Assembly: GCA_021325145.1 (NCBI GenBank)
Contig: JAJPHR010000079.1
Location: 1 to 64,000, forward strand
DNA length: 64,000 nucleotides
Source: Verrucomicrobiota bacterium
Lineage (GTDB): Bacteria > Verrucomicrobiota > Verrucomicrobiia > Limisphaerales > Pedosphaeraceae
Direction: 5' to 3'
This document shows, one piece after another, positions 1-64,000 of the stretch (its first letter is position 1; the number at the start of each line of letters is the position of its first letter). Below the pieces are notes generated by a model, which did not search any database, had not been told where the DNA came from, and was given only the letters and a program-made list of their open reading frames with translations. Position numbers and translations under genes: made by a program.

Positions 1-507
1 CCGTGTGACAGTTCCTTTTCTGATCAGATACTGGCGATCTTCAACGATGCCATTCTAAACTCCACAGCGCTTTACGATTACAAGCCGCGCACGCCGGAGA
101 TGATGGCAGCGTGGTTCGCGGTGAAGGCGAAAGGAAAATACCCGATTCTCGGAGCGGTGGCCGAGAGCGGCGAGTTGATGGGGTTCGCCAGTTACGGAAC
201 GTTTCGGCCGCACCCGGGGTATAAATATACCGTCGAGCATTCGGTTTATGTGGCTGCGAAATTCCGCGGCCAGGGGATCGGCAAAAGATTGCTCCAGGAA
301 ATCATCTCGGCGGCGCGGACGCAAAACTATCACGTGCTGGTTGGATGCATCGATTCCGAGAACAGCGTCAGCATCGCATTGCATCAAGCCTTCGGGTTTC
401 AATACGCGGGCGCGATTCGGCAGGCGGGTTTTAAATTCGGGCGCTGGCTGGATGTGGTATTCTATCAACTCGTCCTCGAAACCCCGGCCCAGCCGGTGGA
501 TGGGTAG
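1..507 (+). CDS. GNAT acetyltransferase, Pat/YncA (phosphinothricin/methionine sulfone) type, 5' truncated by window edge
   Basis: The reading frame is open from base 1, so the true start lies outside the window; 168 codons remain. GNAT enzymes transfer an acetyl group from acetyl-CoA to an amine. The acetyl-CoA pyrophosphate loop is visible as RGQGIGKRLLQ (codons about 91-101). It is followed by a C-terminal ENSVSIALHQAFGF block and a FKFGRWLDVVFYQL ending. That ending is typical of the phosphinothricin/methionine-sulfone N-acetyltransferase branch. The substrate is therefore inferred to be a glutamate- or methionine-like analogue or toxic amino acid. The next gene starts 10 bases after the stop on the same strand, so the two may be cotranscribed. 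Confidence 0.85.
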   Translation, partial: PCDSSFSDQILAIFNDAILNSTALYDYKPRTPEMMAAWFAVKAKGKYPILGAVAESGELMGFASYGTFRPHPGYKYTVEHSVYVAAKFRGQGIGKRLLQEIISAARTQNYHVLVGCIDSENSVSIALHQAFGFQYAGAIRQAGFKFGRWLDVVFYQLVLETPAQPVDG

Positions 508-517
508 GCTGCTTAAC

Positions 518-2587
518 ATGAAATTTTTTCTGGTCCTTCTGTTATTGCCGTTTTGCGCGCCGGCGGGAGAGCTCTATCAAATCCGCCAGCTTTCAGAACA
601 GGACATCCTGCAAACTTATACTCAGATTCTGCGCGATGCCTGCCATCATGCCGATCCGGATTGGAAGAGCTCGTCGTTTGATCCTGCGGCGGGCTACTGG
701 GGTGACGGAGTTAGCGGCGGGAACGAAGGCATCCGAACCGTCGCCAGCATGGTGCTGGCTTGCGGAACCTTGCTCAAGTATGACGATGGACTCAGCGACA
801 GGCAGCGACGGGAATTATTGGCCAAAGCTACTGCCGCCATTCAGTATGCCACAGTCACACACGTCACTGGCACGCAAAAGTGCGCTGATGGCAAACATTG
901 GGGAGCCACCCCTAAATTCGGCCCCGAGAGCTGGCAGTCGGGCATGTGGACCGGCACGCTGGCCTTTGGCGCCTGGCTGATGTGGGACAAATTGGAGCCC
1001 GCGTCGCAACAAGGCATCGAGCGGGTGATCGCCTGGGAGGATGACATTCTGGTCAAGAGGCGACCGCCCACCGGACTTTGGCTGGACACCAAGGCCGAGG
1101 AAAATGGCTGGGAGGCGCCGTGCCTGGTGCTGGGTGAATTGATGTTTCCCTCTCACCCTCACGCGGCCGCGTGGCACGAGACGGCGCTGGAGTATCTGAT
1201 GAACACTCTTTGCACGGCGGATGACCTGCACGACACCAACCTGGTGGACGGACGGGCCGTGAATCAGTGGGTCCGGGGCGCGAATCTGCAACCGGATTTT
1301 ACGCTCGAAAACCACAACATTTTTCATCCCTCCTATGTCGCGTGCAGTTCTTATTTTTTAACCCAGGCGGAGATGTATTACGCTTATGCCGGCCGGCCCA
1401 TTCCGCAGGCGGCCACTCACCATCTGATGGACACGTGGCGGATGTTTCAGACGATCATTCTGCCGTGGGGCGAAGCCGCTTATCCTCAAGGAATGGATTG
1501 GGAATTGCACAACCTGCCTTTCCTGAACCTTTTTGCCACCCTCGGCACGCACGAGAAAGACCCGCTCGCCGCCCGCATGGAAGAGAGGAGCCTGCAATAT
1601 ATTCGCGCCTGGCAGGTGATGCGCCGGGGGGACCTGGCCGTTCCTGGCTCCCAACTTGGAATCACGCGCCACGCGATTTGCGCGGAACAGGCCGCCTACG
1701 GCTACCTGGCACACAAAGTGTTCGGACCCGCGACGAAGGAATTGACTGCCCGGGCCGCCGCAGCCCAGGACCAGGGTGTGTGGGAGTACAGGTATGTGGA
1801 CTTTATCGCCCATCGCACCGGGAAGAAATTTGTGTCCTTTTCCTGGAAGAACAGGATCATGGGGCTGCTCGTTCCGATCGGAGAAGGGCACGAGGGCAAT
1901 CCCGAGTTCACAGTTCCGATCGCGAACGGATTGGTCGGCTCCTTTGAATTGACTCCCCGCGGTGATGCCAAAACGACCGTGCTCGAACACGCCTGGAAAA
2001 AAACGCCGGATGGCTTTGAGACAACCGGGACGTTGCTGCTCAATGGCGGACGATTGAAACAGACGTTGAAACTGACTTCCATTGGTGAGCAAACAGTAGT
2101 TTATGACGACCGGGTCATGGCGCTTTCGGACGTCAGCGTGCAGGGAGAGCGGGGCGTGCCGGTTGGCATCGAAAACGACGAGATTACCGGAGGCACGCGG
2201 CTGGTATGCGACCAGGGTGGTCAAACAGTTTTTGACCGGCAAAAACCACGGCAGCCTATTGACTTTCCGGGGTCGTGGGTCAATGTGGATGACAGATTGG
2301 GCGTCGTCATGGTGACCGGAGCGGGCATGGCTTATGCGCAGGCCCCGGGATATTCGCGCGGGATCTCCGTATGTTCGGATCTTCTTTATGGCTCCTATTC
2401 CGATCACTCCAAACAGTTCAAGGCGGGCGAGGAAGTGGCGCGTCGCGTAGCTGTCTTTTTTGTCGAGGCCGCGTCGAAAGAGACCTCAACGCTGGCGCGC
2501 TCCTGCAAGATCGAGACGAAGCCCGACGGCCAGGTGCTGCGCTTCAAAGAGGCCGGGGGCAGGAATGTCGAAGTGCCATTACTTTAG
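518..2587 (+). CDS. Secreted alpha/alpha-toroid polysaccharide lyase-like protein
   Basis: The predicted protein has 689 residues. I chose the ATG at 518 because it opens directly into a signal peptide (MKFFLVLLLLPFCAPAG). The frame is open further upstream, but that part only overlaps the acetyltransferase in another frame. The first 400 residues are rich in Trp and His, with motifs such as GGNEGIR, FTLENHNIFHPSY and YPQGMDWELHN, which resemble the alpha/alpha toroid of heparinase/chondroitin-AC/alginate lyases. The last 250 residues look beta-rich, as in the C-terminal sandwich of those lyases. The family is inferred from architecture and motif style; an exact polysaccharide cannot be named. 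The product is probably periplasmic or secreted. Confidence 0.6.
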   Translation: MKFFLVLLLLPFCAPAGELYQIRQLSEQDILQTYTQILRDACHHADPDWKSSSFDPAAGYWGDGVSGGNEGIRTVASMVLACGTLLKYDDGLSDRQRRELLAKATAAIQYATVTHVTGTQKCADGKHWGATPKFGPESWQSGMWTGTLAFGAWLMWDKLEPASQQGIERVIAWEDDILVKRRPPTGLWLDTKAEENGWEAPCLVLGELMFPSHPHAAAWHETALEYLMNTLCTADDLHDTNLVDGRAVNQWVRGANLQPDFTLENHNIFHPSYVACSSYFLTQAEMYYAYAGRPIPQAATHHLMDTWRMFQTIILPWGEAAYPQGMDWELHNLPFLNLFATLGTHEKDPLAARMEERSLQYIRAWQVMRRGDLAVPGSQLGITRHAICAEQAAYGYLAHKVFGPATKELTARAAAAQDQGVWEYRYVDFIAHRTGKKFVSFSWKNRIMGLLVPIGEGHEGNPEFTVPIANGLVGSFELTPRGDAKTTVLEHAWKKTPDGFETTGTLLLNGGRLKQTLKLTSIGEQTVVYDDRVMALSDVSVQGERGVPVGIENDEITGGTRLVCDQGGQTVFDRQKPRQPIDFPGSWVNVDDRLGVVMVTGAGMAYAQAPGYSRGISVCSDLLYGSYSDHSKQFKAGEEVARRVAVFFVEAASKETSTLARSCKIETKPDGQVLRFKEAGGRNVEVPLL

Positions 2588-2638
2588 AAACGGTTCGGCC
2601 ATTTATATGTTTGCACCAATCTCGAGCTCTGCGCTGCC

Positions 2639-4087
2639 TTACCCGCCCTCCGCTTTGCTCTTGATTTCGCCAGTCTTAAGACGGGTTCGCAAGCGCTGGC
2701 CAGTCTTCACTTCGGTTGCCGACCGGATCACGCGGCCCGTCGCCGCATCCATGGTAATGGAATAGCCGCGAGCCAGCACTTGCTCCGGGCCGAGCAGGCG
2801 CAATTGTGTTTCAAGCTTTTCGAATCGGATTTGGATGGCCCTCATTTGATGGCGCATCTGTTCGCGCAACCGCCGCTCTTCCAAAGCGAGCAAGTCACGG
2901 CGCTGCTCCAAAAACTGGCGCGGCCGCACGCGAAGCAGGCGGTCGCGCAAGTTGCGCCAGACGAGATGGTGTTGGCGAACTCCCTGCCGGAGGCAGCGCG
3001 CTGCGCTCGCCTGCAAATCATCCAGGCGCTGCAACCATTCATTGAATCGCTTGCGGGGGTGCAGGCGCGCGAGGCGTTGAAACAGTTGCGCCGTTTCGTA
3101 CCTTTTATCCTCCAACTGCTGCCGGCATAACCGGCGCATTCTTTCCGCCGCCGCGGTTAAAAATTCGCAACTCGAGAACACGCCTTCGGTGATGATCTCG
3201 GCCGCGGCGCTCGGCGTCGCCGCGCGCACGTCCGCAACAAAGTCGCTGATGGTGGAATCGATCTCATGTCCGACCGCAGAGACGACCGGCAGCTGCGAAT
3301 CAAAGATTGCCCGCGCCACGACTTCCTCGTTGAAGGCCCAAAGGTCTTCCAGGCTGCCGCCGCCGCGCGTCACCAGAATTAGATCAAGGCCAGTTGGAGC
3401 TTCCTCACGCCGGCTGCTGCCAAGGTTGAATTGGTTAAGCAGGCGAATGGCGGCGGCAACTTCTTCGCCAGCCCCCTGCCCTTGCACGCGGCAGGGCGCG
3501 AGGATGATTTCGAGGCCGGGGTTGCGTCGCTGCACCACATGCAGGACGTCGCGAATCGCCGCACCTGTCGGCGAGGTCACGATGCCGATGCGCTGGGGAA
3601 AACGGGGCAACGGGCGCTTGCGTTCCTGGGCGAACAATCCCTCGGCATTCAGTTTTTGCTTGAGCCGCTCGAACGCTTGTTGCAGCGCGCCCACGCCTTC
3701 CAACTCGACCGCGGTCACCCGCAATTGATATTGTCCGCGCGCCTCATAGACCGTCAGGTCTCCCTGCAACACGAGCTTGCGCCCTTCCTGGACCAGCGCG
3801 CGCGATCCGCGCGCTTCGTTGCGAAACAGCACGCAACTTAATTGCGAATCGAAATCCTTGAGCGTGAAATAAATGTGCCCGGAACTTTGCGCGCGAAAAT
3901 TAGTCACCTCGCCCGTCACCCAAATTTGTCCCACGTGGCCTTCGAGCATTCGCTTTACCTGCAAGGTGAGTTCGGAAACGGTGAGGACTTTGCGCGCAGG
4001 CTCCTTCGGCGCGGGGGCCGGCTCTTTGGCGATGGCTTCCCGGGGAAACAACTCGCCGAAGTCCCATTGTGATTTGGCCGGTTTCAT
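2639..4087 (-). CDS. xseA: Exodeoxyribonuclease VII large subunit
   Basis: The 482-residue protein matches the large subunit of exonuclease VII, which degrades single-stranded DNA to short oligonucleotides. After a Pro/Lys-rich N-terminal segment comes an OB-fold (VSELTLQVKRMLEG, GQIWVTGEVTNF). The catalytic domain contains GIVTSPTGAAIRD, VTRGGGSLEDLWAFN and VVSAVGHEIDSTISDFVAD, all hallmarks of XseA. The C-terminal third is a helical, Arg-rich coiled coil. The start lies one base after the stop of the upstream phosphodiesterase gene, so they form an operon. No xseB is visible in the window. An unusual insert sits just before the RGGGS motif: about a dozen extra residues (LGSSRREEAPT) encoded by a copy of a dispersed repeat. 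Confidence 0.95.
   Translation of the reverse strand: MKPAKSQWDFGELFPREAIAKEPAPAPKEPARKVLTVSELTLQVKRMLEGHVGQIWVTGEVTNFRAQSSGHIYFTLKDFDSQLSCVLFRNEARGSRALVQEGRKLVLQGDLTVYEARGQYQLRVTAVELEGVGALQQAFERLKQKLNAEGLFAQERKRPLPRFPQRIGIVTSPTGAAIRDVLHVVQRRNPGLEIILAPCRVQGQGAGEEVAAAIRLLNQFNLGSSRREEAPTGLDLILVTRGGGSLEDLWAFNEEVVARAIFDSQLPVVSAVGHEIDSTISDFVADVRAATPSAAAEIITEGVFSSCEFLTAAAERMRRLCRQQLEDKRYETAQLFQRLARLHPRKRFNEWLQRLDDLQASAARCLRQGVRQHHLVWRNLRDRLLRVRPRQFLEQRRDLLALEERRLREQMRHQMRAIQIRFEKLETQLRLLGPEQVLARGYSITMDAATGRVIRSATEVKTGQRLRTRLKTGEIKSKAEGG
3394..3421. repeat. Dispersed palindromic-repeat half-site embedded in xseA
   Basis: This segment, ending in CGGCTGCTGCC on the plus strand, matches one arm of the large inverted repeat at 47598-47666 at about 17 of 22 positions, and all differences are transitions. 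On the minus strand it encodes GSSRREEAPT inside XseA, between the helix ending NQFN and the conserved LDLILVTRGGGS strand. The reading frame is preserved. Confidence 0.6.
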
Positions 4088-4088
4088 T

Positions 4089-4877
4089 TCAAGTTCCTTC
4101 GAGCGTCTCTGAAACCCGTTGAATTTTCTCGGCGCGTCCGGTGGCCTGGTTGATCTCCACCAACGCTCCCTGCAACATAATGCGGCCCGTGGCGACTGTG
4201 AAGCGCTGGGGTTGGAGCGTCAGAAACCGTTTGATGACAGGATCGATCTCGCGGCCAATCACACTTTCGTGTGGGCCGGTGAAACCGGCGTCGGTCAGAA
4301 AAGCAGTGCCGTTGGGAAGGATTTGTTCGTCGGCGGTTTGAACATGCGTGTGGGTGCCAACGACCGCGCTGACCTGTCCATCGAGCATCCGGGCCAGTGC
4401 GGCTTTTTCGGAGGTGGCCTCGGCATGAAAGTCCACGAAAATGATGTTGGTGTTTTGCCGCAGGCGTTCCACTTCCGCGCGCGCGGCAATGAAAGGGTTG
4501 TCGAGGTCGGCCATGAAAGACCGCCCTTGCAAGTTGAGCACGGCGATGGGCGGCTGATTGTTCGCCTGGTACACCACGCTGCCCTGGCCGGGGGTGCCTT
4601 GCGGATAGTTCAAGGGCCGGAGAAAACGGGATTCATTTTGCAGTAATCCCACCACTTCCTTTTGGTCCCAGAGATGGTCGCCGCTGGTGATGATGTCCAC
4701 GCCGGCGGAAAAGATTTCCGCGGCCGTCTTGGGCGTGATGCCGGAGCCGCCGGCGGAGTTTTCGCCATTGGCGATGATGAGATCGGGCGCATGCTGGCGG
4801 CGCACCCGTGGCAGGAGTTCCTTCACCGCCCGACGCCCCGGTTCACCAACAATGTCCCCGATGAAAAGAATCTTCAC
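4089..4877 (-). CDS. ymdB: YmdB-family metallophosphoesterase (TIGR00282 type)
   Basis: Starting from a GTG at 4877 the product is 262 residues, the normal size of this family, and begins MKILFIGDIVGEPGRRAV. The frame stays open upstream, but that part runs antisense across the neighbouring coiled-coil gene and has no homologous look. Metal-binding motifs are in the expected order: GDIVGEPG, NGENSAGG, TSGDHLWDQ, DFHAEATSEK and VGTHTHVQTAD. Characterised family members are binuclear-metal phosphodiesterases acting on cyclic nucleotides. The gene is directly followed by xseA with one base between stop and start. The usual family partner rny (RNase Y) is not in the window. Confidence 0.9.
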   Translation of the reverse strand: MKILFIGDIVGEPGRRAVKELLPRVRRQHAPDLIIANGENSAGGSGITPKTAAEIFSAGVDIITSGDHLWDQKEVVGLLQNESRFLRPLNYPQGTPGQGSVVYQANNQPPIAVLNLQGRSFMADLDNPFIAARAEVERLRQNTNIIFVDFHAEATSEKAALARMLDGQVSAVVGTHTHVQTADEQILPNGTAFLTDAGFTGPHESVIGREIDPVIKRFLTLQPQRFTVATGRIMLQGALVEINQATGRAEKIQRVSETLEGT

Positions 4878-4946
4878 GGCTTCAAAGTACGCGGCGAATC
4901 GCAGGCAGGCAAGAAAAGGAATCGGAGGCAAGCCGCTTTGAAAACC

Positions 4947-4966
4947 GGAGCGCAGAGCTCCGCTCC
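4947..4966. repeat. Dispersed 'GGAGCGCAGAGCTCC' repeat, copy 1
   Basis: A short near-palindrome (GGAGCGCAGAGCTCCGCTCC) lies in the gap upstream of the YmdB-like gene. Related copies are at 2624-2638, 41913-41935, 41965-41990, 50254-50274, 52307-52339 and 52366-52396. All are in or at the edge of intergenic DNA. Confidence 0.55.
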
Positions 4967-5057
4967 CAGGGCGCGGTTTGTAATCCGGGCAAAACCTTTC
5001 TTCCCATTGGCGCGGGACTGCGTTATGCTGTTCTGACCATTGGAAAGGCTGCGCGAA

Positions 5058-5390
5058 ATGATCGACGAGACGCTGGCAAAGATTGAAGCCCGGATTCAAG
5101 GTTCTGATGCCCTCAAAGAGGACAAGCGGCAGGAACTTCAGCAGTTGATTTCCACCTTGAAGACGGAGGTCGCGGAGCTCTCCAAGACGCAGCCGGAACA
5201 GGCGCAAAGCATCGCCGGGTTCGCCGAGATTTCAACCCATGAGGCCACCCGGGAGCAGCAGAATCCCAATCTTTTGAAACTGTCTCTCGACGGCCTGACC
5301 TCGTCGGTTACGGAATTTGAGTCTTCCCATCCCCGGCTGGTCCAAATCGTTAATTCCATCAGCAACACGTTGTCCAACCTGGGGATTTAA
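5058..5390 (+). CDS. Small coiled-coil protein of unknown function
   Basis: This encodes about 110 residues from the ATG at 5058, which has a GGAAAGG stretch about 12 bases upstream. A TTG six codons earlier is possible but has no such motif. The protein is charged and helical (EDKRQELQQLISTLKTEVAELSK), with heptad-like spacing in the first 60 residues and a helical C-terminus ending SISNTLSNLGI. There are no Cys, membrane segments or catalytic motifs. It resembles the small DUF4404-like helical proteins in size and pattern, but I cannot assign a family. The downstream secreted oxidoreductase begins 8 bases after the stop. Confidence 0.65.
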   Translation: MIDETLAKIEARIQGSDALKEDKRQELQQLISTLKTEVAELSKTQPEQAQSIAGFAEISTHEATREQQNPNLLKLSLDGLTSSVTEFESSHPRLVQIVNSISNTLSNLGI

Positions 5391-5398
5391 CAAGCCTC

Positions 5399-6691
5399 AT
5401 GCGTTACTCTCTAAATCGCCGCCAATTTCTCAAGAAGACCTCCACTTTCAGCGCCGGATTGATGGCAATGGGAACGTTCCGCCGCGCTCGCGCCGCGGAG
5501 AGCCCGAATCGCAAGGTCGTCGTCGGTATCATGGGCGTCAACAGCCGTGGCATGGCGCATGTCGCCGGCTACCTGGCTCTTCCCAATTGCGAGATTGGTT
5601 ACATCTGCGATGTGGATTCGCGGGCACTCGAGAAAGCCGTCGCGCTCGTCGGCAGCAAGCAAGCACGCGCGCCGCAAGGCGTGAAGGACTTTCGCAAAAT
5701 CCTGGATGATCCGTCAGTCGATGCGCTGTCAATCGCAACGCCGAATCATTGGCACGCCCCGGCGACCATCCTGGCTTGCAGCGCAGGCAAGCACGTTTAT
5801 GTCGAAAAGCCGTGTTGCCACAATCCGCATGAGGGCGAACTGATGGTCGCGGCGGCGCGCAAGCACAAGCGCGCAGTGCAAATGGGCAACCAGCGGCGCA
5901 GTTGGCCATGGGTCATCGAGGCCATCAACCGGCTTCAAGCCGGCGAATTGGGAAAGGTTTGCTTCGCGCGCTCGTGGTACAACAATTCACGCCCATCCAT
6001 CGGCCACGGGAAGACGGTGCCGGTCCCGGATTGGCTCGATTACTCGTTGTGGCAAGGTCCCGCGCCGGAACGGCCCTATGTGGACAACCTGATTCACTAT
6101 AACTGGCACTGGCGCTGGCATTGGGGCAACGGCGAACTTGGCAACAACGGCATCCATTCGCTCGACCTCGCCCGCTGGGGGCTCGGCGTGGATTATCCCA
6201 CGCGCATCACGTGCAGCGGCGGACGTTATCATTACCAGGACGATTGGGAGACTCCGGACACCTGCGTCACGACGTTCGATTTTGACGGCGGCAAGGGCAC
6301 CACGTGGGACGGGCAGAGCTGCGATCCGCACGGGTTCGAGGACACCCGGTTCGGCGTCACCTTTTACGGGGAAAAGGGAGTGCTGATTATCACCGAGAAA
6401 GCCTATCGCGTGTTGGATTTGAACAACAAACTGCTCGCCGAAGGAAAAGGTCCCACGAGCGATGAAATCCACTTCGGTAATTTTCTCGACGCCATCCGCG
6501 AGGAAAAGAAGCTGAATTCGGAAATCGAGGAAGGGACGAAGAGTACGTTATTGTGCCATCTCGGCAACATCGCCTATCGGACCGGGCACACCATCGATTT
6601 CGATCCGAAGACCCGGAAGATCGTTGGCGACAGTCACGCGACGGAGTTGTGGAGCCGGAAATATCGGCCGGGGTGGGAGCCGAAGGTATAG
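5399..6691 (+). CDS. Gfo/Idh/MocA family oxidoreductase, Tat-exported
   Basis: The 430-residue protein begins with a twin-arginine leader (NRRQFLKKTSTFSAGLMAMG), so the folded, cofactor-loaded enzyme is predicted to be exported by Tat. The Rossmann core follows from about residue 38 (VVVGIMGVNSRGMAHV), with NAD(P)-binding features. The signature EKPCCHNPHEGE lies near residue 140 and the C-terminal alpha/beta domain contains YNWHWRWHWGNGELGNNGIH. Family members oxidise or reduce sugars and cyclitols using tightly bound NAD(P). Tat-exported paralogues are abundant in Planctomycetota and Verrucomicrobiota and are usually linked to glycan breakdown. The specific substrate cannot be read from the sequence. 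Confidence 0.9.
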   Translation: MRYSLNRRQFLKKTSTFSAGLMAMGTFRRARAAESPNRKVVVGIMGVNSRGMAHVAGYLALPNCEIGYICDVDSRALEKAVALVGSKQARAPQGVKDFRKILDDPSVDALSIATPNHWHAPATILACSAGKHVYVEKPCCHNPHEGELMVAAARKHKRAVQMGNQRRSWPWVIEAINRLQAGELGKVCFARSWYNNSRPSIGHGKTVPVPDWLDYSLWQGPAPERPYVDNLIHYNWHWRWHWGNGELGNNGIHSLDLARWGLGVDYPTRITCSGGRYHYQDDWETPDTCVTTFDFDGGKGTTWDGQSCDPHGFEDTRFGVTFYGEKGVLIITEKAYRVLDLNNKLLAEGKGPTSDEIHFGNFLDAIREEKKLNSEIEEGTKSTLLCHLGNIAYRTGHTIDFDPKTRKIVGDSHATELWSRKYRPGWEPKV

Positions 6692-6694
6692 GCG

Positions 6695-7348
6695 CTACGG
6701 AAACTGCGCCTTGTCCTCAAACGGTTCCAACCGCGCAATTGCGGCCATGATTTCGTCGGCGACCAATTGATAAATTTCTTTGAGCCTTGCTTTCGAGCAA
6801 GCCCTGGCCTCCGCGCGAAGCCCTTCGAAGTGCATCGGCTCGCCGTATTTGACGGCCACTGGCACTGGACGTGGGATGCGAATGCTCCTTCCCCAAGCCT
6901 GATAAGTGCCAAAGACTCGCACTGGAACCACCGGTGCGTCCGACTTGATCACAGTCAAGCCGATGCCGGAGCGCGCGGGTTGGAGTTTGCCATCGACGGT
7001 GCGTGTGCCTTCCGGGAAGAGAATAATCGCGCCGCCAGCGTGCAACCGGTCCATGATTGCTTTCAAGCCCGCCGCCCCGCCGCCGTCGCGATCCACCGGC
7101 ACCGCATTCACAGTTCGCAAAATCCAGCCCAGCACGGGATAACGAAACAGGGATTTGCGCGCGAGATAATTGATGTCCCGGTGCAATCCCGAACCTATGA
7201 GAGGCGGATCGAGAAAACTCGCGTGGTTGGCGGCCAGGATAACCGGGCCTTTCAACGGCACGCGTTCAGGGTTGAATACGCGCCACCGAAAATAGGAGGC
7301 GAACACGAGTCGGTAAAAACTCCATCCAAGGAAATAAACCGCGTTCAT
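6695..7348 (-). CDS. plsC: 1-acyl-sn-glycerol-3-phosphate acyltransferase
   Basis: The 217-residue protein carries the acyltransferase catalytic motif NHASFLD (H42, D47) and the substrate-binding FPEGTR block at residues 111-116, both diagnostic for PlsC-type enzymes. These convert lysophosphatidic acid to phosphatidic acid at the membrane. One hydrophobic N-terminal stretch (about residues 1-20) would anchor it. It lies 16 bases downstream of cmk in a run aroA-cmk-plsC, an order found in many bacteria. It converges on the Tat oxidoreductase gene, with 3 bases between the two stops. Confidence 0.93.
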   Translation of the reverse strand: MNAVYFLGWSFYRLVFASYFRWRVFNPERVPLKGPVILAANHASFLDPPLIGSGLHRDINYLARKSLFRYPVLGWILRTVNAVPVDRDGGGAAGLKAIMDRLHAGGAIILFPEGTRTVDGKLQPARSGIGLTVIKSDAPVVPVRVFGTYQAWGRSIRIPRPVPVAVKYGEPMHFEGLRAEARACSKARLKEIYQLVADEIMAAIARLEPFEDKAQFP

Positions 7349-7364
7349 GCTGGCCGGGAGCCAT

Positions 7365-8069
7365 TCATCGCTGCACGAGCGCAGCCGCCAGGCGGCTCTG
7401 CACTTCGTCGAGAACCATCTTGCTGGTTTGCGCCACGGTCATCCCGGAATTGTTGATGACTTTGGCGCCGAGCGCGATCATCAACGGCGCGGCGGCGCGC
7501 TGGCTGTCGCGCTGATCGCGCGCGGCGAGATTTTCCTGCACGCCTTCGGCAGCCCGCCGCTTGGATCTTTCGTCCAGCGCGGCATCCAGATAAAATTTGA
7601 AATCCGTTTCGGGGAAGACATTTGTTCCGATGTCGCGGCCTTCCATCACCAGGTTCCCGAACTGGATGCATTCCCGCTGCTTTTTCTTCATCCATTCGCG
7701 CACCTTTGGAACCGCCGCCACGTGCGGCACGGCGGCGCTGGTTTCCGCTGTGCGGATTTCCAGTGCCGGATAGTATCCGTTCACCAGAAGATGCACCTCG
7801 TTGTCGGCGCATTCGAGCGACGTTTTCCATTTCCGACAGAGCGCGGCGACCTGTTTTTCATCGTGCACATCGACTTTTTGCTGCAGGGAATGCCAGGCCA
7901 GCGTGCGGTACATTGCGCCGGTGTCCACATAAACAAAGCCTAGAGCCCTGGCCACTTGCCGGGAGGTGGTGCTCTTGCCGCTGGCGCTGGTGCCATCGAT
8001 CGCTATGACAGTTGGTCTGGTCTTCAAAGGATTCAGCTTAACGTCCGCAGTGGGAACTTCAATGCTCAT
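7365..8069 (-). CDS. cmk: Cytidylate kinase
   Basis: The 234-residue enzyme phosphorylates CMP/dCMP with ATP. The P-loop GTSASGKST spans residues 26-34, followed by GFVYVDTGAMYRTLAW, the classic Cmk nucleoside-binding segment, and later MEGRDIGTNVFPE and ERSKRR. About 18 residues precede the first beta strand, slightly more than usual. Its start codon overlaps the stop of aroA by four bases (ATGA), so translation is probably coupled. Confidence 0.96.
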   Translation of the reverse strand: MSIEVPTADVKLNPLKTRPTVIAIDGTSASGKSTTSRQVARALGFVYVDTGAMYRTLAWHSLQQKVDVHDEKQVAALCRKWKTSLECADNEVHLLVNGYYPALEIRTAETSAAVPHVAAVPKVREWMKKKQRECIQFGNLVMEGRDIGTNVFPETDFKFYLDAALDERSKRRAAEGVQENLAARDQRDSQRAAAPLMIALGAKVINNSGMTVAQTSKMVLDEVQSRLAAALVQR

Positions 8070-9397
8070 TCGGCAAACAACTCTTCTCCCGGCAATTCAC
8101 GCCCGGTCTTCGCATCACGAATAACCGCGCCCAAGCCGGCCGGCGGCGGCGCGGCGAGCTTCTGAAAAAAGTTGGGAAACGTTTTCTTCACGCACGCGGG
8201 ATTCTTGATTCTGATTCCCGGGACGTGCAACCCCAAAATCGCGAAACACATTGCGATGCGGTGATCATTGTAAGTTTCGATTTCCGCCCCGTGCAACTTC
8301 GTGCCCGGTGTCACCGTGAGTGTCTCACCATAGTCCACCATGGCCACTTTCGCCCCGCACTTGAGCAACTCGTCATGCAAGGCCAGCACGCGGTCAGATT
8401 CCTGCACGCGCAATCGGCCCAAATGGACGAATTTTATCGTCCGCCGTCCAAAAGGCGCGAGCACGATGGCGGTCATGATGCTGTCGCCCAGATCGTCGCG
8501 GCGCGAAAGAATCAGGTCAGCGCCGGAATCCCCGTTCGCCTGGTCAAGATAATGCAAGCGCCGGGTAAAGGCGGAATCGATTTGCAGCTTCGACTCCGGC
8601 CAGTTGGCGACGCTGATCAGGGACGCGGAGGCCGGTCCATTCCGCTGGAGCAGCCAGTTGGCCGCCTGAAAATAACTGCCGCTGGAACTGTCGGCCTCGA
8701 TTTGAAAAACTCCGCCCCGATGCGGAAACACCTCGACTAATCGGCTGGTCATCTCCACGTACGGAAGTTCCGAGGCGTCCCCGTCACCCACGAGATCCGT
8801 GATCTGCCAGCCGGCTGCGTTCGCGCTCAAGATCAAAGCCGAAGCGAACTGCGAGCTTTCCTCGATGCTTACCACGCATCGCCCCGCATTGGGTCCAGTG
8901 CCGTAGATGAGCGCGGGCAACTTGTCGTTGGCCGAATCAACGCGATAGCCCAGCCCGCGCAACGCCTTGAACAAGGCGGCTTGCGGCCGTTCGTGCATGC
9001 GCGGCACGCCATGAAGCCGATAAACGCCTTCGCCCAAACAAACCATCGCCGCAAGGAACCGCGCGGCGGTGCCGGCGTTGCCCACAAACAAACTCAACGG
9101 TTCCGCAGTCGTGCCACCCCGAGGCACTTTGCCTCCCAATCCCCGGACGGTTATGGTCCGATTGCAGAATTCATTGGGTTCCGGCGCAACGCTTACGTTG
9201 AACCCGAGTTTTTGCAAACACTCCACCATCACCTGCGTGTCCTCGCTCCAAAGCGCGCCCCGCAAGGTGGTTTCTCCTTCCGCCAGCGCCGCCAAAATAA
9301 GCACCCGGTTCGTGATGCTTTTGGAACCGGGCACGGTGATTTGGGCTTGCGCCAGTCTGGTCAGCGGGACGATCTCGATTAAGCTCGGCAGTGGCAT
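8066..9397 (-). CDS. aroA: 3-phosphoshikimate 1-carboxyvinyltransferase (EPSP synthase)
   Basis: The 443-residue protein catalyses the sixth step of the shikimate pathway, joining PEP to shikimate-3-phosphate. Diagnostic motifs are PGSKSITNRVLILAALA near residue 24, LFVGNAGTAARFLAA near residue 105, and LRVQESDRVLAL with YNDHRIAMCFAI in the C-terminal half. The C-terminus carries about 20 extra Pro/Ala-containing residues. It lies between tyrA (41 bases upstream) and cmk (four-base overlap), which links aromatic amino acid synthesis to nucleotide and phospholipid genes in one minus-strand operon. Confidence 0.96.
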   Translation of the reverse strand: MPLPSLIEIVPLTRLAQAQITVPGSKSITNRVLILAALAEGETTLRGALWSEDTQVMVECLQKLGFNVSVAPEPNEFCNRTITVRGLGGKVPRGGTTAEPLSLFVGNAGTAARFLAAMVCLGEGVYRLHGVPRMHERPQAALFKALRGLGYRVDSANDKLPALIYGTGPNAGRCVVSIEESSQFASALILSANAAGWQITDLVGDGDASELPYVEMTSRLVEVFPHRGGVFQIEADSSSGSYFQAANWLLQRNGPASASLISVANWPESKLQIDSAFTRRLHYLDQANGDSGADLILSRRDDLGDSIMTAIVLAPFGRRTIKFVHLGRLRVQESDRVLALHDELLKCGAKVAMVDYGETLTVTPGTKLHGAEIETYNDHRIAMCFAILGLHVPGIRIKNPACVKKTFPNFFQKLAAPPPAGLGAVIRDAKTGRELPGEELFAE

Positions 9398-9438
9398 GGT
9401 TTAGTAGTGCGCAAAGTTGAAAGCAACCCACCCCGATT

Positions 9439-10317
9439 CTACTCCGGGGAGTCCGCTTGCGCGCGCCACGTGTCACGCCGCTGTTTGCCTTTTTCAAAAA
9501 ATTCCTCGATCGCTTTTACATCCTCGCTCTCCAGGGCGAGCCGGAATTCCTCCAGGTCTTCGATGAATACGCCCAGCACGCGGCTAAGATTCTTGCGATT
9601 AGCGAGGGCAATGTCCCGCCACATCTCCGGCGAGCCCGAGGCAATCCGGGTTGTGTCGCGAAAACCGTTGGCACAAACAATCGCCTGTTCGGGTGGATGC
9701 ACCGGGCTGAGGACGTAATTGGCCAGTTCCGCGGCCACCACGTGTGGCAGGTGGCTCGACCGGCTCACGAGGTCATCGTGCGCGCTCGGGGAGAGTTTCA
9801 AGGTCCGCGCGCCGACTCTTTGCCAGAATTGCTCGACCTGATGCACCGCAGTTGGGTCCGAAGCTGCCGTGGGGGTGATCAGGCAGATGGCCTGGACGAA
9901 TAAGTCCGCCCGTGCCGCCGAGGCACCCATCTTTTCTCCGCCTGCCATCGGATGGCTGCCCACGAAATGCGCGCCGGCTCCCGCGATCAATGGCTCCAAC
10001 TCCTCCACGACGCTGCCCTTTACACTGCCGACATCCGTGACAACCGCCCCGCGTTTGAGCGAGGGAAGCATCTTTTCCACCAACTCGCGCATCCGGCTGA
10101 GCGGCGTGCAGAGAATGATGAGGTCGGCTTCCTCCACCGCCCGGCCCAAGTCTCGCGTGGCGTGGTCCACCACGCCCAACTCCTGGCATTCGGCAATGCT
10201 GGCGGACCGGCGCACAAAACCGTCAACCTTGGCCGCGAGCCCGCGCGCCTTGATGGCCAGCCCCAACGAGCCGCCCAGCAAACCGACGCCGACCAATGTG
10301 ACTTTCTGCCAGTGCAT
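9439..10317 (-). CDS. tyrA: Prephenate dehydrogenase
   Basis: Starting at the ATG at 10317 the protein is 292 residues and opens directly into the Rossmann fold MHWQKVTLVGVGLLGGSLG. The frame remains open for 26 further codons, but those are encoded by a dispersed repeat, so the longer start is rejected. Other features are VVDHATRDLG, ILCTPLSRM, DVGSVKGSV and VGSHPMAGGEKMG. The last of these is the conserved prephenate-binding stretch. The enzyme oxidatively decarboxylates prephenate to 4-hydroxyphenylpyruvate in tyrosine synthesis. It lies upstream of aroA in the same direction. Confidence 0.93.
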   Translation of the reverse strand: MHWQKVTLVGVGLLGGSLGLAIKARGLAAKVDGFVRRSASIAECQELGVVDHATRDLGRAVEEADLIILCTPLSRMRELVEKMLPSLKRGAVVTDVGSVKGSVVEELEPLIAGAGAHFVGSHPMAGGEKMGASAARADLFVQAICLITPTAASDPTAVHQVEQFWQRVGARTLKLSPSAHDDLVSRSSHLPHVVAAELANYVLSPVHPPEQAIVCANGFRDTTRIASGSPEMWRDIALANRKNLSRVLGVFIEDLEEFRLALESEDVKAIEEFFEKGKQRRDTWRAQADSPE

Positions 10318-10337
10318 CGCGTTATGATAAGGGAAAT

Positions 10338-10442
10338 AAACACCAAACACCAAGCTCCAAACACCAGAAAAATTCCAAATTCCAAACATCAACATCCGCC
10401 ATCGCTGGTTGGTGTTTGAGGTTTGATTATTTTCTGGTGTTT
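10338..10442. repeat. Inverted pair of dispersed 'CCAAACACCAG' repeats
   Basis: Bases 10338-10371 carry a low-complexity repeat built from CCAAACACC and CCAAGCTCC units; the same 34 bases recur exactly at 28638-28671. A second copy in opposite orientation ends at 10430-10442, so AAACACCAGAAAA (10359-10371) and TTTTCTGGTGTTT (10430-10442) can pair. The second arm encodes the last codons (VNTRK) of the chelatase gene. Confidence 0.65.
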
Positions 10443-11296
10443 ACCACCTCCCTGACCCTTTCCAGGATTACCTCGGCAATCCCCGGCTCGCTCCCGATGC
10501 TCGCGCTGTACCACAACAGCTTGCCTTTTCTTTCGGTCGGGTTGCGCCAGGTCGGCTGCCCGGCCCGATAGCGCTCGGCCACAGCTTCCTTCGGTTCGCC
10601 CAACATCGCCGGGATGTCCTCGAACGAGTGCAGACCATCACTAATGAAGAACGGAACCATCACCAGATTCCTGGCGGAGGCCAGCTTGTAACAATCCCCG
10701 ATGCGCGGTTCCTCCTCCATGAACACCGGGTGGACCTCCCGGTAGAGACCGCGGCTGCGGATGATTTCGACCTGGCGCTCGATGGACTTGCGCGAGTTTT
10801 CGTTGTTGCCGGTGCCGTGCCCGGCGATGAACAACGCGGTGTCCTTCAACTCAGGTTCGCGCGGGAACGGAAATTTTCGCACAACCTCCCGGGCGCGGGC
10901 GAGGATGACCTCCGTCATGCTTTCATGAGTCCCCACTGGGCCGCAGTAATGCAACGTCTGCCCGCCGCGTTGCTGGATTCGCGGAAAATCAACGGCCTCG
11001 TTCCCGCAAAGCCCGAGTTCACGCGGAATTACCTGCTCGGTAAAATATCCTTCACTGATAAATAGCGGCACGATGAAGACTCGTGGCGCAAACATCCCCC
11101 GCAATACCCCGGCAATGCCCGGTTCCAGCTTCCAAAAACATTCGATTACCTGCGCGAAGATCCGGCGACGGCGCAGTTCGTCCGCGTGCTGGTAAGTTGG
11201 CGCGCTGGATTCCGCATTGAGGGTGGAGCCGTGCCCAACCAGCACCAGCGCCGCGTCCGAAAAGTCATCAAGTTCCACGCGCAATGGGTAACGCAA
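10427..11296 (-). CDS. Sirohydrochlorin cobaltochelatase/ferrochelatase-like (CbiX/SirB) protein
   Basis: The 289-residue protein has two CbiX-type halves. The first contains LVLVGHGSTLN (about residue 18) and the second FIAGHGTGNNENS (about residue 157), each providing the metal-binding His of the chelatase fold. Conserved VFIVPLFISEGYFTEQ and LVMVPFFISDGLHSFEDIP blocks follow in each half. Such enzymes insert Co2+ or Fe2+ into sirohydrochlorin for B12 or sirohaem. No other tetrapyrrole gene is present here, so its role is inferred from family alone. Its C-terminus is encoded by a dispersed repeat, which suggests that the original end was altered by the repeat. Confidence 0.85.
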   Translation of the reverse strand: MRYPLRVELDDFSDAALVLVGHGSTLNAESSAPTYQHADELRRRRIFAQVIECFWKLEPGIAGVLRGMFAPRVFIVPLFISEGYFTEQVIPRELGLCGNEAVDFPRIQQRGGQTLHYCGPVGTHESMTEVILARAREVVRKFPFPREPELKDTALFIAGHGTGNNENSRKSIERQVEIIRSRGLYREVHPVFMEEEPRIGDCYKLASARNLVMVPFFISDGLHSFEDIPAMLGEPKEAVAERYRAGQPTWRNPTERKGKLLWYSASIGSEPGIAEVILERVREVVNTRK

Positions 11297-11539
11297 TTTG
11301 CGTTAAATCGCAAGACACAGACGCTGGGGTGCGCGGTCGTTTTCGACAAAGTTGGCGCACTCCGCCAATGGAACGGCCGCCTCGCCGACAGCGGAAGCGC
11401 AGAACCATGGCTCGCCCCGCGCGCCGGCGAAGCTGTGCGCCCCGGCAGCGTTCCCCCAAAAACTCCTTGCCCGTTTCACGCCTGCCGAGAATACTTTGAA
11501 TAAATCAACCGGGCGCGGTGTCCAGAAGTGATTACTCGC

Positions 11540-14500
11540 ATGCTAAAAACTCGACTTAATATCCTTCGTTTGGCCCTGGTGCTCGGGGCTGCCAACTTCC
11601 TGGTGACGGCCCGCGCTGAATTGCCGGAGTGGATTTGGAACGCCAACCACGGCGCCAAACCCGCCGACAACGAAATCCGCTATTTCCGGAAGAAATTCAC
11701 CATGGAAGGAAAGGTGAGCAAAGGCTTGCTCACAGCATCGGGGGACGATTACCTCGAGGTTTTCATCAACGGCCAGAGGGTGTGCGAGCATTCCGGCTGG
11801 GAAACGCCCGTGCGCACCGACGTTACCAAGCATCTCCAAACCGGAGAGAACCTGATCGCCATTCGCGGCACCAATGTCAGTGGCGACGCGGCCCTGATCG
11901 CGATGCTGGAAATCACGGCCAAGTCGAAGGAGAAGCGATTTGTTCTTACTGACGCCACCTGGTTGTCCGCGACTGAAGAGCTGCCGGGTTGGTCGGGAAA
12001 GGATTTTGTCGAGAGCGATGGGAAGTGGACCAAAGCCTACAGCCGCGGCAAGCTGGGCGTCCAGCCGTGGGGCGATGTGTTCAAGCTCCCACCCGCCACG
12101 GCAGCCGAATCGCTCACACTGTTGCCCGGCTTCAAGGCCGAGCTCCTGCGCTCAGCCGAGCCGGGCGAAGGTTCATGGGTTTCCATGACCATTGATCCAC
12201 GCGGACGCCTGATCATTTCACCACAGGACGGCACCAACAATCTGTTGCGTGTGACCCTGTCCAGCGCGGGCAAAGTCCGGAAAATCGAGAAGATCGATGA
12301 ACCCGTCGGTTCCGCCATGGGCTTGCTCTGCGCTTATAACAACCTTTATGTGAACGGCAAAGGGCCGGAGGGCACCGGCATTTACCGCTTGCGCGACACC
12401 GACCACGATGATCGCTACGATTCGGTGAAGCTGTTCAAGCACATTGACGGCGCGACCGGCGAGCACGGCACGCACGCTGTGGTCCAGGGCAAGGATAATC
12501 ATCTTTACGTCATCAGCGGCAATTTCACCAAGCTGCCGAAGGACCTTTCGCCCAATTCACCGCACAAGAATTACGCCGAAGATCAATTGCTGCCGCGCGC
12601 CAATGACGGAAACGGTTTCGGAAACCAGATCTTGCCGCCGGGCGGCTTTCTGCTGCGCACCGACACCGAAGGACGAAAATGGGAGCTGTACGCCGCTGGG
12701 ATGCGCAATACTTATGACTTTGCGGTCAGCCCGGAGGGGGAGATTCTTGGGTTCGACAGCGACATGGAATGGGATTGGGGGATGCCGTGGTATCGGCCAA
12801 TCCGCATCTTTCACCTGGTTTCAGGGGGCGATTACGGTTTCCGCGAAGGCACTGGCAAATGGCCCAAATACTATCCGGACAGTTTGCCCAGCACGGTGGA
12901 TATTGGCATCGGCTCGCCCACGGGAATGAAGTTTGGCACCAAGAGCCACTTTCCGCCCAAGTACAAGAAGGCGCTCTATGCGCTGGACTGGTCGTATGGG
13001 CGCATCTTTGCCGTGCATCTCACGCCGAAAGGCGCGAGTTACGACGCAACCTACGAAACTTTTCTCAAGGGCAAGCCGCTCAATCTTACCGATATTGAAT
13101 TCGGCCACGACGGCGCGATGTATTTCATCACCGGTGGACGCGGAACGCAGTCTGGTCTTTATCGCGTGAGTTATGTTGGCGAACCGGTAAAGGAAGCCCC
13201 CAAGACAAAGGAAGAGCTGGCGATGGAGAAAGAAGCCGCCGCCGCGCGCGCGTTGCGGCACAAGCTGGAAAGTTTTCACGGCCATCAGGATCGTGAAGCG
13301 GTGGCCTTCGCCTGGCCGCACCTGGATAGTGAGGATCGCTTTATTCGGTACGCGGCCCGAATCGCGATCGAGAGCCAGCCGGTCGCGCAATGGCAGGATC
13401 GGGCGCTTTCCGAGACCCGCACGAACGGCGGCCTTAACGGCTTGCTGGCTCTGGCCCGCTGCGGCGGCAAGGAAACCCAAAATGCGCTTCTCAAAGCCCT
13501 CGCCAAGTTCCCGCTGGATGGCCTCACCGAGGATCAAAAGCTCGAGAAGCTGCGCGTGATCGAGCTTAGTTTCATTCGCCAGGGACACCCGGATGCGGAG
13601 ATGACCAAATTCGCGATTGAGAAGCTCGACCAACATTATCCCGCGAAGAGCGAACGGCTGAATCGCGAGTTGTGTGAATTGTTGATTTATCTCCAAGCGC
13701 CGGATGTGGTGGAAAAGACACTGGCGCTCATCGACGCCGCACCCACGCAGGAGGAGCAGATTCATTACATCTTTCATCTTCGCAAGCTGACGAACGGCTG
13801 GACGATGGACCAGCGCGCGCACTATTTTGCCTGGTATAACGCGCATCCTCCCAGCGGTGATGGCGAACCGACCGATTGGAATGGCCAAACTTACTATCCC
13901 GGCTGCAAAACGAACGAGGAAGGCGCGGCACATTCGCCCGAGGTATTGAAATGGTTCAGCGACGCGGATCGCGAATACGGGGACGGCTCGAGCTTTCCCA
14001 AATTCATGGCGAATTTTAAGAAGGACGCGCTGGCGACTTTGAACGAAACGGAGCGCAAGGAATTGGATTCCATTACGGCGGAACGCACCAATCGCGCCCC
14101 CGCGCTCACGGGCATGAACCGCAAGTTCGTCAAGGAATGGACGATGGAAGACCTGGAGCCGTTGCTGGATCAGGCGAGCCACGGCCGCAACTTTGCCAAC
14201 GGAAAGAAGGCGTTTACCGAAGCGCAGTGCGTTCTGTGCCATCGGTTCGGCAATAGGGGCGGCGCGGTCGGTCCGGAATTGACGGCGGTTTCCAGCCGCT
14301 TTGGCCGGCGTGATATTCTCGAATCGATCATTCTGCCTTCCAAGGTGGTTTCGGACCAATACTTCAATGCCATCATCGAAACCAAGGACGGCGATGATGT
14401 CGTCGGGCGCATTGCCGAAGAGGACGACAAGAAGGTGGTGGTGATCACGAATCCGTTGACGGATACCAAAACGGAAGTTTTGAAGTCCAACATCGCAAAA

Positions 14501-14671
14501 CGCGAGACTTCCAAGCTCTCGCCCATGCCGGAGGGATTGGTGAATACGTTTACGCAGGATGAGATTTTGGATTTGCTGGCCTATTTGGAATCGGGCGGGA
14601 AAAAGAACCTGCCGGCCTTCAAGAAGGAAACAGAACCGACCACGGCGGCAAAAGTGGAAACGTCAAAATGA
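11540..14671 (+). CDS. Secreted PVC-type membrane-bound dehydrogenase with C-terminal haem-binding domain
   Basis: This encodes about 1043 residues from the ATG at 11540; a GTG four codons earlier is an alternative. A signal peptide (MLKTRLNILRLALVLGAANF) comes first. It is followed by a galactose-binding-like beta-sandwich (about residues 30-150, with DDYLEVFINGQRV). Next is a six-bladed glucose/sorbosone-dehydrogenase-like propeller starting near LLPGFKAELL, then a helical repeat region. The C-terminal cytochrome-c-like domain has CVLCH at residues 897-901, and its tail reads LPSKVVSDQY and TQDEILDLLAYLE. This matches the 'putative membrane-bound dehydrogenase plus haem-binding domain' proteins of Planctomycetota/Verrucomicrobiota, presumed to oxidise sugars in the periplasm and pass electrons to the haem. 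Confidence 0.88.
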   Translation: MLKTRLNILRLALVLGAANFLVTARAELPEWIWNANHGAKPADNEIRYFRKKFTMEGKVSKGLLTASGDDYLEVFINGQRVCEHSGWETPVRTDVTKHLQTGENLIAIRGTNVSGDAALIAMLEITAKSKEKRFVLTDATWLSATEELPGWSGKDFVESDGKWTKAYSRGKLGVQPWGDVFKLPPATAAESLTLLPGFKAELLRSAEPGEGSWVSMTIDPRGRLIISPQDGTNNLLRVTLSSAGKVRKIEKIDEPVGSAMGLLCAYNNLYVNGKGPEGTGIYRLRDTDHDDRYDSVKLFKHIDGATGEHGTHAVVQGKDNHLYVISGNFTKLPKDLSPNSPHKNYAEDQLLPRANDGNGFGNQILPPGGFLLRTDTEGRKWELYAAGMRNTYDFAVSPEGEILGFDSDMEWDWGMPWYRPIRIFHLVSGGDYGFREGTGKWPKYYPDSLPSTVDIGIGSPTGMKFGTKSHFPPKYKKALYALDWSYGRIFAVHLTPKGASYDATYETFLKGKPLNLTDIEFGHDGAMYFITGGRGTQSGLYRVSYVGEPVKEAPKTKEELAMEKEAAAARALRHKLESFHGHQDREAVAFAWPHLDSEDRFIRYAARIAIESQPVAQWQDRALSETRTNGGLNGLLALARCGGKETQNALLKALAKFPLDGLTEDQKLEKLRVIELSFIRQGHPDAEMTKFAIEKLDQHYPAKSERLNRELCELLIYLQAPDVVEKTLALIDAAPTQEEQIHYIFHLRKLTNGWTMDQRAHYFAWYNAHPPSGDGEPTDWNGQTYYPGCKTNEEGAAHSPEVLKWFSDADREYGDGSSFPKFMANFKKDALATLNETERKELDSITAERTNRAPALTGMNRKFVKEWTMEDLEPLLDQASHGRNFANGKKAFTEAQCVLCHRFGNRGGAVGPELTAVSSRFGRRDILESIILPSKVVSDQYFNAIIETKDGDDVVGRIAEEDDKKVVVITNPLTDTKTEVLKSNIAKRETSKLSPMPEGLVNTFTQDEILDLLAYLESGGKKNLPAFKKETEPTTAAKVETSK

Positions 14672-14767
14672 GCGGAGGGGATTCTCAGAGGATCCCAAAG
14701 AGATTGGGAGTGGCAAAGATGACCACTGCGAACTCACGCCACAACTCAGAGGAATCGAACTTTTATC

Positions 14768-16048
<1,281 letters not shown>

Positions 16049-16068
16049 AAAGGCAGGAGCCTGCCTTT
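16049..16068 (+). terminator. Hairpin immediately after the cupin stop
   Basis: AAAGGCAG (16049-16056) and CTGCCTTT (16061-16068) form a perfect 8-bp stem with a GAGC loop, directly abutting the TGA stop. Only three T residues, all inside the stem, sit at its 3' end. It may therefore be a weak terminator or an mRNA-protecting 3' hairpin. Confidence 0.45.
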
Positions 16069-16088
16069 GGGAAGGCACCCGCAAAACC

Positions 16089-17438
16089 ATGAGCGTAAGA
16101 ATGCCCAATGCGATTGATATATCGTGCGCTCCGCCGGCTGGAGCCGGAACTCCATGCCGGGGAGTTGCCGAGCCGCATTCTTTCAAACACGTCGCATTTG
16201 CACTTTCAATGTTGCTGCTCTGCCCATTGACAGGCGAGGCGGCGGACTGGCCGCAATGGCGCGGGCCCTTGCGGGATGGACATGCGGCAATGGGTGCGCC
16301 AGTTCCGGAGACGCTCGCCGCGGAACCGAAAGTGGTGTGGCGGTTGAATATCGGCGGCGGGTTTTCATCGCCGGTGGTTGCGGGCGGCAGATTAGTTTAC
16401 CTGGACGCACAGAACCGGAAGGAGGTTGCGCACCTGGTGGATGCGCAGACGGGCAAGGAGGCTTGGAACGTTCCGTTCGCGGATGTCTTTGAAGACGAAT
16501 GGGGGCCGGGACCGCGGAGCACGCCGATCATGGATGGGGAGCGTGTTTATGTGCAATCGTGCAATGGCGAGTTTCGTTGTTTAAGGATTGCCGATGGCAG
16601 CGTGATTTGGGGAACAAGCTTTGATCGGGATTTTGGCGTGAAATTTCTGGGCAGCAAGCAGGACCATGGCGTTGCGGCCCGGCGCGGGAACAACGGTTGC
16701 GGCGCAATCGAGGGCGAGCGATTGGTGGTGCCGGTGGGCAGCGATCATGGAGCGACGCTGGTTTGCTTTAACAAGCTCACGGGCAAGGTGCTTTGGCACG
16801 CAGGCGACGACGAGGCGGCATACTCCTCGGTGATGCTGGCAACGCTGGCGGGTGTCCGGCAGGTTGTGTTCTATAGCGCCACCGGTCTGATGGGCGTTGA
16901 ACTGACCACCGGCAAGCTGCTCTGGCGGGTGCCGGTCCGCACCGACGCGCAACGGCACGCGGCCACGCCGGTCATCTTCAACGACACGGTGACGGTGAAC
17001 TCGCAGACGATTGGGTTGCGCTGCTTCAAGATTTCGCGAGCTGGCGATGGACTGACGGCGGGCGAACTTTGGGCGGACAAGGATCTCAAGATCAATCTCG
17101 CCACTCCGGTGCTGGTGGATCATTACCTTTACACCCAGGGCGCGATGAAGGATTACGTTTGCGTGGACGCGCTGACGGGCAAGCAACAGTGGCGGCAGGA
17201 AGGGTTCGGGGAGAATTACGCGGCGACGATTGTGCTGGGAAACAACCTGTTAGTGCAGACGGATAAGGGCGATCTGACGTTGATCGCAGCCGATTCTGCC
17301 CGTTACACCGGGCGGGCGCGCTTGCAGGTTTGCGGAAAGACCTGGAGCCATCCGGCGTATGCGGATGGAAAGTTGTACGTGCGCGAAGGTTTGAACCAGG
17401 GATGGAAGCTGACATGTTTTGAGTTGGCGCCGCCCTGA
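16089..17438 (+). CDS. Exported PQQ-like beta-propeller protein
   Basis: From the ATG at 16089 the product is 449 residues; ATGs at 16101 and 16209 are alternatives. A hydrophobic signal segment (FALSMLLLCPLTGEA) precedes ADWPQWRGPLRDGH, the standard opening of PQQ-like propellers in this phylum. Repeats contain the Trp-docking pattern at each blade: GKEAWNVPF, GSVIWGTSF, GKVLWHAGD, GKLLWRVPV and GKQQWRQEG. No Cys pair or haem site is seen. Such proteins may be dehydrogenases or simply binding scaffolds. The unusually long segment before the hydrophobic core makes the start uncertain. Confidence 0.8.
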   Translation: MSVRMPNAIDISCAPPAGAGTPCRGVAEPHSFKHVAFALSMLLLCPLTGEAADWPQWRGPLRDGHAAMGAPVPETLAAEPKVVWRLNIGGGFSSPVVAGGRLVYLDAQNRKEVAHLVDAQTGKEAWNVPFADVFEDEWGPGPRSTPIMDGERVYVQSCNGEFRCLRIADGSVIWGTSFDRDFGVKFLGSKQDHGVAARRGNNGCGAIEGERLVVPVGSDHGATLVCFNKLTGKVLWHAGDDEAAYSSVMLATLAGVRQVVFYSATGLMGVELTTGKLLWRVPVRTDAQRHAATPVIFNDTVTVNSQTIGLRCFKISRAGDGLTAGELWADKDLKINLATPVLVDHYLYTQGAMKDYVCVDALTGKQQWRQEGFGENYAATIVLGNNLLVQTDKGDLTLIAADSARYTGRARLQVCGKTWSHPAYADGKLYVREGLNQGWKLTCFELAPP

Positions 17439-17513
17439 AGGGCTTGATTCTGCTGCGTACGTCGGAAACGAGAACTACTGAACCAATTCGTGAGTGCGTT
17501 GGTGCATTAAGCG

Positions 17514-18011
17514 TCAGGCTGACTCTTTGCGAGCCTCGTAACTCTTGAGTCTCCGTGCTTCCGAAAATGGTGCGGGCCACAGCACCAGCCAATAAAAATC
17601 AAAGTAGTCGTCACCATGGGTATTCTCAACCAACTGGTCAAGAAATGCCCCGTAAACACGGAGCCGGTAATCTCCGGCAGTACAAGTGCCCTCGTGCACC
17701 ACATTAGAGTCGGGACAATCGAGAATGGCGTAGCGCCCATTGGTTAGCCTAATACTTCCTTCATCCACTCTCTGCCACGGGGATAGGGGGAGTATTGGCT
17801 CCGAATCGGCATGCTGAAAAAAGCAACGGATCTCGTTATAAGATGCTGTGTATACTGCAATTACGCCCGCGCCGACTGCCAAGCTGCGCTTGAGGGCCCC
17901 TTTAAAAAAATCGGGGCTGGCAATGGCATAGTCAAAATCGGGATCCACTAAATAAAACTGCCGGTATGAAGTACCGAAGGACAAACGGTAAACTTGCGCG
18001 GAGGGCGTCAT
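17514..18011 (-). CDS. Hypothetical beta-rich protein
   Basis: The 165-residue protein starts MTPSAQVYRLSFGTSYRQFY and shows no signal peptide or membrane segment. Its second half (GRYAILDCPDSNVV, DYRLRVYGAFLDQL, DYFDFYWLVLWPAP) alternates hydrophobic residues as in a small beta-sandwich. The last part faintly recalls ComJ-like and immunity-type proteins, whose strands end in a 'LWP' motif. This resemblance is weak and I do not assign a function. It is oriented opposite to both neighbours. Its codon use looks less GC-rich than the adjacent genes, which may indicate recent acquisition. Confidence 0.6.
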   Translation of the reverse strand: MTPSAQVYRLSFGTSYRQFYLVDPDFDYAIASPDFFKGALKRSLAVGAGVIAVYTASYNEIRCFFQHADSEPILPLSPWQRVDEGSIRLTNGRYAILDCPDSNVVHEGTCTAGDYRLRVYGAFLDQLVENTHGDDYFDFYWLVLWPAPFSEARRLKSYEARKESA

Positions 18012-18128
18012 TTACATCGTGGATACCATAGCATGATGTACCTAGCAAGTGCCTTGAACCTGGCACAGGACAGTTTTCCCATGGACACCATGTGAAACCT
18101 TCCGCCGCAGCCTCGCGTCTAAGGGAAC

Positions 18129-19604
18129 ATGTTGAGGCCGTTGAGCAAAGAAAATTGGACCTTCACGACGGCGGCGCATTTGCTGAATCGCGCTGGTTTT
18201 GGCGGGCCGCCTTCCGAAATTGATGAATTGGTCAAGTTGGGACCGGAGGCAGCGGTGGCGAAGTTCGTGGATTACGAGAAAGTCCCGGATGATTGGGAGA
18301 ACCCGGATTGGGCGAAGCCGGACCCGACCCGGCAGGAGCGGTTCAAGGAGGCGCGCCAGGCGGACGAGCAAACGCGGCGGAAACTGTTGCAGGAGGAGCA
18401 GCGCAAGCAGCGGCAGCGGATCGTGGAGTTGAAGGGCTGGTGGCTGCGGCGGATGGCGGACGGCCCAAGGCCGTTGCAGGAAAAGATGACGTTGTTTTGG
18501 CACGGCCATTTTGCGACGAGCGCGGAGAAGGTGCGGGACGCGTATTTAATGTGGAAGCAGAACGACCTGTTTCGACGGCAGGCGACGGGGAACTGGCTGA
18601 AGCTGCTCATCGCCGTGGCGCAGGACCCGGCTATGCTGGTCTGGCTGGACCAGGCGCAGAGCCGCAAGCAGCATCCGAACGAAAATTTCGCGCGCGAGGT
18701 GATGGAGTTGTTCACGCTGGGGGAAGGGCATTACACGGAAAAGGATGTGACGGAGGGGGCCCGCGCGTTGACTGGCTGGAGCTTCGACCGGTTGAACCAG
18801 GAATTTGTGGAGCGGCCACGGCTTCATGATGACGGCGAGAAAACATTTCTGGGAAAGACGGGGAATTTGAACGGCGAGGACGTGCTGGAACAAATCGTGG
18901 CGCAACCGCAGGCGGCGCGGTTCATCACGGCCAGGCTGTGGAACTTTTTTGCAGGCGTGGAACCGTCCGAGGAACTCGTCACAGCGCTGGCGGCGGTGTT
19001 CCGGGAGTCGGGAAACAATTTCAAGCCGCTGCTCACGGCGATGTTCCGGAGCGAGGAATTTTACGCGGAATCGATCATCCGCAACCAGGTAAAGAGCCCG
19101 GTGCAATGGCTGGTGGGGAGCGTGCGGGTGCTGGAGCGGAATTTGCCGCCACCGTTCATTTGCTTCGGGCTGACGCGGAACCTGGGGCAGGATTTATTCC
19201 AGCCGCCCAATGTAAAAGGATGGGATGGCGGGTTGAGTTGGATCACGACGAACAATTTGCTGGCGCGTTACAATGAGGCGGCGTTGCTGGTGCAGGGGGA
19301 CACGTCGGTGCTGCGGGGGCTGGCGGTGGGGCCCAATGCCGCCGGGAATATGCAGCTTCAAAACCGGCTGGCGGATGTGCGGTTGCGAACGGTGGACGTA
19401 TTCAAAATTCTTACGGAGGACGAGCGCAAGGACAAGGATAAGCTGGTGGCCGCGCTGGAAAAACGCCTGTTGCAGGGGAAGTTGAGCGCCAGGCAGGAAA
19501 AGACGTTGCGCGATTATCTCGATGAACAGCCGGATTTGGACACAGCGACCATTCGGAACGCCATCCGGCTGATGATGAGCACGCCGGAGTATCAATTAAC
19601 GTGA
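18129..19604 (+). CDS. DUF1800 family protein
   Basis: The 491-residue protein begins with the characteristic TAAHLLNRAGFGGPPSEID block and continues with MTLFWHGHFATS, NENFAREVMELFTLGEGHYTEKDV and FARALTGW-like motifs. These define the DUF1800 family. A purine-rich AAGGGA lies just before the ATG. DUF1800 genes are almost always followed by DUF1501 genes, as here (3 bases downstream). The pair is commonly found with secreted catabolic proteins, but its biochemical function is not established. The protein has no obvious signal peptide. Confidence 0.9.
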   Translation: MLRPLSKENWTFTTAAHLLNRAGFGGPPSEIDELVKLGPEAAVAKFVDYEKVPDDWENPDWAKPDPTRQERFKEARQADEQTRRKLLQEEQRKQRQRIVELKGWWLRRMADGPRPLQEKMTLFWHGHFATSAEKVRDAYLMWKQNDLFRRQATGNWLKLLIAVAQDPAMLVWLDQAQSRKQHPNENFAREVMELFTLGEGHYTEKDVTEGARALTGWSFDRLNQEFVERPRLHDDGEKTFLGKTGNLNGEDVLEQIVAQPQAARFITARLWNFFAGVEPSEELVTALAAVFRESGNNFKPLLTAMFRSEEFYAESIIRNQVKSPVQWLVGSVRVLERNLPPPFICFGLTRNLGQDLFQPPNVKGWDGGLSWITTNNLLARYNEAALLVQGDTSVLRGLAVGPNAAGNMQLQNRLADVRLRTVDVFKILTEDERKDKDKLVAALEKRLLQGKLSARQEKTLRDYLDEQPDLDTATIRNAIRLMMSTPEYQLT

Positions 19605-19607
19605 GCT

Positions 19608-20960
19608 ATGAAGAATAATTCTGACCTTTCACTGAAAACGCGGCGGGAGTTTTTGCGGACGACGATGTTGGGCGGGGCGTTGTCTTGGACGGTGCCCGCT
19701 TTCCTGACAAACACGTTTTCCGCGCTGCATGCGGAAGCGGCGGATTCGGCAACGCAAGTCGCCACGGGCAAGGACGCGAACATTCTGGTGGTGCTGCAAA
19801 TGGCGGGCGGGAATGACGGGCTGAATACGGTGGTGCCGGTTGCCAACGATTATTATCACCGCGCGCGGCCACAGCTTGGCTTGGCGGAGAAGGACGTGCT
19901 GAAATTGAATGACGAGGTGGCGTTGCACGGAAGTTTGACGGGGTTCAAGGAATTATATGACTCGGGCAGCCTCGCAATTGTACAGGGCATAGGATATCCC
20001 AATCCGAATCGGTCGCACTTTCGCTCCACAGAAATTTGGCAGACGGCGAGTGATGCCGAGAAGGTTGAAAAATATGGCTGGCTGGGACGTTACTTCGACA
20101 ATGCTTGTTCGGGCTGCGATCCGACAATCGGGGTGAATATTGGGCGGCAGATGCCACAGGCGTTCGCGGCGGCCCATCCCGTTGGAGTCAGCCTGGAGAA
20201 TCCGGAAGGTTACCGGTTCATGGCATCGGATCGGAATCGTCGTGATGGAGCAAGTGTGACTGAGGCGTCGTATCGCAAGCTGAATGAGCCGGAGGAAGGG
20301 ATGATGGCGGAGAGCGCGGAGGAGAACTCGGGCGCGAGCATAGGGTCGATCAGCGGGCGCGTAACGCACAGCGGGTCGGCGCTGGATTTTCTGGAGCGCA
20401 CGGCGCTGGACGCGCAGGTGAGTTCCGACAAGATTTTGGCCATCAGCAAGCGGGTGCAGAACAAGGCGGAATACCCGGGCGGGCAGCTTGCCAATTCGTT
20501 GAAGCTGGTGGCGCGGTTAATTGGCGGCGGGTTGCCGACGCGGGTGTATTACGTTTCGCAAGGCGGCTATGACACGCATACCAACCAGGCGAACACACAA
20601 CAGCGCTTGCTTAAAGAGCTGGGTGATTCGGTGAAGGCGTTCATGGACGACCTGAAAGGCCAGGGAAACTCGGGGCGGGTTCTGCTGCTGACGTTCAGTG
20701 AGTTCGGGCGGCGGGTCGCGGAAAACGCGAACCTGGGAACCGATCACGGCGCCGCTGCGCCGATGTTCATTGTGGCGGACAAAATGAAGGCGGGGTTGTT
20801 TGGGAAGTATCCAAGTCTGGCGCCCGCGGACCTGGTGAACGGTGACATGAAGTATAACGTGGATTTCCGGTCGGTGTATGCGGGCGTGCTGGAAGAATGG
20901 TTGAAGACCAGGAGCGCGCCGATTTTGGGGAAACAGTTCGAGCCGCTCAAGGTGGTTTAG
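19608..20960 (+). CDS. DUF1501 family protein, Tat-exported
   Basis: The 450-residue protein has a twin-arginine-like leader (TRREFLRTTMLGGALSWTVP) in the first 40 residues. It continues with LVVLQMAGGNDGLNTVVP, the conserved opening of DUF1501, and ends with LLLTFSEFGRRVAENANLGTDHG, which contains the predicted metal-binding Asp-His. The fold is related to alkaline phosphatase/sulfatase enzymes, so a hydrolase activity is plausible but unproven. It is cotranscribed with the DUF1800 gene and converges on the glycosyltransferase genes with 10 bases between stops. Confidence 0.9.
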   Translation: MKNNSDLSLKTRREFLRTTMLGGALSWTVPAFLTNTFSALHAEAADSATQVATGKDANILVVLQMAGGNDGLNTVVPVANDYYHRARPQLGLAEKDVLKLNDEVALHGSLTGFKELYDSGSLAIVQGIGYPNPNRSHFRSTEIWQTASDAEKVEKYGWLGRYFDNACSGCDPTIGVNIGRQMPQAFAAAHPVGVSLENPEGYRFMASDRNRRDGASVTEASYRKLNEPEEGMMAESAEENSGASIGSISGRVTHSGSALDFLERTALDAQVSSDKILAISKRVQNKAEYPGGQLANSLKLVARLIGGGLPTRVYYVSQGGYDTHTNQANTQQRLLKELGDSVKAFMDDLKGQGNSGRVLLLTFSEFGRRVAENANLGTDHGAAAPMFIVADKMKAGLFGKYPSLAPADLVNGDMKYNVDFRSVYAGVLEEWLKTRSAPILGKQFEPLKVV

Positions 20961-20970
20961 AAAGCGCCGG

Positions 20971-22011
20971 TCAACGGAAAAGCCGCGACCAAAACTGAAG
21001 GACGCCTTGCGTGGAACCCCAGGCGAGCCACAAACAAAGCGCGGTCAAGGCAAACAGCTTGATCCACTCGGTCCACCACTTCCTCCGAATCAACGAGCCC
21101 AATAGAACAATGGACATTGGCCAAAAGATCAGGCCCACATGGTTGAGGAATGTGCCAATAACCAATCGGAATTTGCCCAGCGGCGTGCTCAAAGGCGTCA
21201 GTGAACGAGGGACGAAATTCCATAAAGGGCCGGTAATCAGCACAATGACGATCAACAAGGAGATGGCATTGGAAACGCGAACGCCGAGTGAGTCGGGCAT
21301 TATCTCGTCGGCATCGCGGTTTGAGTCGTACCAAATTTTTTCCACTGAAGCACGGCGGGTGATTCCCTTGAGCGGTGAAAAAACCAGACGACCAAGAGTG
21401 GCCAGAATTTGCAGTCCGGACATGGCGCGGAATCGGCGTCCGGAAGTGAGAACCGTTTCCCGCAACACGACGAAGCGGCCTTGCCGTTTAAGCGCCAACG
21501 CCATCGCGCCTTCCTCGGCGCAATAAAGGCGCTCGTCAAAACCACCCGTCGCGTGAAAGGCTTCGCGGGTGCAGAACATAAAGGCGCCGCCGGTAAATCC
21601 CACGAGCTTTCCGCCGACGGCGATGAATAGCGATAAAAGCCGGGCGTAAAGCGGCAAGATGCCGTCGAACATGGTGGGAGCGCCGCCCCCCACAGCGCCT
21701 TTGTCCAGACAGCGGAGCGCGGCGGCAACGGCGCGGGGATCGGCGATGGTGTCCGCGTCCACGAAAAAAAGGCGCTCGCCGCGCGCGGCGCGTCCGCCGG
21801 AATTGCGGGTGGCGGCGATCTGGCGATGGTTGACGGACACGACGGTGGCGTTGTGCTGACGCGCGATTTCGGCAGTCGAGTCGGTGGAGGCGTCGTCCAC
21901 CACGATAATTTCATAAGGCTGCTCCACAGCGCGGGCCGTATCGTGGATGGCTTGCAGCGTTTTGCCGAGGCCGGATTGCTCGTTGTGCGCCGGAACGATG
22001 AACGAAAGCAT
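20971..22011 (-). CDS. Family 2 glycosyltransferase with C-terminal membrane segments (paralogue 1)
   Basis: The 346-residue protein opens MLSFIVPAHNEQSGLGKTLQ and has the GT-A Asp motifs DDASTDSTAE and FFVDADT, typical of GT2 enzymes that use nucleotide-sugars. A Q/RxxRW-like region is not obvious. The C-terminal 110 residues contain two or three hydrophobic segments (SLLIVIVLITGPLW, ALTALCLWLAWG), so it is predicted to work at the inner membrane. It is a tandem paralogue of the gene upstream. The first roughly 70 codons are almost identical between the two, whereas the C-terminal halves have diverged. Confidence 0.88.
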   Translation of the reverse strand: MLSFIVPAHNEQSGLGKTLQAIHDTARAVEQPYEIIVVDDASTDSTAEIARQHNATVVSVNHRQIAATRNSGGRAARGERLFFVDADTIADPRAVAAALRCLDKGAVGGGAPTMFDGILPLYARLLSLFIAVGGKLVGFTGGAFMFCTREAFHATGGFDERLYCAEEGAMALALKRQGRFVVLRETVLTSGRRFRAMSGLQILATLGRLVFSPLKGITRRASVEKIWYDSNRDADEIMPDSLGVRVSNAISLLIVIVLITGPLWNFVPRSLTPLSTPLGKFRLVIGTFLNHVGLIFWPMSIVLLGSLIRRKWWTEWIKLFALTALCLWLAWGSTQGVLQFWSRLFR

Positions 22012-22091
22012 GATGATTGGACTGAATTCGAGCGTTTTTGTTTTGCTTCAGTTGAACGTTTCCACTGGCGCAAGGGTAGTCGCGAGAATCG

Positions 22092-23150
22092 TCAGCCATT
22101 GTAGAAATGAGCCAGCCAGTGGAAAAGCGACGGCCAAAACCAAATCACGACCGGCGTGGCGCCCCAGGCACACCACAAACACAAGGCGATCAATGCTAAA
22201 AATTTTATCCGCTCCAGCCAGCGTCTTTGTCGAAGCAGGCTGCGAAGGAGAAAATAGGCGCAGGGCCAACAGACCAGTGCGACATGACAGCCAAATATCG
22301 CGATGCCAATTCTGATCTGGCCCAGCGGGGCATCCCGGGGTGTCAACGACCAGGGGACAAAAGCGAATATCGGGACCACCAGCAATATTACGAGCAACAG
22401 CATGATGGCGTTGAACACTTGAATGGCCGGTGAGCCGGGGATTTTGCCGTCCTCCTCGCGATTTGAGTCATACCAGATTTGTTTCACGGACGAACGTTGG
22501 GTCAGTATTTTTGGAAAAAAGGCCATGCGGAACAGGGCTGCGAGCATCTGCGGCCCACGAATTCCGCGCATCCGGCGACCGGACGTGGCTACATATTTCC
22601 AAAGCACGACAAACCGCCCTTCCTGTCGCAAGGCCAGCGACAGCGCCGCATCCTCCGCTCCGAAAAGCCGTTCATCAAAACCGCCGACCGCTTGAAAAGC
22701 TTCGCGGGTGCAAAACATGAAAGCGCCGCCGGAAATCCCCGCCAACCTCATGAACAATCCGAGCCACAACACTAAAAATTGCGCGTAAAGCGGCGCATCT
22801 CCTTCAAAACGCGCTGGAGCGCCGCCGCCGACTGCGCCCTGGTCCAGGCAACGCAGGGCCGAGGCAACGGCGCGGGAATTGATGGTCGTGTCCGCATCCA
22901 CGAAAAACAGGCGGTCACCATGCGCCGCGCGGCCTCCGGAATTGCGGGTGGCGGCGATCTGGCGATGGTTGACGGACACGACGGTGGCGTTGTGCCGACA
23001 GGCGATTTCGGCGGTGGCGTCGGTGGAGGCGTCGTCCGCCACAATGATTTCATAAGGCTGGCCGACGGCGCGGGCAGTATCGTGGATGGCTTGCAGCGTT
23101 TTGCCGAGGCCGGATTGCTCGTTGTGCGCCGGAACGATGAACGAAAGCAT
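22092..23150 (-). CDS. Family 2 glycosyltransferase with C-terminal membrane segments (paralogue 2)
   Basis: The start was set at the ATG at 23150, which gives the same MLSFIVPAHNEQSGLGKTLQ opening as its neighbour. The longer open frame upstream begins at TTG and has no homologous content. The protein is 352 residues with DDASTDATAE and FFVDADTTINS as nucleotide-sugar and metal motifs and hydrophobic C-terminal segments (AIMLLLVILLVVPIFAFVPW, LIALCLWCAWG). It lies 108 bases downstream of the large phosphoesterase gene and 80 bases upstream of paralogue 1. All three may be one transcript. Confidence 0.88.
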   Translation of the reverse strand: MLSFIVPAHNEQSGLGKTLQAIHDTARAVGQPYEIIVADDASTDATAEIACRHNATVVSVNHRQIAATRNSGGRAAHGDRLFFVDADTTINSRAVASALRCLDQGAVGGGAPARFEGDAPLYAQFLVLWLGLFMRLAGISGGAFMFCTREAFQAVGGFDERLFGAEDAALSLALRQEGRFVVLWKYVATSGRRMRGIRGPQMLAALFRMAFFPKILTQRSSVKQIWYDSNREEDGKIPGSPAIQVFNAIMLLLVILLVVPIFAFVPWSLTPRDAPLGQIRIGIAIFGCHVALVCWPCAYFLLRSLLRQRRWLERIKFLALIALCLWCAWGATPVVIWFWPSLFHWLAHFYNG

Positions 23151-23258
23151 GATGATTGGACTGATTGGGGCCGGTTTCGTTTTGCAGGCAAAGGTAGAGC
23201 GGTGTCGCCGCTGGCGCGTGATGCGGACGCTCCGGGGAATTCTCGCCGGCAACCAGAC

Positions 23259-26200
23259 TCAATCGTCGTCGTCCTTTTTCTGCGTGGGATCGAGGGCGAG
23301 GCCGAGTCTTTTCAGACCTTTGCCGTGGGGGCCGGAGAATTCGGAGGGGTAGCGGAGGTTGCCTTTTACCGAGTGCCAGATGATGCGGTTGAAGGAGTCT
23401 TCGTTGATGAGGTCGGGTTTGCTGAGGTCCATTTTCCGGCTTTTGTTGGCCCAGTAACGGTCCTGGCGGTCGAGGGCGGCGGTGGTGCCGGGGTTCATCT
23501 GATCGAGAGGGATGTTGTTGGCCAGCGCGGTGTAGGGGGTGAAGTCGGGCGCGTTGGTAAAGCAATCGCTCATCAACGGGCCAACGGCGTCGTGCTGGTT
23601 CATCGGGGGGAGGCCGAGAATCTGTTCGATGGTATGGACCGCGCCGGCCTGCGAGTAAAAGGTGCTGACGGTTTGGCGGCGTTTGGTGTAGGGGCTGGCA
23701 ATCAGGCAGATGGAACGGTGACCGTCCACGTGGTCGGAACCGTATTGGGGATCGTCCTCGATGATAAAGATGCAGGTGTTGCTGCCGAAGCGGCTTTTGG
23801 TGACGGCTTCCACGACTTGCCCGAGAGCGAGGTCGTTGTCCGCAACCTGGGCGAGCGGCGTGGGGAATCCGGGCGATGCGCCGGAAGTGTGGTCGTTGGG
23901 CAGGTAAAGAACATTCAAGGCGGCCCAAACACCGTTGGATTCAGCGGCATGCAATTCCCCAATGAAGCCCTGGGCGCGGACCACATCGGGAATGCCGAGA
24001 TTCCAACCGGGAACGTTGGTGGAGGTGTAGGGAAGCAGGGCGCTGATGATATACTGCGCGAGATGAATTTGGCCGGCGTGGTTGGTGAAGTCGGCATAAA
24101 TTTGCGACCAGGTGGCCGAACCGGGGGTTGGATAGCCAAAGCCCAGTTCGCCATAGTTGCGAAAGGTGAGGCCGTGATTCAGCGCGTTGTTCCAAACGAA
24201 GCCAGAGGAGGAGAACGTGAGGCATTCAGTCCCAAGGCTGTAACCGCGGGCAAAGCCGCCGAACGATTTCTCGATGTGGTCGGTGCTGTGGCCCTCCACA
24301 GCCCAGGAATGGCCGTCAGCGGAAAGGACTCCATTACAGTAGTAGTTATCCAGCAGCACGTACTGGGTGGCGAGGGCGTGATGATTGGGAGAAACCGATT
24401 GGGGATAAAGACAGAGGTTCGAGTTGCCGTTGCCCTGCGGGAGGTCGCCGAAAAAGTTATCGTAGGTTTTGTTCTCCTTGATGATGTAGAGGACGTGCTG
24501 AAAGACCGAAGGTTCGCCGACTCGTTTTGGAACCGGCAACGGCGATTGGCCGTTCCGGGCGGGCGCCTGGGTCTGGAGGACGCGCGGCAGGAGACAGTTC
24601 TCCTGGACCTGGGCGGTGTATTTGCTCAAGGATTCCGACTCAGGGATGGGGATTTTCCCGATGGTGCCGAGATAATGGAACAAATCGCCCGACCAAGAAC
24701 CGGCTCCCTTCACATTGACGACGTAAACGCAATTGCTGTCAGCCACCACCGCTCCCGGATACCAGTCGGTGGGAAGAAAGCCCTGGATCAAGCTGTTGGT
24801 GTGGCGGGCGTTGGGCAATTCGATGACCGCGATGGCGTTGTTACCCGCGGCGGCCACAAACAGCTTCTGCCCGTCTTTGCTCAGAGCAAGCCCGTCGGAG
24901 TCGCTGCCAAAGGGAAGCGACGGATCGGGACGCACGAGAATGGTTTCCTTGACGGCGCGGCTCGCGGTGTCGATAACGGTGACGGTGTCGGAGTTGGCGT
25001 TGGCGACGTACAACGTGCCGCCATCGGGAGTCAATTCGAGATCGGAAGGATGCAGCCCGGTGGGAACCTGGGCCACTTCCTGGTTTTGAGTCAAATCCAC
25101 GAACGAGACGACACCGCTGGCGCCCACGCCGCGGTTGTCCACCACCACAGCCGTGTCGGTGGCATTGCCTGTGAGATCGCCGGCCACCGGATGGCGGCCA
25201 CCCCAGTCCGAAACGTAAGCCATGGTTCCATCCGGTGACAAGGCCACGTCCCAGGGAGCCACGCCAACATTGATTTCCGCAAGCTCAGTTCCTGCGACGA
25301 GATCCACTACGGACAGCGCGTTGCCCCGGCCAAGGCAGAGGTAGGCGCGGGTCCCATCGGCGGACACAGCCACGCCGCAAGGATCACCGCCGCCCAAGGT
25401 GATGGTCCGCGACCACGTCAGGGTACCGTCGGTGGCGATCAAATAATCGTAAAGCTGGTTCCTGGCGGCGGTGACGTAGAGGTGCATCCCGTCCTTGCTC
25501 GTCACGATGCCGTGCATCGAAGCGCCGTCCGCGGGGTAACTGAGCGTTTGCGTAAGCCGCCAACTCGCGACGTCCACGACCTGGACCCAAAGGGCATTTT
25601 TAACAAAGGCTTTCGTTCCATCGGGCGACAAGGCGAGGTCCACGGGACGCCCACCGAGGAAATAGATCTGCCCCGCCGGGTGGACGATCTGACCGGAAGG
25701 CAGCAAGCTTTCGCCCCCAATCTGCTGGGTCAGACCGAAGGCTGGAGGAGAGATTTCCTTCACGCGGTAGAGACACAACGCGTCGCTTCGCGGGAGCGTG
25801 ATGAAGTGATTGGTGGTTGGGCCGCCGATATTTTGCCAGCCGCGGCCCGCAAAGTTAGTCGTGGTTTCAACTTGAAACGGACCGTTGCGCCCGACCCAAC
25901 TTAACGTGACGGTGGAAGCCGTCGCGCCGGTAATGGAAACCAGCATGCCAAGGTTGGCGGGCGCGATTCCAAAAGCGCCAGGCCCGCCCAACGCGGCGAT
26001 GGCTTCCGGTGGCAGGCAGCCATCGAGGAACTGGATGCTATTGACGAAACCGGGCTGGGTAAAACCTCCTCCAGCGAGCCCGGCGGTAAAAAGCTGGGCC
26101 GTGGGACCAAGAGCGTAGCGGCCATCGACGCCACCCGAGAGCGACTGGCTGGCCGCCTTCACGCCGTTTGTGTATTTGGTGAGTTGCTGGCCAGGAGGAG

Positions 26201-26753
26201 CGGTGAGGTCCACAGCAAAGGCGATTCGATACCACGTGTCCGGGGCCAGGGAACCGTCGAATTGGCCATCTGCGCCCAGTCCATCGGGCATTGGGAGAGT
26301 ATGATTGTCTCCCACGTAGAATTCCGCGTCGTTGCCCGGATGGTTGAAGGGATCGGTCTGGAACAAGGCCCGCCAGTTGCTGCTGCTGGCGGCGGGATAC
26401 ATGATGTCCATGATTAGCGTGTATCGATTCACGAAGTGACCGCCGCCGTTCGGCTTCGCACCATGGCGCAGGTAAAAGCCCTCGGTGGCCGAGTTGGCGC
26501 CGAAACTCATGACCGTCGCCGGCTGGCCGTTGATGTTCATAGTGCCGAACGTGGTAATGTTCGTTGTGTCGCCGATGAATTGAAGATCAGCGCCGATGGT
26601 GGCGCGGAGGTCGCCAAAACGAAAATCCCACTGGCCAGTCACCACCGGAGTGGCAGCGCCCGCAGACAAAACGAGGAGAAACAAGGCAAGCGCGCCCAGA
26701 AGACGAAAAGGCCCACCATTATTAAAAGCAGAACACCTGACACACATAATCAA
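23259..26753 (-). CDS. Large secreted protein: LamG-like domain, YVTN/YncE beta-propeller and phosphoesterase domain
   Basis: The 1164-residue protein has a signal peptide (LLGALALFLLVLSAGAA). A concanavalin-like LamG domain (about 40-260) comes next, and then a short 'FYR-type' module (about 270-335). A YncE-like propeller (about 350-700) shows repeats such as LALSPDGTKAFV, VAVSADGTRAYL, VALSPDGTMAYVSD and LELTPDGGTLYVANANSDTV. The C-terminal phosphoesterase domain (about 770-1130) contains IIKENKTYDNFFGD, VEGHSTDHIEKS and FIIEDDPQYGSDHVDGHRS, the metal-binding motifs of the alkaline-phosphatase-like family. Propeller-phosphoesterase fusions are known; the N-terminal LamG extension is an extra. 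It is predicted to be extracellular or periplasmic. Confidence 0.88.
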   Translation of the reverse strand: MIMCVRCSAFNNGGPFRLLGALALFLLVLSAGAATPVVTGQWDFRFGDLRATIGADLQFIGDTTNITTFGTMNINGQPATVMSFGANSATEGFYLRHGAKPNGGGHFVNRYTLIMDIMYPAASSSNWRALFQTDPFNHPGNDAEFYVGDNHTLPMPDGLGADGQFDGSLAPDTWYRIAFAVDLTAPPGQQLTKYTNGVKAASQSLSGGVDGRYALGPTAQLFTAGLAGGGFTQPGFVNSIQFLDGCLPPEAIAALGGPGAFGIAPANLGMLVSITGATASTVTLSWVGRNGPFQVETTTNFAGRGWQNIGGPTTNHFITLPRSDALCLYRVKEISPPAFGLTQQIGGESLLPSGQIVHPAGQIYFLGGRPVDLALSPDGTKAFVKNALWVQVVDVASWRLTQTLSYPADGASMHGIVTSKDGMHLYVTAARNQLYDYLIATDGTLTWSRTITLGGGDPCGVAVSADGTRAYLCLGRGNALSVVDLVAGTELAEINVGVAPWDVALSPDGTMAYVSDWGGRHPVAGDLTGNATDTAVVVDNRGVGASGVVSFVDLTQNQEVAQVPTGLHPSDLELTPDGGTLYVANANSDTVTVIDTASRAVKETILVRPDPSLPFGSDSDGLALSKDGQKLFVAAAGNNAIAVIELPNARHTNSLIQGFLPTDWYPGAVVADSNCVYVVNVKGAGSWSGDLFHYLGTIGKIPIPESESLSKYTAQVQENCLLPRVLQTQAPARNGQSPLPVPKRVGEPSVFQHVLYIIKENKTYDNFFGDLPQGNGNSNLCLYPQSVSPNHHALATQYVLLDNYYCNGVLSADGHSWAVEGHSTDHIEKSFGGFARGYSLGTECLTFSSSGFVWNNALNHGLTFRNYGELGFGYPTPGSATWSQIYADFTNHAGQIHLAQYIISALLPYTSTNVPGWNLGIPDVVRAQGFIGELHAAESNGVWAALNVLYLPNDHTSGASPGFPTPLAQVADNDLALGQVVEAVTKSRFGSNTCIFIIEDDPQYGSDHVDGHRSICLIASPYTKRRQTVSTFYSQAGAVHTIEQILGLPPMNQHDAVGPLMSDCFTNAPDFTPYTALANNIPLDQMNPGTTAALDRQDRYWANKSRKMDLSKPDLINEDSFNRIIWHSVKGNLRYPSEFSGPHGKGLKRLGLALDPTQKKDDDD

Positions 26754-27122
26754 TTATTCTTATTTTTAGCAGAGTACAACTCGGGTGAGCCTTTTCCTCG
26801 GGATCCGCGGAAAAAGAAATGATGGGCGTTAGGGAAAACCTGCCACTACAGCTCACCAGGGAGCGCTATTGTAAAGAGCATTAGCCGTCGGCGGTGAGAA
26901 AGCACCGTGAAACGGGAGCTACTTCCTGGTAAGGCCAGCTGACTGACTCGGTCGAAGGCTGGTAAAAAAGAGTCTGCCACGGACCCGAAAAAAAGCAAGC
27001 AGTTTAAATGAGTTTAAACCCTACAATGCGTGTAGGATAAAGCCTCACAAATCAAAATCGACTCGGTGCCCATTCAGGGATGGAGGCGCAGCTCAGGGAA
27101 GCAACCTGTCGTTTGACTGCCG
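26754..27122. other. 369-base gap without a protein gene; structured
   Basis: No convincing coding frame lies between the phosphoesterase start and the end of the SDR gene. The gap contains the group II intron-like segment annotated separately, a GTTTAAA direct repeat (about 27002-27019), and a perfect 6-bp hairpin CCTACA-ATGCG-TGTAGG at 27020-27036. Its proximal part (26754-26800, AT-rich) would hold the promoter of the minus-strand phosphoesterase gene, though I cannot place -35/-10 boxes with confidence. Confidence 0.6.
26841..27000 (+). mobile_element. Possible group II intron relic (domain I-like segment)
   Basis: Read on the plus strand, the hairpin CGGTG-AGAAAG-CACCG (26892-26907) is followed at once by TGAAACGGGAGCT. 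This is very like the GGYGUGAG...GCC-GUGAAACGGGRGCU block of bacterial group II intron domain I, for example in RmInt1 as I remember it. ACCAGG (26855-26860) can pair with CCTGGT (26925-26930) around that hairpin. CCAGC (26935-26939) pairs with GCTGG (26958-26962) around an ACTCGGTCGAAG segment, also intron-like. No reverse transcriptase gene and no domain V were found nearby, so only a 5' remnant is likely. The identification is from memory of consensus sequences. Confidence 0.42.
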
Positions 27123-28139
27123 CTATTTAAGCTTCTCCATCCAAGCGAGCAAGAGTTCCCGCTCACGCCCGGGGGTGAGGCCCGATGGTGGGCTGGTGAC
27201 AGACGTATTTTCCGGAGTGTGTTCCCGGTCTGGTAGCAGGATGTCGCTTACGGTTTCGACGAGTGGCCGGCAAACCAAGCCGGACTGGAACGCTCGGCGG
27301 GAGTCGATGCAAAAATGACCGGCATACTCCTTTTCGCTTTCGGGCAGCCATAGCGGCAAATTGGCAAAAGGGGCGACGCCGCGATTCAGCAGGAATTGAG
27401 CGTCAACCCAAGTGAACCGGGCATCGCTCGCGCTGGCGGATTTGCAGGCATCAAGCATCTGTCCAAAAGTCAGCGGACGTTCCGGGCCAGTGGCGTTGAA
27501 ACGGCCCGTTTGCTTTGCCTCGATCATGGTGATGATCCAGCGCGCCAGATCGCGCGCGTCGATTAATTGCATCGGTTTGTCCGGATGCTCCGGCGCCAGC
27601 ACTTCCCCACCCCGGGCGACGCGCCGAACCCAGTAATTGAATCGATTGGTTGGATCAAAAGGGCCGATGATCAAACCGGGCCGGATGTGCAGCACGCGGT
27701 TGGGCATGATTTGTTCCACCGATTCTTCGCAGAGCGCCTTGCGCGCGCCATAAGTAGCCGGATCGCCTGCATCCTCATTCGTGCCGTGCGGCAGCAGAGC
27801 GAGCTTGGCGGACTCGTCAAGGCCAGAATGACTGAAACCGGCGTAAACGGAGATGCTTGAAATGAAGGTATAGTGTTCGACAGAGCCAGCCAGGAGCGCT
27901 GCAGTCACCCGGACTTCTCGGGATACGTAACCGCACGTATCAATCATAGCATCCCACTGGCGGCCTTTGAGCGCGCCAAGATCGCCGGCACGATCACCGC
28001 GCAGCTTTTCGACCTCCGGGAACAATCCCGGGTTGCTCTGCCCGCGATTGAACAAGGTGACCTGATATCCACGCGTGAGCGCATCAGAAACAAGATGGCG
28101 GCCAAGAAAGCGCGTGCCTCCGAGAACGAGGATGTTCAT
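27123..28139 (-). CDS. NAD-dependent epimerase/dehydratase family protein (extended SDR)
   Basis: I chose the ATG at 28139, preceded by AAGGA at good spacing. This gives 338 residues starting MNILVLGGTRFLGRHLV, an extended-SDR Rossmann motif of the GGTRFLG subtype. The catalytic pair lies in YGARKALCE, and downstream RPGLIIGPFDPTNRFNYWVRR and MQLIDARDLARWI match the sugar-nucleotide epimerase/dehydratase group. This subtype includes CSP41-like and reductase-like proteins that lack a defined substrate in bacteria. The gene runs in the same direction as the thioesterase gene upstream (59 bases away). Confidence 0.85.
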   Translation of the reverse strand: MNILVLGGTRFLGRHLVSDALTRGYQVTLFNRGQSNPGLFPEVEKLRGDRAGDLGALKGRQWDAMIDTCGYVSREVRVTAALLAGSVEHYTFISSISVYAGFSHSGLDESAKLALLPHGTNEDAGDPATYGARKALCEESVEQIMPNRVLHIRPGLIIGPFDPTNRFNYWVRRVARGGEVLAPEHPDKPMQLIDARDLARWIITMIEAKQTGRFNATGPERPLTFGQMLDACKSASASDARFTWVDAQFLLNRGVAPFANLPLWLPESEKEYAGHFCIDSRRAFQSGLVCRPLVETVSDILLPDREHTPENTSVTSPPSGLTPGRERELLLAWMEKLK

Positions 28140-28198
28140 GACATTCCTTGAAGGGCTCGAGACACAGTGCGCCAAAACACCTTCGTCATTGGGGGTGG

Positions 28199-28618
28199 TT
28201 ATGCCACGGAGTCGAGATACGGTTGGAGCGATCTGACCAGTTCCTCCGGGAGGCGTTTGGGTTTTTCGTCGATCGTGGTGCAGACGTGATGTGTTTCAGC
28301 TTCGAGGATCAGTGTGTCGGCCTGGTTGCGGATGCGGTACGCAAAACTGAGCCGAATGCGTTCGGCGGCGGTGGGCCAGAGCTCGATGGCCAGAAGGTCG
28401 TCATAACGCGCGGGGGATTTGTAGCGGGCGCGGCATTCGATGACAGGGAAGATGGTGTCCTGCTGCTGCCATTGCAGAAAGGCAAGGCCCAGGTGGCGAA
28501 AGAATTCTCCGCGCGCAGTTTCGAGGAGATCGAAATAACGCGAATAATAGATGTGATTGCCGACGGTGCAATCGGCGTAGGTGACGCGATGCGTGTGAAC
28601 GAACTTGCGAGCAGCCAC
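28199..28618 (-). CDS. Acyl-CoA thioesterase, YbgC/4HBT hot-dog family
   Basis: The preferred start is the GTG at 28618, giving 139 residues beginning VAARKFVHTHRVTYADC. The frame is open for 22 more codons, but these are encoded by a dispersed repeat and are not part of the fold. The motif YADCTVGNHIYYSRYFDLLETARGEF contains the Asp and long central helix of 4HBT hot-dog thioesterases, and this size is normal for the family. It likely hydrolyses acyl-CoA or 4-hydroxybenzoyl-CoA-like thioesters in the cytoplasm. The physiological substrate cannot be inferred from the neighbours. Confidence 0.85.
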   Translation of the reverse strand: MAARKFVHTHRVTYADCTVGNHIYYSRYFDLLETARGEFFRHLGLAFLQWQQQDTIFPVIECRARYKSPARYDDLLAIELWPTAAERIRLSFAYRIRNQADTLILEAETHHVCTTIDEKPKRLPEELVRSLQPYLDSVA

Positions 28619-28637
28619 GCGCCGAGTGTGCCGGGGA

Positions 28638-28671
28638 AAACACCAAACACCAAGCTCCAAACACCAGAAAA
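28638..28671. repeat. Dispersed 'CCAAACACCAG' repeat, copy 2
   Basis: These 34 bases are identical to 10338-10371. As there, the repeat lies just before the start of a minus-strand gene (the thioesterase) and creates a false N-terminal extension. Both flanks continue with looser copies of the same C/A-rich unit. Confidence 0.65.
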
Positions 28672-28887
28672 GCTCCAGGAACAAAACTCCAAACGTGCTG
28701 ATGCGGAATGGCCGCCAATTCTGTCACCAAAGGCGGCAGAGATTGGGAAGTGGCCTGTTGGCCAAGGGGTTCGGCAAGCAAAAATTGGCTTTCGGAAATG
28801 GGATTTTGGAGAATGAAAGAATTGTAATATGTATCAATTCCGCAAACAAAAAGTTGCGCCATGGGGGAATGAAGGTATGTTAGCCAT

Positions 28888-29094
28888 ATGGATTGGCAGC
28901 AGATGGTTTCCTTGGGAATTGTTGGGGCGGCCGCCGCGCTCCTGCTATGGGGCAGGTTCCGGGTGCGGAAGTTCAGCCTGCAACGGGACACGCACTGCGG
29001 CTGTTCGGCTGTTGGTCCGAGTACGTTGCAAAGTTCGCTGGTATTCCGAGCGCGGCGCGGAGAGCGACCCCAGATCACTCTGAAAATGAGATGA
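28888..29094 (+). CDS. Small membrane protein with HCGC motif
   Basis: The 68-residue protein starts MDWQQMVSLGIVGAAAALLLWG. A single transmembrane helix (about residues 6-22) is followed by a basic stretch (RFRVRKFSLQRD) and a THCGC motif near residue 38, then a basic tail. The ATG has an upstream AAGG. The pattern recalls small FeoB-associated Cys-rich membrane proteins, but no FeoB gene is near and the resemblance is loose. The two Cys could bind metal or form a disulphide. It is likely genuine because length, start and hydrophobicity pattern are all coherent. Confidence 0.65.
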   Translation: MDWQQMVSLGIVGAAAALLLWGRFRVRKFSLQRDTHCGCSAVGPSTLQSSLVFRARRGERPQITLKMR

Positions 29095-29151
29095 TTTCGA
29101 TGAAGCCGCACTTGCAGAACTCCGGAAGTTAAGTTAATTTCAACCCTTATC

Positions 29152-29568
29152 ATGGCCATGTGCAAAGTTAGCGCGTCGGTGCATTTCGTGGGTCACAAAG
29201 TAATGGGCGCCCACGAAACCACTTCCAAAGTTGATTGGGTGCCCAACACCGACATATATGCGACGGATGACGGGCTGGTGATCAAGGTGGAACTGGCGGG
29301 GATGCGGAGCGAGAACCTCCAGATCATCGTGGAGGGCAATTGGCTGCGCATTACCGGCCAGCGTCCGGATGGGTGCCGGGCGAAAAAATTCAGCTTTTTG
29401 GCGATGGAAATCGATTATGGCCCTTTCGAAAAGGTAGTGGAAGTGCCCTCAGGGTATGATTTAAGCCAGGCCAAAGCTTCGTACGCGAACGGCTTCCTGC
29501 GGGTGGATGTGCCGGTATTGGCGCCGGCTCCGGTGAAACACACCAAGCTGATCGTCACGGCCAAGTAA
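29152..29568 (+). CDS. Hsp20/alpha-crystallin family small heat-shock protein
   Basis: The 138-residue protein contains an alpha-crystallin domain: VDWVPNTDIYATDDGLVIKVELAGM near residue 26, WLRITGQRP, and the conserved YANGFLRVDVPV near the C-terminus. Small Hsps bind unfolding proteins in an ATP-independent manner. The N-terminal arm is short. Start choice: ATG at 29152, with ATG at 29158 as an alternative. It lies 37 bases upstream of lon, so a shared stress-inducible transcript is plausible. No CIRCE element was seen. Confidence 0.9.
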   Translation: MAMCKVSASVHFVGHKVMGAHETTSKVDWVPNTDIYATDDGLVIKVELAGMRSENLQIIVEGNWLRITGQRPDGCRAKKFSFLAMEIDYGPFEKVVEVPSGYDLSQAKASYANGFLRVDVPVLAPAPVKHTKLIVTAK

Positions 29569-29605
29569 GTATTTCTGAATCTTTTGGGGCGGGGCAGCAT
29601 CTAAT

Positions 29606-32023
29606 ATGGGAAATGATGCAACCATGACTTCTCCCGATACCGAATTCATAAGCATTTTAGGAGCAACATCTGGCGGTGGGGAAACAACCCCGCCCCGGAT
29701 TTCCTCACGCTCTTTGCCGGACGTACTTCCAATCCTGGGGCTGTCCGACATCGTGATTTTTCCAGGGATGGTTGCGCCTTTGCTGGTCGAGAACGCCCAG
29801 AGCATCCATTTGATCGACGACGTCGTAGGGGGCGACCGTTTGTTGGGGGTGGCGTTGCAACGCCGTCCCGAGGTGGAGAATCCGCTGCCGGAGGACATGT
29901 ACGAAGTGGGTTGCGCAGCCCGGGTCTTGAAGATGCTGAAGTTTCCGGACAACACCGTGCGCGTGCTGGTGGAGGGCTTGTGGCGGATTCGGATCAAGGG
30001 ATACGAGACTCAGACGCCATACCTGAAGGCGAAGATCGAAGTTTGGAAGGACGTCAAGGATGACACGATCGAGCTGGCGGCGTTGACACGCAACGCTCAC
30101 GCGCAGTTTCAGGAAATCATCAAGCTTTCGCCGGCGATGGCGGACCAGGTCAAGATTGCGGCGTTGAACACGGAGGACCCGGGGCACCTGACGGACTTGA
30201 TCGTGGTCAATTTGAATCTGAGCCTGGAGGAGCGCCAGCAAATGCTGGAAACCAACTCGGTCCGGGAACGATTGACCCGCCTCCTGCCGATGCTCAATCG
30301 CGAGCACGAAGTGCTGACGTTGAGCTCGAAAATCCAGACCGACGTCGCCAGTTCGATGTCCAAGAGCCAGCGGGATTTCTTTTTGCGGGAGCAAATGCGG
30401 GCGATTCAACGGGAGCTGGGTGAAGGCGACATTACCGCGACCGAAATCAAGAATTTGCGGGAGCAGATCGACAAGGCCGAGTTGCCGGATGAGGCGAAGA
30501 AAGTTGCGGTGCAGGAAGTGGAGCGCTTGCAGCAGATGTCGCCGGCCATGGCGGAATACGGTGTGACACGGCATTACCTGGATTGGATCCTGAATCTTCC
30601 GTGGAGCAAGTTGACGGATGACAAGCTGGATCTGAACGTCGCGAAAAAGGTGTTGGATGAGCAGCACTTCGGCCTGACGAAGGTTAAGGACCGATTGCTC
30701 GAGTTCCTCGCGGTCATCAAATTGAGGAAGCAGATCAAGGGGCCGATTCTCTGCCTGGTGGGACCGCCAGGGGTCGGCAAGACTTCGCTCGGCAAAAGCG
30801 TGGCGGATGCGTTGGGGCGGAAGTTCGCGCGCATCGCGCTGGGCGGGATGCGGGATGAAGCGGAGATTCGCGGGCATCGGCGCACTTACGTGGGCGCGCT
30901 GCCGGGGCGAATTCTTTACGCTTTGCGTCGCGCCGAAAGCAAGAACCCGGTGATTCTGCTGGATGAAATTGACAAGGTGGGCTCGGATTTCCGGGGCGAT
31001 CCGGCCTCGGCGCTGCTGGAAGTGCTCGATCCGGCGCAGAACAACACGTTCACCGATCATTACCTGGACCTGCCGTTCGATCTCTCACGGGTGTTGTTCA
31101 TCACCACCGCGAACTGGCTGGACCCGATTCATCCGGCCTTGCGGGACCGGCTCGAGGTGATCGAGTTGCCCGGTTATACGGAAACCGAGAAGTTGGAGAT
31201 TGCGAAACGCTACCTGGTGCCGCGCCAGTTGGAGGAGAATGGATTGACCCGGCAGAATTTCAAAATGCCGGACGCAGCCATCCGCCGGTTGATCCAGGAC
31301 TTCACGCGCGAAGCCGGCGTGCGACAGTTGGAGCGCGAACTTGCCGCGCTCATGCGGAAGGCGGCCCTGAAAATCGTCAAACAGAACGGAGAGGCCAAGC
31401 AATTAGTGCTGAAGCCGGAATCGCTTTCGGAATATCTCGGTCCCGTGCGCAACTTTTCCGAGACTGCGGAGAAAATCACGGAAAACGGGATTGCGACCGG
31501 GCTGGCGTGGACGCCAGTGGGCGGCGAGATTCTGTTCATCGAAGCGACCCGGATGCCGGGGAAAGGCGCGTTGATTTTGACGGGCTCGTTGGGAGAGGTG
31601 ATGAAGGAGAGCGCGCAGACGGCGTTGAGTTATTTGCGCAGCCAGGCCAAGGCGTTGGGAATCGATCTGAGCGATTACGCAAAGTGGGACATTCACATCC
31701 ACGTGCCCGCGGGGGCGACCCCCAAGGACGGGCCGAGCGCCGGTGTGACGATTGTGGCGGCGCTGGCATCGCTGCTGATGAAGCGGCGGGTGCGGTCAGA
31801 CCTGGCCATGACGGGCGAAATCAGCCTCCGAGGCCGGGTGTTGCGCGTGGGCGGCATAAAGGAGAAGGTGCTGGCGGCGGCGCGTTTCGGATTGAAGACC
31901 GTGATATTGCCGGACCAAAACCGCCAGGATTGGGAGGAAGTGCCGGAGGAAGTGCGCAAGAAAATGAAGGTGCATTTCGTGGGCCACATTTCCGAGTTGG
32001 TGCCGATGGTGTTGAAGAAATGA
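29606..32023 (+). CDS. lon: ATP-dependent Lon protease
   Basis: The 805-residue protein has the full Lon architecture. An N-terminal substrate-binding LAN domain (LPILGLSDIVIFPGMVAPL, about residues 40-230) and a coiled-coil linker come first. The AAA+ module follows, with the P-loop GPPGVGKTS at residues 386-394, GGMRDEAEIRGHRRTYVGALPG and the Walker B segment ILLDEIDKVG. The C-terminal peptidase has the catalytic Ser in PKDGPSAGVT (Ser711) and the Lys in GGIKEKVLAA. It degrades misfolded and regulatory proteins in the cytoplasm. Its length is normal. It follows an Hsp20 gene, consistent with a proteostasis unit. Confidence 0.97.
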   Translation: MGNDATMTSPDTEFISILGATSGGGETTPPRISSRSLPDVLPILGLSDIVIFPGMVAPLLVENAQSIHLIDDVVGGDRLLGVALQRRPEVENPLPEDMYEVGCAARVLKMLKFPDNTVRVLVEGLWRIRIKGYETQTPYLKAKIEVWKDVKDDTIELAALTRNAHAQFQEIIKLSPAMADQVKIAALNTEDPGHLTDLIVVNLNLSLEERQQMLETNSVRERLTRLLPMLNREHEVLTLSSKIQTDVASSMSKSQRDFFLREQMRAIQRELGEGDITATEIKNLREQIDKAELPDEAKKVAVQEVERLQQMSPAMAEYGVTRHYLDWILNLPWSKLTDDKLDLNVAKKVLDEQHFGLTKVKDRLLEFLAVIKLRKQIKGPILCLVGPPGVGKTSLGKSVADALGRKFARIALGGMRDEAEIRGHRRTYVGALPGRILYALRRAESKNPVILLDEIDKVGSDFRGDPASALLEVLDPAQNNTFTDHYLDLPFDLSRVLFITTANWLDPIHPALRDRLEVIELPGYTETEKLEIAKRYLVPRQLEENGLTRQNFKMPDAAIRRLIQDFTREAGVRQLERELAALMRKAALKIVKQNGEAKQLVLKPESLSEYLGPVRNFSETAEKITENGIATGLAWTPVGGEILFIEATRMPGKGALILTGSLGEVMKESAQTALSYLRSQAKALGIDLSDYAKWDIHIHVPAGATPKDGPSAGVTIVAALASLLMKRRVRSDLAMTGEISLRGRVLRVGGIKEKVLAAARFGLKTVILPDQNRQDWEEVPEEVRKKMKVHFVGHISELVPMVLKK

Positions 32024-32183
32024 AACCGGCCCGCAGATTCGGATATTCAGCCAAGGTTCTTGTCCGGCGGGACATCCGAAAATAGCCCGGCGATTTATCG
32101 GTGGGTCGGCGGTTGTAAGAAGTTCAATAGGCCCCAAAAGGGCGAAAGAAAACGTCCGACAGCACTGAGGCTTGGAGAAGTAT

Positions 32184-32975
32184 ATGCGCGTTGGAAACCT
32201 TATCGTAACACTACCGCTTAGCCTGGCCCTGGTCATTTTTGTTGCGGCGGACGGGGCCCGGGCGCAAGCGTTGCCGTCCACGGAGCAGGAGAACGATATT
32301 TCACCGACGGGGCCCGAGGCGGGGAAGGCGTTGGCGGCGGAATTGAGCAATTTGCGGCTGGAGGAAAATGCCAAAGGCATTTTGAAAATCCGCGGGCGCG
32401 ACCATAAGGTGACCGAGATTCCGATCAGGGCCCAGCCCGTGTCCGGGGAGGCGCAGTGGAAAATGGTCTATCTGGCGAGCGCCACCAATGACCGTGGCGC
32501 GGAGCAACTGACGGTGGTTCACACGACCAACGGCCCGAACCAATATTTATTCGCACGGGCGCCATCGCCCGGCGCGCCGATTGGAGAGCCGAAAGTATTG
32601 ACGGGCGCGCAGGCGGACATCCCACTGGCAGGCTCGGATTTCTGGCTGGCAGACCTGGGCTTTGAGTTTTACCACTGGCCGCAGCAAATCCGCCATAAAG
32701 GGGAATTGCGGCGGGGCCGTTCCTGCTTCGTGTTGGAGAGCATCAATCCCAACGCCAAGCCGGGAGAATACGCGCGAGTGGTAAGCTGGATCGACAAGGA
32801 GAGCGGCGCGCCAATCGAGGCGGAGGCATACGGGACGGATGGGAAACTGCTGAAACAATACGAACTGGGGGCGGTGCAAAAGATCGACGGCCGTTACGAG
32901 GTCAAGGACTTGAAAATGAGCAATCGCGAGAACGCGACGCGGACGACGTTAGAGTTTGAGTTAGAGCAACAGTAA
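32184..32975 (+). CDS. Outer-membrane lipoprotein-sorting-like protein (LolA/LolB fold suspected)
   Basis: The ATG at 32184 has a GGAG motif 5-8 bases upstream; a TTG four codons earlier is less likely. The product is 263 residues with a signal peptide (LIVTLPLSLALVIFVAADGARA). The mature part has many short beta strands and a central SDFWLADLGFEFYHWPQQ block, followed by RGRSCFVLES and RVVSWIDKESGAPIEAEAY. Both are typical of proteins annotated as 'outer membrane lipoprotein-sorting protein' in this phylum. The exact role is inferred from that pattern only. The lipid-carrying LolA function is not proven. Confidence 0.75.
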   Translation: MRVGNLIVTLPLSLALVIFVAADGARAQALPSTEQENDISPTGPEAGKALAAELSNLRLEENAKGILKIRGRDHKVTEIPIRAQPVSGEAQWKMVYLASATNDRGAEQLTVVHTTNGPNQYLFARAPSPGAPIGEPKVLTGAQADIPLAGSDFWLADLGFEFYHWPQQIRHKGELRRGRSCFVLESINPNAKPGEYARVVSWIDKESGAPIEAEAYGTDGKLLKQYELGAVQKIDGRYEVKDLKMSNRENATRTTLEFELEQQ

Positions 32976-33063
32976 AGTCTTCTTAAAGCGGATAGCGAGG
33001 ATACACCCGACGGCTTGGCCCCTTTCCCCGATCCTTGGATTTCACCTTGCCTCTCCCACGTGA

Positions 33064-33579
33064 ATGGTCAAACTTGGCTGCGGAATGTGGAAAACCCTGA
33101 TGCGGCGGCGATATGCTTATTTTTTCCTGGTGGCAATGCTCCTGTTCGCCATCTCCGTCGTCATCATCCTGTTAATACAGCTCTCTCGCAAACCAACTTC
33201 CACCCCTGCCAGCGTCGCTCGGAACACCAACGGCCTGGCCATGCCAATTCCAACCGCCGTTTCAGGTCTGGTGGTCGAGGCTAAATCCTACGTCAAGGGC
33301 GGCATCGGCATTGAATTAAAGGCCGGTTCGAACGGGTTTCCGATGGTGGTACACGTGATACCAGGCTCTCCGGCGGCTTTGGGAGGATTGCAGGCAAACG
33401 ACGTCATCTTGCAAGCGGATAACCAGTCGCTCGCCGGGCTTCCCCTGCTTCAAGCCGTAGAACGCATCCGGGGATTTCGCGGCACCTCCGTGCAGGTGGC
33501 GATCCTCAGAGGCAGCGACACCAATCCCGTGGTCTTCACCATCCATCGAGCCTCCTTTCACAATCTGGGCGTAAAGTGA
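33064..33579 (+). CDS. Membrane-anchored PDZ-domain protein
   Basis: The 171-residue protein begins with a positive patch and one transmembrane helix (YAYFFLVAMLLFAISVVIILLI, about residues 18-40). A linker is followed by a single PDZ domain (about 75-165) with the carboxylate-binding loop GIGIELKAGSNGF and the typical GSPAALGGLQANDVILQADNQ segment. There is no protease domain, so it probably scaffolds or regulates membrane partners. Its stop overlaps the GTG start of the LysE-type exporter (GTGA), so the two are translationally coupled. Confidence 0.82.
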   Translation: MVKLGCGMWKTLMRRRYAYFFLVAMLLFAISVVIILLIQLSRKPTSTPASVARNTNGLAMPIPTAVSGLVVEAKSYVKGGIGIELKAGSNGFPMVVHVIPGSPAALGGLQANDVILQADNQSLAGLPLLQAVERIRGFRGTSVQVAILRGSDTNPVVFTIHRASFHNLGVK

Positions 33580-34193
33580 AATTGAGTTTTTTTCTTAAAG
33601 GCATGGCCATCGGCTTCTCCATCGCCGCTCCCGTGGGTCCCATTGGAGTTCTGTGCATTCGCCGCTCGTTGACGGACGGACGGCTGCCCGGCTTCGTCAC
33701 TGGCCTCGGTGCGGCCACAGCCGATGCCGTTTACGGTTGCATCGCCGGCTTCGGCCTCACGGCAGTTTCGGGATTTCTCGTCGGTCAAAAGTTTTGGCTT
33801 GGGCTTGTGGGCGGGCTCTTTCTCTGCTGGCTCGGCGTCCGCACGCTCGCGAGCAAGCCCGCGCAACAAGCCGCGCCGGTCCGGGCCGCCGATCTGTCGT
33901 CTGCCTATTTCTCAACGTTCCTGCTGACCCTGACGAATCCCATGACCATTCTCTCGTTCGTTGCCGTTTTCGCGGGTTTCGGCCTCGGCACGTCCTCGAG
34001 TTATTTGAATGCCGGCGCCCTGGTCCTGGGTGTGTTTACCGGCTCGGCCCTCTGGTGGTTTATCTTGAGCGGCAGCGTCGGCTGGTTCCGGTCCCGAATT
34101 GATTCCGGTTGGACATCGATAATAAACCGCCTCTCTGGCTGCCTGATCCTCGCCTTCGGAATCTACGCGCTCTCGACCCTGTTCAAGCGCTGA
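33576..34193 (+). CDS. LysE family amino-acid exporter
   Basis: The 205-residue integral membrane protein starts at a GTG and carries the LysE signature GFSIAAPVGPIGVLCIRRSL, with about six hydrophobic helices. A conserved LTNPMTILSFVAVFAGFG segment lies mid-protein. The family exports basic or neutral amino acids and homoserine lactone-type compounds; the substrate is not readable here. The start overlaps the PDZ gene stop by four bases, an arrangement that suggests functional linkage. Confidence 0.88.
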   Translation: MKLSFFLKGMAIGFSIAAPVGPIGVLCIRRSLTDGRLPGFVTGLGAATADAVYGCIAGFGLTAVSGFLVGQKFWLGLVGGLFLCWLGVRTLASKPAQQAAPVRAADLSSAYFSTFLLTLTNPMTILSFVAVFAGFGLGTSSSYLNAGALVLGVFTGSALWWFILSGSVGWFRSRIDSGWTSIINRLSGCLILAFGIYALSTLFKR

Positions 34194-34385
34194 TAAAGAC
34201 AAAACGCGTTGTGGGAGTGCCTGCTCATTAACCCCGTTGAAAACGAAGGCTCAATGAGAAGGACTCGGCCACGGGCTAAAACTGAGCCGTGTCCACAGCA
34301 AAATTCCCGCCAACTTTTCCTTGAAAAGGCAGCGCGCTCATGATACCAACGCTCGTTCTCAAAGAGTCCTCGGGTAATCCTTTTT

Positions 34386-37300
34386 ATGGAAACGCAGAAG
34401 CTGGGTCGTTCCTTCTCCTTCATCGTGCCTGCAAGCCGTTCGTTCAAAGCCAGGGGCGTCATCTTGTCATCCTGCATTGCGCTCATGCTGGGCTCGCTTT
34501 CCGCATCCGCCGCCATCTTGAGTTGGTCTGGCGGGAGCTCGACGGGGTCCACCTGGAACGATAGCGCGAACTGGGGTTTCGTAGGTACGCCCACGAACGG
34601 TGACACGCTGATTTTCTCGGGTGGCCAGCCACGGCTGGCCAACAGCAATAATATCCCCGGCCTCACTCTGAACCAAATCCGGTTCGTCGGCGTGGGCGGC
34701 GGTTACGTCATCACCGGCCAGGGTTTTACTGTGACCAACAATATTGAGGCCACGAATACTTCCGGCGTGGGCAATATCATCTCCAACAACATCGTCCTGG
34801 GAACAACAGGCGATTTTGTGGTGGACGTCGGCGGCGGAGCCGTGTTGACGCTGGGAGGAATCCTTTCGGGCAGCGTCGGCCTGGTCAAAACCGGGTTCGG
34901 CATACTGATTCTCGCTGGCCCGCAATCCAACACCTACGGCGGGACCACCACGGCGATTGCCGGACAGCTTCAACTTGCCAAGAACGGAGGCGTTCTGACC
35001 GCCACTGCCATTCCCGGCAACCTCCTCGTCGGCGACGGCACCGGTACTGCCCTGGTTCAGTACATTTTCAACAACCAAATCGCAGACACTGCGAATGTCA
35101 CTGTCAACAACGGCTCCAAGTATGATTTGAACAATCAACTCGACACCATCGGAACCAACCTCACCCTCATAGGCGCGGCCACTGTGAACATCGCCTCCGG
35201 GGGTTTGACCATGAGTGCTCCAAACACCATCACGGCCACTGGACTCAGCGTGGCGACGATCTCCGGTAACAGCTTCCTCCAACTCGGCGCGGGACCCTGC
35301 TCGATGAACATTGGCGAAACCTTGGCCATCTCTGCGGGCATCTTTGGCAGCGCCAGCATCACCAAAACCGGGTCCGGCAATTTGATATTAATGGGTTCGA
35401 ATGGCTACACTGGACTGACCACGCTCAGCCAGGGATGGCTCTGGGCCTCGAATTCGCTCGCGTTGGGCACGACCAATGGCGGGACAGTCGTCAGTAACGG
35501 GGCGACACTCGTGCTCGAGGGCGGCATTGGCATTACGAACGAGCCCCTGACTCTCAACGGACCCGGTGAACCCAATTGGGCGGCATTGGACATTGAAAGT
35601 GGGGATACGAACACTTGGGCCGGTCCAATCACCCTCAACGCAGACAGCACTTTCGGGGTTTTCATTCCGGGGGCCAAATTGCGGATCACCGGCCCCATCA
35701 GCGGTCCAGGCGGGCTGAGCCAAATCTATCCTGGCGGCGGCACAGTGCGGCTCGAGGGCACGAATTTCAACACCTATGCCGGCCTGACCGTTGCCGGCGG
35801 CGGCACGCTGGAATTAGCCATCACCAATGGGACATTCGGCGCAGCCATTCCCAATTCACTGGTGGTGAGCACCAACGCCACAGTCCGCCTTTTCAACAGT
35901 TGGCAGCTCTATCAGCCAAGCAAGTCCAGCTCGTACTCGCTAACGATGTATCCCGGTTCCCTCTTTGACACCGCCGGTAACAGCGAGTGGATTGGGCCCT
36001 TGAGCATCATGGACGCGCAGATCACCACTGGTATTGGCGTGCTTTACCTCAACGACGACATCACCGTCGTTTCCAACAGTTTCGGACCTTCGGTGATCTC
36101 GGGAAATGTCCAACTCTTCACCTCCACTCACACCATCACTAATACGGGCCATGTTTTCTCGCCCGATTTGGTCTTCAACGCGAATATCGGCAGCAGCGGG
36201 TTACTCGGCATAATCAAAACCGGGGATGGGGAGGTCAGCCTCGGCGGGACGAACAGTTCCTTTACGGGACCAGTAACTGTAAATAATGGCAGTCTGTGGC
36301 TTCAAAGTTCAAACGCCCTGGGTGCCTCGACTAATATCACGGTCAACTCCGGCGGCACGCTCTTCCTGAACGGCACCCTGACCATGGCCCCAAAAGCGTT
36401 GAGCCTGAGCGGCGGCGGTTGGGGCGGCGGCGGCGCGCTGCTCGACAACAACGGGAGCAGCTTCTGGCCGGGAGACATCACGCTCGCGTCAAACACCGTG
36501 ATCAACACACTCACCCCCTACAACCTGACTCTGGGCGGAGGCATCAGCGGGCTGGGCGGCGTCACTTTCAATGGCACCGGGACAGTCACTTACAGTGGTT
36601 CATCCGTTAATAACTACGCCGGCGTTACCACAGTTAACAGCGGGACTTTGCAGTTAGGCAAAATTGGGTTTGACCGCGCCATTCAAAACGCCCTGGTCAT
36701 TGGCGATGGCACTGGTGGGCCGAACGCGGATGTGGTCAGGCTGCTAAGCCTCAACCAAATCGCCAACACTGCCACTGTTACGGTCAACAGTTCCGGTTTG
36801 CTGGATGAAAACGGATCTTTGGAGGGGATTGGTGGTCTTAATGGTAATGGAAATGTTATCGTGTCGGGGTTTGATTTGGTCTTGTTTGGCAGCGGTTCCT
36901 ATCAATTTGACGGTGTCATCTCCGGCAACGGGCAGGTCGAGGTGTTCAACTCCAGCACCAACGTCTTTAACGGCAACAACACTTACACCGGTCTGACCAT
37001 TCTGGACGCTGGCGTTTTGCGCGTAAACGGATCTCAACCTCAAAGCTCGGTCACCGTGGCAAGTAGCGCCACCCTGGGTGGCTCGGGCACCGTTGGCTCC
37101 GTGACCAACTCCGGCACCCTGTCACCCGGCGCCGATCCCGGCGTGCTTACCACCGGCATGCTCACCACGAGCAATCTCATCTTCACCGGCACCGGGAAAC
37201 TCATCGCCAAACTGAACGGCCCCATTCCCGGTGCCAACTACAACCAACTCAACGTTCGGGGCAATGTCGCCCTCTCCAACGCCACGCTGCAGGTGACCGA

Positions 37301-38954
37301 GCTGTTCACAAACCCGGTGCCCCTCAACCAGCAATTCACGCTCATCAACAACGACGGCTTGGACGCCATCAACGGCCTCTTCAACGGAGTAGCCAACGGC
37401 ACCTCCCTGTTTTTCGGTGGTTTCGCGGTCGTCGCCAATTACGCGGGCGGCAGCGGCAACGACTTTGTGCTCACCGTCACCAACATCCCAGGCGCAGGCG
37501 TCAGCGCCTCGGCTCTGCCTGGCAATGGCGGCCCCTCGCTTGACCCAAATTCCTGCAGCAGCGTCACCGCCATCTTCACCAACCTAACGAGTTCGCCCAT
37601 GCCGATTGCCAACGGCACGCTTTCCACCACCAACCCCAGTGTGATCATCACCCAACCTCACTCGTCCTACGGCAACGTGCCCGCCTTCGGCACGGGCACC
37701 AACCTCACTCCGTTCCAGATTTCCGTGCTCCCCAGTTTTGTCTGCGGAAACGACATCAACCTCAACCTTGGCATCAGCAGCCTGACCTACGGCGCCTTTA
37801 GCGTTCCCCTGGTCCTCCATACCGGAGTTGCCGGTGCTCCAAACCGATACGATGTCAGCGTGGTTACGAATATCCCCGACGTCGGCACCATCGAATCCAC
37901 CAATGTCGTAAGCGGCTTCACCGGCCCGCTGCTCAAGGTGGTCGTGTCCCTATGGCTGACCCACCCCATCGATTCGGATTTGACCATCAGCTTGATTTCA
38001 CCGGATGGGGTCACTGTTCCATTGAGCGCCGCGAACGGTAGCGGCGCCAATTTTGGCGGCGGCTGTTCACCGGACGCCAATCGGACGACGTTTGATGATG
38101 CGGCGGCCACGTCCATCACCGCGGCAAGCCCCCCTTTTATTGGCACGTTTCGCCCCCAGGGCAGCCTGGCCTCGGCAGCTCACAGCACCGCCAACGGAAA
38201 CTGGCGATTGCGGGTGACGGATAGCTTTGCGGGCAGTCTCGGCGCTTTGCGCTGCTGGTCTCTGTTTCTCTCCCCGGCCGTCTGCAATCCAGGCGGTGGC
38301 GCTTGCGCCCTGTGTCCGATGGTCATCACCAATACGCTGACCACCAACAGCGCGCTTCAAATTGATCGGATAACTCGCGACGGCATTGTCAACACTTGTG
38401 GCCTCCCCAAGACTTACCCGGGAGTCATTGGTGACAGCGGCCAGCGACACTATGAAGCCTATCCTTTTTACAACGGCCTTTCAAACACGTGCGTCACCGT
38501 CGTCCTGGCTGAACCAAACGGCGGCTGCGACTTGTTCAGCGCTGCCTACTTGGGCAGCTTCAATCCCACTAATCTCGCTCAAAACTATCTGGGCGATGGC
38601 GGTCTTAGTACCTCCGGTAGCAGCTCGGAAACCTATTCCATTAATGTGCCTTCAAATTCCGTCTTTGTTGTGACGGTGGCCGAAGTGGATTCCGGGACCT
38701 GCGGCACTCCTTATACACTGAGCGTGACCGGCGGCGATTGCCGGCCTATGCTGAGCGCCACACAAGTGGGCACCCAGCAGTTGCAAATTGGCTGGCCCAC
38801 CATAGCGGGCGGCTACGGTCTGGAATCATCGCTTTTTATTTCGCCCACGAACTGGGCCATCGTGACCAACCAGCCCATTGCCACCACCAACCGGTTCAGC
38901 GTCACGAATACGATTGCATCGCCCAGCAAATTCTACCGCCTGCAAAAGCCTTGA
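34386..38954 (+). CDS. Giant secreted beta-helix protein with autotransporter-type repeats, P-domain and C-terminal FYR module
   Basis: The 1522-residue product has a long signal region (CIALMLGSLSASA). Six or more autotransporter-associated beta-strand repeats span residues about 130-900 (GLVKTGFGILILAGPQSN, SITKTGSGNLILMGS, GIIKTGDGEVSLGGT, NNTYTGLTILDAGVL). They are very rich in Asn, Thr, Gly and Ser. A proprotein-convertase P-domain follows around residues 1155-1295 (VVVSLWLTHPIDSDLTISLISPDG, NGNWRLRVTDSFAGSLGAL). The end is a short module finishing KFYRLQKP. There is no C-terminal outer-membrane barrel, so export must use another route. Likely a cell-surface adhesin or matrix protein. 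Confidence 0.85.
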   Translation: METQKLGRSFSFIVPASRSFKARGVILSSCIALMLGSLSASAAILSWSGGSSTGSTWNDSANWGFVGTPTNGDTLIFSGGQPRLANSNNIPGLTLNQIRFVGVGGGYVITGQGFTVTNNIEATNTSGVGNIISNNIVLGTTGDFVVDVGGGAVLTLGGILSGSVGLVKTGFGILILAGPQSNTYGGTTTAIAGQLQLAKNGGVLTATAIPGNLLVGDGTGTALVQYIFNNQIADTANVTVNNGSKYDLNNQLDTIGTNLTLIGAATVNIASGGLTMSAPNTITATGLSVATISGNSFLQLGAGPCSMNIGETLAISAGIFGSASITKTGSGNLILMGSNGYTGLTTLSQGWLWASNSLALGTTNGGTVVSNGATLVLEGGIGITNEPLTLNGPGEPNWAALDIESGDTNTWAGPITLNADSTFGVFIPGAKLRITGPISGPGGLSQIYPGGGTVRLEGTNFNTYAGLTVAGGGTLELAITNGTFGAAIPNSLVVSTNATVRLFNSWQLYQPSKSSSYSLTMYPGSLFDTAGNSEWIGPLSIMDAQITTGIGVLYLNDDITVVSNSFGPSVISGNVQLFTSTHTITNTGHVFSPDLVFNANIGSSGLLGIIKTGDGEVSLGGTNSSFTGPVTVNNGSLWLQSSNALGASTNITVNSGGTLFLNGTLTMAPKALSLSGGGWGGGGALLDNNGSSFWPGDITLASNTVINTLTPYNLTLGGGISGLGGVTFNGTGTVTYSGSSVNNYAGVTTVNSGTLQLGKIGFDRAIQNALVIGDGTGGPNADVVRLLSLNQIANTATVTVNSSGLLDENGSLEGIGGLNGNGNVIVSGFDLVLFGSGSYQFDGVISGNGQVEVFNSSTNVFNGNNTYTGLTILDAGVLRVNGSQPQSSVTVASSATLGGSGTVGSVTNSGTLSPGADPGVLTTGMLTTSNLIFTGTGKLIAKLNGPIPGANYNQLNVRGNVALSNATLQVTELFTNPVPLNQQFTLINNDGLDAINGLFNGVANGTSLFFGGFAVVANYAGGSGNDFVLTVTNIPGAGVSASALPGNGGPSLDPNSCSSVTAIFTNLTSSPMPIANGTLSTTNPSVIITQPHSSYGNVPAFGTGTNLTPFQISVLPSFVCGNDINLNLGISSLTYGAFSVPLVLHTGVAGAPNRYDVSVVTNIPDVGTIESTNVVSGFTGPLLKVVVSLWLTHPIDSDLTISLISPDGVTVPLSAANGSGANFGGGCSPDANRTTFDDAAATSITAASPPFIGTFRPQGSLASAAHSTANGNWRLRVTDSFAGSLGALRCWSLFLSPAVCNPGGGACALCPMVITNTLTTNSALQIDRITRDGIVNTCGLPKTYPGVIGDSGQRHYEAYPFYNGLSNTCVTVVLAEPNGGCDLFSAAYLGSFNPTNLAQNYLGDGGLSTSGSSSETYSINVPSNSVFVVTVAEVDSGTCGTPYTLSVTGGDCRPMLSATQVGTQQLQIGWPTIAGGYGLESSLFISPTNWAIVTNQPIATTNRFSVTNTIASPSKFYRLQKP

Positions 38955-38988
38955 GTAAGATCGCAGCCTGCCACTCACCGATAGGAGT

Positions 38989-39006
38989 GGGGACGCCCTC
39001 GTCCCC
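38989..39006. terminator. Strong hairpin downstream of the giant surface-protein gene
   Basis: GGGGACG (38989-38995) and CGTCCCC (39000-39006) form a perfect 7-bp stem with a CCCT loop, 35 bases after the stop. The downstream bases are only mildly T-rich, so it may be a dispersed palindromic repeat acting as a weak or bidirectional terminator. Confidence 0.45.
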
Positions 39007-39146
39007 GCTTCTTGTTTCACCGCAGAACTTACGGGGATGAGGACATAGTGCAATCCGGCAACATCCTTTACAGTTGCCGTACTCCTTGGCTGAGCGCTCG
39101 CAGTTCTCCCCTTGCGCCTAAACCGCTGGCCCGCTAAAACATCTGC

Positions 39147-40013
39147 ATGACAACTCGCTTGCCTTTTCGAAATCTCATCCTTCTGTGTTCATTTTTCCTG
39201 TCGCTCCTCGTATTCGGCGTTCCCCTGCGCGCCACCGCGGCGCCCAAGCCGCTGCGTGTGCTGCTCATTACCGGCGGTTGCTGCCATGACTACGCGAAGC
39301 AAAAGGACATCCTCAAGAAGGGCATCGAAGCGCGCGCAAATGTAGTCATCGATCAAATCCACACCGATGATTCCAGCACACATCCGCCGCTGGCCATCCT
39401 GGGCCATCCGGATTACGCCAATGGCTACGACCTCGTGATTCATGACGAATGCGCCGCGGACATCTCCGATCCCACGCTTGTCGAAGGCGTGCTCAAACCG
39501 CACCGCGACGGCATCCCGGGCGTCAACCTGCACTGCGCGATGCACTGCTATCGCATCGGCAACCCAAACAGCCCCGTCACACCCGGCACGCCGCACGGCT
39601 TTTGGTTCGAATACCTCGGCCTGCAATCCAGCGGCCACGGTCCGCAGGAGCCAATCGCCATCACGTTTACCGACAAGGAAAGCCCGATCGCCAGGGGTTT
39701 GAGTGATTGGACGACGATCCATGAAGAGCACTACAACAACATCCACATTTTCGAATCCGCCCGGCCAATCGCGCACGGTAAACAGACCATCAAACAGCGC
39801 GACGGCGGTGAGAAAACCAACGATTATGTCGTCGCCTGGACTAATGAATACGGTCCCAAGAAAACCCGCGTCTTCAGCACAACCATCGGTCATAACAACG
39901 AAACCGTCGAAGACCCCCGTTACCTTGATCTCGTAACGCGCGGCGTTCTTTGGGCCACGGGGCATTTGAATGACGATGGCACTCCGGCGGCGGGTTATGG
40001 CCCGCAGAAGTGA
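39147..40013 (+). CDS. ThuA-like domain protein, exported
   Basis: The 288-residue protein has a signal peptide (LILLCSFFLSLLVFGVPLRATA). A ThuA-like/glutamine-amidotransferase-like fold follows: VLLITGGCCHDYAKQKDIL (residue about 36), DLVIHDECAADISD, GVNLHCAMHCYR and IHEEHYNNIHIFE. ThuA-like proteins are associated with trehalose and other disaccharide use, and exported versions are common next to DUF1080 and Gfo/Idh/MocA proteins in this phylum. The catalytic Cys-His-Glu triad of true amidotransferases is not clearly preserved, so enzymatic activity is uncertain. Confidence 0.85.
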   Translation: MTTRLPFRNLILLCSFFLSLLVFGVPLRATAAPKPLRVLLITGGCCHDYAKQKDILKKGIEARANVVIDQIHTDDSSTHPPLAILGHPDYANGYDLVIHDECAADISDPTLVEGVLKPHRDGIPGVNLHCAMHCYRIGNPNSPVTPGTPHGFWFEYLGLQSSGHGPQEPIAITFTDKESPIARGLSDWTTIHEEHYNNIHIFESARPIAHGKQTIKQRDGGEKTNDYVVAWTNEYGPKKTRVFSTTIGHNNETVEDPRYLDLVTRGVLWATGHLNDDGTPAAGYGPQK

Positions 40014-40160
40014 GTGGAATGCAGTCATTAGATATTGCTCTCCGCTCAACGAGCACCGCCGTTACCCCATGGGCGCTTGGAGGATTGGAAGAAGGCTCAC
40101 CCATAAAAGCAGGCCTTTGTTGCATTGCGATGCACTGTAAACCGCGCTAACTTCAATCTC

Positions 40161-40757
40161 GTGTCCGATCGATCACTCAATATTCTCGCTGTCATCGGCA
40201 GCCTGCACCGGGAATCTGCGACTCGAACTGTCATCCACCACGCTGCCGAGCAACTCCAGGCCGACGGCTGCATCGTGGACATCCTCGATTTCGAAAAGGA
40301 ACCCCTGGCCCTCTACAATCCGGACACCGCTCATGAAGGCCCGGCCTTTGCGGCGTTGCGCGCTCGCGTGGAAAAAGCGGACGTCATTCTGCTCGGCACG
40401 CCGGATTACCATGGCAGCATCAGCAGCGCGATGAAGAATTTTCTTGATCACTTCTGGCACGAGTTTGCCGGAAAACTCTTTGCCACCATTGTTGCTTCCC
40501 ACGAAAAAGGCCTGACCGTCACCGATCAATTGCGCACCGTCGCCCGGCAATGCTACGCCTGGACGCTGCCCTACGCCGTCGCCTTCACCGATGGCCACGA
40601 CGTCAAGGGCGGCAAAATCATTGGCGAGCAGTTCAAGCAGCGTTTGGAAATGATGCTGCGCGATGCGCGCGTTTACGGGCAACTCCTCGCCCAACAGCGT
40701 CGGGCCGACCTCGCCGGCACCGATCCTTGTTTTCTAGCCAGACATCGGAAATTATAA
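40161..40757 (+). CDS. NAD(P)H-dependent FMN reductase, flavodoxin-like
   Basis: From the GTG at 40161 the protein is 198 residues, starting VSDRSLNILAVIGSLHRESATRTV. An upstream TTG is a weaker alternative. The flavodoxin-like fold shows the FMN phosphate loop (GSLHRESATR) and the YHGSISSAMKNFLDHF segment typical of the NADPH-dependent FMN reductase family (azoreductase/chromate reductase type). It would pass electrons from NAD(P)H to FMN or quinones in the cytoplasm. It lies between the ThuA-like gene and nadA in the same direction, with gaps over 100 bases, so an operon is not assured. Confidence 0.85.
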   Translation: MSDRSLNILAVIGSLHRESATRTVIHHAAEQLQADGCIVDILDFEKEPLALYNPDTAHEGPAFAALRARVEKADVILLGTPDYHGSISSAMKNFLDHFWHEFAGKLFATIVASHEKGLTVTDQLRTVARQCYAWTLPYAVAFTDGHDVKGGKIIGEQFKQRLEMMLRDARVYGQLLAQQRRADLAGTDPCFLARHRKL

Positions 40758-40863
40758 GCAGTCACTGACGATGGCTGCCCGCCAGGTGGAGTGCGCATTT
40801 CCATCAGTGGCCGATCACGCCGCATGCATTGACGCTCCCCTCTCGTGGCATTAATCTTGGTTA

Positions 40864-41904
40864 ATGATTGATGTTGATGACGTTCAACCCACTGGCTTGG
40901 CGCGGCTTCCGTGGCGCAAACCCATGCCGCCGGAGCAATCCGAACCTCTTGCCCAGGAGATTCTCACGCTCAAAAAAAAGTTGAATGCCGTCATCCTGGC
41001 CCACAACTACCAGGTGCCCGAAATCCAGGATGTGGCGGATTTCGTCGGCGATTCCCTGGGCCTTTCCCAGCAGGCGGCCGGCACGGACGCAGACGTGATT
41101 GTTTTCTGCGGCGTTCATTTCATGGCCGAGACGGCCAAGATCCTGAACCCGGATAAAATTGTGGTCCTGCCCGACAAGGACGCTGGCTGCTCTTTGGAAC
41201 AAAGCTGCCCCGCGCCCAAACTCGCGAAACTGCAAGCCACCAATCCGAACTTCTATACGGTCACTTACATCAACTGCAGCGCGGAGGTGAAAGCGTTGAG
41301 CGACGTCATTTGCACCAGCGGTAACGCCGTAAAAATTGTCAACGCTTCGCCGAAGGATCGGGACCTCCTCTTCGTGCCCGATGAAAATCTCGGTGCCTGG
41401 GTCATGGAGCAGACCGGCCAGCCCATGACGCTCTGGCGCGGAAACTGTTACGCGCATGTTGAGTTCCGTCGCGACAACCTGCTGCGTCTCCGGAAGGAAT
41501 TGCCCGACGCCAAAATCGTGGTGCACCCCGAAAGCCTTCGCGAAGTGCGCGACCTCGCTGATGAAGTTTGTTCGACTGAGAAGATGATCGCCTACTGCAA
41601 GACCAATTTGGCCAAACGTTTCGTCATCGTTACCGAATCCGGAATCATTCATCGGCTCAAGAAGGAATGCCCGGACAAGGAATTTTTCTGCGCGCCCGTA
41701 TTCGATGTAATGAAAATGCCGACGGACAACTGCCGTTGCAGCGAGTGCAAATACATGAAGATGAACACGCTCGAAAAAGTACGCGATTGCATGAAAAATC
41801 TTGCTCCCCGGATCGAGCTCCCGGCAGACATCATCCGCCGTGCGCGCCTGCCGATTGAGCGGATGCTGGAAATCTCCGCGCGGCCTCTGGAAAATGCAGG
41901 GTGA
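40864..41904 (+). CDS. nadA: Quinolinate synthase
   Basis: The 346-residue enzyme condenses iminoaspartate with dihydroxyacetone phosphate to form quinolinate for NAD synthesis, using an oxygen-sensitive [4Fe-4S] cluster. Visible motifs are VILAHNYQVPEIQDVADFVGDS and IVFCGVHFMAETAKIL. Cluster ligands are present as Cys in TYINCSAEVKALSDVICTSGNA and in CRCSECKYMKMNTLEKV, with VVHPESLREV in between. The length is standard. nadB and nadC are not in the window, so the gene appears isolated. Confidence 0.96.
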   Translation: MIDVDDVQPTGLARLPWRKPMPPEQSEPLAQEILTLKKKLNAVILAHNYQVPEIQDVADFVGDSLGLSQQAAGTDADVIVFCGVHFMAETAKILNPDKIVVLPDKDAGCSLEQSCPAPKLAKLQATNPNFYTVTYINCSAEVKALSDVICTSGNAVKIVNASPKDRDLLFVPDENLGAWVMEQTGQPMTLWRGNCYAHVEFRRDNLLRLRKELPDAKIVVHPESLREVRDLADEVCSTEKMIAYCKTNLAKRFVIVTESGIIHRLKKECPDKEFFCAPVFDVMKMPTDNCRCSECKYMKMNTLEKVRDCMKNLAPRIELPADIIRRARLPIERMLEISARPLENAG

Positions 41905-41912
41905 GAACTGAA

Positions 41913-41990
41913 CGGAGCCCGGAGCTCCGGCTCTGCTTGAACATGAGAAATGGCACCGAACAGGGCAGGAGCTCTGCGCTCGGGGTGCCG
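41913..41990. repeat. Two dispersed 'GGAGCTCTGCGCTC' repeat copies in tandem
   Basis: GGAGCCCGGAGCTCCGGCTC at about 41914-41933 is followed by GCAGGAGCTCTGCGCTC near 41966. The flanking GGCACC and GGTGCC (about 41952 and 41985) could pair around the second copy to make a larger hairpin. It lies between nadA and the convergent deaminase gene and may serve as a shared terminator. Confidence 0.5.
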
Positions 41991-41992
41991 AA

Positions 41993-42460
41993 TCAATATT
42001 TGATTTTATCCGCCTTCTTTTTCCACTCGTTAAACGCCAGGAGTGCCTCCTTGCGCATCAACTGCCGCATGACAAGCTTCCGATCAGCAATCGGGCGCGA
42101 TACCTCGGTGTAAATAAAGTCATCGTCGAAATCGATGTCGGCGGCATCTTTTCGCGTGTTGGCGTAGTACACCTTTTTCAGTCGCGCCCAGTACATCGCC
42201 GACAAACACATCGGACAAGGCTCGCAACTCGTATATAACTCGCAATCGCTTAACTGAAAGGTGCCCAATCGCCGGCAAGCGTCACGAATCGCCACCACCT
42301 CGGCGTGCGCCGTGGGATCATTGGCTGAAGTAACTTTGTTGCAACCACGCCCCACAATCTCGTTTTTGCGGACCACCACCGCGCCGAAAGGTCCGCCTTT
42401 GCCGCGACGCATCATCTGGATCGAGAGACGAATCGCCTCCTGCATAAACGCCTTCTTCAT
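41993..42460 (-). CDS. Nucleoside deaminase family protein (cytidine/guanine deaminase fold)
   Basis: The 155-residue protein has the zinc-binding HAEVVAIRDA (catalytic Glu) and SCEPCPMCLSAMYWA motifs of the CDA superfamily. GGPFGAVVVRKNEIVGRG near the N-terminus and a C-terminal segment ending EALLAFNEWKKKADKIKY are both typical of guanine-deaminase-like enzymes (GuaD type). It would deaminate a purine or pyrimidine base in the cytoplasm. It is the last gene of a three-gene minus-strand operon, overlapping the PIG-L deacetylase gene by four bases. The other members suggest amino-sugar turnover, so the substrate is uncertain. Confidence 0.88.
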   Translation of the reverse strand: MKKAFMQEAIRLSIQMMRRGKGGPFGAVVVRKNEIVGRGCNKVTSANDPTAHAEVVAIRDACRRLGTFQLSDCELYTSCEPCPMCLSAMYWARLKKVYYANTRKDAADIDFDDDFIYTEVSRPIADRKLVMRQLMRKEALLAFNEWKKKADKIKY

Positions 42461-43314
42461 GAGAACAATTCGGTTGGATTTTGTGCCGCTGAAAGCTGCC
42501 GCCCTCCCTCAAAAATCTTTTCCAACCTGCCCTGGCTCCACTTGCGCAATCGATACAAGGTCGCAAACGTGAAGTCCGGCGCCGCCCCGCCCTGCCCGCC
42601 CACCAACTCTCCGCCGCGCCGCACGTTATCCTGCATCCAGGCGGGAAGCGAGAGATGATACGGATTGCGTTGGACTTCACCGACATGAAAGGTCAATGCC
42701 GTGATCAGATCGCCCAGGTCTTGCGGAATGATTTCCACCATCAAATTCGGCGTGGCCATTGCGCCCCAGAACTCCGTCTCAACGGCATAACAGCCAAATT
42801 CAGGCGGCAGGCTCTTGAGCGCGTCCATCACGAGAAAATGCGTCCCGATGTGCGAGCTGTTCCAATCCTCTTCGTGCGGGAAAAGAATCACGCGCGGCTG
42901 ATGCTCCGCGAGGATGCCGGCAATACTCTTGACCGACTGCGCCCAATGCGACGGTTCCTGCGCGCGGGCTTTGACGTTCACCTTCTCAAGCCCGCCCGGT
43001 GCGGTTTGCGCCAAACCAAAGCCGATGCAATCGCAGCAGGCTTTTAGCTCCACCAACCGCCCCGCCTGCCGCTCCTTCTTGCTCCCTTGCGTGACGGCGA
43101 CATTGATCACATTCCACTTCGCCTCGCGCAACAATCGCAACGCAAGTCCGCCAATAATGACTTCATCATCAGGATGTGGCGAAAAGATCAAAACTTTCGG
43201 CGCGTTCGACGCAATTTCCGGGCGGGAAAACCGCGGGAATGTGCCGAGGGGATAGGATTTGCCCTCCCTGGCGAAACGGTCGTATTCCGAGACAAGGCGT
43301 TGGTAAGGATTCAT
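42457..43314 (-). CDS. PIG-L family deacetylase
   Basis: The 285-residue protein carries the zinc-binding PHPDDEVIIGG motif near residue 45 and a downstream FPHEEDWNSSHIGTHFLV block supplying the third ligand His. These mark the PIG-L/LmbE superfamily that N-deacetylates GlcNAc-linked molecules. A Glu-rich EVQRNPYHLSLPAWMQDN stretch ends the conserved region. Its neighbours are an upstream ROK kinase (5 bases away) and a deaminase-fold enzyme (four-base overlap). The operon therefore looks like a kinase-deacetylase-deaminase set for amino-sugar use, which is inference from neighbourhood. Confidence 0.85.
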   Translation of the reverse strand: MNPYQRLVSEYDRFAREGKSYPLGTFPRFSRPEIASNAPKVLIFSPHPDDEVIIGGLALRLLREAKWNVINVAVTQGSKKERQAGRLVELKACCDCIGFGLAQTAPGGLEKVNVKARAQEPSHWAQSVKSIAGILAEHQPRVILFPHEEDWNSSHIGTHFLVMDALKSLPPEFGCYAVETEFWGAMATPNLMVEIIPQDLGDLITALTFHVGEVQRNPYHLSLPAWMQDNVRRGGELVGGQGGAAPDFTFATLYRLRKWSQGRLEKIFEGGRQLSAAQNPTELFS

Positions 43315-43319
43315 GTAAT

Positions 43320-44723
43320 CTAACGAATTCTGGGCAGGCTCGCCGCCGCAATCGCCTGGCCATGCCGCTTATCCTTTTCATCCGGCACATGGAATTCAAT
43401 GCGGCTGGCCAACTCAGGAAACTCGGCTCGCAAAACTTCCCTGGCCCCCGCCAGAATCACGTCTCCGCCCCGCCCCGTCATGACGCGCCCCAGAACCAGC
43501 ACGGTATCGAAATCATAAAAATCAGTATAATGAGCGATTCCGTAACCTAGATACGTCCCGATGGTCTGATAAATCTTCCTGGCCCGCTCGTCGCCATTGG
43601 CCATGAGCGTTTGGACGTGCTTGAGCTTTTCCGGCAACGGCATTATGGGATCCACGCTGATTCCGGCGGGTTCAAGCAACCGTCCGACGGCTTGCTGGGA
43701 AAAATATTGCGCGCCGACGCCATAATCTCCCGACCATTCATCACGCGGCGCTTCGGGATGATAATCCACCGGGGCGAACGCCATTTCATTCAACCACGAC
43801 ATGATGTTGCCGTCACGGGTAACATAACCTGCCGCGGTGCTCGTGCCGAACGCCAGTCCAAGAATGGCATTTTTGCCGAGCGACATCGACCCCGCGAGTG
43901 CCGTGACTTCGCCGTCGTTCACAACCTCCAACGGCACGCCGTTCCAGGCTCTTTGGATTTCAAGGAACAGGTCTTTGACGCGGCGGTTGAACACATCAAT
44001 GGGTACTCCCCGAAAAAGCGAAGCCATCCTGACACGGTTGTTCACATAAACGCCCGCCGCACTGCCACCAATCGCATCCACGCGCGGCAATTGGGCGGCG
44101 GCCTTGCGCAAGGAGTCCATGATTCCGTCGTAATGGTATTGCGGGTCCGCTTGAAAATAAGGGTCCCAAACCGTCTCTTCGCTGAACACCACCTTGCCGT
44201 CGATCACCGCTGCAACTTTCCGATCACTGCCGCCGAGGTCAAAACCAATTCGGCACCCGTCCAAATGCCGGCCCAGCGGCATAGTACTCGCGCGCGCCGC
44301 CGGAAGTTGCTGGGTGATGATCACGTCGATGGGGTGGTCATAAATTCGACCGCCGACCATTTCCGAATCGAACTTCCCAGTAGGTTGCTCGGCATAATGA
44401 GTTTGCAGGGCCGTGCCCAGCTTCCTGGGCCCTTTCAGATGAATGCGGAACCCGCCCCACGACCAAAGGAGAAACTTCACCAACCGTTCGAGATAAATAA
44501 AGTTACCGGCGGCTAGCGGATGACTCTCGGGAAACAGTTGCGTTTTAAAATGAAAGATAGATCCGTCTGCCTGCTCGATTGCCAACTCAAGCGGGACGGG
44601 ATTCCCACTTGCGCGCACCTGCCCTTGGAAGGCCCGATTCGCGAGCACCGCCGGCCGAAACCGCGCGTCCAGAACTGGCGCAATCCTCGGACCGATCAAC
44701 GGCAAACCATGGTTATCGTTCAT
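43320..44723 (-). CDS. ROK family sugar kinase with a long N-terminal extension
   Basis: The 467-residue protein has its ROK ATPase core from about residue 155: the phosphate-1 loop GFDLGGSDRKVAAVID, then VDAIGGSAAGVYVNN, VVNDGEVTALAGSM and GLAFGTSTAAGYVTRDG, which give the actin-like ATP site. The expected Cys-rich zinc loop of many ROK repressors is not obvious, suggesting a kinase. The first 150 residues are unlike the usual ROK start and resemble no DNA-binding HTH. They include FHFKTQLFPESHPLAAGNF and may form a separate sugar-binding or regulatory domain. It heads a three-gene operon with PIG-L and deaminase genes. Confidence 0.82.
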   Translation of the reverse strand: MNDNHGLPLIGPRIAPVLDARFRPAVLANRAFQGQVRASGNPVPLELAIEQADGSIFHFKTQLFPESHPLAAGNFIYLERLVKFLLWSWGGFRIHLKGPRKLGTALQTHYAEQPTGKFDSEMVGGRIYDHPIDVIITQQLPAARASTMPLGRHLDGCRIGFDLGGSDRKVAAVIDGKVVFSEETVWDPYFQADPQYHYDGIMDSLRKAAAQLPRVDAIGGSAAGVYVNNRVRMASLFRGVPIDVFNRRVKDLFLEIQRAWNGVPLEVVNDGEVTALAGSMSLGKNAILGLAFGTSTAAGYVTRDGNIMSWLNEMAFAPVDYHPEAPRDEWSGDYGVGAQYFSQQAVGRLLEPAGISVDPIMPLPEKLKHVQTLMANGDERARKIYQTIGTYLGYGIAHYTDFYDFDTVLVLGRVMTGRGGDVILAGAREVLRAEFPELASRIEFHVPDEKDKRHGQAIAAASLPRIR

Positions 44724-44811
44724 TTTGCGTTGTCGTTTTAATGGAGACCAGCCCTCAATTCAAGTGCCCAAAAAGCTGGCGCTCTCTCATCCACCTGTTT
44801 AACATTACGCC

Positions 44812-45150
44812 ATGATCTTGCAGAAAGGCGAAAAACTTCACGTCATCCACCGTCGGCATTTCGAAAAAGACCCGCATCGCCACTTTATTGGCGTGGTCGA
44901 TGTCTATGAGAACGGCCTCGCTCGCGTGACCGGCCATATCTACACTGTCGATCTGGTCAAATTCTCCTTTTTTCGCAGAGCCGAGCAACGGACCCGCATC
45001 GTCGCGCTCCATTCGGGTGACGTGATCGTCAACGTCATTCCCCAGTCAGTCAATCTGGAGAAAATCGTTTACAAGCAGGAGAAGAAATCTGTCCGCGTTA
45101 CCGACGGCAGCGAATGGGCCATGGAAATCAGTGAGTTTCCATGGCGTTGA
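44812..45150 (+). CDS. Conserved-looking small beta-rich hypothetical protein
   Basis: The 112-residue protein has no signal peptide or Cys. Alternating hydrophobic segments (HFIGVVDVYENGLARVTGHIYTV, TRIVALHSGDVIVNVIP) suggest a small beta-barrel, and the C-terminal half ends MEISEFPWR. I do not recognise the family. It lies on the plus strand 15 bases before the DUF1080 gene, so they are likely cotranscribed, and it is divergent from the ROK kinase operon. The frame, clean ATG and composition support a genuine gene. Confidence 0.65.
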   Translation: MILQKGEKLHVIHRRHFEKDPHRHFIGVVDVYENGLARVTGHIYTVDLVKFSFFRRAEQRTRIVALHSGDVIVNVIPQSVNLEKIVYKQEKKSVRVTDGSEWAMEISEFPWR

Positions 45151-45165
45151 GGCCAAGCCAACGGC

Positions 45166-45933
45166 ATGAAGATCTTTGCCCTTTTCGCACTGTGCAGCCT
45201 GAGCCTGGCTGGCGCTCTGCAGGCGCAGGACGCCGTCAACACGCTTTCGGACGCCGAACAGAAAGCGGGATGGAAGCTGCTTTTTGATGGTAAGACACTG
45301 ACTTCCTGGCGAGGTTATCGTGACCCGGCGGCTCCCATCAAATGGACCATTGAGAACAGCTGCCTCAAAAACGTCAAAGGCAATGGACGCCCGGAAACCG
45401 GCGGCGGTGAAATCCTCACCGTTGACGAATTTACAGATTTTGATTTTCGCTTCGAGTGGCGGATTGCACCCGGAGGCAACAGCGGCATCATCTATTTCGT
45501 GAAGGAACGCCAGCACGCGCCCGGTCCAAAAATGTTCCGCGGCGACGACGGCACCGGTCCGGTCGGCCACGAGTACCAACTGCTCGACGACGAAAGACAT
45601 CCTGATGCCAAAGAGCCCACCCACCGCGCGGGCGCGCTCTATGCGTTGATCGCACCCAACGCTTCCAAACGGCTCAAGCCCGCGGGCGAATTCAACCAAT
45701 CGCGCATCCTCGTCCAGGGCAAACACGTCGAACATTGGCTCAATGGGGCAAAGATCCTGGAATACGAACTCGAAAGCCCCGCTCTCCGCAGCCTCATCGC
45801 GGCCAGCAAATACAAGGATCTCCCCGGCTTCGGCACAAAATTCAAAACCCGCATCCAAATACAGGATCACGGCGATGAAATCTGGTTCCGCAATTTGAAA
45901 ATACGTCCACTGCCCGCCTCAACCAACCCGTGA
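45166..45933 (+). CDS. Secreted DUF1080 protein (3-keto-disaccharide hydrolase domain)
   Basis: The 255-residue protein has a signal peptide (MKIFALFALCSLSLAGALQA) and a single jelly-roll domain of the DUF1080 type. It opens with GWKLLFDGKTLTSWRGY, continues FDFRFEWRIAPGGNSGIIYFV, and closes GDEIWFRNLKIRPL. The family is now described as 3-keto-disaccharide hydrolases and related concanavalin-like sugar-binding proteins. Exported DUF1080 proteins are expanded in this phylum and usually accompany Gfo/Idh/MocA oxidoreductases. The next gene starts at a TTG only 4 bases after the stop. Confidence 0.9.
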   Translation: MKIFALFALCSLSLAGALQAQDAVNTLSDAEQKAGWKLLFDGKTLTSWRGYRDPAAPIKWTIENSCLKNVKGNGRPETGGGEILTVDEFTDFDFRFEWRIAPGGNSGIIYFVKERQHAPGPKMFRGDDGTGPVGHEYQLLDDERHPDAKEPTHRAGALYALIAPNASKRLKPAGEFNQSRILVQGKHVEHWLNGAKILEYELESPALRSLIAASKYKDLPGFGTKFKTRIQIQDHGDEIWFRNLKIRPLPASTNP

Positions 45934-45937
45934 CGCC

Positions 45938-47593
45938 TTGAACCAACCCTTTCCGAAAAGCCTCGCTGCCTTCGCACTTGTGGTGTGTCTCCTGATCGCT
46001 CCAAACGACTCGGATGCCGCTGGAGTTACTGTCATCACGCATGGGTTCAACAGCGACGTGAAGGGTTGGGTGACCGGAATGGCTGGTCAAATTCCGGCGT
46101 ATTCACGTTTTCCAGGAACCAATTTCACAATCTACACCATCACCCTGACGACGGATGGGGCCAACTATTTTTCCCAGTGGTCGCGTGACGCGGGCGGTTC
46201 ACCGTCGCTCTCCGACTCGGGTGAAATCATCGTCAAGCTCGATTGGAGCCAGATGGCTGGCACATTGAATATCTTCGATCACTCGATCTACGATATCAGC
46301 ACCTATGCCGTCGCCTCGATCGCGAGTTCGGTGCTCTTGCAAACCAATTCGATTTCGGACCTCGGAGGACATGCGCTGGCAGAGTTTCCGATCCATCTCA
46401 TCGGCCATAGCCGTGGCGGCTCGCTCATCTCCGAACTAAGCCGCCGCCTGGGAACGAACGGAGTCTGGGTCGATCATCTGACCACGCTCGATCCTCATCC
46501 ATTTAACAACGATGGAAACAATGATCGCTCTTACCTTCCGACTTCTCCCACGGACGCCTCCGCTGCGAATACGCCCGCGACCGTGCTCTATGCGGACAAT
46601 TTTTGGCAGGATTATGGCACCAGTCCCCTCGACCCGAACGGCGAACCAGTTTTCGGCGCGTATGTGCGTTACCTGTACAACGTGAACAGTAACCTTAACG
46701 GTGGAGGATACAGCGAGCCCGCCGCAGCCCACTCCGATGTCCACCTGTGGTACCACGGAACCATTGCCTGGGCAACGCCGACGAGTGACACGGAAGTCTC
46801 AATCAGCAACGCGCAACGACAGGTGTGGTGGGCCGCGGACGAACAGCGCGGAACCAACTCCGGCTTCGAATTCAGCTTGATCGGCGGCAGCAACCGCCTC
46901 AGCGCCGATCAGCCACTTGGTCCCGGGTTCCCGATGATCAAGGACGGTTTCAACCAGTGGTGGGATTTCGGGGCCGGAATTTCCGGCAACCGCGCCGCGC
47001 CAACGACGAACAATGGAACCTGGCCCAGCCTGATCAAATTCGACCGGATGGATACGAATCCTGTCGCGCAAGGTCAGAGCATTTTTGTAAAGCTGTTTTA
47101 TCAATGGGCGCGACCCGCCACGAGCAACGCCACTCTCAGCGTTTACCTGGACAACGATTGGAATCCGCTGAACACGAACCAAAACTGGCTCTGGCAAACC
47201 AATCTTCCCGGCACGGGCGCCAGTGGCACGGGAGTTAACGCCGGGACGTTCGCAATCCCCTTCGCCGTCACCAACGCTCCTCCCGGCTGGCACTCGCTTT
47301 TCGCCAGGATCAGCGCGGGCGGCCAAACCCGTTATCTTTACGCTCCCGAAAAGGTCCTGGTGCTTCCGAGTTCGCAACCGCCGGTTCTCAACATCACACG
47401 CATCAGTTCCTCACAAGTGCAGATCGGTGTTAATGGCCTGAGCGGTCAAGCCATCGTCCTCCAGACGAGTTCCAACCTGCTCACCTGGCAGGTTCTCGTA
47501 ACCAACACTCTCTCCGCCAACGCCTGGGTTTATACCAACAATCCGCCAGCGGGCACAAAAGCGCGATTTTATCGAGCAATGCTTGGGAATTGA
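45938..47593 (+). CDS. Secreted lipase/esterase with a C-terminal FYR-type module; TTG start
   Basis: The 551-residue protein starts at a TTG, since no ATG precedes its signal peptide (FALVVCLLIAPNDSDAAG); this is an unusual start. The alpha/beta-hydrolase core begins VTVITHGFNSDVKGW and has the nucleophile elbow FPIHLIGHSRGGSLISELS (Ser near residue 155), with further catalytic Asp and His expected in TTLDPHPF and DVHLWYHG. The second half is beta-rich. The end (VQIGVNGLSGQAIVLQTSSN to KARFYRAMLGN) is a module shared with two other large exoproteins of this window. It likely acts outside the cytoplasm on lipid or polysaccharide esters. Confidence 0.85.
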   Translation: MNQPFPKSLAAFALVVCLLIAPNDSDAAGVTVITHGFNSDVKGWVTGMAGQIPAYSRFPGTNFTIYTITLTTDGANYFSQWSRDAGGSPSLSDSGEIIVKLDWSQMAGTLNIFDHSIYDISTYAVASIASSVLLQTNSISDLGGHALAEFPIHLIGHSRGGSLISELSRRLGTNGVWVDHLTTLDPHPFNNDGNNDRSYLPTSPTDASAANTPATVLYADNFWQDYGTSPLDPNGEPVFGAYVRYLYNVNSNLNGGGYSEPAAAHSDVHLWYHGTIAWATPTSDTEVSISNAQRQVWWAADEQRGTNSGFEFSLIGGSNRLSADQPLGPGFPMIKDGFNQWWDFGAGISGNRAAPTTNNGTWPSLIKFDRMDTNPVAQGQSIFVKLFYQWARPATSNATLSVYLDNDWNPLNTNQNWLWQTNLPGTGASGTGVNAGTFAIPFAVTNAPPGWHSLFARISAGGQTRYLYAPEKVLVLPSSQPPVLNITRISSSQVQIGVNGLSGQAIVLQTSSNLLTWQVLVTNTLSANAWVYTNNPPAGTKARFYRAMLGN

Positions 47594-47597
47594 TCGG

Positions 47598-47666
47598 AGC
47601 AGCCGACGCAAGGAGGCTCTAAAATCCTCTTGGAGAAAAAATCAGAGCCTCCTTGCGTCGGCTGCT
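47598..47666. repeat. 23-bp perfect inverted repeat (long palindromic repeat)
   Basis: The arm AGCAGCCGACGCAAGGAGGC plus TCT (47598-47620) is perfectly complementary to 47644-47666, with a 23-base A-rich loop. It begins 5 bases after the esterase stop and lies between convergent genes, so it could terminate transcription from both sides. One arm is related to the repeat half-site embedded in xseA at 3394-3421, indicating a dispersed family. Confidence 0.8.
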
Positions 47667-47704
47667 GTAAATTGCGTGAGCCTCACGGAGTGCGCAACGA
47701 TTCG

Positions 47705-50050
47705 TTATGCGCCAGGCACTCCGACCGACCTCTGCCGCCCCGTGCCGAACAGCAATCGCAAACTGTTCATTACCACCACCACCGTGCTGCCTTCGTGGCC
47801 GACCACGCCGATGGTAAGTGGAATCCTCCCCAACATTGTGAAGCACACCAACACCGCCACTGTGCCCAGCGAAACAACAAGGTTCTGGCGAATCACGCGT
47901 CTCGCTCGCTGGCTTAGTTGAAAGGCAGCCAGAAAGTTTTCCAACCGGTCGTGCATCAAGACCACCTCCGCTTGTTCCAGCGCGGCATCCGAGCCGCGCG
48001 CGCCCATCGCCACGCCAACATCCGCCGCCGCCAGGCTCGGCGCATCATTGACCCCATCGCCGATCATGGCCACGCGCTGCCCGCTTTGGCTGAGCCGCCC
48101 AATGGCTTCGACTTTTTGTCCTGGATTTAACTCCGCCCGCACATCGTCCAATTGGAGCTGAACTTTCAAATTCTCGGCCGCCGCCTGGCGATCACCGGTG
48201 AGCACCACCGTTCGCAAACCTTCTCGTCGCAACTCCTCGATCACATCGCGCGCCTGTGGCCGGATGTCGTCGCGCAACACGATTCGTCCAATCAAATCGG
48301 ACTCTGCCAGCCAGACTTCTGAAAACCCTGCTTCAGTCGCCGACATTCCGACCGGCGCCTTGCCCGTCTGCGCCAGCCATTCATGGCGGCCAAGCAGGCA
48401 TTCCTTTGTTCCATGCCGTGCTCGAAGTCCCTGGCCGGTCACTGATTCAAAATGCTCGAACTCGATCGATTGCAAACCGCGCTGCTTGCCGTATCGCGTA
48501 ATGGCCCGCGCCAAAGGATGCGTCGAAAGCCGTTCCAGCGAAAATGCCAGCCGGGCCACCTCTTCTTCCCGGCCGGGCGGAAAGCTTTCCACCCGCTCCA
48601 CTCGCAGTTCGCCGGTCGTCAAGGTTCCGGTCTTATCCAGCGCAACCACATTGATGCCGGCCAGCCGTTCCACCGCCGCGCCGCCGCGGAAAAGAATGCC
48701 GTGCCGCGCGCCCCATGCTATCGATGCCAATACGGCCGACGGAATGGACAGAACCAGCGCGCAGGGCGAAGCCACCACCAGCAGCGTCATTGCATGATAG
48801 AAAGCGCTTTGCTTTCCCCCAGCCGCTGTGAACGCCGAAAGGCCCAAACCCAGCCACCAAACAAAAAACATGGCGAGCGAAAGCCCGAGCACAATGTAAG
48901 TGTACCAAGCCCCGAATTTGTCCGTGAACTGCTGCGACGGGGCTTTTTGGCGCTGGGCTTCCTGGATGAGTTGGATGATTTTCTGGAGCGAGCTTTCTTT
49001 CGCCGCCCGCAGCACCGACACCTCCACCGCGCCCCAAAGATTGATCGTTCCGGCCAGGACGCTGTCGCCGACTTTTTTATCCACGGGCGTGGCTTCACCC
49101 GTCAAATTCGATTCGTCGCTTGCGGTCTGGCCTTTGACAATTTCACCGTCCACGGGAAACTGAGCGCCCGGCTTGAGTAGCAGCCGCATTCCCGGTCGCA
49201 GGCGCTCCACGGGCAGTTCGCGCTCGTGTCCGGATTCATCCAAGACGGTGGCAACCTTGGGCGCTTCCTTGAACAAGGATTGAATTTCCCGCTGGGTTCG
49301 TCCCAGGGCAAAATGCTCCAGCGCCCCGGAAAACGAAAACAGGAACAGCAAGGTCGCCCCTTCCCCCCACGCGCCAATGCACGCACTGCCAACCGCCACG
49401 GCGAGCATCAAAAAATGAACATCAATCGCCCGGTGTCGCAATCGTTCCCAAACCTCCTCCGTGGCGTACCAGCCGCCGGCGAGGTACGCCAGCAGAAAAC
49501 TTGGGATGGCGAGCCTGCTTTCTCCGAGCCGGAGCAGCCCATAGCCGACCAACCCAAAGAAGCCGCACAACGCGGCAGCAGCCAGTTGCGGTTTCCACTC
49601 GTCGATGTGGCCGGCGTGCTCGAAAAATTCAACGTCCCGCTGGACCACTCGCGGCCACGGCACGTCCCGCCAGCGCCAGAATCGCGGGGCTGTCGGGCAG
49701 GTCACCCGCGCAATCGTGGTTGCCTTCCCTTCCTGCCGAACCGTGATACGCTGCCGTTCCTGTGCGGTCAGCGGGCGTTCGCAGGTTTCGCAATCATTCT
49801 CCCCGGTCAACAATCCGCAGGCATGACCGGCGCTGGCGGATTCAGCCTGTTGGATCGTTGCCGACACGCGGTCAGTCAAACGGGCGACATCCGCCCGCCC
49901 AAGCGTGGCGACCGACACAGTCTTTTTCGCATGGTTGACCGTCACTGCTTCGAGGGTGGGCTCTTCTGCCAGCACTTCCGCCACCGAGCGGGCGAGGCAT
50001 TTCGCTTCCGCAAGGCTGGGATTCGGTTTCGCTGGGGCTGCAGAACTCAT
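47705..50050 (-). CDS. P1B-4-type metal-transporting ATPase
   Basis: About 781 residues from the ATG at 50050 (an in-frame ATG at 50077 would add 9). The N-terminus holds a Cys-poor ferredoxin-like HMA domain and then a Cys-containing segment (HACGLLTGENDCETCE). P-type motifs follow: SDESNLTGEATP (actuator), ASPCALVLSIPSAVL (membrane metal site), DKTGTLTTGEL (phosphorylated Asp), and MIGDGVNDAPSLAAADVG. The last helix has HEGSTVVVVMNSLRLL. The SPC motif together with HEGS is characteristic of the P1B-4 subgroup (Co2+/Fe2+/Zn2+ exporters, CtpD/PfeT-like). It would export transition metals across the inner membrane. No metal regulator is beside it. Confidence 0.92.
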   Translation of the reverse strand: MSSAAPAKPNPSLAEAKCLARSVAEVLAEEPTLEAVTVNHAKKTVSVATLGRADVARLTDRVSATIQQAESASAGHACGLLTGENDCETCERPLTAQERQRITVRQEGKATTIARVTCPTAPRFWRWRDVPWPRVVQRDVEFFEHAGHIDEWKPQLAAAALCGFFGLVGYGLLRLGESRLAIPSFLLAYLAGGWYATEEVWERLRHRAIDVHFLMLAVAVGSACIGAWGEGATLLFLFSFSGALEHFALGRTQREIQSLFKEAPKVATVLDESGHERELPVERLRPGMRLLLKPGAQFPVDGEIVKGQTASDESNLTGEATPVDKKVGDSVLAGTINLWGAVEVSVLRAAKESSLQKIIQLIQEAQRQKAPSQQFTDKFGAWYTYIVLGLSLAMFFVWWLGLGLSAFTAAGGKQSAFYHAMTLLVVASPCALVLSIPSAVLASIAWGARHGILFRGGAAVERLAGINVVALDKTGTLTTGELRVERVESFPPGREEEVARLAFSLERLSTHPLARAITRYGKQRGLQSIEFEHFESVTGQGLRARHGTKECLLGRHEWLAQTGKAPVGMSATEAGFSEVWLAESDLIGRIVLRDDIRPQARDVIEELRREGLRTVVLTGDRQAAAENLKVQLQLDDVRAELNPGQKVEAIGRLSQSGQRVAMIGDGVNDAPSLAAADVGVAMGARGSDAALEQAEVVLMHDRLENFLAAFQLSQRARRVIRQNLVVSLGTVAVLVCFTMLGRIPLTIGVVGHEGSTVVVVMNSLRLLFGTGRQRSVGVPGA

Positions 50051-50077
50051 AATGAGCGTCTCAAGGCATATTACCAT

Positions 50078-50447
50078 ATTTCGCCATTAAGTGGCGATTG
50101 GAAAGCGCACCGGCGGCCGTCACGCCGGGTAAAGTGCGCGAACGCAAGATCTGGCGGCCTGACCGGTTTCCAGACCCGTGACTTTCTTCCCAAAAGTTCC
50201 CAACCCGCGGCATGCCTCAGGCAGGAAGCAGCCATGACGCCAAACACAAATGAGCAGGAGCTCTACGCTCCGCCCCATGGCCAAGGGCTGCCGACTGCGT
50301 TCTTTTGCCACTTGCTGATGGCAATTTCGGGGGCTAGTTTTAGGCGGATTTTGTTGGCGGCTGGGTTGCAATCGAGCGCAGTCGCAAGGGAGGAGTCTCT
50401 CGGACAAGATTCGTGCAATCAATCAGGTTTCCACTGGAGCGGCTGGG
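50078..50447. other. Gene-free stretch between divergent ATPase and pckG
   Basis: This 370-base gap separates divergently transcribed genes and should contain both promoters. I see one dispersed repeat (GCAGGAGCTCTACGCTCC, about 50254-50271) and an imperfect palindrome near 50068-50085 (CATATTACCATATTT). No convincing coding frame and no recognisable riboswitch are present. Confidence 0.5.
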
Positions 50448-52265
50448 ATGAAAGCAAGCCCGCCAGAAACAAGCAGGCAATCAATAGCTATGGAAAACGG
50501 AACTTTAGGAAAATGCAACACGGACAATCGGACTGTTGTCGCCTGGATTGAAGAGCAAGCCAAACTGTGCCAGCCAGACCAGGTATTTTGGTGCGATGGC
50601 TCCGAAAATGAGAAGCAGTTCCTTTTAGGGGAAGCCGTGGCCAGCGGCGTTCTGATCAAGCTGAACCAGGAGAAGTTGCCGGGTTGTTATTATCACCGCT
50701 CGAACCCCAACGATGTCGCCCGGGTTGAACAATGCACCTACGTTTGCACCGAGTCCCAGGAGGAAGCCGGCCCTACCAACAACTGGGCGCCACCCGCTGA
50801 GATGTACCAAAAGCTTCATAACCTCGCCCGCGGCGGCATGCGTGGCCGCACGTTGTACGTCATCCCTTATCTCATGGGGCCGCCCGGTTCGCCGTTGAGC
50901 AAGGTGGGCATCGAATTGACCGATTCCATTTATGTGGTGCTCAGCATGCGCATCATGACGCGCATGGGCCAGGTCGCCTACCAGCAACTCGGCGACGGGG
51001 ATGATTTCAACCGCGGCCTTCATTGCTCGCTGGATGTGAACCCGGAGCGACGCTATATCTGTCATTTTCCCCAGGACAACGCGATTATTTCGGTCAATTC
51101 TGCGTATGGGGGCAACGCGCTGCTGGGCAAAAAATGCCTCGCTTTGCGCATCGGTTCGTACCTCGGCCGCAAGCAGGGTTGGATGGCCGAACACATGCTC
51201 ATCCTCGGCGTGGAGTCGCCCACCGGCGAAAAGACCTTCGTGGCGGCGGCTTTCCCGAGCGCCTGCGGCAAAACCAACTTCGCCATGATGATTCCCCCGC
51301 CCCATTTCAAAGGCTGGAAAGTTTGGACGGTCGGCGACGACATCGCCTGGATGAAGCCCGGACCCGATGGCCGGCTTTACGCCATCAATCCGGAAGCCGG
51401 TTATTTCGGCGTGATGCCCGGCACGAATTACAAATCCAACCCGAACGCGATGGAATGCATCAAGCGCGATACCATTTACACCAATGTCGCGCTTACCCCG
51501 GACCTCGACGTTTGGTGGGAAGGCAAGGACGGGCCGCCGCCGAAGGAATGTCTCGATTGGAAAGGCAACAAATGGACACCTGAGTCAAAAGAAAAGGCGG
51601 CGCATGCCAACAGCCGCTTTGCCGCGCCCATGGTCAACAATCCAATGCTGGCGACGGAGGTCAACGATCCCAAGGGTGTGCCCTTCAGCGCGATTATTTT
51701 CGGCGGACGCCGCGCGGACACCATGCCGCTGGTCTATCAAGCGTTCAACTGGATCCACGGCGTTTATATCGGCGCCACGATGGGTTCGGAAATGACGGCC
51801 GCCGCCGCCGGGACGGTCGGGCAGGTGCGGCGCGATCCCATGGCCATGCTGCCGTTTTGCGGCTACAATATGGGCGAGTACTTCCGCCACTGGATTAACA
51901 TGCGCCGATTAATCCGACGCCCGCCGCGCATTTTTCACGTCAACTGGTTTCGCAAGGACGCCCAGGGCCAGTATCTCTGGCCCGGGTTTGGCGAAAACAT
52001 GCGGGTGCTCAAGTGGATCATTGACCGCTGCCGCGGGCGGGCCAACTCCGAGGAAACTCCGCTCGGCTGGGTGCCTTACGCCGAATATTTTGATCTGGAG
52101 GGCCTGCCGAATTACACCCCCAGCCGGCTGGAGCAGGCGCAAACCATCGATTACGAAGACTGGCGCCGCGAACTGCTTCAGCAGGATGAACTTTTCATCA
52201 GGCTGTACGCGCATCTTCCCAAAGAATTGATCTTCCAGCGCGAATTGCTGGTTTCGCGGTTGTAA
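50448..52265 (+). CDS. pckG: Phosphoenolpyruvate carboxykinase (GTP)
   Basis: The 605-residue enzyme converts oxaloacetate to PEP with GTP, the gateway to gluconeogenesis. The ATG at 50448 has GGAG at a suitable distance. Kinase-1a FPSACGKTN lies at residues 269-277. Upstream is the substrate-binding YVIPYLMGPPGSP, and downstream are WKVWTVGDDIAW, the guanine-site IFGGRRADTMPLVYQ, and PFCGYNMGEYFRHW. These place it in the GTP-dependent, not ATP-dependent, class. Its length is slightly below the usual 610-620 but complete. The gene stands alone. Confidence 0.96.
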   Translation: MKASPPETSRQSIAMENGTLGKCNTDNRTVVAWIEEQAKLCQPDQVFWCDGSENEKQFLLGEAVASGVLIKLNQEKLPGCYYHRSNPNDVARVEQCTYVCTESQEEAGPTNNWAPPAEMYQKLHNLARGGMRGRTLYVIPYLMGPPGSPLSKVGIELTDSIYVVLSMRIMTRMGQVAYQQLGDGDDFNRGLHCSLDVNPERRYICHFPQDNAIISVNSAYGGNALLGKKCLALRIGSYLGRKQGWMAEHMLILGVESPTGEKTFVAAAFPSACGKTNFAMMIPPPHFKGWKVWTVGDDIAWMKPGPDGRLYAINPEAGYFGVMPGTNYKSNPNAMECIKRDTIYTNVALTPDLDVWWEGKDGPPPKECLDWKGNKWTPESKEKAAHANSRFAAPMVNNPMLATEVNDPKGVPFSAIIFGGRRADTMPLVYQAFNWIHGVYIGATMGSEMTAAAAGTVGQVRRDPMAMLPFCGYNMGEYFRHWINMRRLIRRPPRIFHVNWFRKDAQGQYLWPGFGENMRVLKWIIDRCRGRANSEETPLGWVPYAEYFDLEGLPNYTPSRLEQAQTIDYEDWRRELLQQDELFIRLYAHLPKELIFQRELLVSRL

Positions 52266-52306
52266 CCGGCACGAGCCGCGAATTAGAAAGGCGCTCGGCA
52301 AAAAAA

Positions 52307-52396
52307 GTGGAGCTGCGCCCCAGCGCAAAGCTCCGTTCCAGTTCGGAAGTGCTTTCCGTGTTTACGCAGAGCAGGAACTCTGCGCTCCGGTAGCTC
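52307..52396. repeat. Dispersed 'GGAGCTCTGCGCTC' repeats, two copies in opposite orientation
   Basis: GGAGCTGCGCCCCAGCGCAAAGCTCC (about 52309-52334) folds on itself. GCAGAGCAGGAACTCTGCGCTCC (about 52366-52388) is a second family member. Both lie between pckG and the Cys-rich gene, whose stop codon overlaps the last bases. Confidence 0.5.
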
Positions 52397-52625
52397 AGCC
52401 GCCGTTCGAGGGTTTGGCGAAGAGAGCCATGGCGCGTGGGGGCAGCGCTTGCTTCGACGCGCTCTTGCAGCAGGAGGTCTGGCAGCAACTGGCATCGGCC
52501 TTGGCCGTGCAGGCAGCCTTGTCTTTGCTCTTTTCGGCGGCTTTGGGCTTGGCGGCATCCGCGGCCTGCAACGAGCAGGCGCAGGCAAGGGTCGAGACAG
52601 TAAGGCTGAGGATTAGTTTTTTCAT
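52395..52625 (-). CDS. Small exported Cys-rich protein
   Basis: From the ATG at 52625 (MKKLILSL) the product is 76 residues with a clear signal peptide ending near residue 23 (SLQAADA). The mature part is Lys/Ala-rich with the cluster CTAKADASCCQTSCCKS, containing five Cys within about 17 residues. The spacing could bind metal or form disulphides. The tail ends MALFAKPSNGG. An in-frame open stretch upstream (14 codons) is rejected because it would separate the signal peptide from its start. It lies 77 bases after the PepSY-like gene on the same strand. Confidence 0.7.
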   Translation of the reverse strand: MKKLILSLTVSTLACACSLQAADAAKPKAAEKSKDKAACTAKADASCCQTSCCKSASKQALPPRAMALFAKPSNGG

Positions 52626-52702
52626 GTTATTGATGATGGAGTTACCATTTCTGTTCGGCTTCGGCAAATTGGACGACCGGCAAACGCGTTTTGTTCAATC
52701 TC

Positions 52703-53557
52703 TTAATCTTCCATTCCGCGAAACCTCCCGCCCGGCCCGATCTTGAAATCGAATGGCTTGCCGTCCTTGCGGCTCTCGATATGAAACATGGAGTCGTCCA
52801 CGGTCTTATCGATGCGAATCAGCTTTCCGGTTCCGATCATTTCCCGCAAGGTCTTCTGACCCAAAGCCGGCAACTCGGCCGGGAACACCCGCACGCTTTC
52901 GAGCTTGCCATCCGCGGTTACGCTGAATTCGCGATCCTTCCCATTCCTGATCATTTCCACCGTATAGGAAATCTCACTGTCCTCGAACATGCGATAAATG
53001 TCGCCCAGCGTTCCGTTGGCCGCATGTTCCTGAATGGTCTTCCGCACGGCCGCGGGCAACTCCTCCAAAGTCACTTGCATGCTCACCAAATTTCCGTCGG
53101 CGGCAACCGCAAACGCGCGATCAGCGCCGTCCTTCGTCGTCGTGTCCACCTCGTAGCGGAAGCCGCCATCATCCTCGAAGGCCTTCTCCACGCTGTCCAG
53201 CGTCCCTCCGCGCAATTCTGTCTGGATTGTCTTTTGCACGGCGACAGGTGTTTCCGCCAGTTCCACCTCCACGCTCAATAACCGCCCATCCGATGCGACG
53301 GTTACATCCTGCTCCTGGCTGGCTCGGATGATGGTCACCGTGTAACACGGTTCACCGTCCTGTTCGTCCGATTCGATTTCGCCCACCTTGCCTCCGCGCA
53401 ACTGGCCTTGCACCGTCTTTTGCGCCGCCGCAGGCAAATCGGTGAATGAAACGGTCCCAGTTTGCGCCTGCTGTACTTGTGCCGTGGCCAGCCAAAAGCA
53501 AAATAGAATGCACCCGAGTCCCGGCGCAAACCGCGTGGATGAAATTCGCCTCTTCAT
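52703..53557 (-). CDS. Exported protein with four tandem PepSY-like repeats
   Basis: The 284-residue protein has a signal peptide (LGCILFCFWLATAQVQQAQ). Four tandem repeats of about 60 residues follow. Each starts with a helix such as LPAAAQKTVQ, TPVAVQKTIQTEL, LPAAVRKTIQEH or LPALGQKTLREM. Each then has a strand pair (GEIESDEQDGEPCYTVTII, DSVEKAFEDDGGFRYEV, GDIYRMFEDSEISYTVEMI, IRIDKTVDDSMFHIE). This matches PepSY-like (protease-inhibitory or calcium-binding) domains of the beta-lactamase-inhibitor-like type, usually present in one or two copies. A chelating or protease-restraining role in the periplasm is plausible but unproven. Confidence 0.75.
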   Translation of the reverse strand: MKRRISSTRFAPGLGCILFCFWLATAQVQQAQTGTVSFTDLPAAAQKTVQGQLRGGKVGEIESDEQDGEPCYTVTIIRASQEQDVTVASDGRLLSVEVELAETPVAVQKTIQTELRGGTLDSVEKAFEDDGGFRYEVDTTTKDGADRAFAVAADGNLVSMQVTLEELPAAVRKTIQEHAANGTLGDIYRMFEDSEISYTVEMIRNGKDREFSVTADGKLESVRVFPAELPALGQKTLREMIGTGKLIRIDKTVDDSMFHIESRKDGKPFDFKIGPGGRFRGMED

Positions 53558-53810
53558 GGTACTTGGAGTTGGAATATAAGACCGGCTTCACCGTGTCAAT
53601 TCGGAACTGGGGCGGAGTATTTGGTTTAGGCCGTAGCCATACAGTTGGTATTGGGAAACACACGCGCCCGGCACGTGCGCTCCCCGATTCAACTGCACAG
53701 TTACGATTTAAGGCGGGCCCTCGGATTTTGATTGCGACAAGCGGTTGTTGTGGCATTGTCGACAGGCGGATGCGCTGATTGATTGCCCCAACCGGTCAAA
53801 CCGACAACTT

Positions 53811-54068
53811 ATGAGCGAATTCAAGTTCTCATGCCCGCACTGTAATCAACACCTCCAATGCGACGAGCAGTTTTCCGGCCGCCAGATCCAGTGCCCGCAT
53901 TGTGATCATTTGATCCGAATTCCCGCCGCGCCGGGGAAAACAGCACAATTCGACCCGCAGTCCGGCATGACCTGGGCCACGCACGTCGCGCCGGGAAATG
54001 CGGCGCCACCAAAATCCGCCCCTGCCAATCCGCCTGCCGGGCCTGCCAAGCCCGACCAGAAGAAGTAA
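53811..54068 (+). CDS. Small zinc-ribbon protein
   Basis: The ATG at 53811 begins an 85-residue protein (MSEFKFSCPHCNQHLQCD). It has CPHC at residues 8-11 and CPHC near residue 29, separated by QHLQCDEQFSGRQIQ, forming a CxxC-CxxC zinc ribbon. The C-terminus is Pro/Ala-rich and probably disordered. It lies upstream of the kinase and ECF sigma genes in the same direction (about 230 bases apart), so it could be a nucleic-acid- or protein-binding accessory. Open frame upstream of the ATG has no homologous appearance. Confidence 0.7.
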   Translation: MSEFKFSCPHCNQHLQCDEQFSGRQIQCPHCDHLIRIPAAPGKTAQFDPQSGMTWATHVAPGNAAPPKSAPANPPAGPAKPDQKK

Positions 54069-54096
54069 AAACACCAAGCTCCAAGCTCGAAGTCCA
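54068..54096. repeat. Dispersed 'CCAAGCTCC' repeat, copy 3
   Basis: AAACACCAAGCTCCAAGCTC begins at the last base of the zinc-ribbon gene's stop codon. It is a shorter, diverged relative of the repeats at 10338-10371 and 28638-28671. It lies in the 230-base gap before the kinase gene. Confidence 0.5.
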
Positions 54097-54298
54097 ACTC
54101 CGATAATTCGCGAGCAAGTGTCCCAGGCCTGCGAATTCCAACGGTGCTCCAACCGGGTTTCGACGGGTAAAAACCAGTCGGGAGGGCGAAGTGCGGGCTT
54201 CGGGTCGACACATATAATGGTACCTGGACCAATCCACGGTGAGCCTTTTTCTTCCCGAATCTCGCATTATTTGGTAGAAAAAAACGCTCTGCCATTCC

Positions 54299-56437
54299 AT
54301 GAATGAGTCGAATCAACGCGAAGAAGCCATTTTTCAGGCAGCGCTTCAGTTTTCCTCGCCTGAGCAACGGGTGGCCTACCTCCAGGGAGCCTGCGGAGAT
54401 GACGTCCAGTTGCGCGAGCGGATCGGGGCCTTGCTTAAGTCGCATGAAGAGGCCGGCGATTTCCTGGAAGGCGCCCCGTCCGCAACGGGCGTGAAGAAGA
54501 CGATTGTGCTTTCCTTGCCGCTCACCGAAAAAGAGGGCGACAGAATTGGCCGCTATAAGCTGCTTCAGCAAATCGGCGAAGGGGGCTGCGGAGTCGTCTA
54601 TATGGCGGAACAGGAGGAACCAGTGCGTCGCCGCGTTGCGCTCAAGGTCATCAAGCTGGGTATGGATACCAAAAGTGTCATTGCCCGCTTCGAGGCGGAA
54701 CGCCAGGCGCTCGCGATGATGGACCATCCGAATATCGCCAAAGTGCTGGATGCCGGCGCAACGGAAACTGGCCGGCCCTTCTTTGTGATGGAACTGGTCC
54801 GCGGCATCAAAATTACCGAGTACTGCGATCAGAACAAACTTTCCACCGACGAGCGGTTGAAGCTGTTCATTCAAGTTTGCCATGCCATCCAGCATGCCCA
54901 CCAAAAAGGGATCATCCATCGCGACATCAAGCCATCGAACATCCTGGTCACACTCCACGACGGAGTACCGGTGCCCAAGGTGATTGACTTTGGCATTGCG
55001 AAGGCGACGCAAGGTCGGCTGACCGATCAGACGCTCTTTACCGCGTTCGAACAGTTCATCGGCACCCCCGCTTACATGAGCCCGGAACAAGCCGAAATGA
55101 GCGGTCTGGACATCGACACGCGCAGCGACATCTACAGCCTGGGGGTTCTGCTGTACGAATTGCTCACCGGCAAGACGCCCTTTGATTCCAAGGAATTGCT
55201 GGCCTCTGGGTTGGATGCGATGCGCCACACTATTCGCGAGCGGGAACCGGAGCGTCCTTCAACCCGCTTGAGCACGATGCTTAACGTCGACCTGACCACC
55301 GCCGCGGACCATCGCCGCACGGATGCGCCGAAGCTCATCCATCTGTTACGCGGTGACGTCGATTGGATTGTGATGAAGGCGCTGGAGAAAGACCGCACGC
55401 GCCGCTTCGAAACCGCAAACGGCCTGGCCGTGGACGTTCAACGCTATTTGAACAACGAACCGGTGGCTGCCAGACCGCCGAGCACGCTATATCGGCTTCA
55501 AAAGCTGGTTCGCAGGAACAAAACGGTTTTCGCCGCCGTGGGGACCGGCGTGGCGGCGTTGATTCTGGGGTTGGCCCTTTCGCTCTATTTGTTCATCCAG
55601 GAACGGGCGGCTCGCCAACGCGCGGTTGCCGCGGAGCAGGAACAGGCTCGCATGCGCCACGACGCCGAAGAGCGGGTGGAGTGGGCGGATAAACTCACCC
55701 GGGCCGGACTCATGCTCACTCGAGGCCAATACGCAGAGGCCGAACGCGTCGTTAGCGACGTCCCGCCCCATCCGAGCATGGTGGCATTCTATGACGTTTT
55801 TGGACTCGTCCACGCCCGCCACGGGGATTGGAAGGTCGCCGCGACCAACTACGAACTGGTCGTCAAATTAGTCCCGTCCGACCACCTGGCTTACCATTTT
55901 CTGGCTCCACTGCTGGTGCAAATGGGAGAAGTGGACGCATACCGGCGCCATTGCGGACGAATTTTGAACCAGTTCGCGGCCACTACTGATCCAGCCGTTG
56001 CCGAACGGATGGCGAAAGATTGCCTGATCCTACCGCCTTCAGCTTCCGATCTGGAGCCGATTAATAAATTGGTTAATACTGCGGTAGCCGCAGGCTCCAA
56101 TAACGTGGCTTGGGGATACATTCAGTTTGTCAAGGGACTCGCAGAATACCGCGCAGGTCACTTCGCCAACGCGATAGAGTGGCTCAAAGGAATTCCAGCG
56201 CAGAAAGGCTTTTGGAATCGGGCCGCCCAAACCAGCATGGTCCTGGCCATGGCTCAGTATCAACTGAACAAGGTGGACGAGGCGCGTGCCACTCTTGAAG
56301 CAGGACTGCTGACTGCAGATCGGACGCTAAGCAAGCTCAACGACGGCCTGGGTGAAGAGTGGAATGACTGGATCATCGCGCATGCCCTCATGCGTGAAGC
56401 CGTATCGCTGATTCAGGGCAGTTCTGTGGCAAAGTGA
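54299..56437 (+). CDS. Membrane-spanning serine/threonine protein kinase with C-terminal TPR-like region
   Basis: The 712-residue protein has a short N-terminal helical domain typical of PVC kinases. The kinase domain (about residues 84-400) contains IGEGGCGVVYMAEQ (Gly loop), VALKVIKLG (Lys), IIHRDIKPSNILV (catalytic loop), DFGIAKA and GTPAYMSPEQA. All catalytic residues are present. One transmembrane helix lies near residues 407-430 (VAALILGLALSLYLFI), and a periplasmic TPR-like helical region follows. The downstream ECF sigma gene (47 bases away, same strand) suggests a signal-transduction pair with the kinase relaying to transcription, an arrangement repeated often in Planctomycetota and Verrucomicrobiota. 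Confidence 0.92.
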   Translation: MNESNQREEAIFQAALQFSSPEQRVAYLQGACGDDVQLRERIGALLKSHEEAGDFLEGAPSATGVKKTIVLSLPLTEKEGDRIGRYKLLQQIGEGGCGVVYMAEQEEPVRRRVALKVIKLGMDTKSVIARFEAERQALAMMDHPNIAKVLDAGATETGRPFFVMELVRGIKITEYCDQNKLSTDERLKLFIQVCHAIQHAHQKGIIHRDIKPSNILVTLHDGVPVPKVIDFGIAKATQGRLTDQTLFTAFEQFIGTPAYMSPEQAEMSGLDIDTRSDIYSLGVLLYELLTGKTPFDSKELLASGLDAMRHTIREREPERPSTRLSTMLNVDLTTAADHRRTDAPKLIHLLRGDVDWIVMKALEKDRTRRFETANGLAVDVQRYLNNEPVAARPPSTLYRLQKLVRRNKTVFAAVGTGVAALILGLALSLYLFIQERAARQRAVAAEQEQARMRHDAEERVEWADKLTRAGLMLTRGQYAEAERVVSDVPPHPSMVAFYDVFGLVHARHGDWKVAATNYELVVKLVPSDHLAYHFLAPLLVQMGEVDAYRRHCGRILNQFAATTDPAVAERMAKDCLILPPSASDLEPINKLVNTAVAAGSNNVAWGYIQFVKGLAEYRAGHFANAIEWLKGIPAQKGFWNRAAQTSMVLAMAQYQLNKVDEARATLEAGLLTADRTLSKLNDGLGEEWNDWIIAHALMREAVSLIQGSSVAK

Positions 56438-56484
56438 CCCCGCATGATGGATCTTTCCTCGTCCGGCTCGAATAATCCCTGCAC

Positions 56485-57057
56485 ATGAGTGACCTCACCC
56501 GCATTCTTCACTCCATTGAATCGGGCGACGCGAAAGCCGCCGACGAATTGCTTCCTTTGGTCTATCAGGAGCTTCGCCAACTTGCCGCGCATAAGATGGC
56601 CAACGAAGCCCCGGGCCAGACGTTGCAACCGACCGCGCTGGTTCACGAAGCGTGGCTGCGGCTCACCGGCAATGAAAACAAGCAGTGGGCAAATCGCGCT
56701 CATTTTTTCGGAGCGGCTGCTGAGGCCATGCGCCGCATCCTCATCGACAATGCCCGTCGTAAGCGCGCGCTGCGCCACGGCGGCGCGCAGCAACGTGTTG
56801 AGATACAGGGCACGGACATTTCTGAGGCAACGAGTGACGACGAATTGCTGGCCGTTCACGAGGCGTTGGAGAAATTCACAGCGATTGACAAGCAGAAGGC
56901 CGAACTCGTGAAGCTGCGCTATTTCGTCGGCATGACGATTGAGGAAGCCGCCGAAGCATTGGGCATCTCCGCCGCGACCGTCAAACGCCATTGGGCCTAT
57001 GCCCGGGCATGGCTCCATCAGGAAATCCGTGGTCAACGAACTCGCCCGTCCGCATAA
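56485..57057 (+). CDS. ECF-type RNA polymerase sigma factor
   Basis: The 190-residue protein contains both ECF sigma regions: region 2 (LVYQELRQLAAHKMANEAPGQTL to AHFFGAAAEAMRRILIDNARRK) and region 4 with a helix-turn-helix (MTIEEAAEALGISAATVKRHW). The wording TALVHEAWLRLTG and AMRRILIDNARR fits the ECF family prominent in Planctomycetota and Verrucomicrobiota (TIGR02999 type). It follows the kinase gene and is probably controlled by it, because no anti-sigma gene is adjacent. Confidence 0.93.
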   Translation: MSDLTRILHSIESGDAKAADELLPLVYQELRQLAAHKMANEAPGQTLQPTALVHEAWLRLTGNENKQWANRAHFFGAAAEAMRRILIDNARRKRALRHGGAQQRVEIQGTDISEATSDDELLAVHEALEKFTAIDKQKAELVKLRYFVGMTIEEAAEALGISAATVKRHWAYARAWLHQEIRGQRTRPSA

Positions 57058-57121
57058 TCAGATTCTTGTCCGCTTCAACGAGTGACAGTTCACCCAAATC
57101 GAACTCCAACGCGCCTTGATC

Positions 57122-57529
57122 TTAACTCAATTCCGCTTCCGGTTTCAGAATCCAAGCCTGCGGATGGTGCTCGAATCCAATGCGTGGGTAGTACTCCACG
57201 GCTTTTGGCGCGGCCAACAGAACCACTATCGCCGACCTGGCTTCCGATTGGGTGCGACGGATCAGTTCCCGGCCGATGCCCAACCGCTGATGTGAAACCC
57301 GCACCGCCAGATCCGAAAGATACGTGCAAAAACTGAAATCACTGACACTGCGTGCGATTCCAACGAGCAAGTCGTTTTCCCAGGCAGTCACAACGAGATT
57401 GGCATTACTCAACATCGCCCGCATGCGCTCCCGATCATCAACCGGCCGGCGTTCTCCCAAGGTGGAGGCCCGGTACAGTTCGATGGCTGCATCCACATCC
57501 AGGTCGTTCCCTGTTCGATAGGTAATCAT
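57122..57529 (-). CDS. GNAT family N-acetyltransferase
   Basis: The 135-residue protein has the acetyl-CoA-binding VSHQRLGIGRELIRRTQSE motif and a C-terminal YPRIGFEHHP block, both standard for GNAT enzymes. A preceding LSDLAVRV strand completes motif D/A. The substrate is unknown. It is separated from the ribosomal operon upstream by a strong terminator, so it probably has its own promoter; I see no clear boxes. It converges on the ECF sigma gene. Confidence 0.85.
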   Translation of the reverse strand: MITYRTGNDLDVDAAIELYRASTLGERRPVDDRERMRAMLSNANLVVTAWENDLLVGIARSVSDFSFCTYLSDLAVRVSHQRLGIGRELIRRTQSEARSAIVVLLAAPKAVEYYPRIGFEHHPQAWILKPEAELS

Positions 57530-57591
57530 GGTTTGGTTATGTTTTTTGCAGTTTATCGTTGCGCTATTCCCGGCCGATTCGTGGCCGCAAC

Positions 57592-57618
57592 AAAAAGCCC
57601 GCTCTCACGAGCGGGCTT
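57592..57618 (-). terminator. Rho-independent terminator of the ribosomal operon
   Basis: On the minus strand GAGCGGGCTT follows AAGCCCGCTC with a GTGA tetraloop. The 10-bp stem is perfect (57595-57618) and is followed by TTTG. Including the stem's last TT this makes a five-T run. It lies 29 bases beyond the rplQ stop and closes the spc/alpha operon. Confidence 0.88.
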
Positions 57619-57646
57619 GTGTTTTCAATTGAATTCGTTCCCTGCC

Positions 57647-58087
57647 TCAAGCCTTCGCGGCTTCGGTTTCCTTCTCCGGTTTCGCGTCCTTCTTCTCGCC
57701 TTCAGCTTCCGGCGCGGGTTCGACGGCCACGGGCACATCGACCCACTCGAGGATGGCCTTTTGTGCGGCGTCGCCCTGGCGCTGATTCAGCCTCACGATG
57801 CGGGTGTAGCCGCCGTGCCGGTCCTTCTGTGTCGGGGCGATCTCGTTAAACAGAATTTTGACGGCATCTTCCTGGTGCAACCGGGCGGCCGCCAGGCGGC
57901 GGTCGTGCAGCGTGCCGTGCTTGCCCAGGGTCACCATCTTCTCCGCCACGGAACGGGCGGCCTTGGCTTTCGCCAGGGTGGTGGTCACGCGCCGATGCTT
58001 GATCAGACTGCAAACCAAATTGGCCAGCATCGCGTTCCGGTGTTCGCCGGTGCGGCCCAACTTGGCGGTTCGCTTCAGGTGTCGCAT
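57647..58087 (-). CDS. rplQ: 50S ribosomal protein L17 with C-terminal acidic/Lys tail
   Basis: The 146-residue protein matches L17 (bL17): MRHLKRTAKLGRTGEHRNAML at the start, SLIKHRRVTTTLAKAKAARSVAEKMV, and GGYTRIVRLNQRQGDAAQ near residue 95. Usual L17 is about 120 residues. The extra tail (VAVEPAPEAEGEKKDAKPEKE) is Glu/Lys/Ala-rich and probably disordered. It is the last gene of the operon, 7 bases after rpoA. Confidence 0.95.
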   Translation of the reverse strand: MRHLKRTAKLGRTGEHRNAMLANLVCSLIKHRRVTTTLAKAKAARSVAEKMVTLGKHGTLHDRRLAAARLHQEDAVKILFNEIAPTQKDRHGGYTRIVRLNQRQGDAAQKAILEWVDVPVAVEPAPEAEGEKKDAKPEKETEAAKA

Positions 58088-58094
58088 ATAAACG

Positions 58095-59132
58095 TTACTC
58101 CACGGTCGTTGTCACTGGAGAAGTCGAGGCTCCATCTTCCTTGGGCCCTTCGAGCGTCTCCGCGTCAAAGGTCATGCCCAGGGTCAGGCCCAGCGCCGAG
58201 AGCTTTTCCTTGATCTCGTTCAGCGACTTCTTGCCGAAGTTGCGGTACTTGAGCATCTCGGCTTCGGACTTCATCGCCAACTGGCCGACCGTCGTGATGT
58301 TGGCGTTGTTGAGGCAGTTCGCGGCGCGCACGCTCAATTCGATCTCGTTCACGCTCATGCCCAGCAATTTCTTCAGCTTGGTCTTTTCCTCGTCCTGCTT
58401 GTCCACCACTTCTTCGAATTCCACCGCGTTCTTGTCGTAACCGACGAACACGTCGAGGTGATGCTGCAGGATGGCCGAGGCCTGGGTCAGGGCGTCATCC
58501 GGGGAAATGCGGCCATCCGTCCAGACTTCCATGATCAAGCGGTCATAATCGGTGCGCTGGCCGACACGCGCGTTTTCCACGGCATAACGCACCCGGGTCA
58601 CGGGCGAAAAGAGCGAGTCGATCGCAATCACGCCAATGGCCTGGTTGGGCTTCTTGTTTTCATCGCCCGGGCAAAAGCCGCGGCCGACCTTGACTTCGAG
58701 TTCCATCTCGAACTTTTTCTTTTTGTCGAGCGTGCAGATATGCTGCTTGGGATTCACGAGCTCAACGTTCTGGTTCAACTCGATGTCGCCCGCGAGCACT
58801 TCGCCTTCCTTGTTGACGGAGAGCAGCAGCGTCTGCGGTTCGCGGCTGTGCGCCTTGAGCAGCACTTTCTTCAGGTTCAAAACGATTTCTGTCACGTCCT
58901 CCACCACGCCATCGACTGTGGTGAACTCGTGCATCGCGCCGTCGATTTTGATCGAGGCGATCGCCGCGCCTTCCAACGAGGAAAGCAGCACGCGGCGGAT
59001 GGAATTGCCAACGGTATGGCCGTAACCGGTTTCAAACGGTTCGGCGATGAACTTGGCGTAGGTTTCAGTGGCGGTTGAGTCTTCCTTGACCAACCGTTTG
59101 GGCATTTCGAAACGTCCTAGACGTACTGGCAT
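58095..59132 (-). CDS. rpoA: RNA polymerase alpha subunit
   Basis: The 345-residue protein has the alpha N-terminal dimerisation domain (GYGHTVGNSIRRVLLSSLEGAAI, residues about 35-60). Its alpha C-terminal domain shows two tandem HhH motifs: SVRAANCLNNANITTVGQLAMKSEAEMLKYRNFGKKSLNEIKEKL. An upstream in-frame Met (MPVRL) and an internal one (MPKRL) are both possible starts. The C-terminal end carries about 25 extra residues. It is in the conserved position between rpsD and rplQ. Confidence 0.97.
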   Translation of the reverse strand: MPVRLGRFEMPKRLVKEDSTATETYAKFIAEPFETGYGHTVGNSIRRVLLSSLEGAAIASIKIDGAMHEFTTVDGVVEDVTEIVLNLKKVLLKAHSREPQTLLLSVNKEGEVLAGDIELNQNVELVNPKQHICTLDKKKKFEMELEVKVGRGFCPGDENKKPNQAIGVIAIDSLFSPVTRVRYAVENARVGQRTDYDRLIMEVWTDGRISPDDALTQASAILQHHLDVFVGYDKNAVEFEEVVDKQDEEKTKLKKLLGMSVNEIELSVRAANCLNNANITTVGQLAMKSEAEMLKYRNFGKKSLNEIKEKLSALGLTLGMTFDAETLEGPKEDGASTSPVTTTVE

Positions 59133-59215
59133 GTTTATCTTTCCGGCAAATTTAATCTGGTCATTCCGCCTGATTGTTTTCCCGCCGGCGGACGGACCCG
59201 TGTATTTGCCTTTGT

Positions 59216-59231
59216 GCTCCCTCGCGGGAGC
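59216..59231 (-). promoter_or_regulatory. Hairpin in the rpsD-rpoA intercistronic gap
   Basis: On the minus strand GCTCCC-GCGA-GGGAGC forms a perfect 6-bp stem with a GNRA-type tetraloop, about 10 bases after the rpsD stop and 84 before the rpoA start. There is no T-run, so it is more likely an mRNA-processing, stability or autoregulatory hairpin than a terminator. That role is inference. Confidence 0.45.
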
Positions 59232-59240
59232 GGGTTTCAG

Positions 59241-59849
59241 TTAGCGGGAATAAAATTCAACAACGGCCTGCTCGTTGGCGATCGGCTGGATTTCGTCGCG
59301 GGACGGAATCCGCATCACCACGCCTTTGAAGCCTTCTTTATTTAGCGAGAGCCAATCCGGCACCGCGCGGCTCGTGGCGATCTCCAGGTTCTTGGTGGCC
59401 AATTGACGGGAGACGTTGGAATCCTTGACCTCGACCGTGTCGTTCACCTTGAGCGCGAACGAAGGGATGTTCACCTTGCGGCCGTTGACCTTCACGTGGC
59501 CATGGCCGACCAATTGACGGGCGGCGGCCCGGGTGTTGGCGAAGCCGAGATGATAAACCACATTGTCCAGCCGCGTCTCCAAAATCTGCAACATCTGCTC
59601 GCCCGTGACGCCGCGGCGCTTCAACGCGCGCTCATACACGCCGCGAAACTGCCGTTCCATCAAGCCGTAGTAGTAGCGCAGCTTCTGCTTCTCGATCAGG
59701 CCGAGGCCGTAATCGGTGTGCTTGCGGCGCGACTTCGGACCGTGCACGCCGGGGCCGTAATTGCGCCGTTCGAGATATTTTGTCGGGCCGAAAATCGGCA
59801 CGCCGAAACGGCGGCTGATGCGAACGCGGGGACCTGTATAACGAGCCAT
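59241..59849 (-). CDS. rpsD: 30S ribosomal protein S4
   Basis: The 202-residue protein has the S4 opening MARYTGPRVRISRRFG and the RNA-binding S4 domain LDNVVYHLGFANTRAAARQLVGHGHVKVNG. The N-terminal zinc Cys motif is absent, so it belongs to the Cys-minus S4 type. S4 nucleates 30S assembly on 16S rRNA and, in many bacteria, represses its own operon. It lies between rpsK and rpoA. Confidence 0.97.
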   Translation of the reverse strand: MARYTGPRVRISRRFGVPIFGPTKYLERRNYGPGVHGPKSRRKHTDYGLGLIEKQKLRYYYGLMERQFRGVYERALKRRGVTGEQMLQILETRLDNVVYHLGFANTRAAARQLVGHGHVKVNGRKVNIPSFALKVNDTVEVKDSNVSRQLATKNLEIATSRAVPDWLSLNKEGFKGVVMRIPSRDEIQPIANEQAVVEFYSR

Positions 59850-59879
59850 TTGAAATCTTAAAAGTTGAGGGTTGAGAGA

Positions 59880-60479
59880 TTACACACGGCGTTTCTTCCG
59901 GGGACGGCAGCCGTTGTGCGGAATCGGCGTCACGTCCTTGATCACCGTAACTTCGAGGCCAATGGCCTGGAGCGCGCGGATGGCGGATTCGCGGCCGGAA
60001 CCCGGCCCCTTCACCCGCACTTCGATTTCGCGCATGCCGTGGGCCATTGCCTGGCGCGCGGCGTCCTGCGCCACCTGCTGGGCCGCATAGGCCGTGCTCT
60101 TGCGGGAGCCTTTGAAACCAACCCGCCCGGCGCTGGACCAGCCCAGCAAATTGCCGTGCAAATCGGTAATGCTCACCTGGGTGTTGTTGAACGTCGCCAG
60201 GATGTTGGCGATGCCGGTGGAAATGTTTTTCGCGCCCTTCGCCTTGATGATCTTCTTGGCGTTGGGATCCTCCGCCAACAGTTCAGCGGCGGTCGGAGCG
60301 GCAACTGCGGCAGCCGGAGCGGCGCCTTCGACGACGGCGGCTTTCACGGGTTCCGCGCCATCGGCGGCGGGCGCCGGTTTTTTGGCGGCTTTGGCCGGAG
60401 CTTTTTCCTCCGCTTGCGTTGCGCCTTCGGGTTTGGCCTGCTTGGCAGGCGCTGCTTTCTTCTTCGTTTCTTCAGCCAT
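59880..60479 (-). CDS. rpsK: 30S ribosomal protein S11 with long N-terminal extension
   Basis: The start is set at the ATG at 60479 ([11 protein letters not shown]), 8 bases after the rpsM stop. The protein is 199 residues, whereas S11 is usually about 130. The conserved core begins near residue 80 ([22 protein letters not shown]) and ends [13 protein letters not shown] as expected. The first 70 residues are Ala/Lys/Pro/Glu-rich and probably disordered. The frame remains open further upstream across rpsM, but that extra part is rejected. Confidence 0.95.
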
Positions 60480-60487
60480 AACAAAAA

Positions 60488-60883
60488 TTAGTGGATGCCG
60501 GTCTTGGCATTGGGATTCCGCTGCACGCCCACGGTCTTGCGCGGACCCTTGCGCGTGCGGGCGTTCGTCTGCGTCCGCTGCCCACGCACCGGCAGGCTGC
60601 GCAGATGCCGAATGCCGCGATAGCACTTGATGCCCTGCAATCGTTTGAGATTCATGCCCAATTCGCGGCGCAGATCGCCTTCGATCACGTATTTGCCTTC
60701 CTGAATCGCATGCACGATCTGGGAAAGCTGCTGTTCGCTCAAATCCTTCGCGCGAATGCTCGGGTCGATCTTGGCTTTTTCCAAAATCACCTTCGAGTTA
60801 ACCGGCCCGATGCCGTAGATGTAGCGCAACGCGATATCAACGCGTTTCTCGCCGGGAATCTCCACTCCAATGATGCGTGCCAT
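60488..60883 (-). CDS. rpsM: 30S ribosomal protein S13
   Basis: The 131-residue protein begins [21 protein letters not shown] and contains [27 protein letters not shown], diagnostic of S13. The basic C-terminus includes [12 protein letters not shown]13 contacts tRNA at the 30S head. It lies between rpmJ (12 bases) and rpsK (8 bases). Confidence 0.97.
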
Positions 60884-60895
60884 AAATGGTGAATC

Positions 60896-61009
60896 TTATC
60901 CTTGCCGTTGTTTGTGCCGGGCATTCGAGCAAATGACGCGAATGACGCCTTTGCGCCGGACGATTTTGCAATTTTCGCAAAGCTTTTTTACTGATGCGCG
61001 AACTTTCAT
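60896..61009 (-). CDS. rpmJ: 50S ribosomal protein L36
   Basis: The 37-residue protein starts [15 protein letters not shown]. Cys11, Cys14, Cys27 and His32 give a complete zinc ribbon, so this is the zinc-bound (C+) form of bL36. Its ATG overlaps the infA stop by four bases (ATGA), a classic translational coupling. The gene is easily missed because the open frame extends upstream into unrelated sequence. Confidence 0.95.
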
Positions 61010-61230
61010 ACTTGTCTCTCGTTCCAAATTATCCCGCCCTTCGACAAATCGAACGGCGTCATTTCCAATTTCACCCGGTCGCCCGGAATCAACGTTATCG
61101 GATTCCGGCGCGCCTTGCCCTGCCAATGGGCGAGCACCCGGTGTCCGTTGGCCAACTCGACCCGGTACACCGCGTGCGGCAACGCTTCCACTACGGCACC
61201 TTCAACTTCGATGGCGTCCCTACGGGGCAC
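61006..61230 (-). CDS. infA: Translation initiation factor IF-1
   Basis: The 74-residue protein starts at a GTG ([20 protein letters not shown]) and has the OB-fold core FRVELANGH-like [23 protein letters not shown] and [17 protein letters not shown]-1 occupies the 30S A site during initiation. The start region overlaps the end of map by 40 bases, unusually deep for this operon. The GTG start gives the normal family length (about 72), supporting it. Confidence 0.93.
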
Positions 61231-61967
61231 GTCAAAATCTCCGGCTCAGCCTCGGTGACCAGCACCGTATGCTCAAAATGGGCGGATAGTGAACCATCTT
61301 GCGTCACCACTGTCCAGCCATCATTTAACACTTTTACGCTCGGTGAACCCGCGTTCACCATCGGCTCAATCGCCAGGGTCATCCCCGGCCTCAACTTCTG
61401 CTTGCTCTTCGGATCCACGAAGTTGGGTATCTGCGGGTCCTCATGGACCGTTCGCCCAACTCCGTGCCCCACAAACTCGCGGACGACGCTGAACCCGTTG
61501 CCTTCCACGTAGTTCTGGATGGCGCGGGAAATATCCATCACTCGGTTGCCCTCAACCGCCTGCGCAATTCCTTCGGCCAGAGACTGTTCCGTAACGTCCA
61601 TCAACCGCTGCGCCGCCACGCTGCAACCGCCCACCGCCACTGTCCGGGCGGTGTCGCCCACAAAACCGTTATACATCACGCCTATATCCAGGCTCACGAT
61701 GTCCCCGAACTCGAGCCGCCGAGGTCCCGCCAGCCCGTGAACGATCTGTTCGTTCACCGAAATGCAAATCTGGCACGGAAACTTCCGGTAACCCAGAAAC
61801 GCGCTGCGAGCACCGTAATGTTTCATTCGCACGGCCGCGTAAGCATCGACTTCGCGGGTCGTCACCCCGGGTTGAATGAAGGCCGAAACCTCATCCAGGA
61901 CCGAGGCGGCGATGTTGCACGCGGGCCGCATCGCTTCCAAATCACGTTCGCTCTTGAGAATGATCAT
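61191..61967 (-). CDS. map: Type I methionine aminopeptidase
   Basis: The 258-residue protein removes the initiator Met from nascent chains. Metal ligands are in [22 protein letters not shown] (two Asp), [18 protein letters not shown] (His) and [14 protein letters not shown] (Glu), with a final Glu in the C-terminal [12 protein letters not shown]. The start opens [16 protein letters not shown]. adk, often found between secY and map, is absent. The last 40 bases overlap infA. Confidence 0.96.
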
Positions 61968-62023
61968 TCCGCCAGCTCGAGGTTAAGCACCAAGTGGTTA
62001 AATTAAACCATTCCCGGAAAACT

Positions 62024-63433
62024 TCAAAGTCGGCCTCGCAGCCGCGGACCGCTTCGACCGCCCCTGCCGCCGCTCAGGAATCCGTCATAGTGCCGCATCA
62101 GCAGGTGCGATTCCATCTGGCGCATGGTATCCAGCAACACCCCCACCATGATCAACATGCTCGTCCCGCCAAAAAACGCCGACACTTGATAGGGGATTCT
62201 CATCTCCCGGCTCATAATGATTGGAATCACTGCGATGACGGTCAAAAAGACCGCTCCAGCCAGGGTAATCCGGCTCATCGCGCGATGCAAAAACGCCGCC
62301 GTTGCCTGCCCCGGCCGAACGCCGGGAATATAACCACCACCCTTTTTCAAATCGTCCGCAATTTGAAGTTCGTTGAACTGGGTTGCAGTCCAGAAATACG
62401 AGAAAAAGAGAATAAAAAGGGTGTAGATCGACAAGTATAACAGAGCCCCCTCGTTCAGCATCTGCGCCCACTTGCCCAAGAACGCCAGCTTGGGCGAGGC
62501 GGTGGCCATCCAGGTCAGGATTTGCTGAGGGAACATTAGAAGCGCCTGGGCAAAGATGATCGGCATTACACCCGCAAAATTCAACCGCAACGGCAGGAAC
62601 TGCGTCCCGCCGGAATAGATCTTCCGGCCAACCGCTCGTTGCGCGTACTGGACCGGAATTTTTCGCTGCGCTTGCGTGACGGCGATCACCCCTCCAATCA
62701 CCAGCGCCAGCAGGCCCACGAGCAGGATGGCATGGCCGAGATTGAACTGACTTTCTCCGCCCGCGGGGAAAAACATGTCCTTCAAGCCGCGTCCAGCCGC
62801 TGGCAAGCGCGCCAGGATGCCCACCGTAATGATCAGGGAAATGCCGTTGCCGATCCCGCGCTCCGTAATCTGCTCACCCAGCCACATCAACAGCAGCGTT
62901 GCGGTGGTTAAAATCAGCACCGTTTGGACGCGATACCACCAGAGATGATCGTGCGACATTACCAGCGAGCCATGAAACTGGCCGAATCCCGGAATTGATT
63001 GCGGGTGCTCCCAACCGAGAGTCATCAAGGTGCCCTGACCGATGCAAATCAGCACCGTGAGATACCGGCTGTATTTGATGATCTTGACGCGCCCGCCCTC
63101 CTCCCGCGCCAGTTTGCTCAACTGCGGGACCACCGCCGTCAAAAGCTGGATCACAATCGTGGCGCTGATGTAAGGCATGATGCCCAGGGCCCCAACGGCG
63201 CAATTCTCCATCGCCCCGCCGGTGAACAGGCTGTACATGCCCAGGACCGATCCTCCACTGGTCTTGCCCAACTCGTCAAAGAACTGCTGCAACGCCGCTC
63301 CGTCCAGCCCGGGAATGCGGATGTAAGCCGCCAGGCGGCATACCGCGAGCACAAGCATCGTGAACAAAATCCGCGACTTCAGCTCCGGTATCTTGAAGCA
63401 GTTGCTGAATGTGTTGGCGATGGACGAAAGCAT
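62024..63433 (-). CDS. secY: Protein translocase subunit SecY
   Basis: The 469-residue protein has ten hydrophobic helices and the SecY features SGGSVLGMYSLFTGGAMENCAVGALGIMPYISATIVIQLL and PVQYAQRAVGRKIYSGGTQFLPLRLNFAGVMPIIFAQALL. Its C-terminus is rich in Gly/Arg (GGRGGRSGPRLRGRL), a little unusual. It forms the central pore of the Sec translocon. It lies 4 bases after rplO, in the canonical spc-operon position. Confidence 0.97.
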   Translation of the reverse strand: MLSSIANTFSNCFKIPELKSRILFTMLVLAVCRLAAYIRIPGLDGAALQQFFDELGKTSGGSVLGMYSLFTGGAMENCAVGALGIMPYISATIVIQLLTAVVPQLSKLAREEGGRVKIIKYSRYLTVLICIGQGTLMTLGWEHPQSIPGFGQFHGSLVMSHDHLWWYRVQTVLILTTATLLLMWLGEQITERGIGNGISLIITVGILARLPAAGRGLKDMFFPAGGESQFNLGHAILLVGLLALVIGGVIAVTQAQRKIPVQYAQRAVGRKIYSGGTQFLPLRLNFAGVMPIIFAQALLMFPQQILTWMATASPKLAFLGKWAQMLNEGALLYLSIYTLFILFFSYFWTATQFNELQIADDLKKGGGYIPGVRPGQATAAFLHRAMSRITLAGAVFLTVIAVIPIIMSREMRIPYQVSAFFGGTSMLIMVGVLLDTMRQMESHLLMRHYDGFLSGGRGGRSGPRLRGRL

Positions 63434-63437
63434 CTTA

Positions 63438-63911
63438 TTATGACTTTGCCGCTACGGGCGCTTTGGCGTTGATAACTTCGCAGGCGCCGCCCTTCGCTTC
63501 GATCTTGGCGCGGGCCGACGCGCTGAACGCATGGGCGCTCACGGTCAGCTTTTTGGTAAGCTCTCCGGAGCCGAGAATCTTGATCCGGGGCAACCGGCCA
63601 TTGGCCAAACCTGCCTCGCGGAGAACGGCCTCATCCACACGCGCGCCTTCATTGAAGCGGTTCAACGCGTCCAGGTTGACGGGGATGTACTCCACCGTGT
63701 GCCGCGCGTTATTGAACCCGCGTTTGGGAATGCGCCGAATCAACGGCATCTGGCCGCCTTCAAAACCAATGCGAATGGAGCTGCCGGAACGCGCCGTTTG
63801 CCCCTTGCCGCCGCGACCGCTGGTTTTGCCATGACCGCTGCCTTCGCCCTGGCCAAGCCGCTTGCGCCGGTGCTTGGCTCCGGGCCGGTGTTTAAGATCG
63901 TGTAATCGCAT
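63438..63911 (-). CDS. rplO: 50S ribosomal protein L15
   Basis: The 157-residue protein opens MRLHDLKHRPGAKHRRKRLGQGEGSGHGKTSGRGGKGQ, cited here only to show the Gly/Lys/Arg-rich arm of uL15, and its globular part contains FEGGQMPLIRRIPKRGF. The C-terminus is Ala/Lys-rich. It lies upstream of secY in transcription. Confidence 0.97.
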   Translation of the reverse strand: MRLHDLKHRPGAKHRRKRLGQGEGSGHGKTSGRGGKGQTARSGSSIRIGFEGGQMPLIRRIPKRGFNNARHTVEYIPVNLDALNRFNEGARVDEAVLREAGLANGRLPRIKILGSGELTKKLTVSAHAFSASARAKIEAKGGACEVINAKAPVAAKS

Positions 63912-63914
63912 AAC

Positions 63915-64000
63915 TTAAGCTGTGATGGCGCTGCCTTCCGCCGGGCCGGTTGGCGCCGCTGGCGGTAAAACTGGTGCCGCTTTCTTCACCACCAGCCCAC
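63915..64000 (-). CDS. C-terminal end of a ribosomal protein, probably S5
   Basis: The window edge cuts this frame. The visible part is open from base 64000 and ends at a TAA at 63915, reading VVKKAAPVLPPAAPTGPAE at the end. Gene order (next to rplO in the spc operon) points to rpsE, or less likely rpmD. The Pro/Ala/Lys-rich tail is like those on S11 and L17 here. The conserved core is outside the window, so the identity rests on position only. Confidence 0.5.
   Translation of the reverse strand, partial: GLVVKKAAPVLPPAAPTGPAEGSAITA

Follow-up and report, generated by a model that had tools for sequence, protein, structure and literature searches.

A FYR module found mostly at the C-termini of at least 150 proteins in a Verrucomicrobiota genome is a candidate sorting or surface-anchoring domain

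We found that one domain of about 70 residues, the FYR module, occurs in at least 150 copies in the 6.8 Mb genome of a Verrucomicrobiota bacterium, mostly at the extreme ends of exported proteins, and that it looks like the tag of an undescribed protein-display route. The count comes from a 30-row profile and covers the best 150 of 339 candidates (the weakest at E 3e-4); it is a floor, because direct reading revealed more copies outside the listed matches. In soil and water, Verrucomicrobiota are abundant and break down polysaccharides; to our knowledge, little is known of how their large exoproteins come to lie on the outer membrane or past it. One domain, present in no library we searched, labels much of this exoproteome, giving annotators a domain to define and experimenters a testable handle.

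The original prediction was that three unrelated exoproteins in the stretch of DNA analysed here (the window, 64,000 nucleotides) share such a module. The shared module stood up in all three, but the coordinates given for it, 34386-38954, span just one of them. That one is a surface protein of 1522 residues (34386..38954, plus strand; assigned from its open reading frame and domain matches), which has a predicted signal peptide read from the sequence (METQK...LSASA; 34386..34511), PATR matches in five stretches (E 8e-18) and a proprotein convertase P-domain match (P_proprotein, E 2.5e-10; residues 1184-1293, 37935..38264, plus strand); family-library scans gave no match to a beta-barrel in this protein. 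Its final 71 codons (38739..38951, plus strand) form module 1, which ends KFYRLQKP-stop, scores E 2e-23 with the 30-row profile and was also modelled as a structure. Module 2 (47372..47590, plus strand; profile, and a model with a pLDDT of 88.8) makes up the final 73 codons, ending KARFYRAMLGN-stop, of an exported, alpha/beta-hydrolase-like, esterase-like protein. The latter is a 551-residue open reading frame with a TTG start (45938..47593, plus strand), a predicted signal peptide read from the sequence (NQPFPKSLAAFALVVCLLIAPNDSDA; 45938..46018, plus strand) and Thioesterase and Abhydrolase_6 matches that lie only below threshold. Module 3, recognized by profile, is internal: it ends LCLYRVKEI and occupies approximately residues 265-336 of 1164 (25746..25961, minus strand), between the N-terminal region and the propeller of a beta-propeller/phosphoesterase exoprotein (23259..26753, minus strand; open reading frame with Lactonase, YNCE and Phosphoesterase matches) whose predicted signal peptide (MIMCVRCSAFNNGGPFRLLGALALFLLVLSAGA; 26652..26753, minus strand) was likewise read from the sequence. 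The module is absent from all other genes of the window.

Pairwise BLASTP matches among the three modules (E 0.004, 0.43 and 0.36) are too weak to prove kinship, so profiles were needed. An HMM built from 27 copies elsewhere in the genome, with the window excluded, gave the three segments 60.5, 38.4 and 30.7 bits, while the next best among 886 window frames reached approximately 5 bits; since its rows had first been found via a profile that included the three window modules, some circularity is left in this comparison, although its margins are wide. Among 15,000 shuffled segments, the best scored 14.7 bits, compared to 68, 44 and 38 for the real ones. Thus the three segments belong to one family, as had been proposed by eye, a kinship that a pairwise search would miss. 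A profile made from these three rows alone found 83 places in the genome, the best one outside the window at E 9e-12. It had also been claimed that none of the three proteins has a known sorting tag, and this agrees with scans of the three proteins and 30 modules against Pfam and NCBIfam (2025-2026 copies), in which the module received no match above threshold and only single matches below it. We found no description of the domain in the open literature; unpublished or subscription-only accounts are possible.

To count positions in the chain, DNA was fetched around all 150 places, of which 147 had a stop codon in view. The suggestion that these modules sit at protein ends was upheld on this scale: 138 of the 147 copies finish no more than 10 residues before the stop. 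About 6% of copies are internal; among them are the one in the window propeller protein, some in tandem and a few that follow a signal peptide directly. As the propeller copy already illustrates, terminal position is a strong rule rather than an absolute one.

We note several unusual arrangements. The module lies right behind a signal peptide in two different genomes (contig C25:1282-1458 of this genome, locus L069, and L147:4001-4201), and the L069 carrier looks like a formylglycine-enzyme-like protein of the SUMF1 type; in both, the module is used N-terminally. Tandem modules occur at C60:250-663 and C93:36623-37021 of this genome, at G293:C7:1770-2837 and at L142. A Pedosphaera sp. metagenome-assembled genome (MAG) has five modules in one 565-residue frame, which suggests that the domain is also able to act as a repeat unit.

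Most carriers look exported, and their bodies are diverse. That they would be signal-peptide proteins was borne out, in that 122 of 129 terminal carriers (~95%) have a signal-peptide-like N-terminus, whereas such a start is seen in 87 of 157 other long frames taken from around the modules and in 12 of 34 frames of the window; the heuristic is crude and permissive, so only the difference between carriers and background counts. With the module removed, the carrier bodies group by sequence into 81 unrelated clusters, 68 of which have a single member, and a sample of 64 bodies gave matches to 92 Pfam families, including Ig, laminin G, subtilase, kelch and GSDH. A further TM-like segment is present in only 3 of 106 carriers. 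Lipoprotein anchoring was set aside: a lipobox-like motif is found in 5 of 106 carriers, which is about the background level.

The end of the chain itself is restricted. After F-Y-R, nearly all copies have a tail of 3-7 residues, most commonly four, and of 139 copies 70 have Pro and 32 have Gln at the very end (102/139, compared to 25/157 background frames; p = 2e-24). This ending holds at tail lengths 4, 5, 6 and 7, and thus it is the chain end, not an alignment column, that is constrained. Moreover, Ala, Gly, Ser, Thr, Cys, Val, Leu or Ile is last in none of the 139 copies, compared to 65 of the 157 background frames. All four Pro codons, both Gln codons and all three stops are in use at module ends; the pressure therefore acts on the protein, and the idea that codon or stop context fixes the last residue was ruled out. 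We also set aside a role for terminal proline in translation pausing, since Gln, and elsewhere Glu, serves equally. Internal copies follow no Pro/Gln end rule.

Of 40 copies drawn from 40 further Verrucomicrobiota genomes, 37 are closed, and 36 of these are terminal, across 18 family-level groups. Their chains end in P (16), E (9), D (3), Q (3), N (2), K (2) and Y (1). From this mix we conclude that the Pro/Gln preference is strongest in the lineage of the window and that the avoidance of small and aliphatic ends applies throughout. The module is common in Verrucomicrobiota, with matches at E 1e-4 in 106 of 289 genomes (the best 20 candidates per genome were scored), and nearly absent from Planctomycetota, with 2 of 199 in a sample; a small-genome genus of the same class (g3) has no module among the genomes listed. 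A consensus probe reached Pedosphaera-type and other Verrucomicrobiota MAGs, each with 81 to 144 modules, as well as a Chthoniobacter MAG with 12 and a MAG labelled Planctomycetota with seven; the seven (L145, G289) may reflect transfer or mis-binned contigs. This probe also gave a few poor loci, of which one in Rhizobium (L159) was discarded as a chance match.

The module is predicted to fold as an FN3-like sandwich of about 70 residues with strands A, B, C, C', E and F, ending after F. Two AlphaFold2 runs, on alignments of window modules and modules from other genomes, gave all-beta models with six strands of at least 3 residues (pLDDT 87.3 and 88.8). Foldseek matched the module model to FN3 (top), Ig-like and CBM56 domains, all weakly (E 0.08 or worse for the FN3 run). 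Comparison of the module profile with FN3 domains of the same genome by hhalign gave 74% probability (E 2.9e-5), and another comparison 58%; the alignment places F-Y-R-[LV] on FN3 strand F (Y-x-F-R-V), in agreement with alignments to titin and FN3con. The FN3 profile runs approximately 20 columns beyond the end of the module, and from this together with the strand counts we infer that strand G is missing and that an edge of the sandwich would be open. The module may be remotely similar to FN3 (PF00041), in its W/Y/L core positions and in profile alignment over strands A-F, but differs in its predicted lack of strand G (~17-20 residues), its fixed terminal position and its near-invariant F-Y-R; none of 30 modules matches Pfam fn3 above cut-off.

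A C-terminal domain that tags exoproteins is known as a kind of thing; what is new here is the family, the fold variant and possibly the system. We assign the module to none of the known families, because for each of them one or more defining features are absent from it or present only in part. Like the PEP-CTERM/exosortase pair (PF07589, PF09721), first seen in Verrucomicrobium spinosum (PMC1569441), it is a C-terminal tag on diverse exported proteins, but PEP-CTERM consists of a motif, a TM helix and a basic tail, whereas the FYR module has none of the three and is predicted to be all-beta. The genome does encode three exosortases; their substrates, about seven PEP-CTERM proteins, are a separate and smaller set than the roughly 20 times commoner FYR module, and we rejected exosortase as the FYR system.

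PATR repeats (PF12951) of proteobacterial type V autotransporters precede a beta-barrel, and elsewhere a type V barrel or PEP-CTERM stands at that place. In contrast, every one of the 14 PATR proteins in this genome, the surface protein of the window among them, has the FYR module at its end instead of a beta-barrel, which is the pattern expected if the module replaces the display device. Several of these PATR proteins (among them, for example, L238, L239, L240, L241, L242 and L243) form a subgroup with the pattern LSWPADHxGWxLxxQTN...FFRLRHP.

The nearest functional analogue appears to be the C-terminal domain (CTD) of type IX secretion (T9SS; TIGR04183/PF18962, Por_Secre_tail), analogous in build and not the same family. 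Both are ~70-80 residues long and stand at the extreme C-terminus of unrelated signal-peptide proteins; export depends on the last residues of the T9SS CTD, which is an Ig-like sandwich (PMC4804311), and the FYR module is predicted to be a C-terminal Ig-like beta-sandwich as well. They differ in that the FYR module ends F-Y-R-[LV]-x-x-P/Q, has six predicted strands compared to seven and is found in another phylum.

We lean, by a modest degree, towards the interpretation that the FYR module is a C-terminal sorting or surface-anchoring domain of Verrucomicrobiota exoproteins, read by a putative receptor. The N-terminal signal peptide would take the carrier via Sec to the periplasm, where the module would fold as an FN3-like six-stranded sandwich without strand G. 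A putative receptor in the outer membrane or surface layer could then read the terminal F strand (F-Y-R-[LV]) together with the free C-terminal residue, and would either export the protein or hold it outside; both the recognition by a receptor and this outcome are inferred. More tentatively, the receptor of such an outer-membrane export or display system may donate the missing strand, in donor-strand pairing with strand F, and check the free C-terminal residue. If so, roughly 3% of the proteome of Pedosphaera-type bacteria, the PATR proteins included, would pass through this system. Specific predictions on recognition follow from the restricted last residue and from the absence of strand G. 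Against the sorting interpretation, internal, post-signal-peptide and tandem copies exist, a pattern that a general binding or structural domain would show; the window also holds exported proteins without the module, and the restriction on the last residue could equally stem from avoidance of C-terminal proteases.

Two other explanations are serious rivals, and either could overlap with sorting. It is possible, if doubtful, that the FYR module is simply a ligand-binding module for carbohydrate or matrix, comparable to CBM56/CBM32 or to FN3 adhesive domains, that fastens exoproteins to polysaccharide or to the cell's own matrix, and that its place at the chain end is incidental and read by no export step. 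This would accommodate the internal, N-terminal and tandem copies, and it draws on PDB profile matches to glucanase/chitosanase carbohydrate-binding domains (E 2e-5) and on a Foldseek match to BhCBM56 (TM 0.63/0.55, at a weak E). However, the carbohydrate-binding match is partial, spanning only the W-containing half of the module, and ordinary binding modules neither sit at the C-terminus in 94-97% of cases over 18 families nor have a restricted last residue; moreover, every PATR protein of this genome ends in the FYR module. Less probably, the module is a structural end cap against periplasmic or extracellular C-terminal proteases, the Pro/Gln end serving to avoid recognition of the Tsp/Prc type. 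The complete lack of A, G, S, T, C, V, L and I as last residue (0/139) fits this, as do the E, D and N ends elsewhere in the phylum, which make the rule look like an exclusion of non-polar ends and not a fixed letter; it leaves unexplained, though, why one fold should recur, in this phylum only, on 81 bodies with no kinship to each other, and why F-Y-R should be near-invariant.

That the module is a disguised T9SS CTD, in an organism with a T9SS, we regard as very improbable, even though size, place and general fold class are alike (PMC4804311). The motif differs, Por_Secre_tail has no match in the genome and TIGR04183 none among the modules. SprA_N (PF14349) has no match in the genome either (the assembly is 94.7% complete), and SprA is likely absent; this negative is soft, because the control genomes were silent too.

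Within the window, Rfam gave no match. The propeller/phosphoesterase gene is adjoined by two family-2 glycosyltransferase-like genes (20971-22011 and 22092-23252, minus strand), and the near-identity of their N-terminal halves points to a recent tandem duplication.
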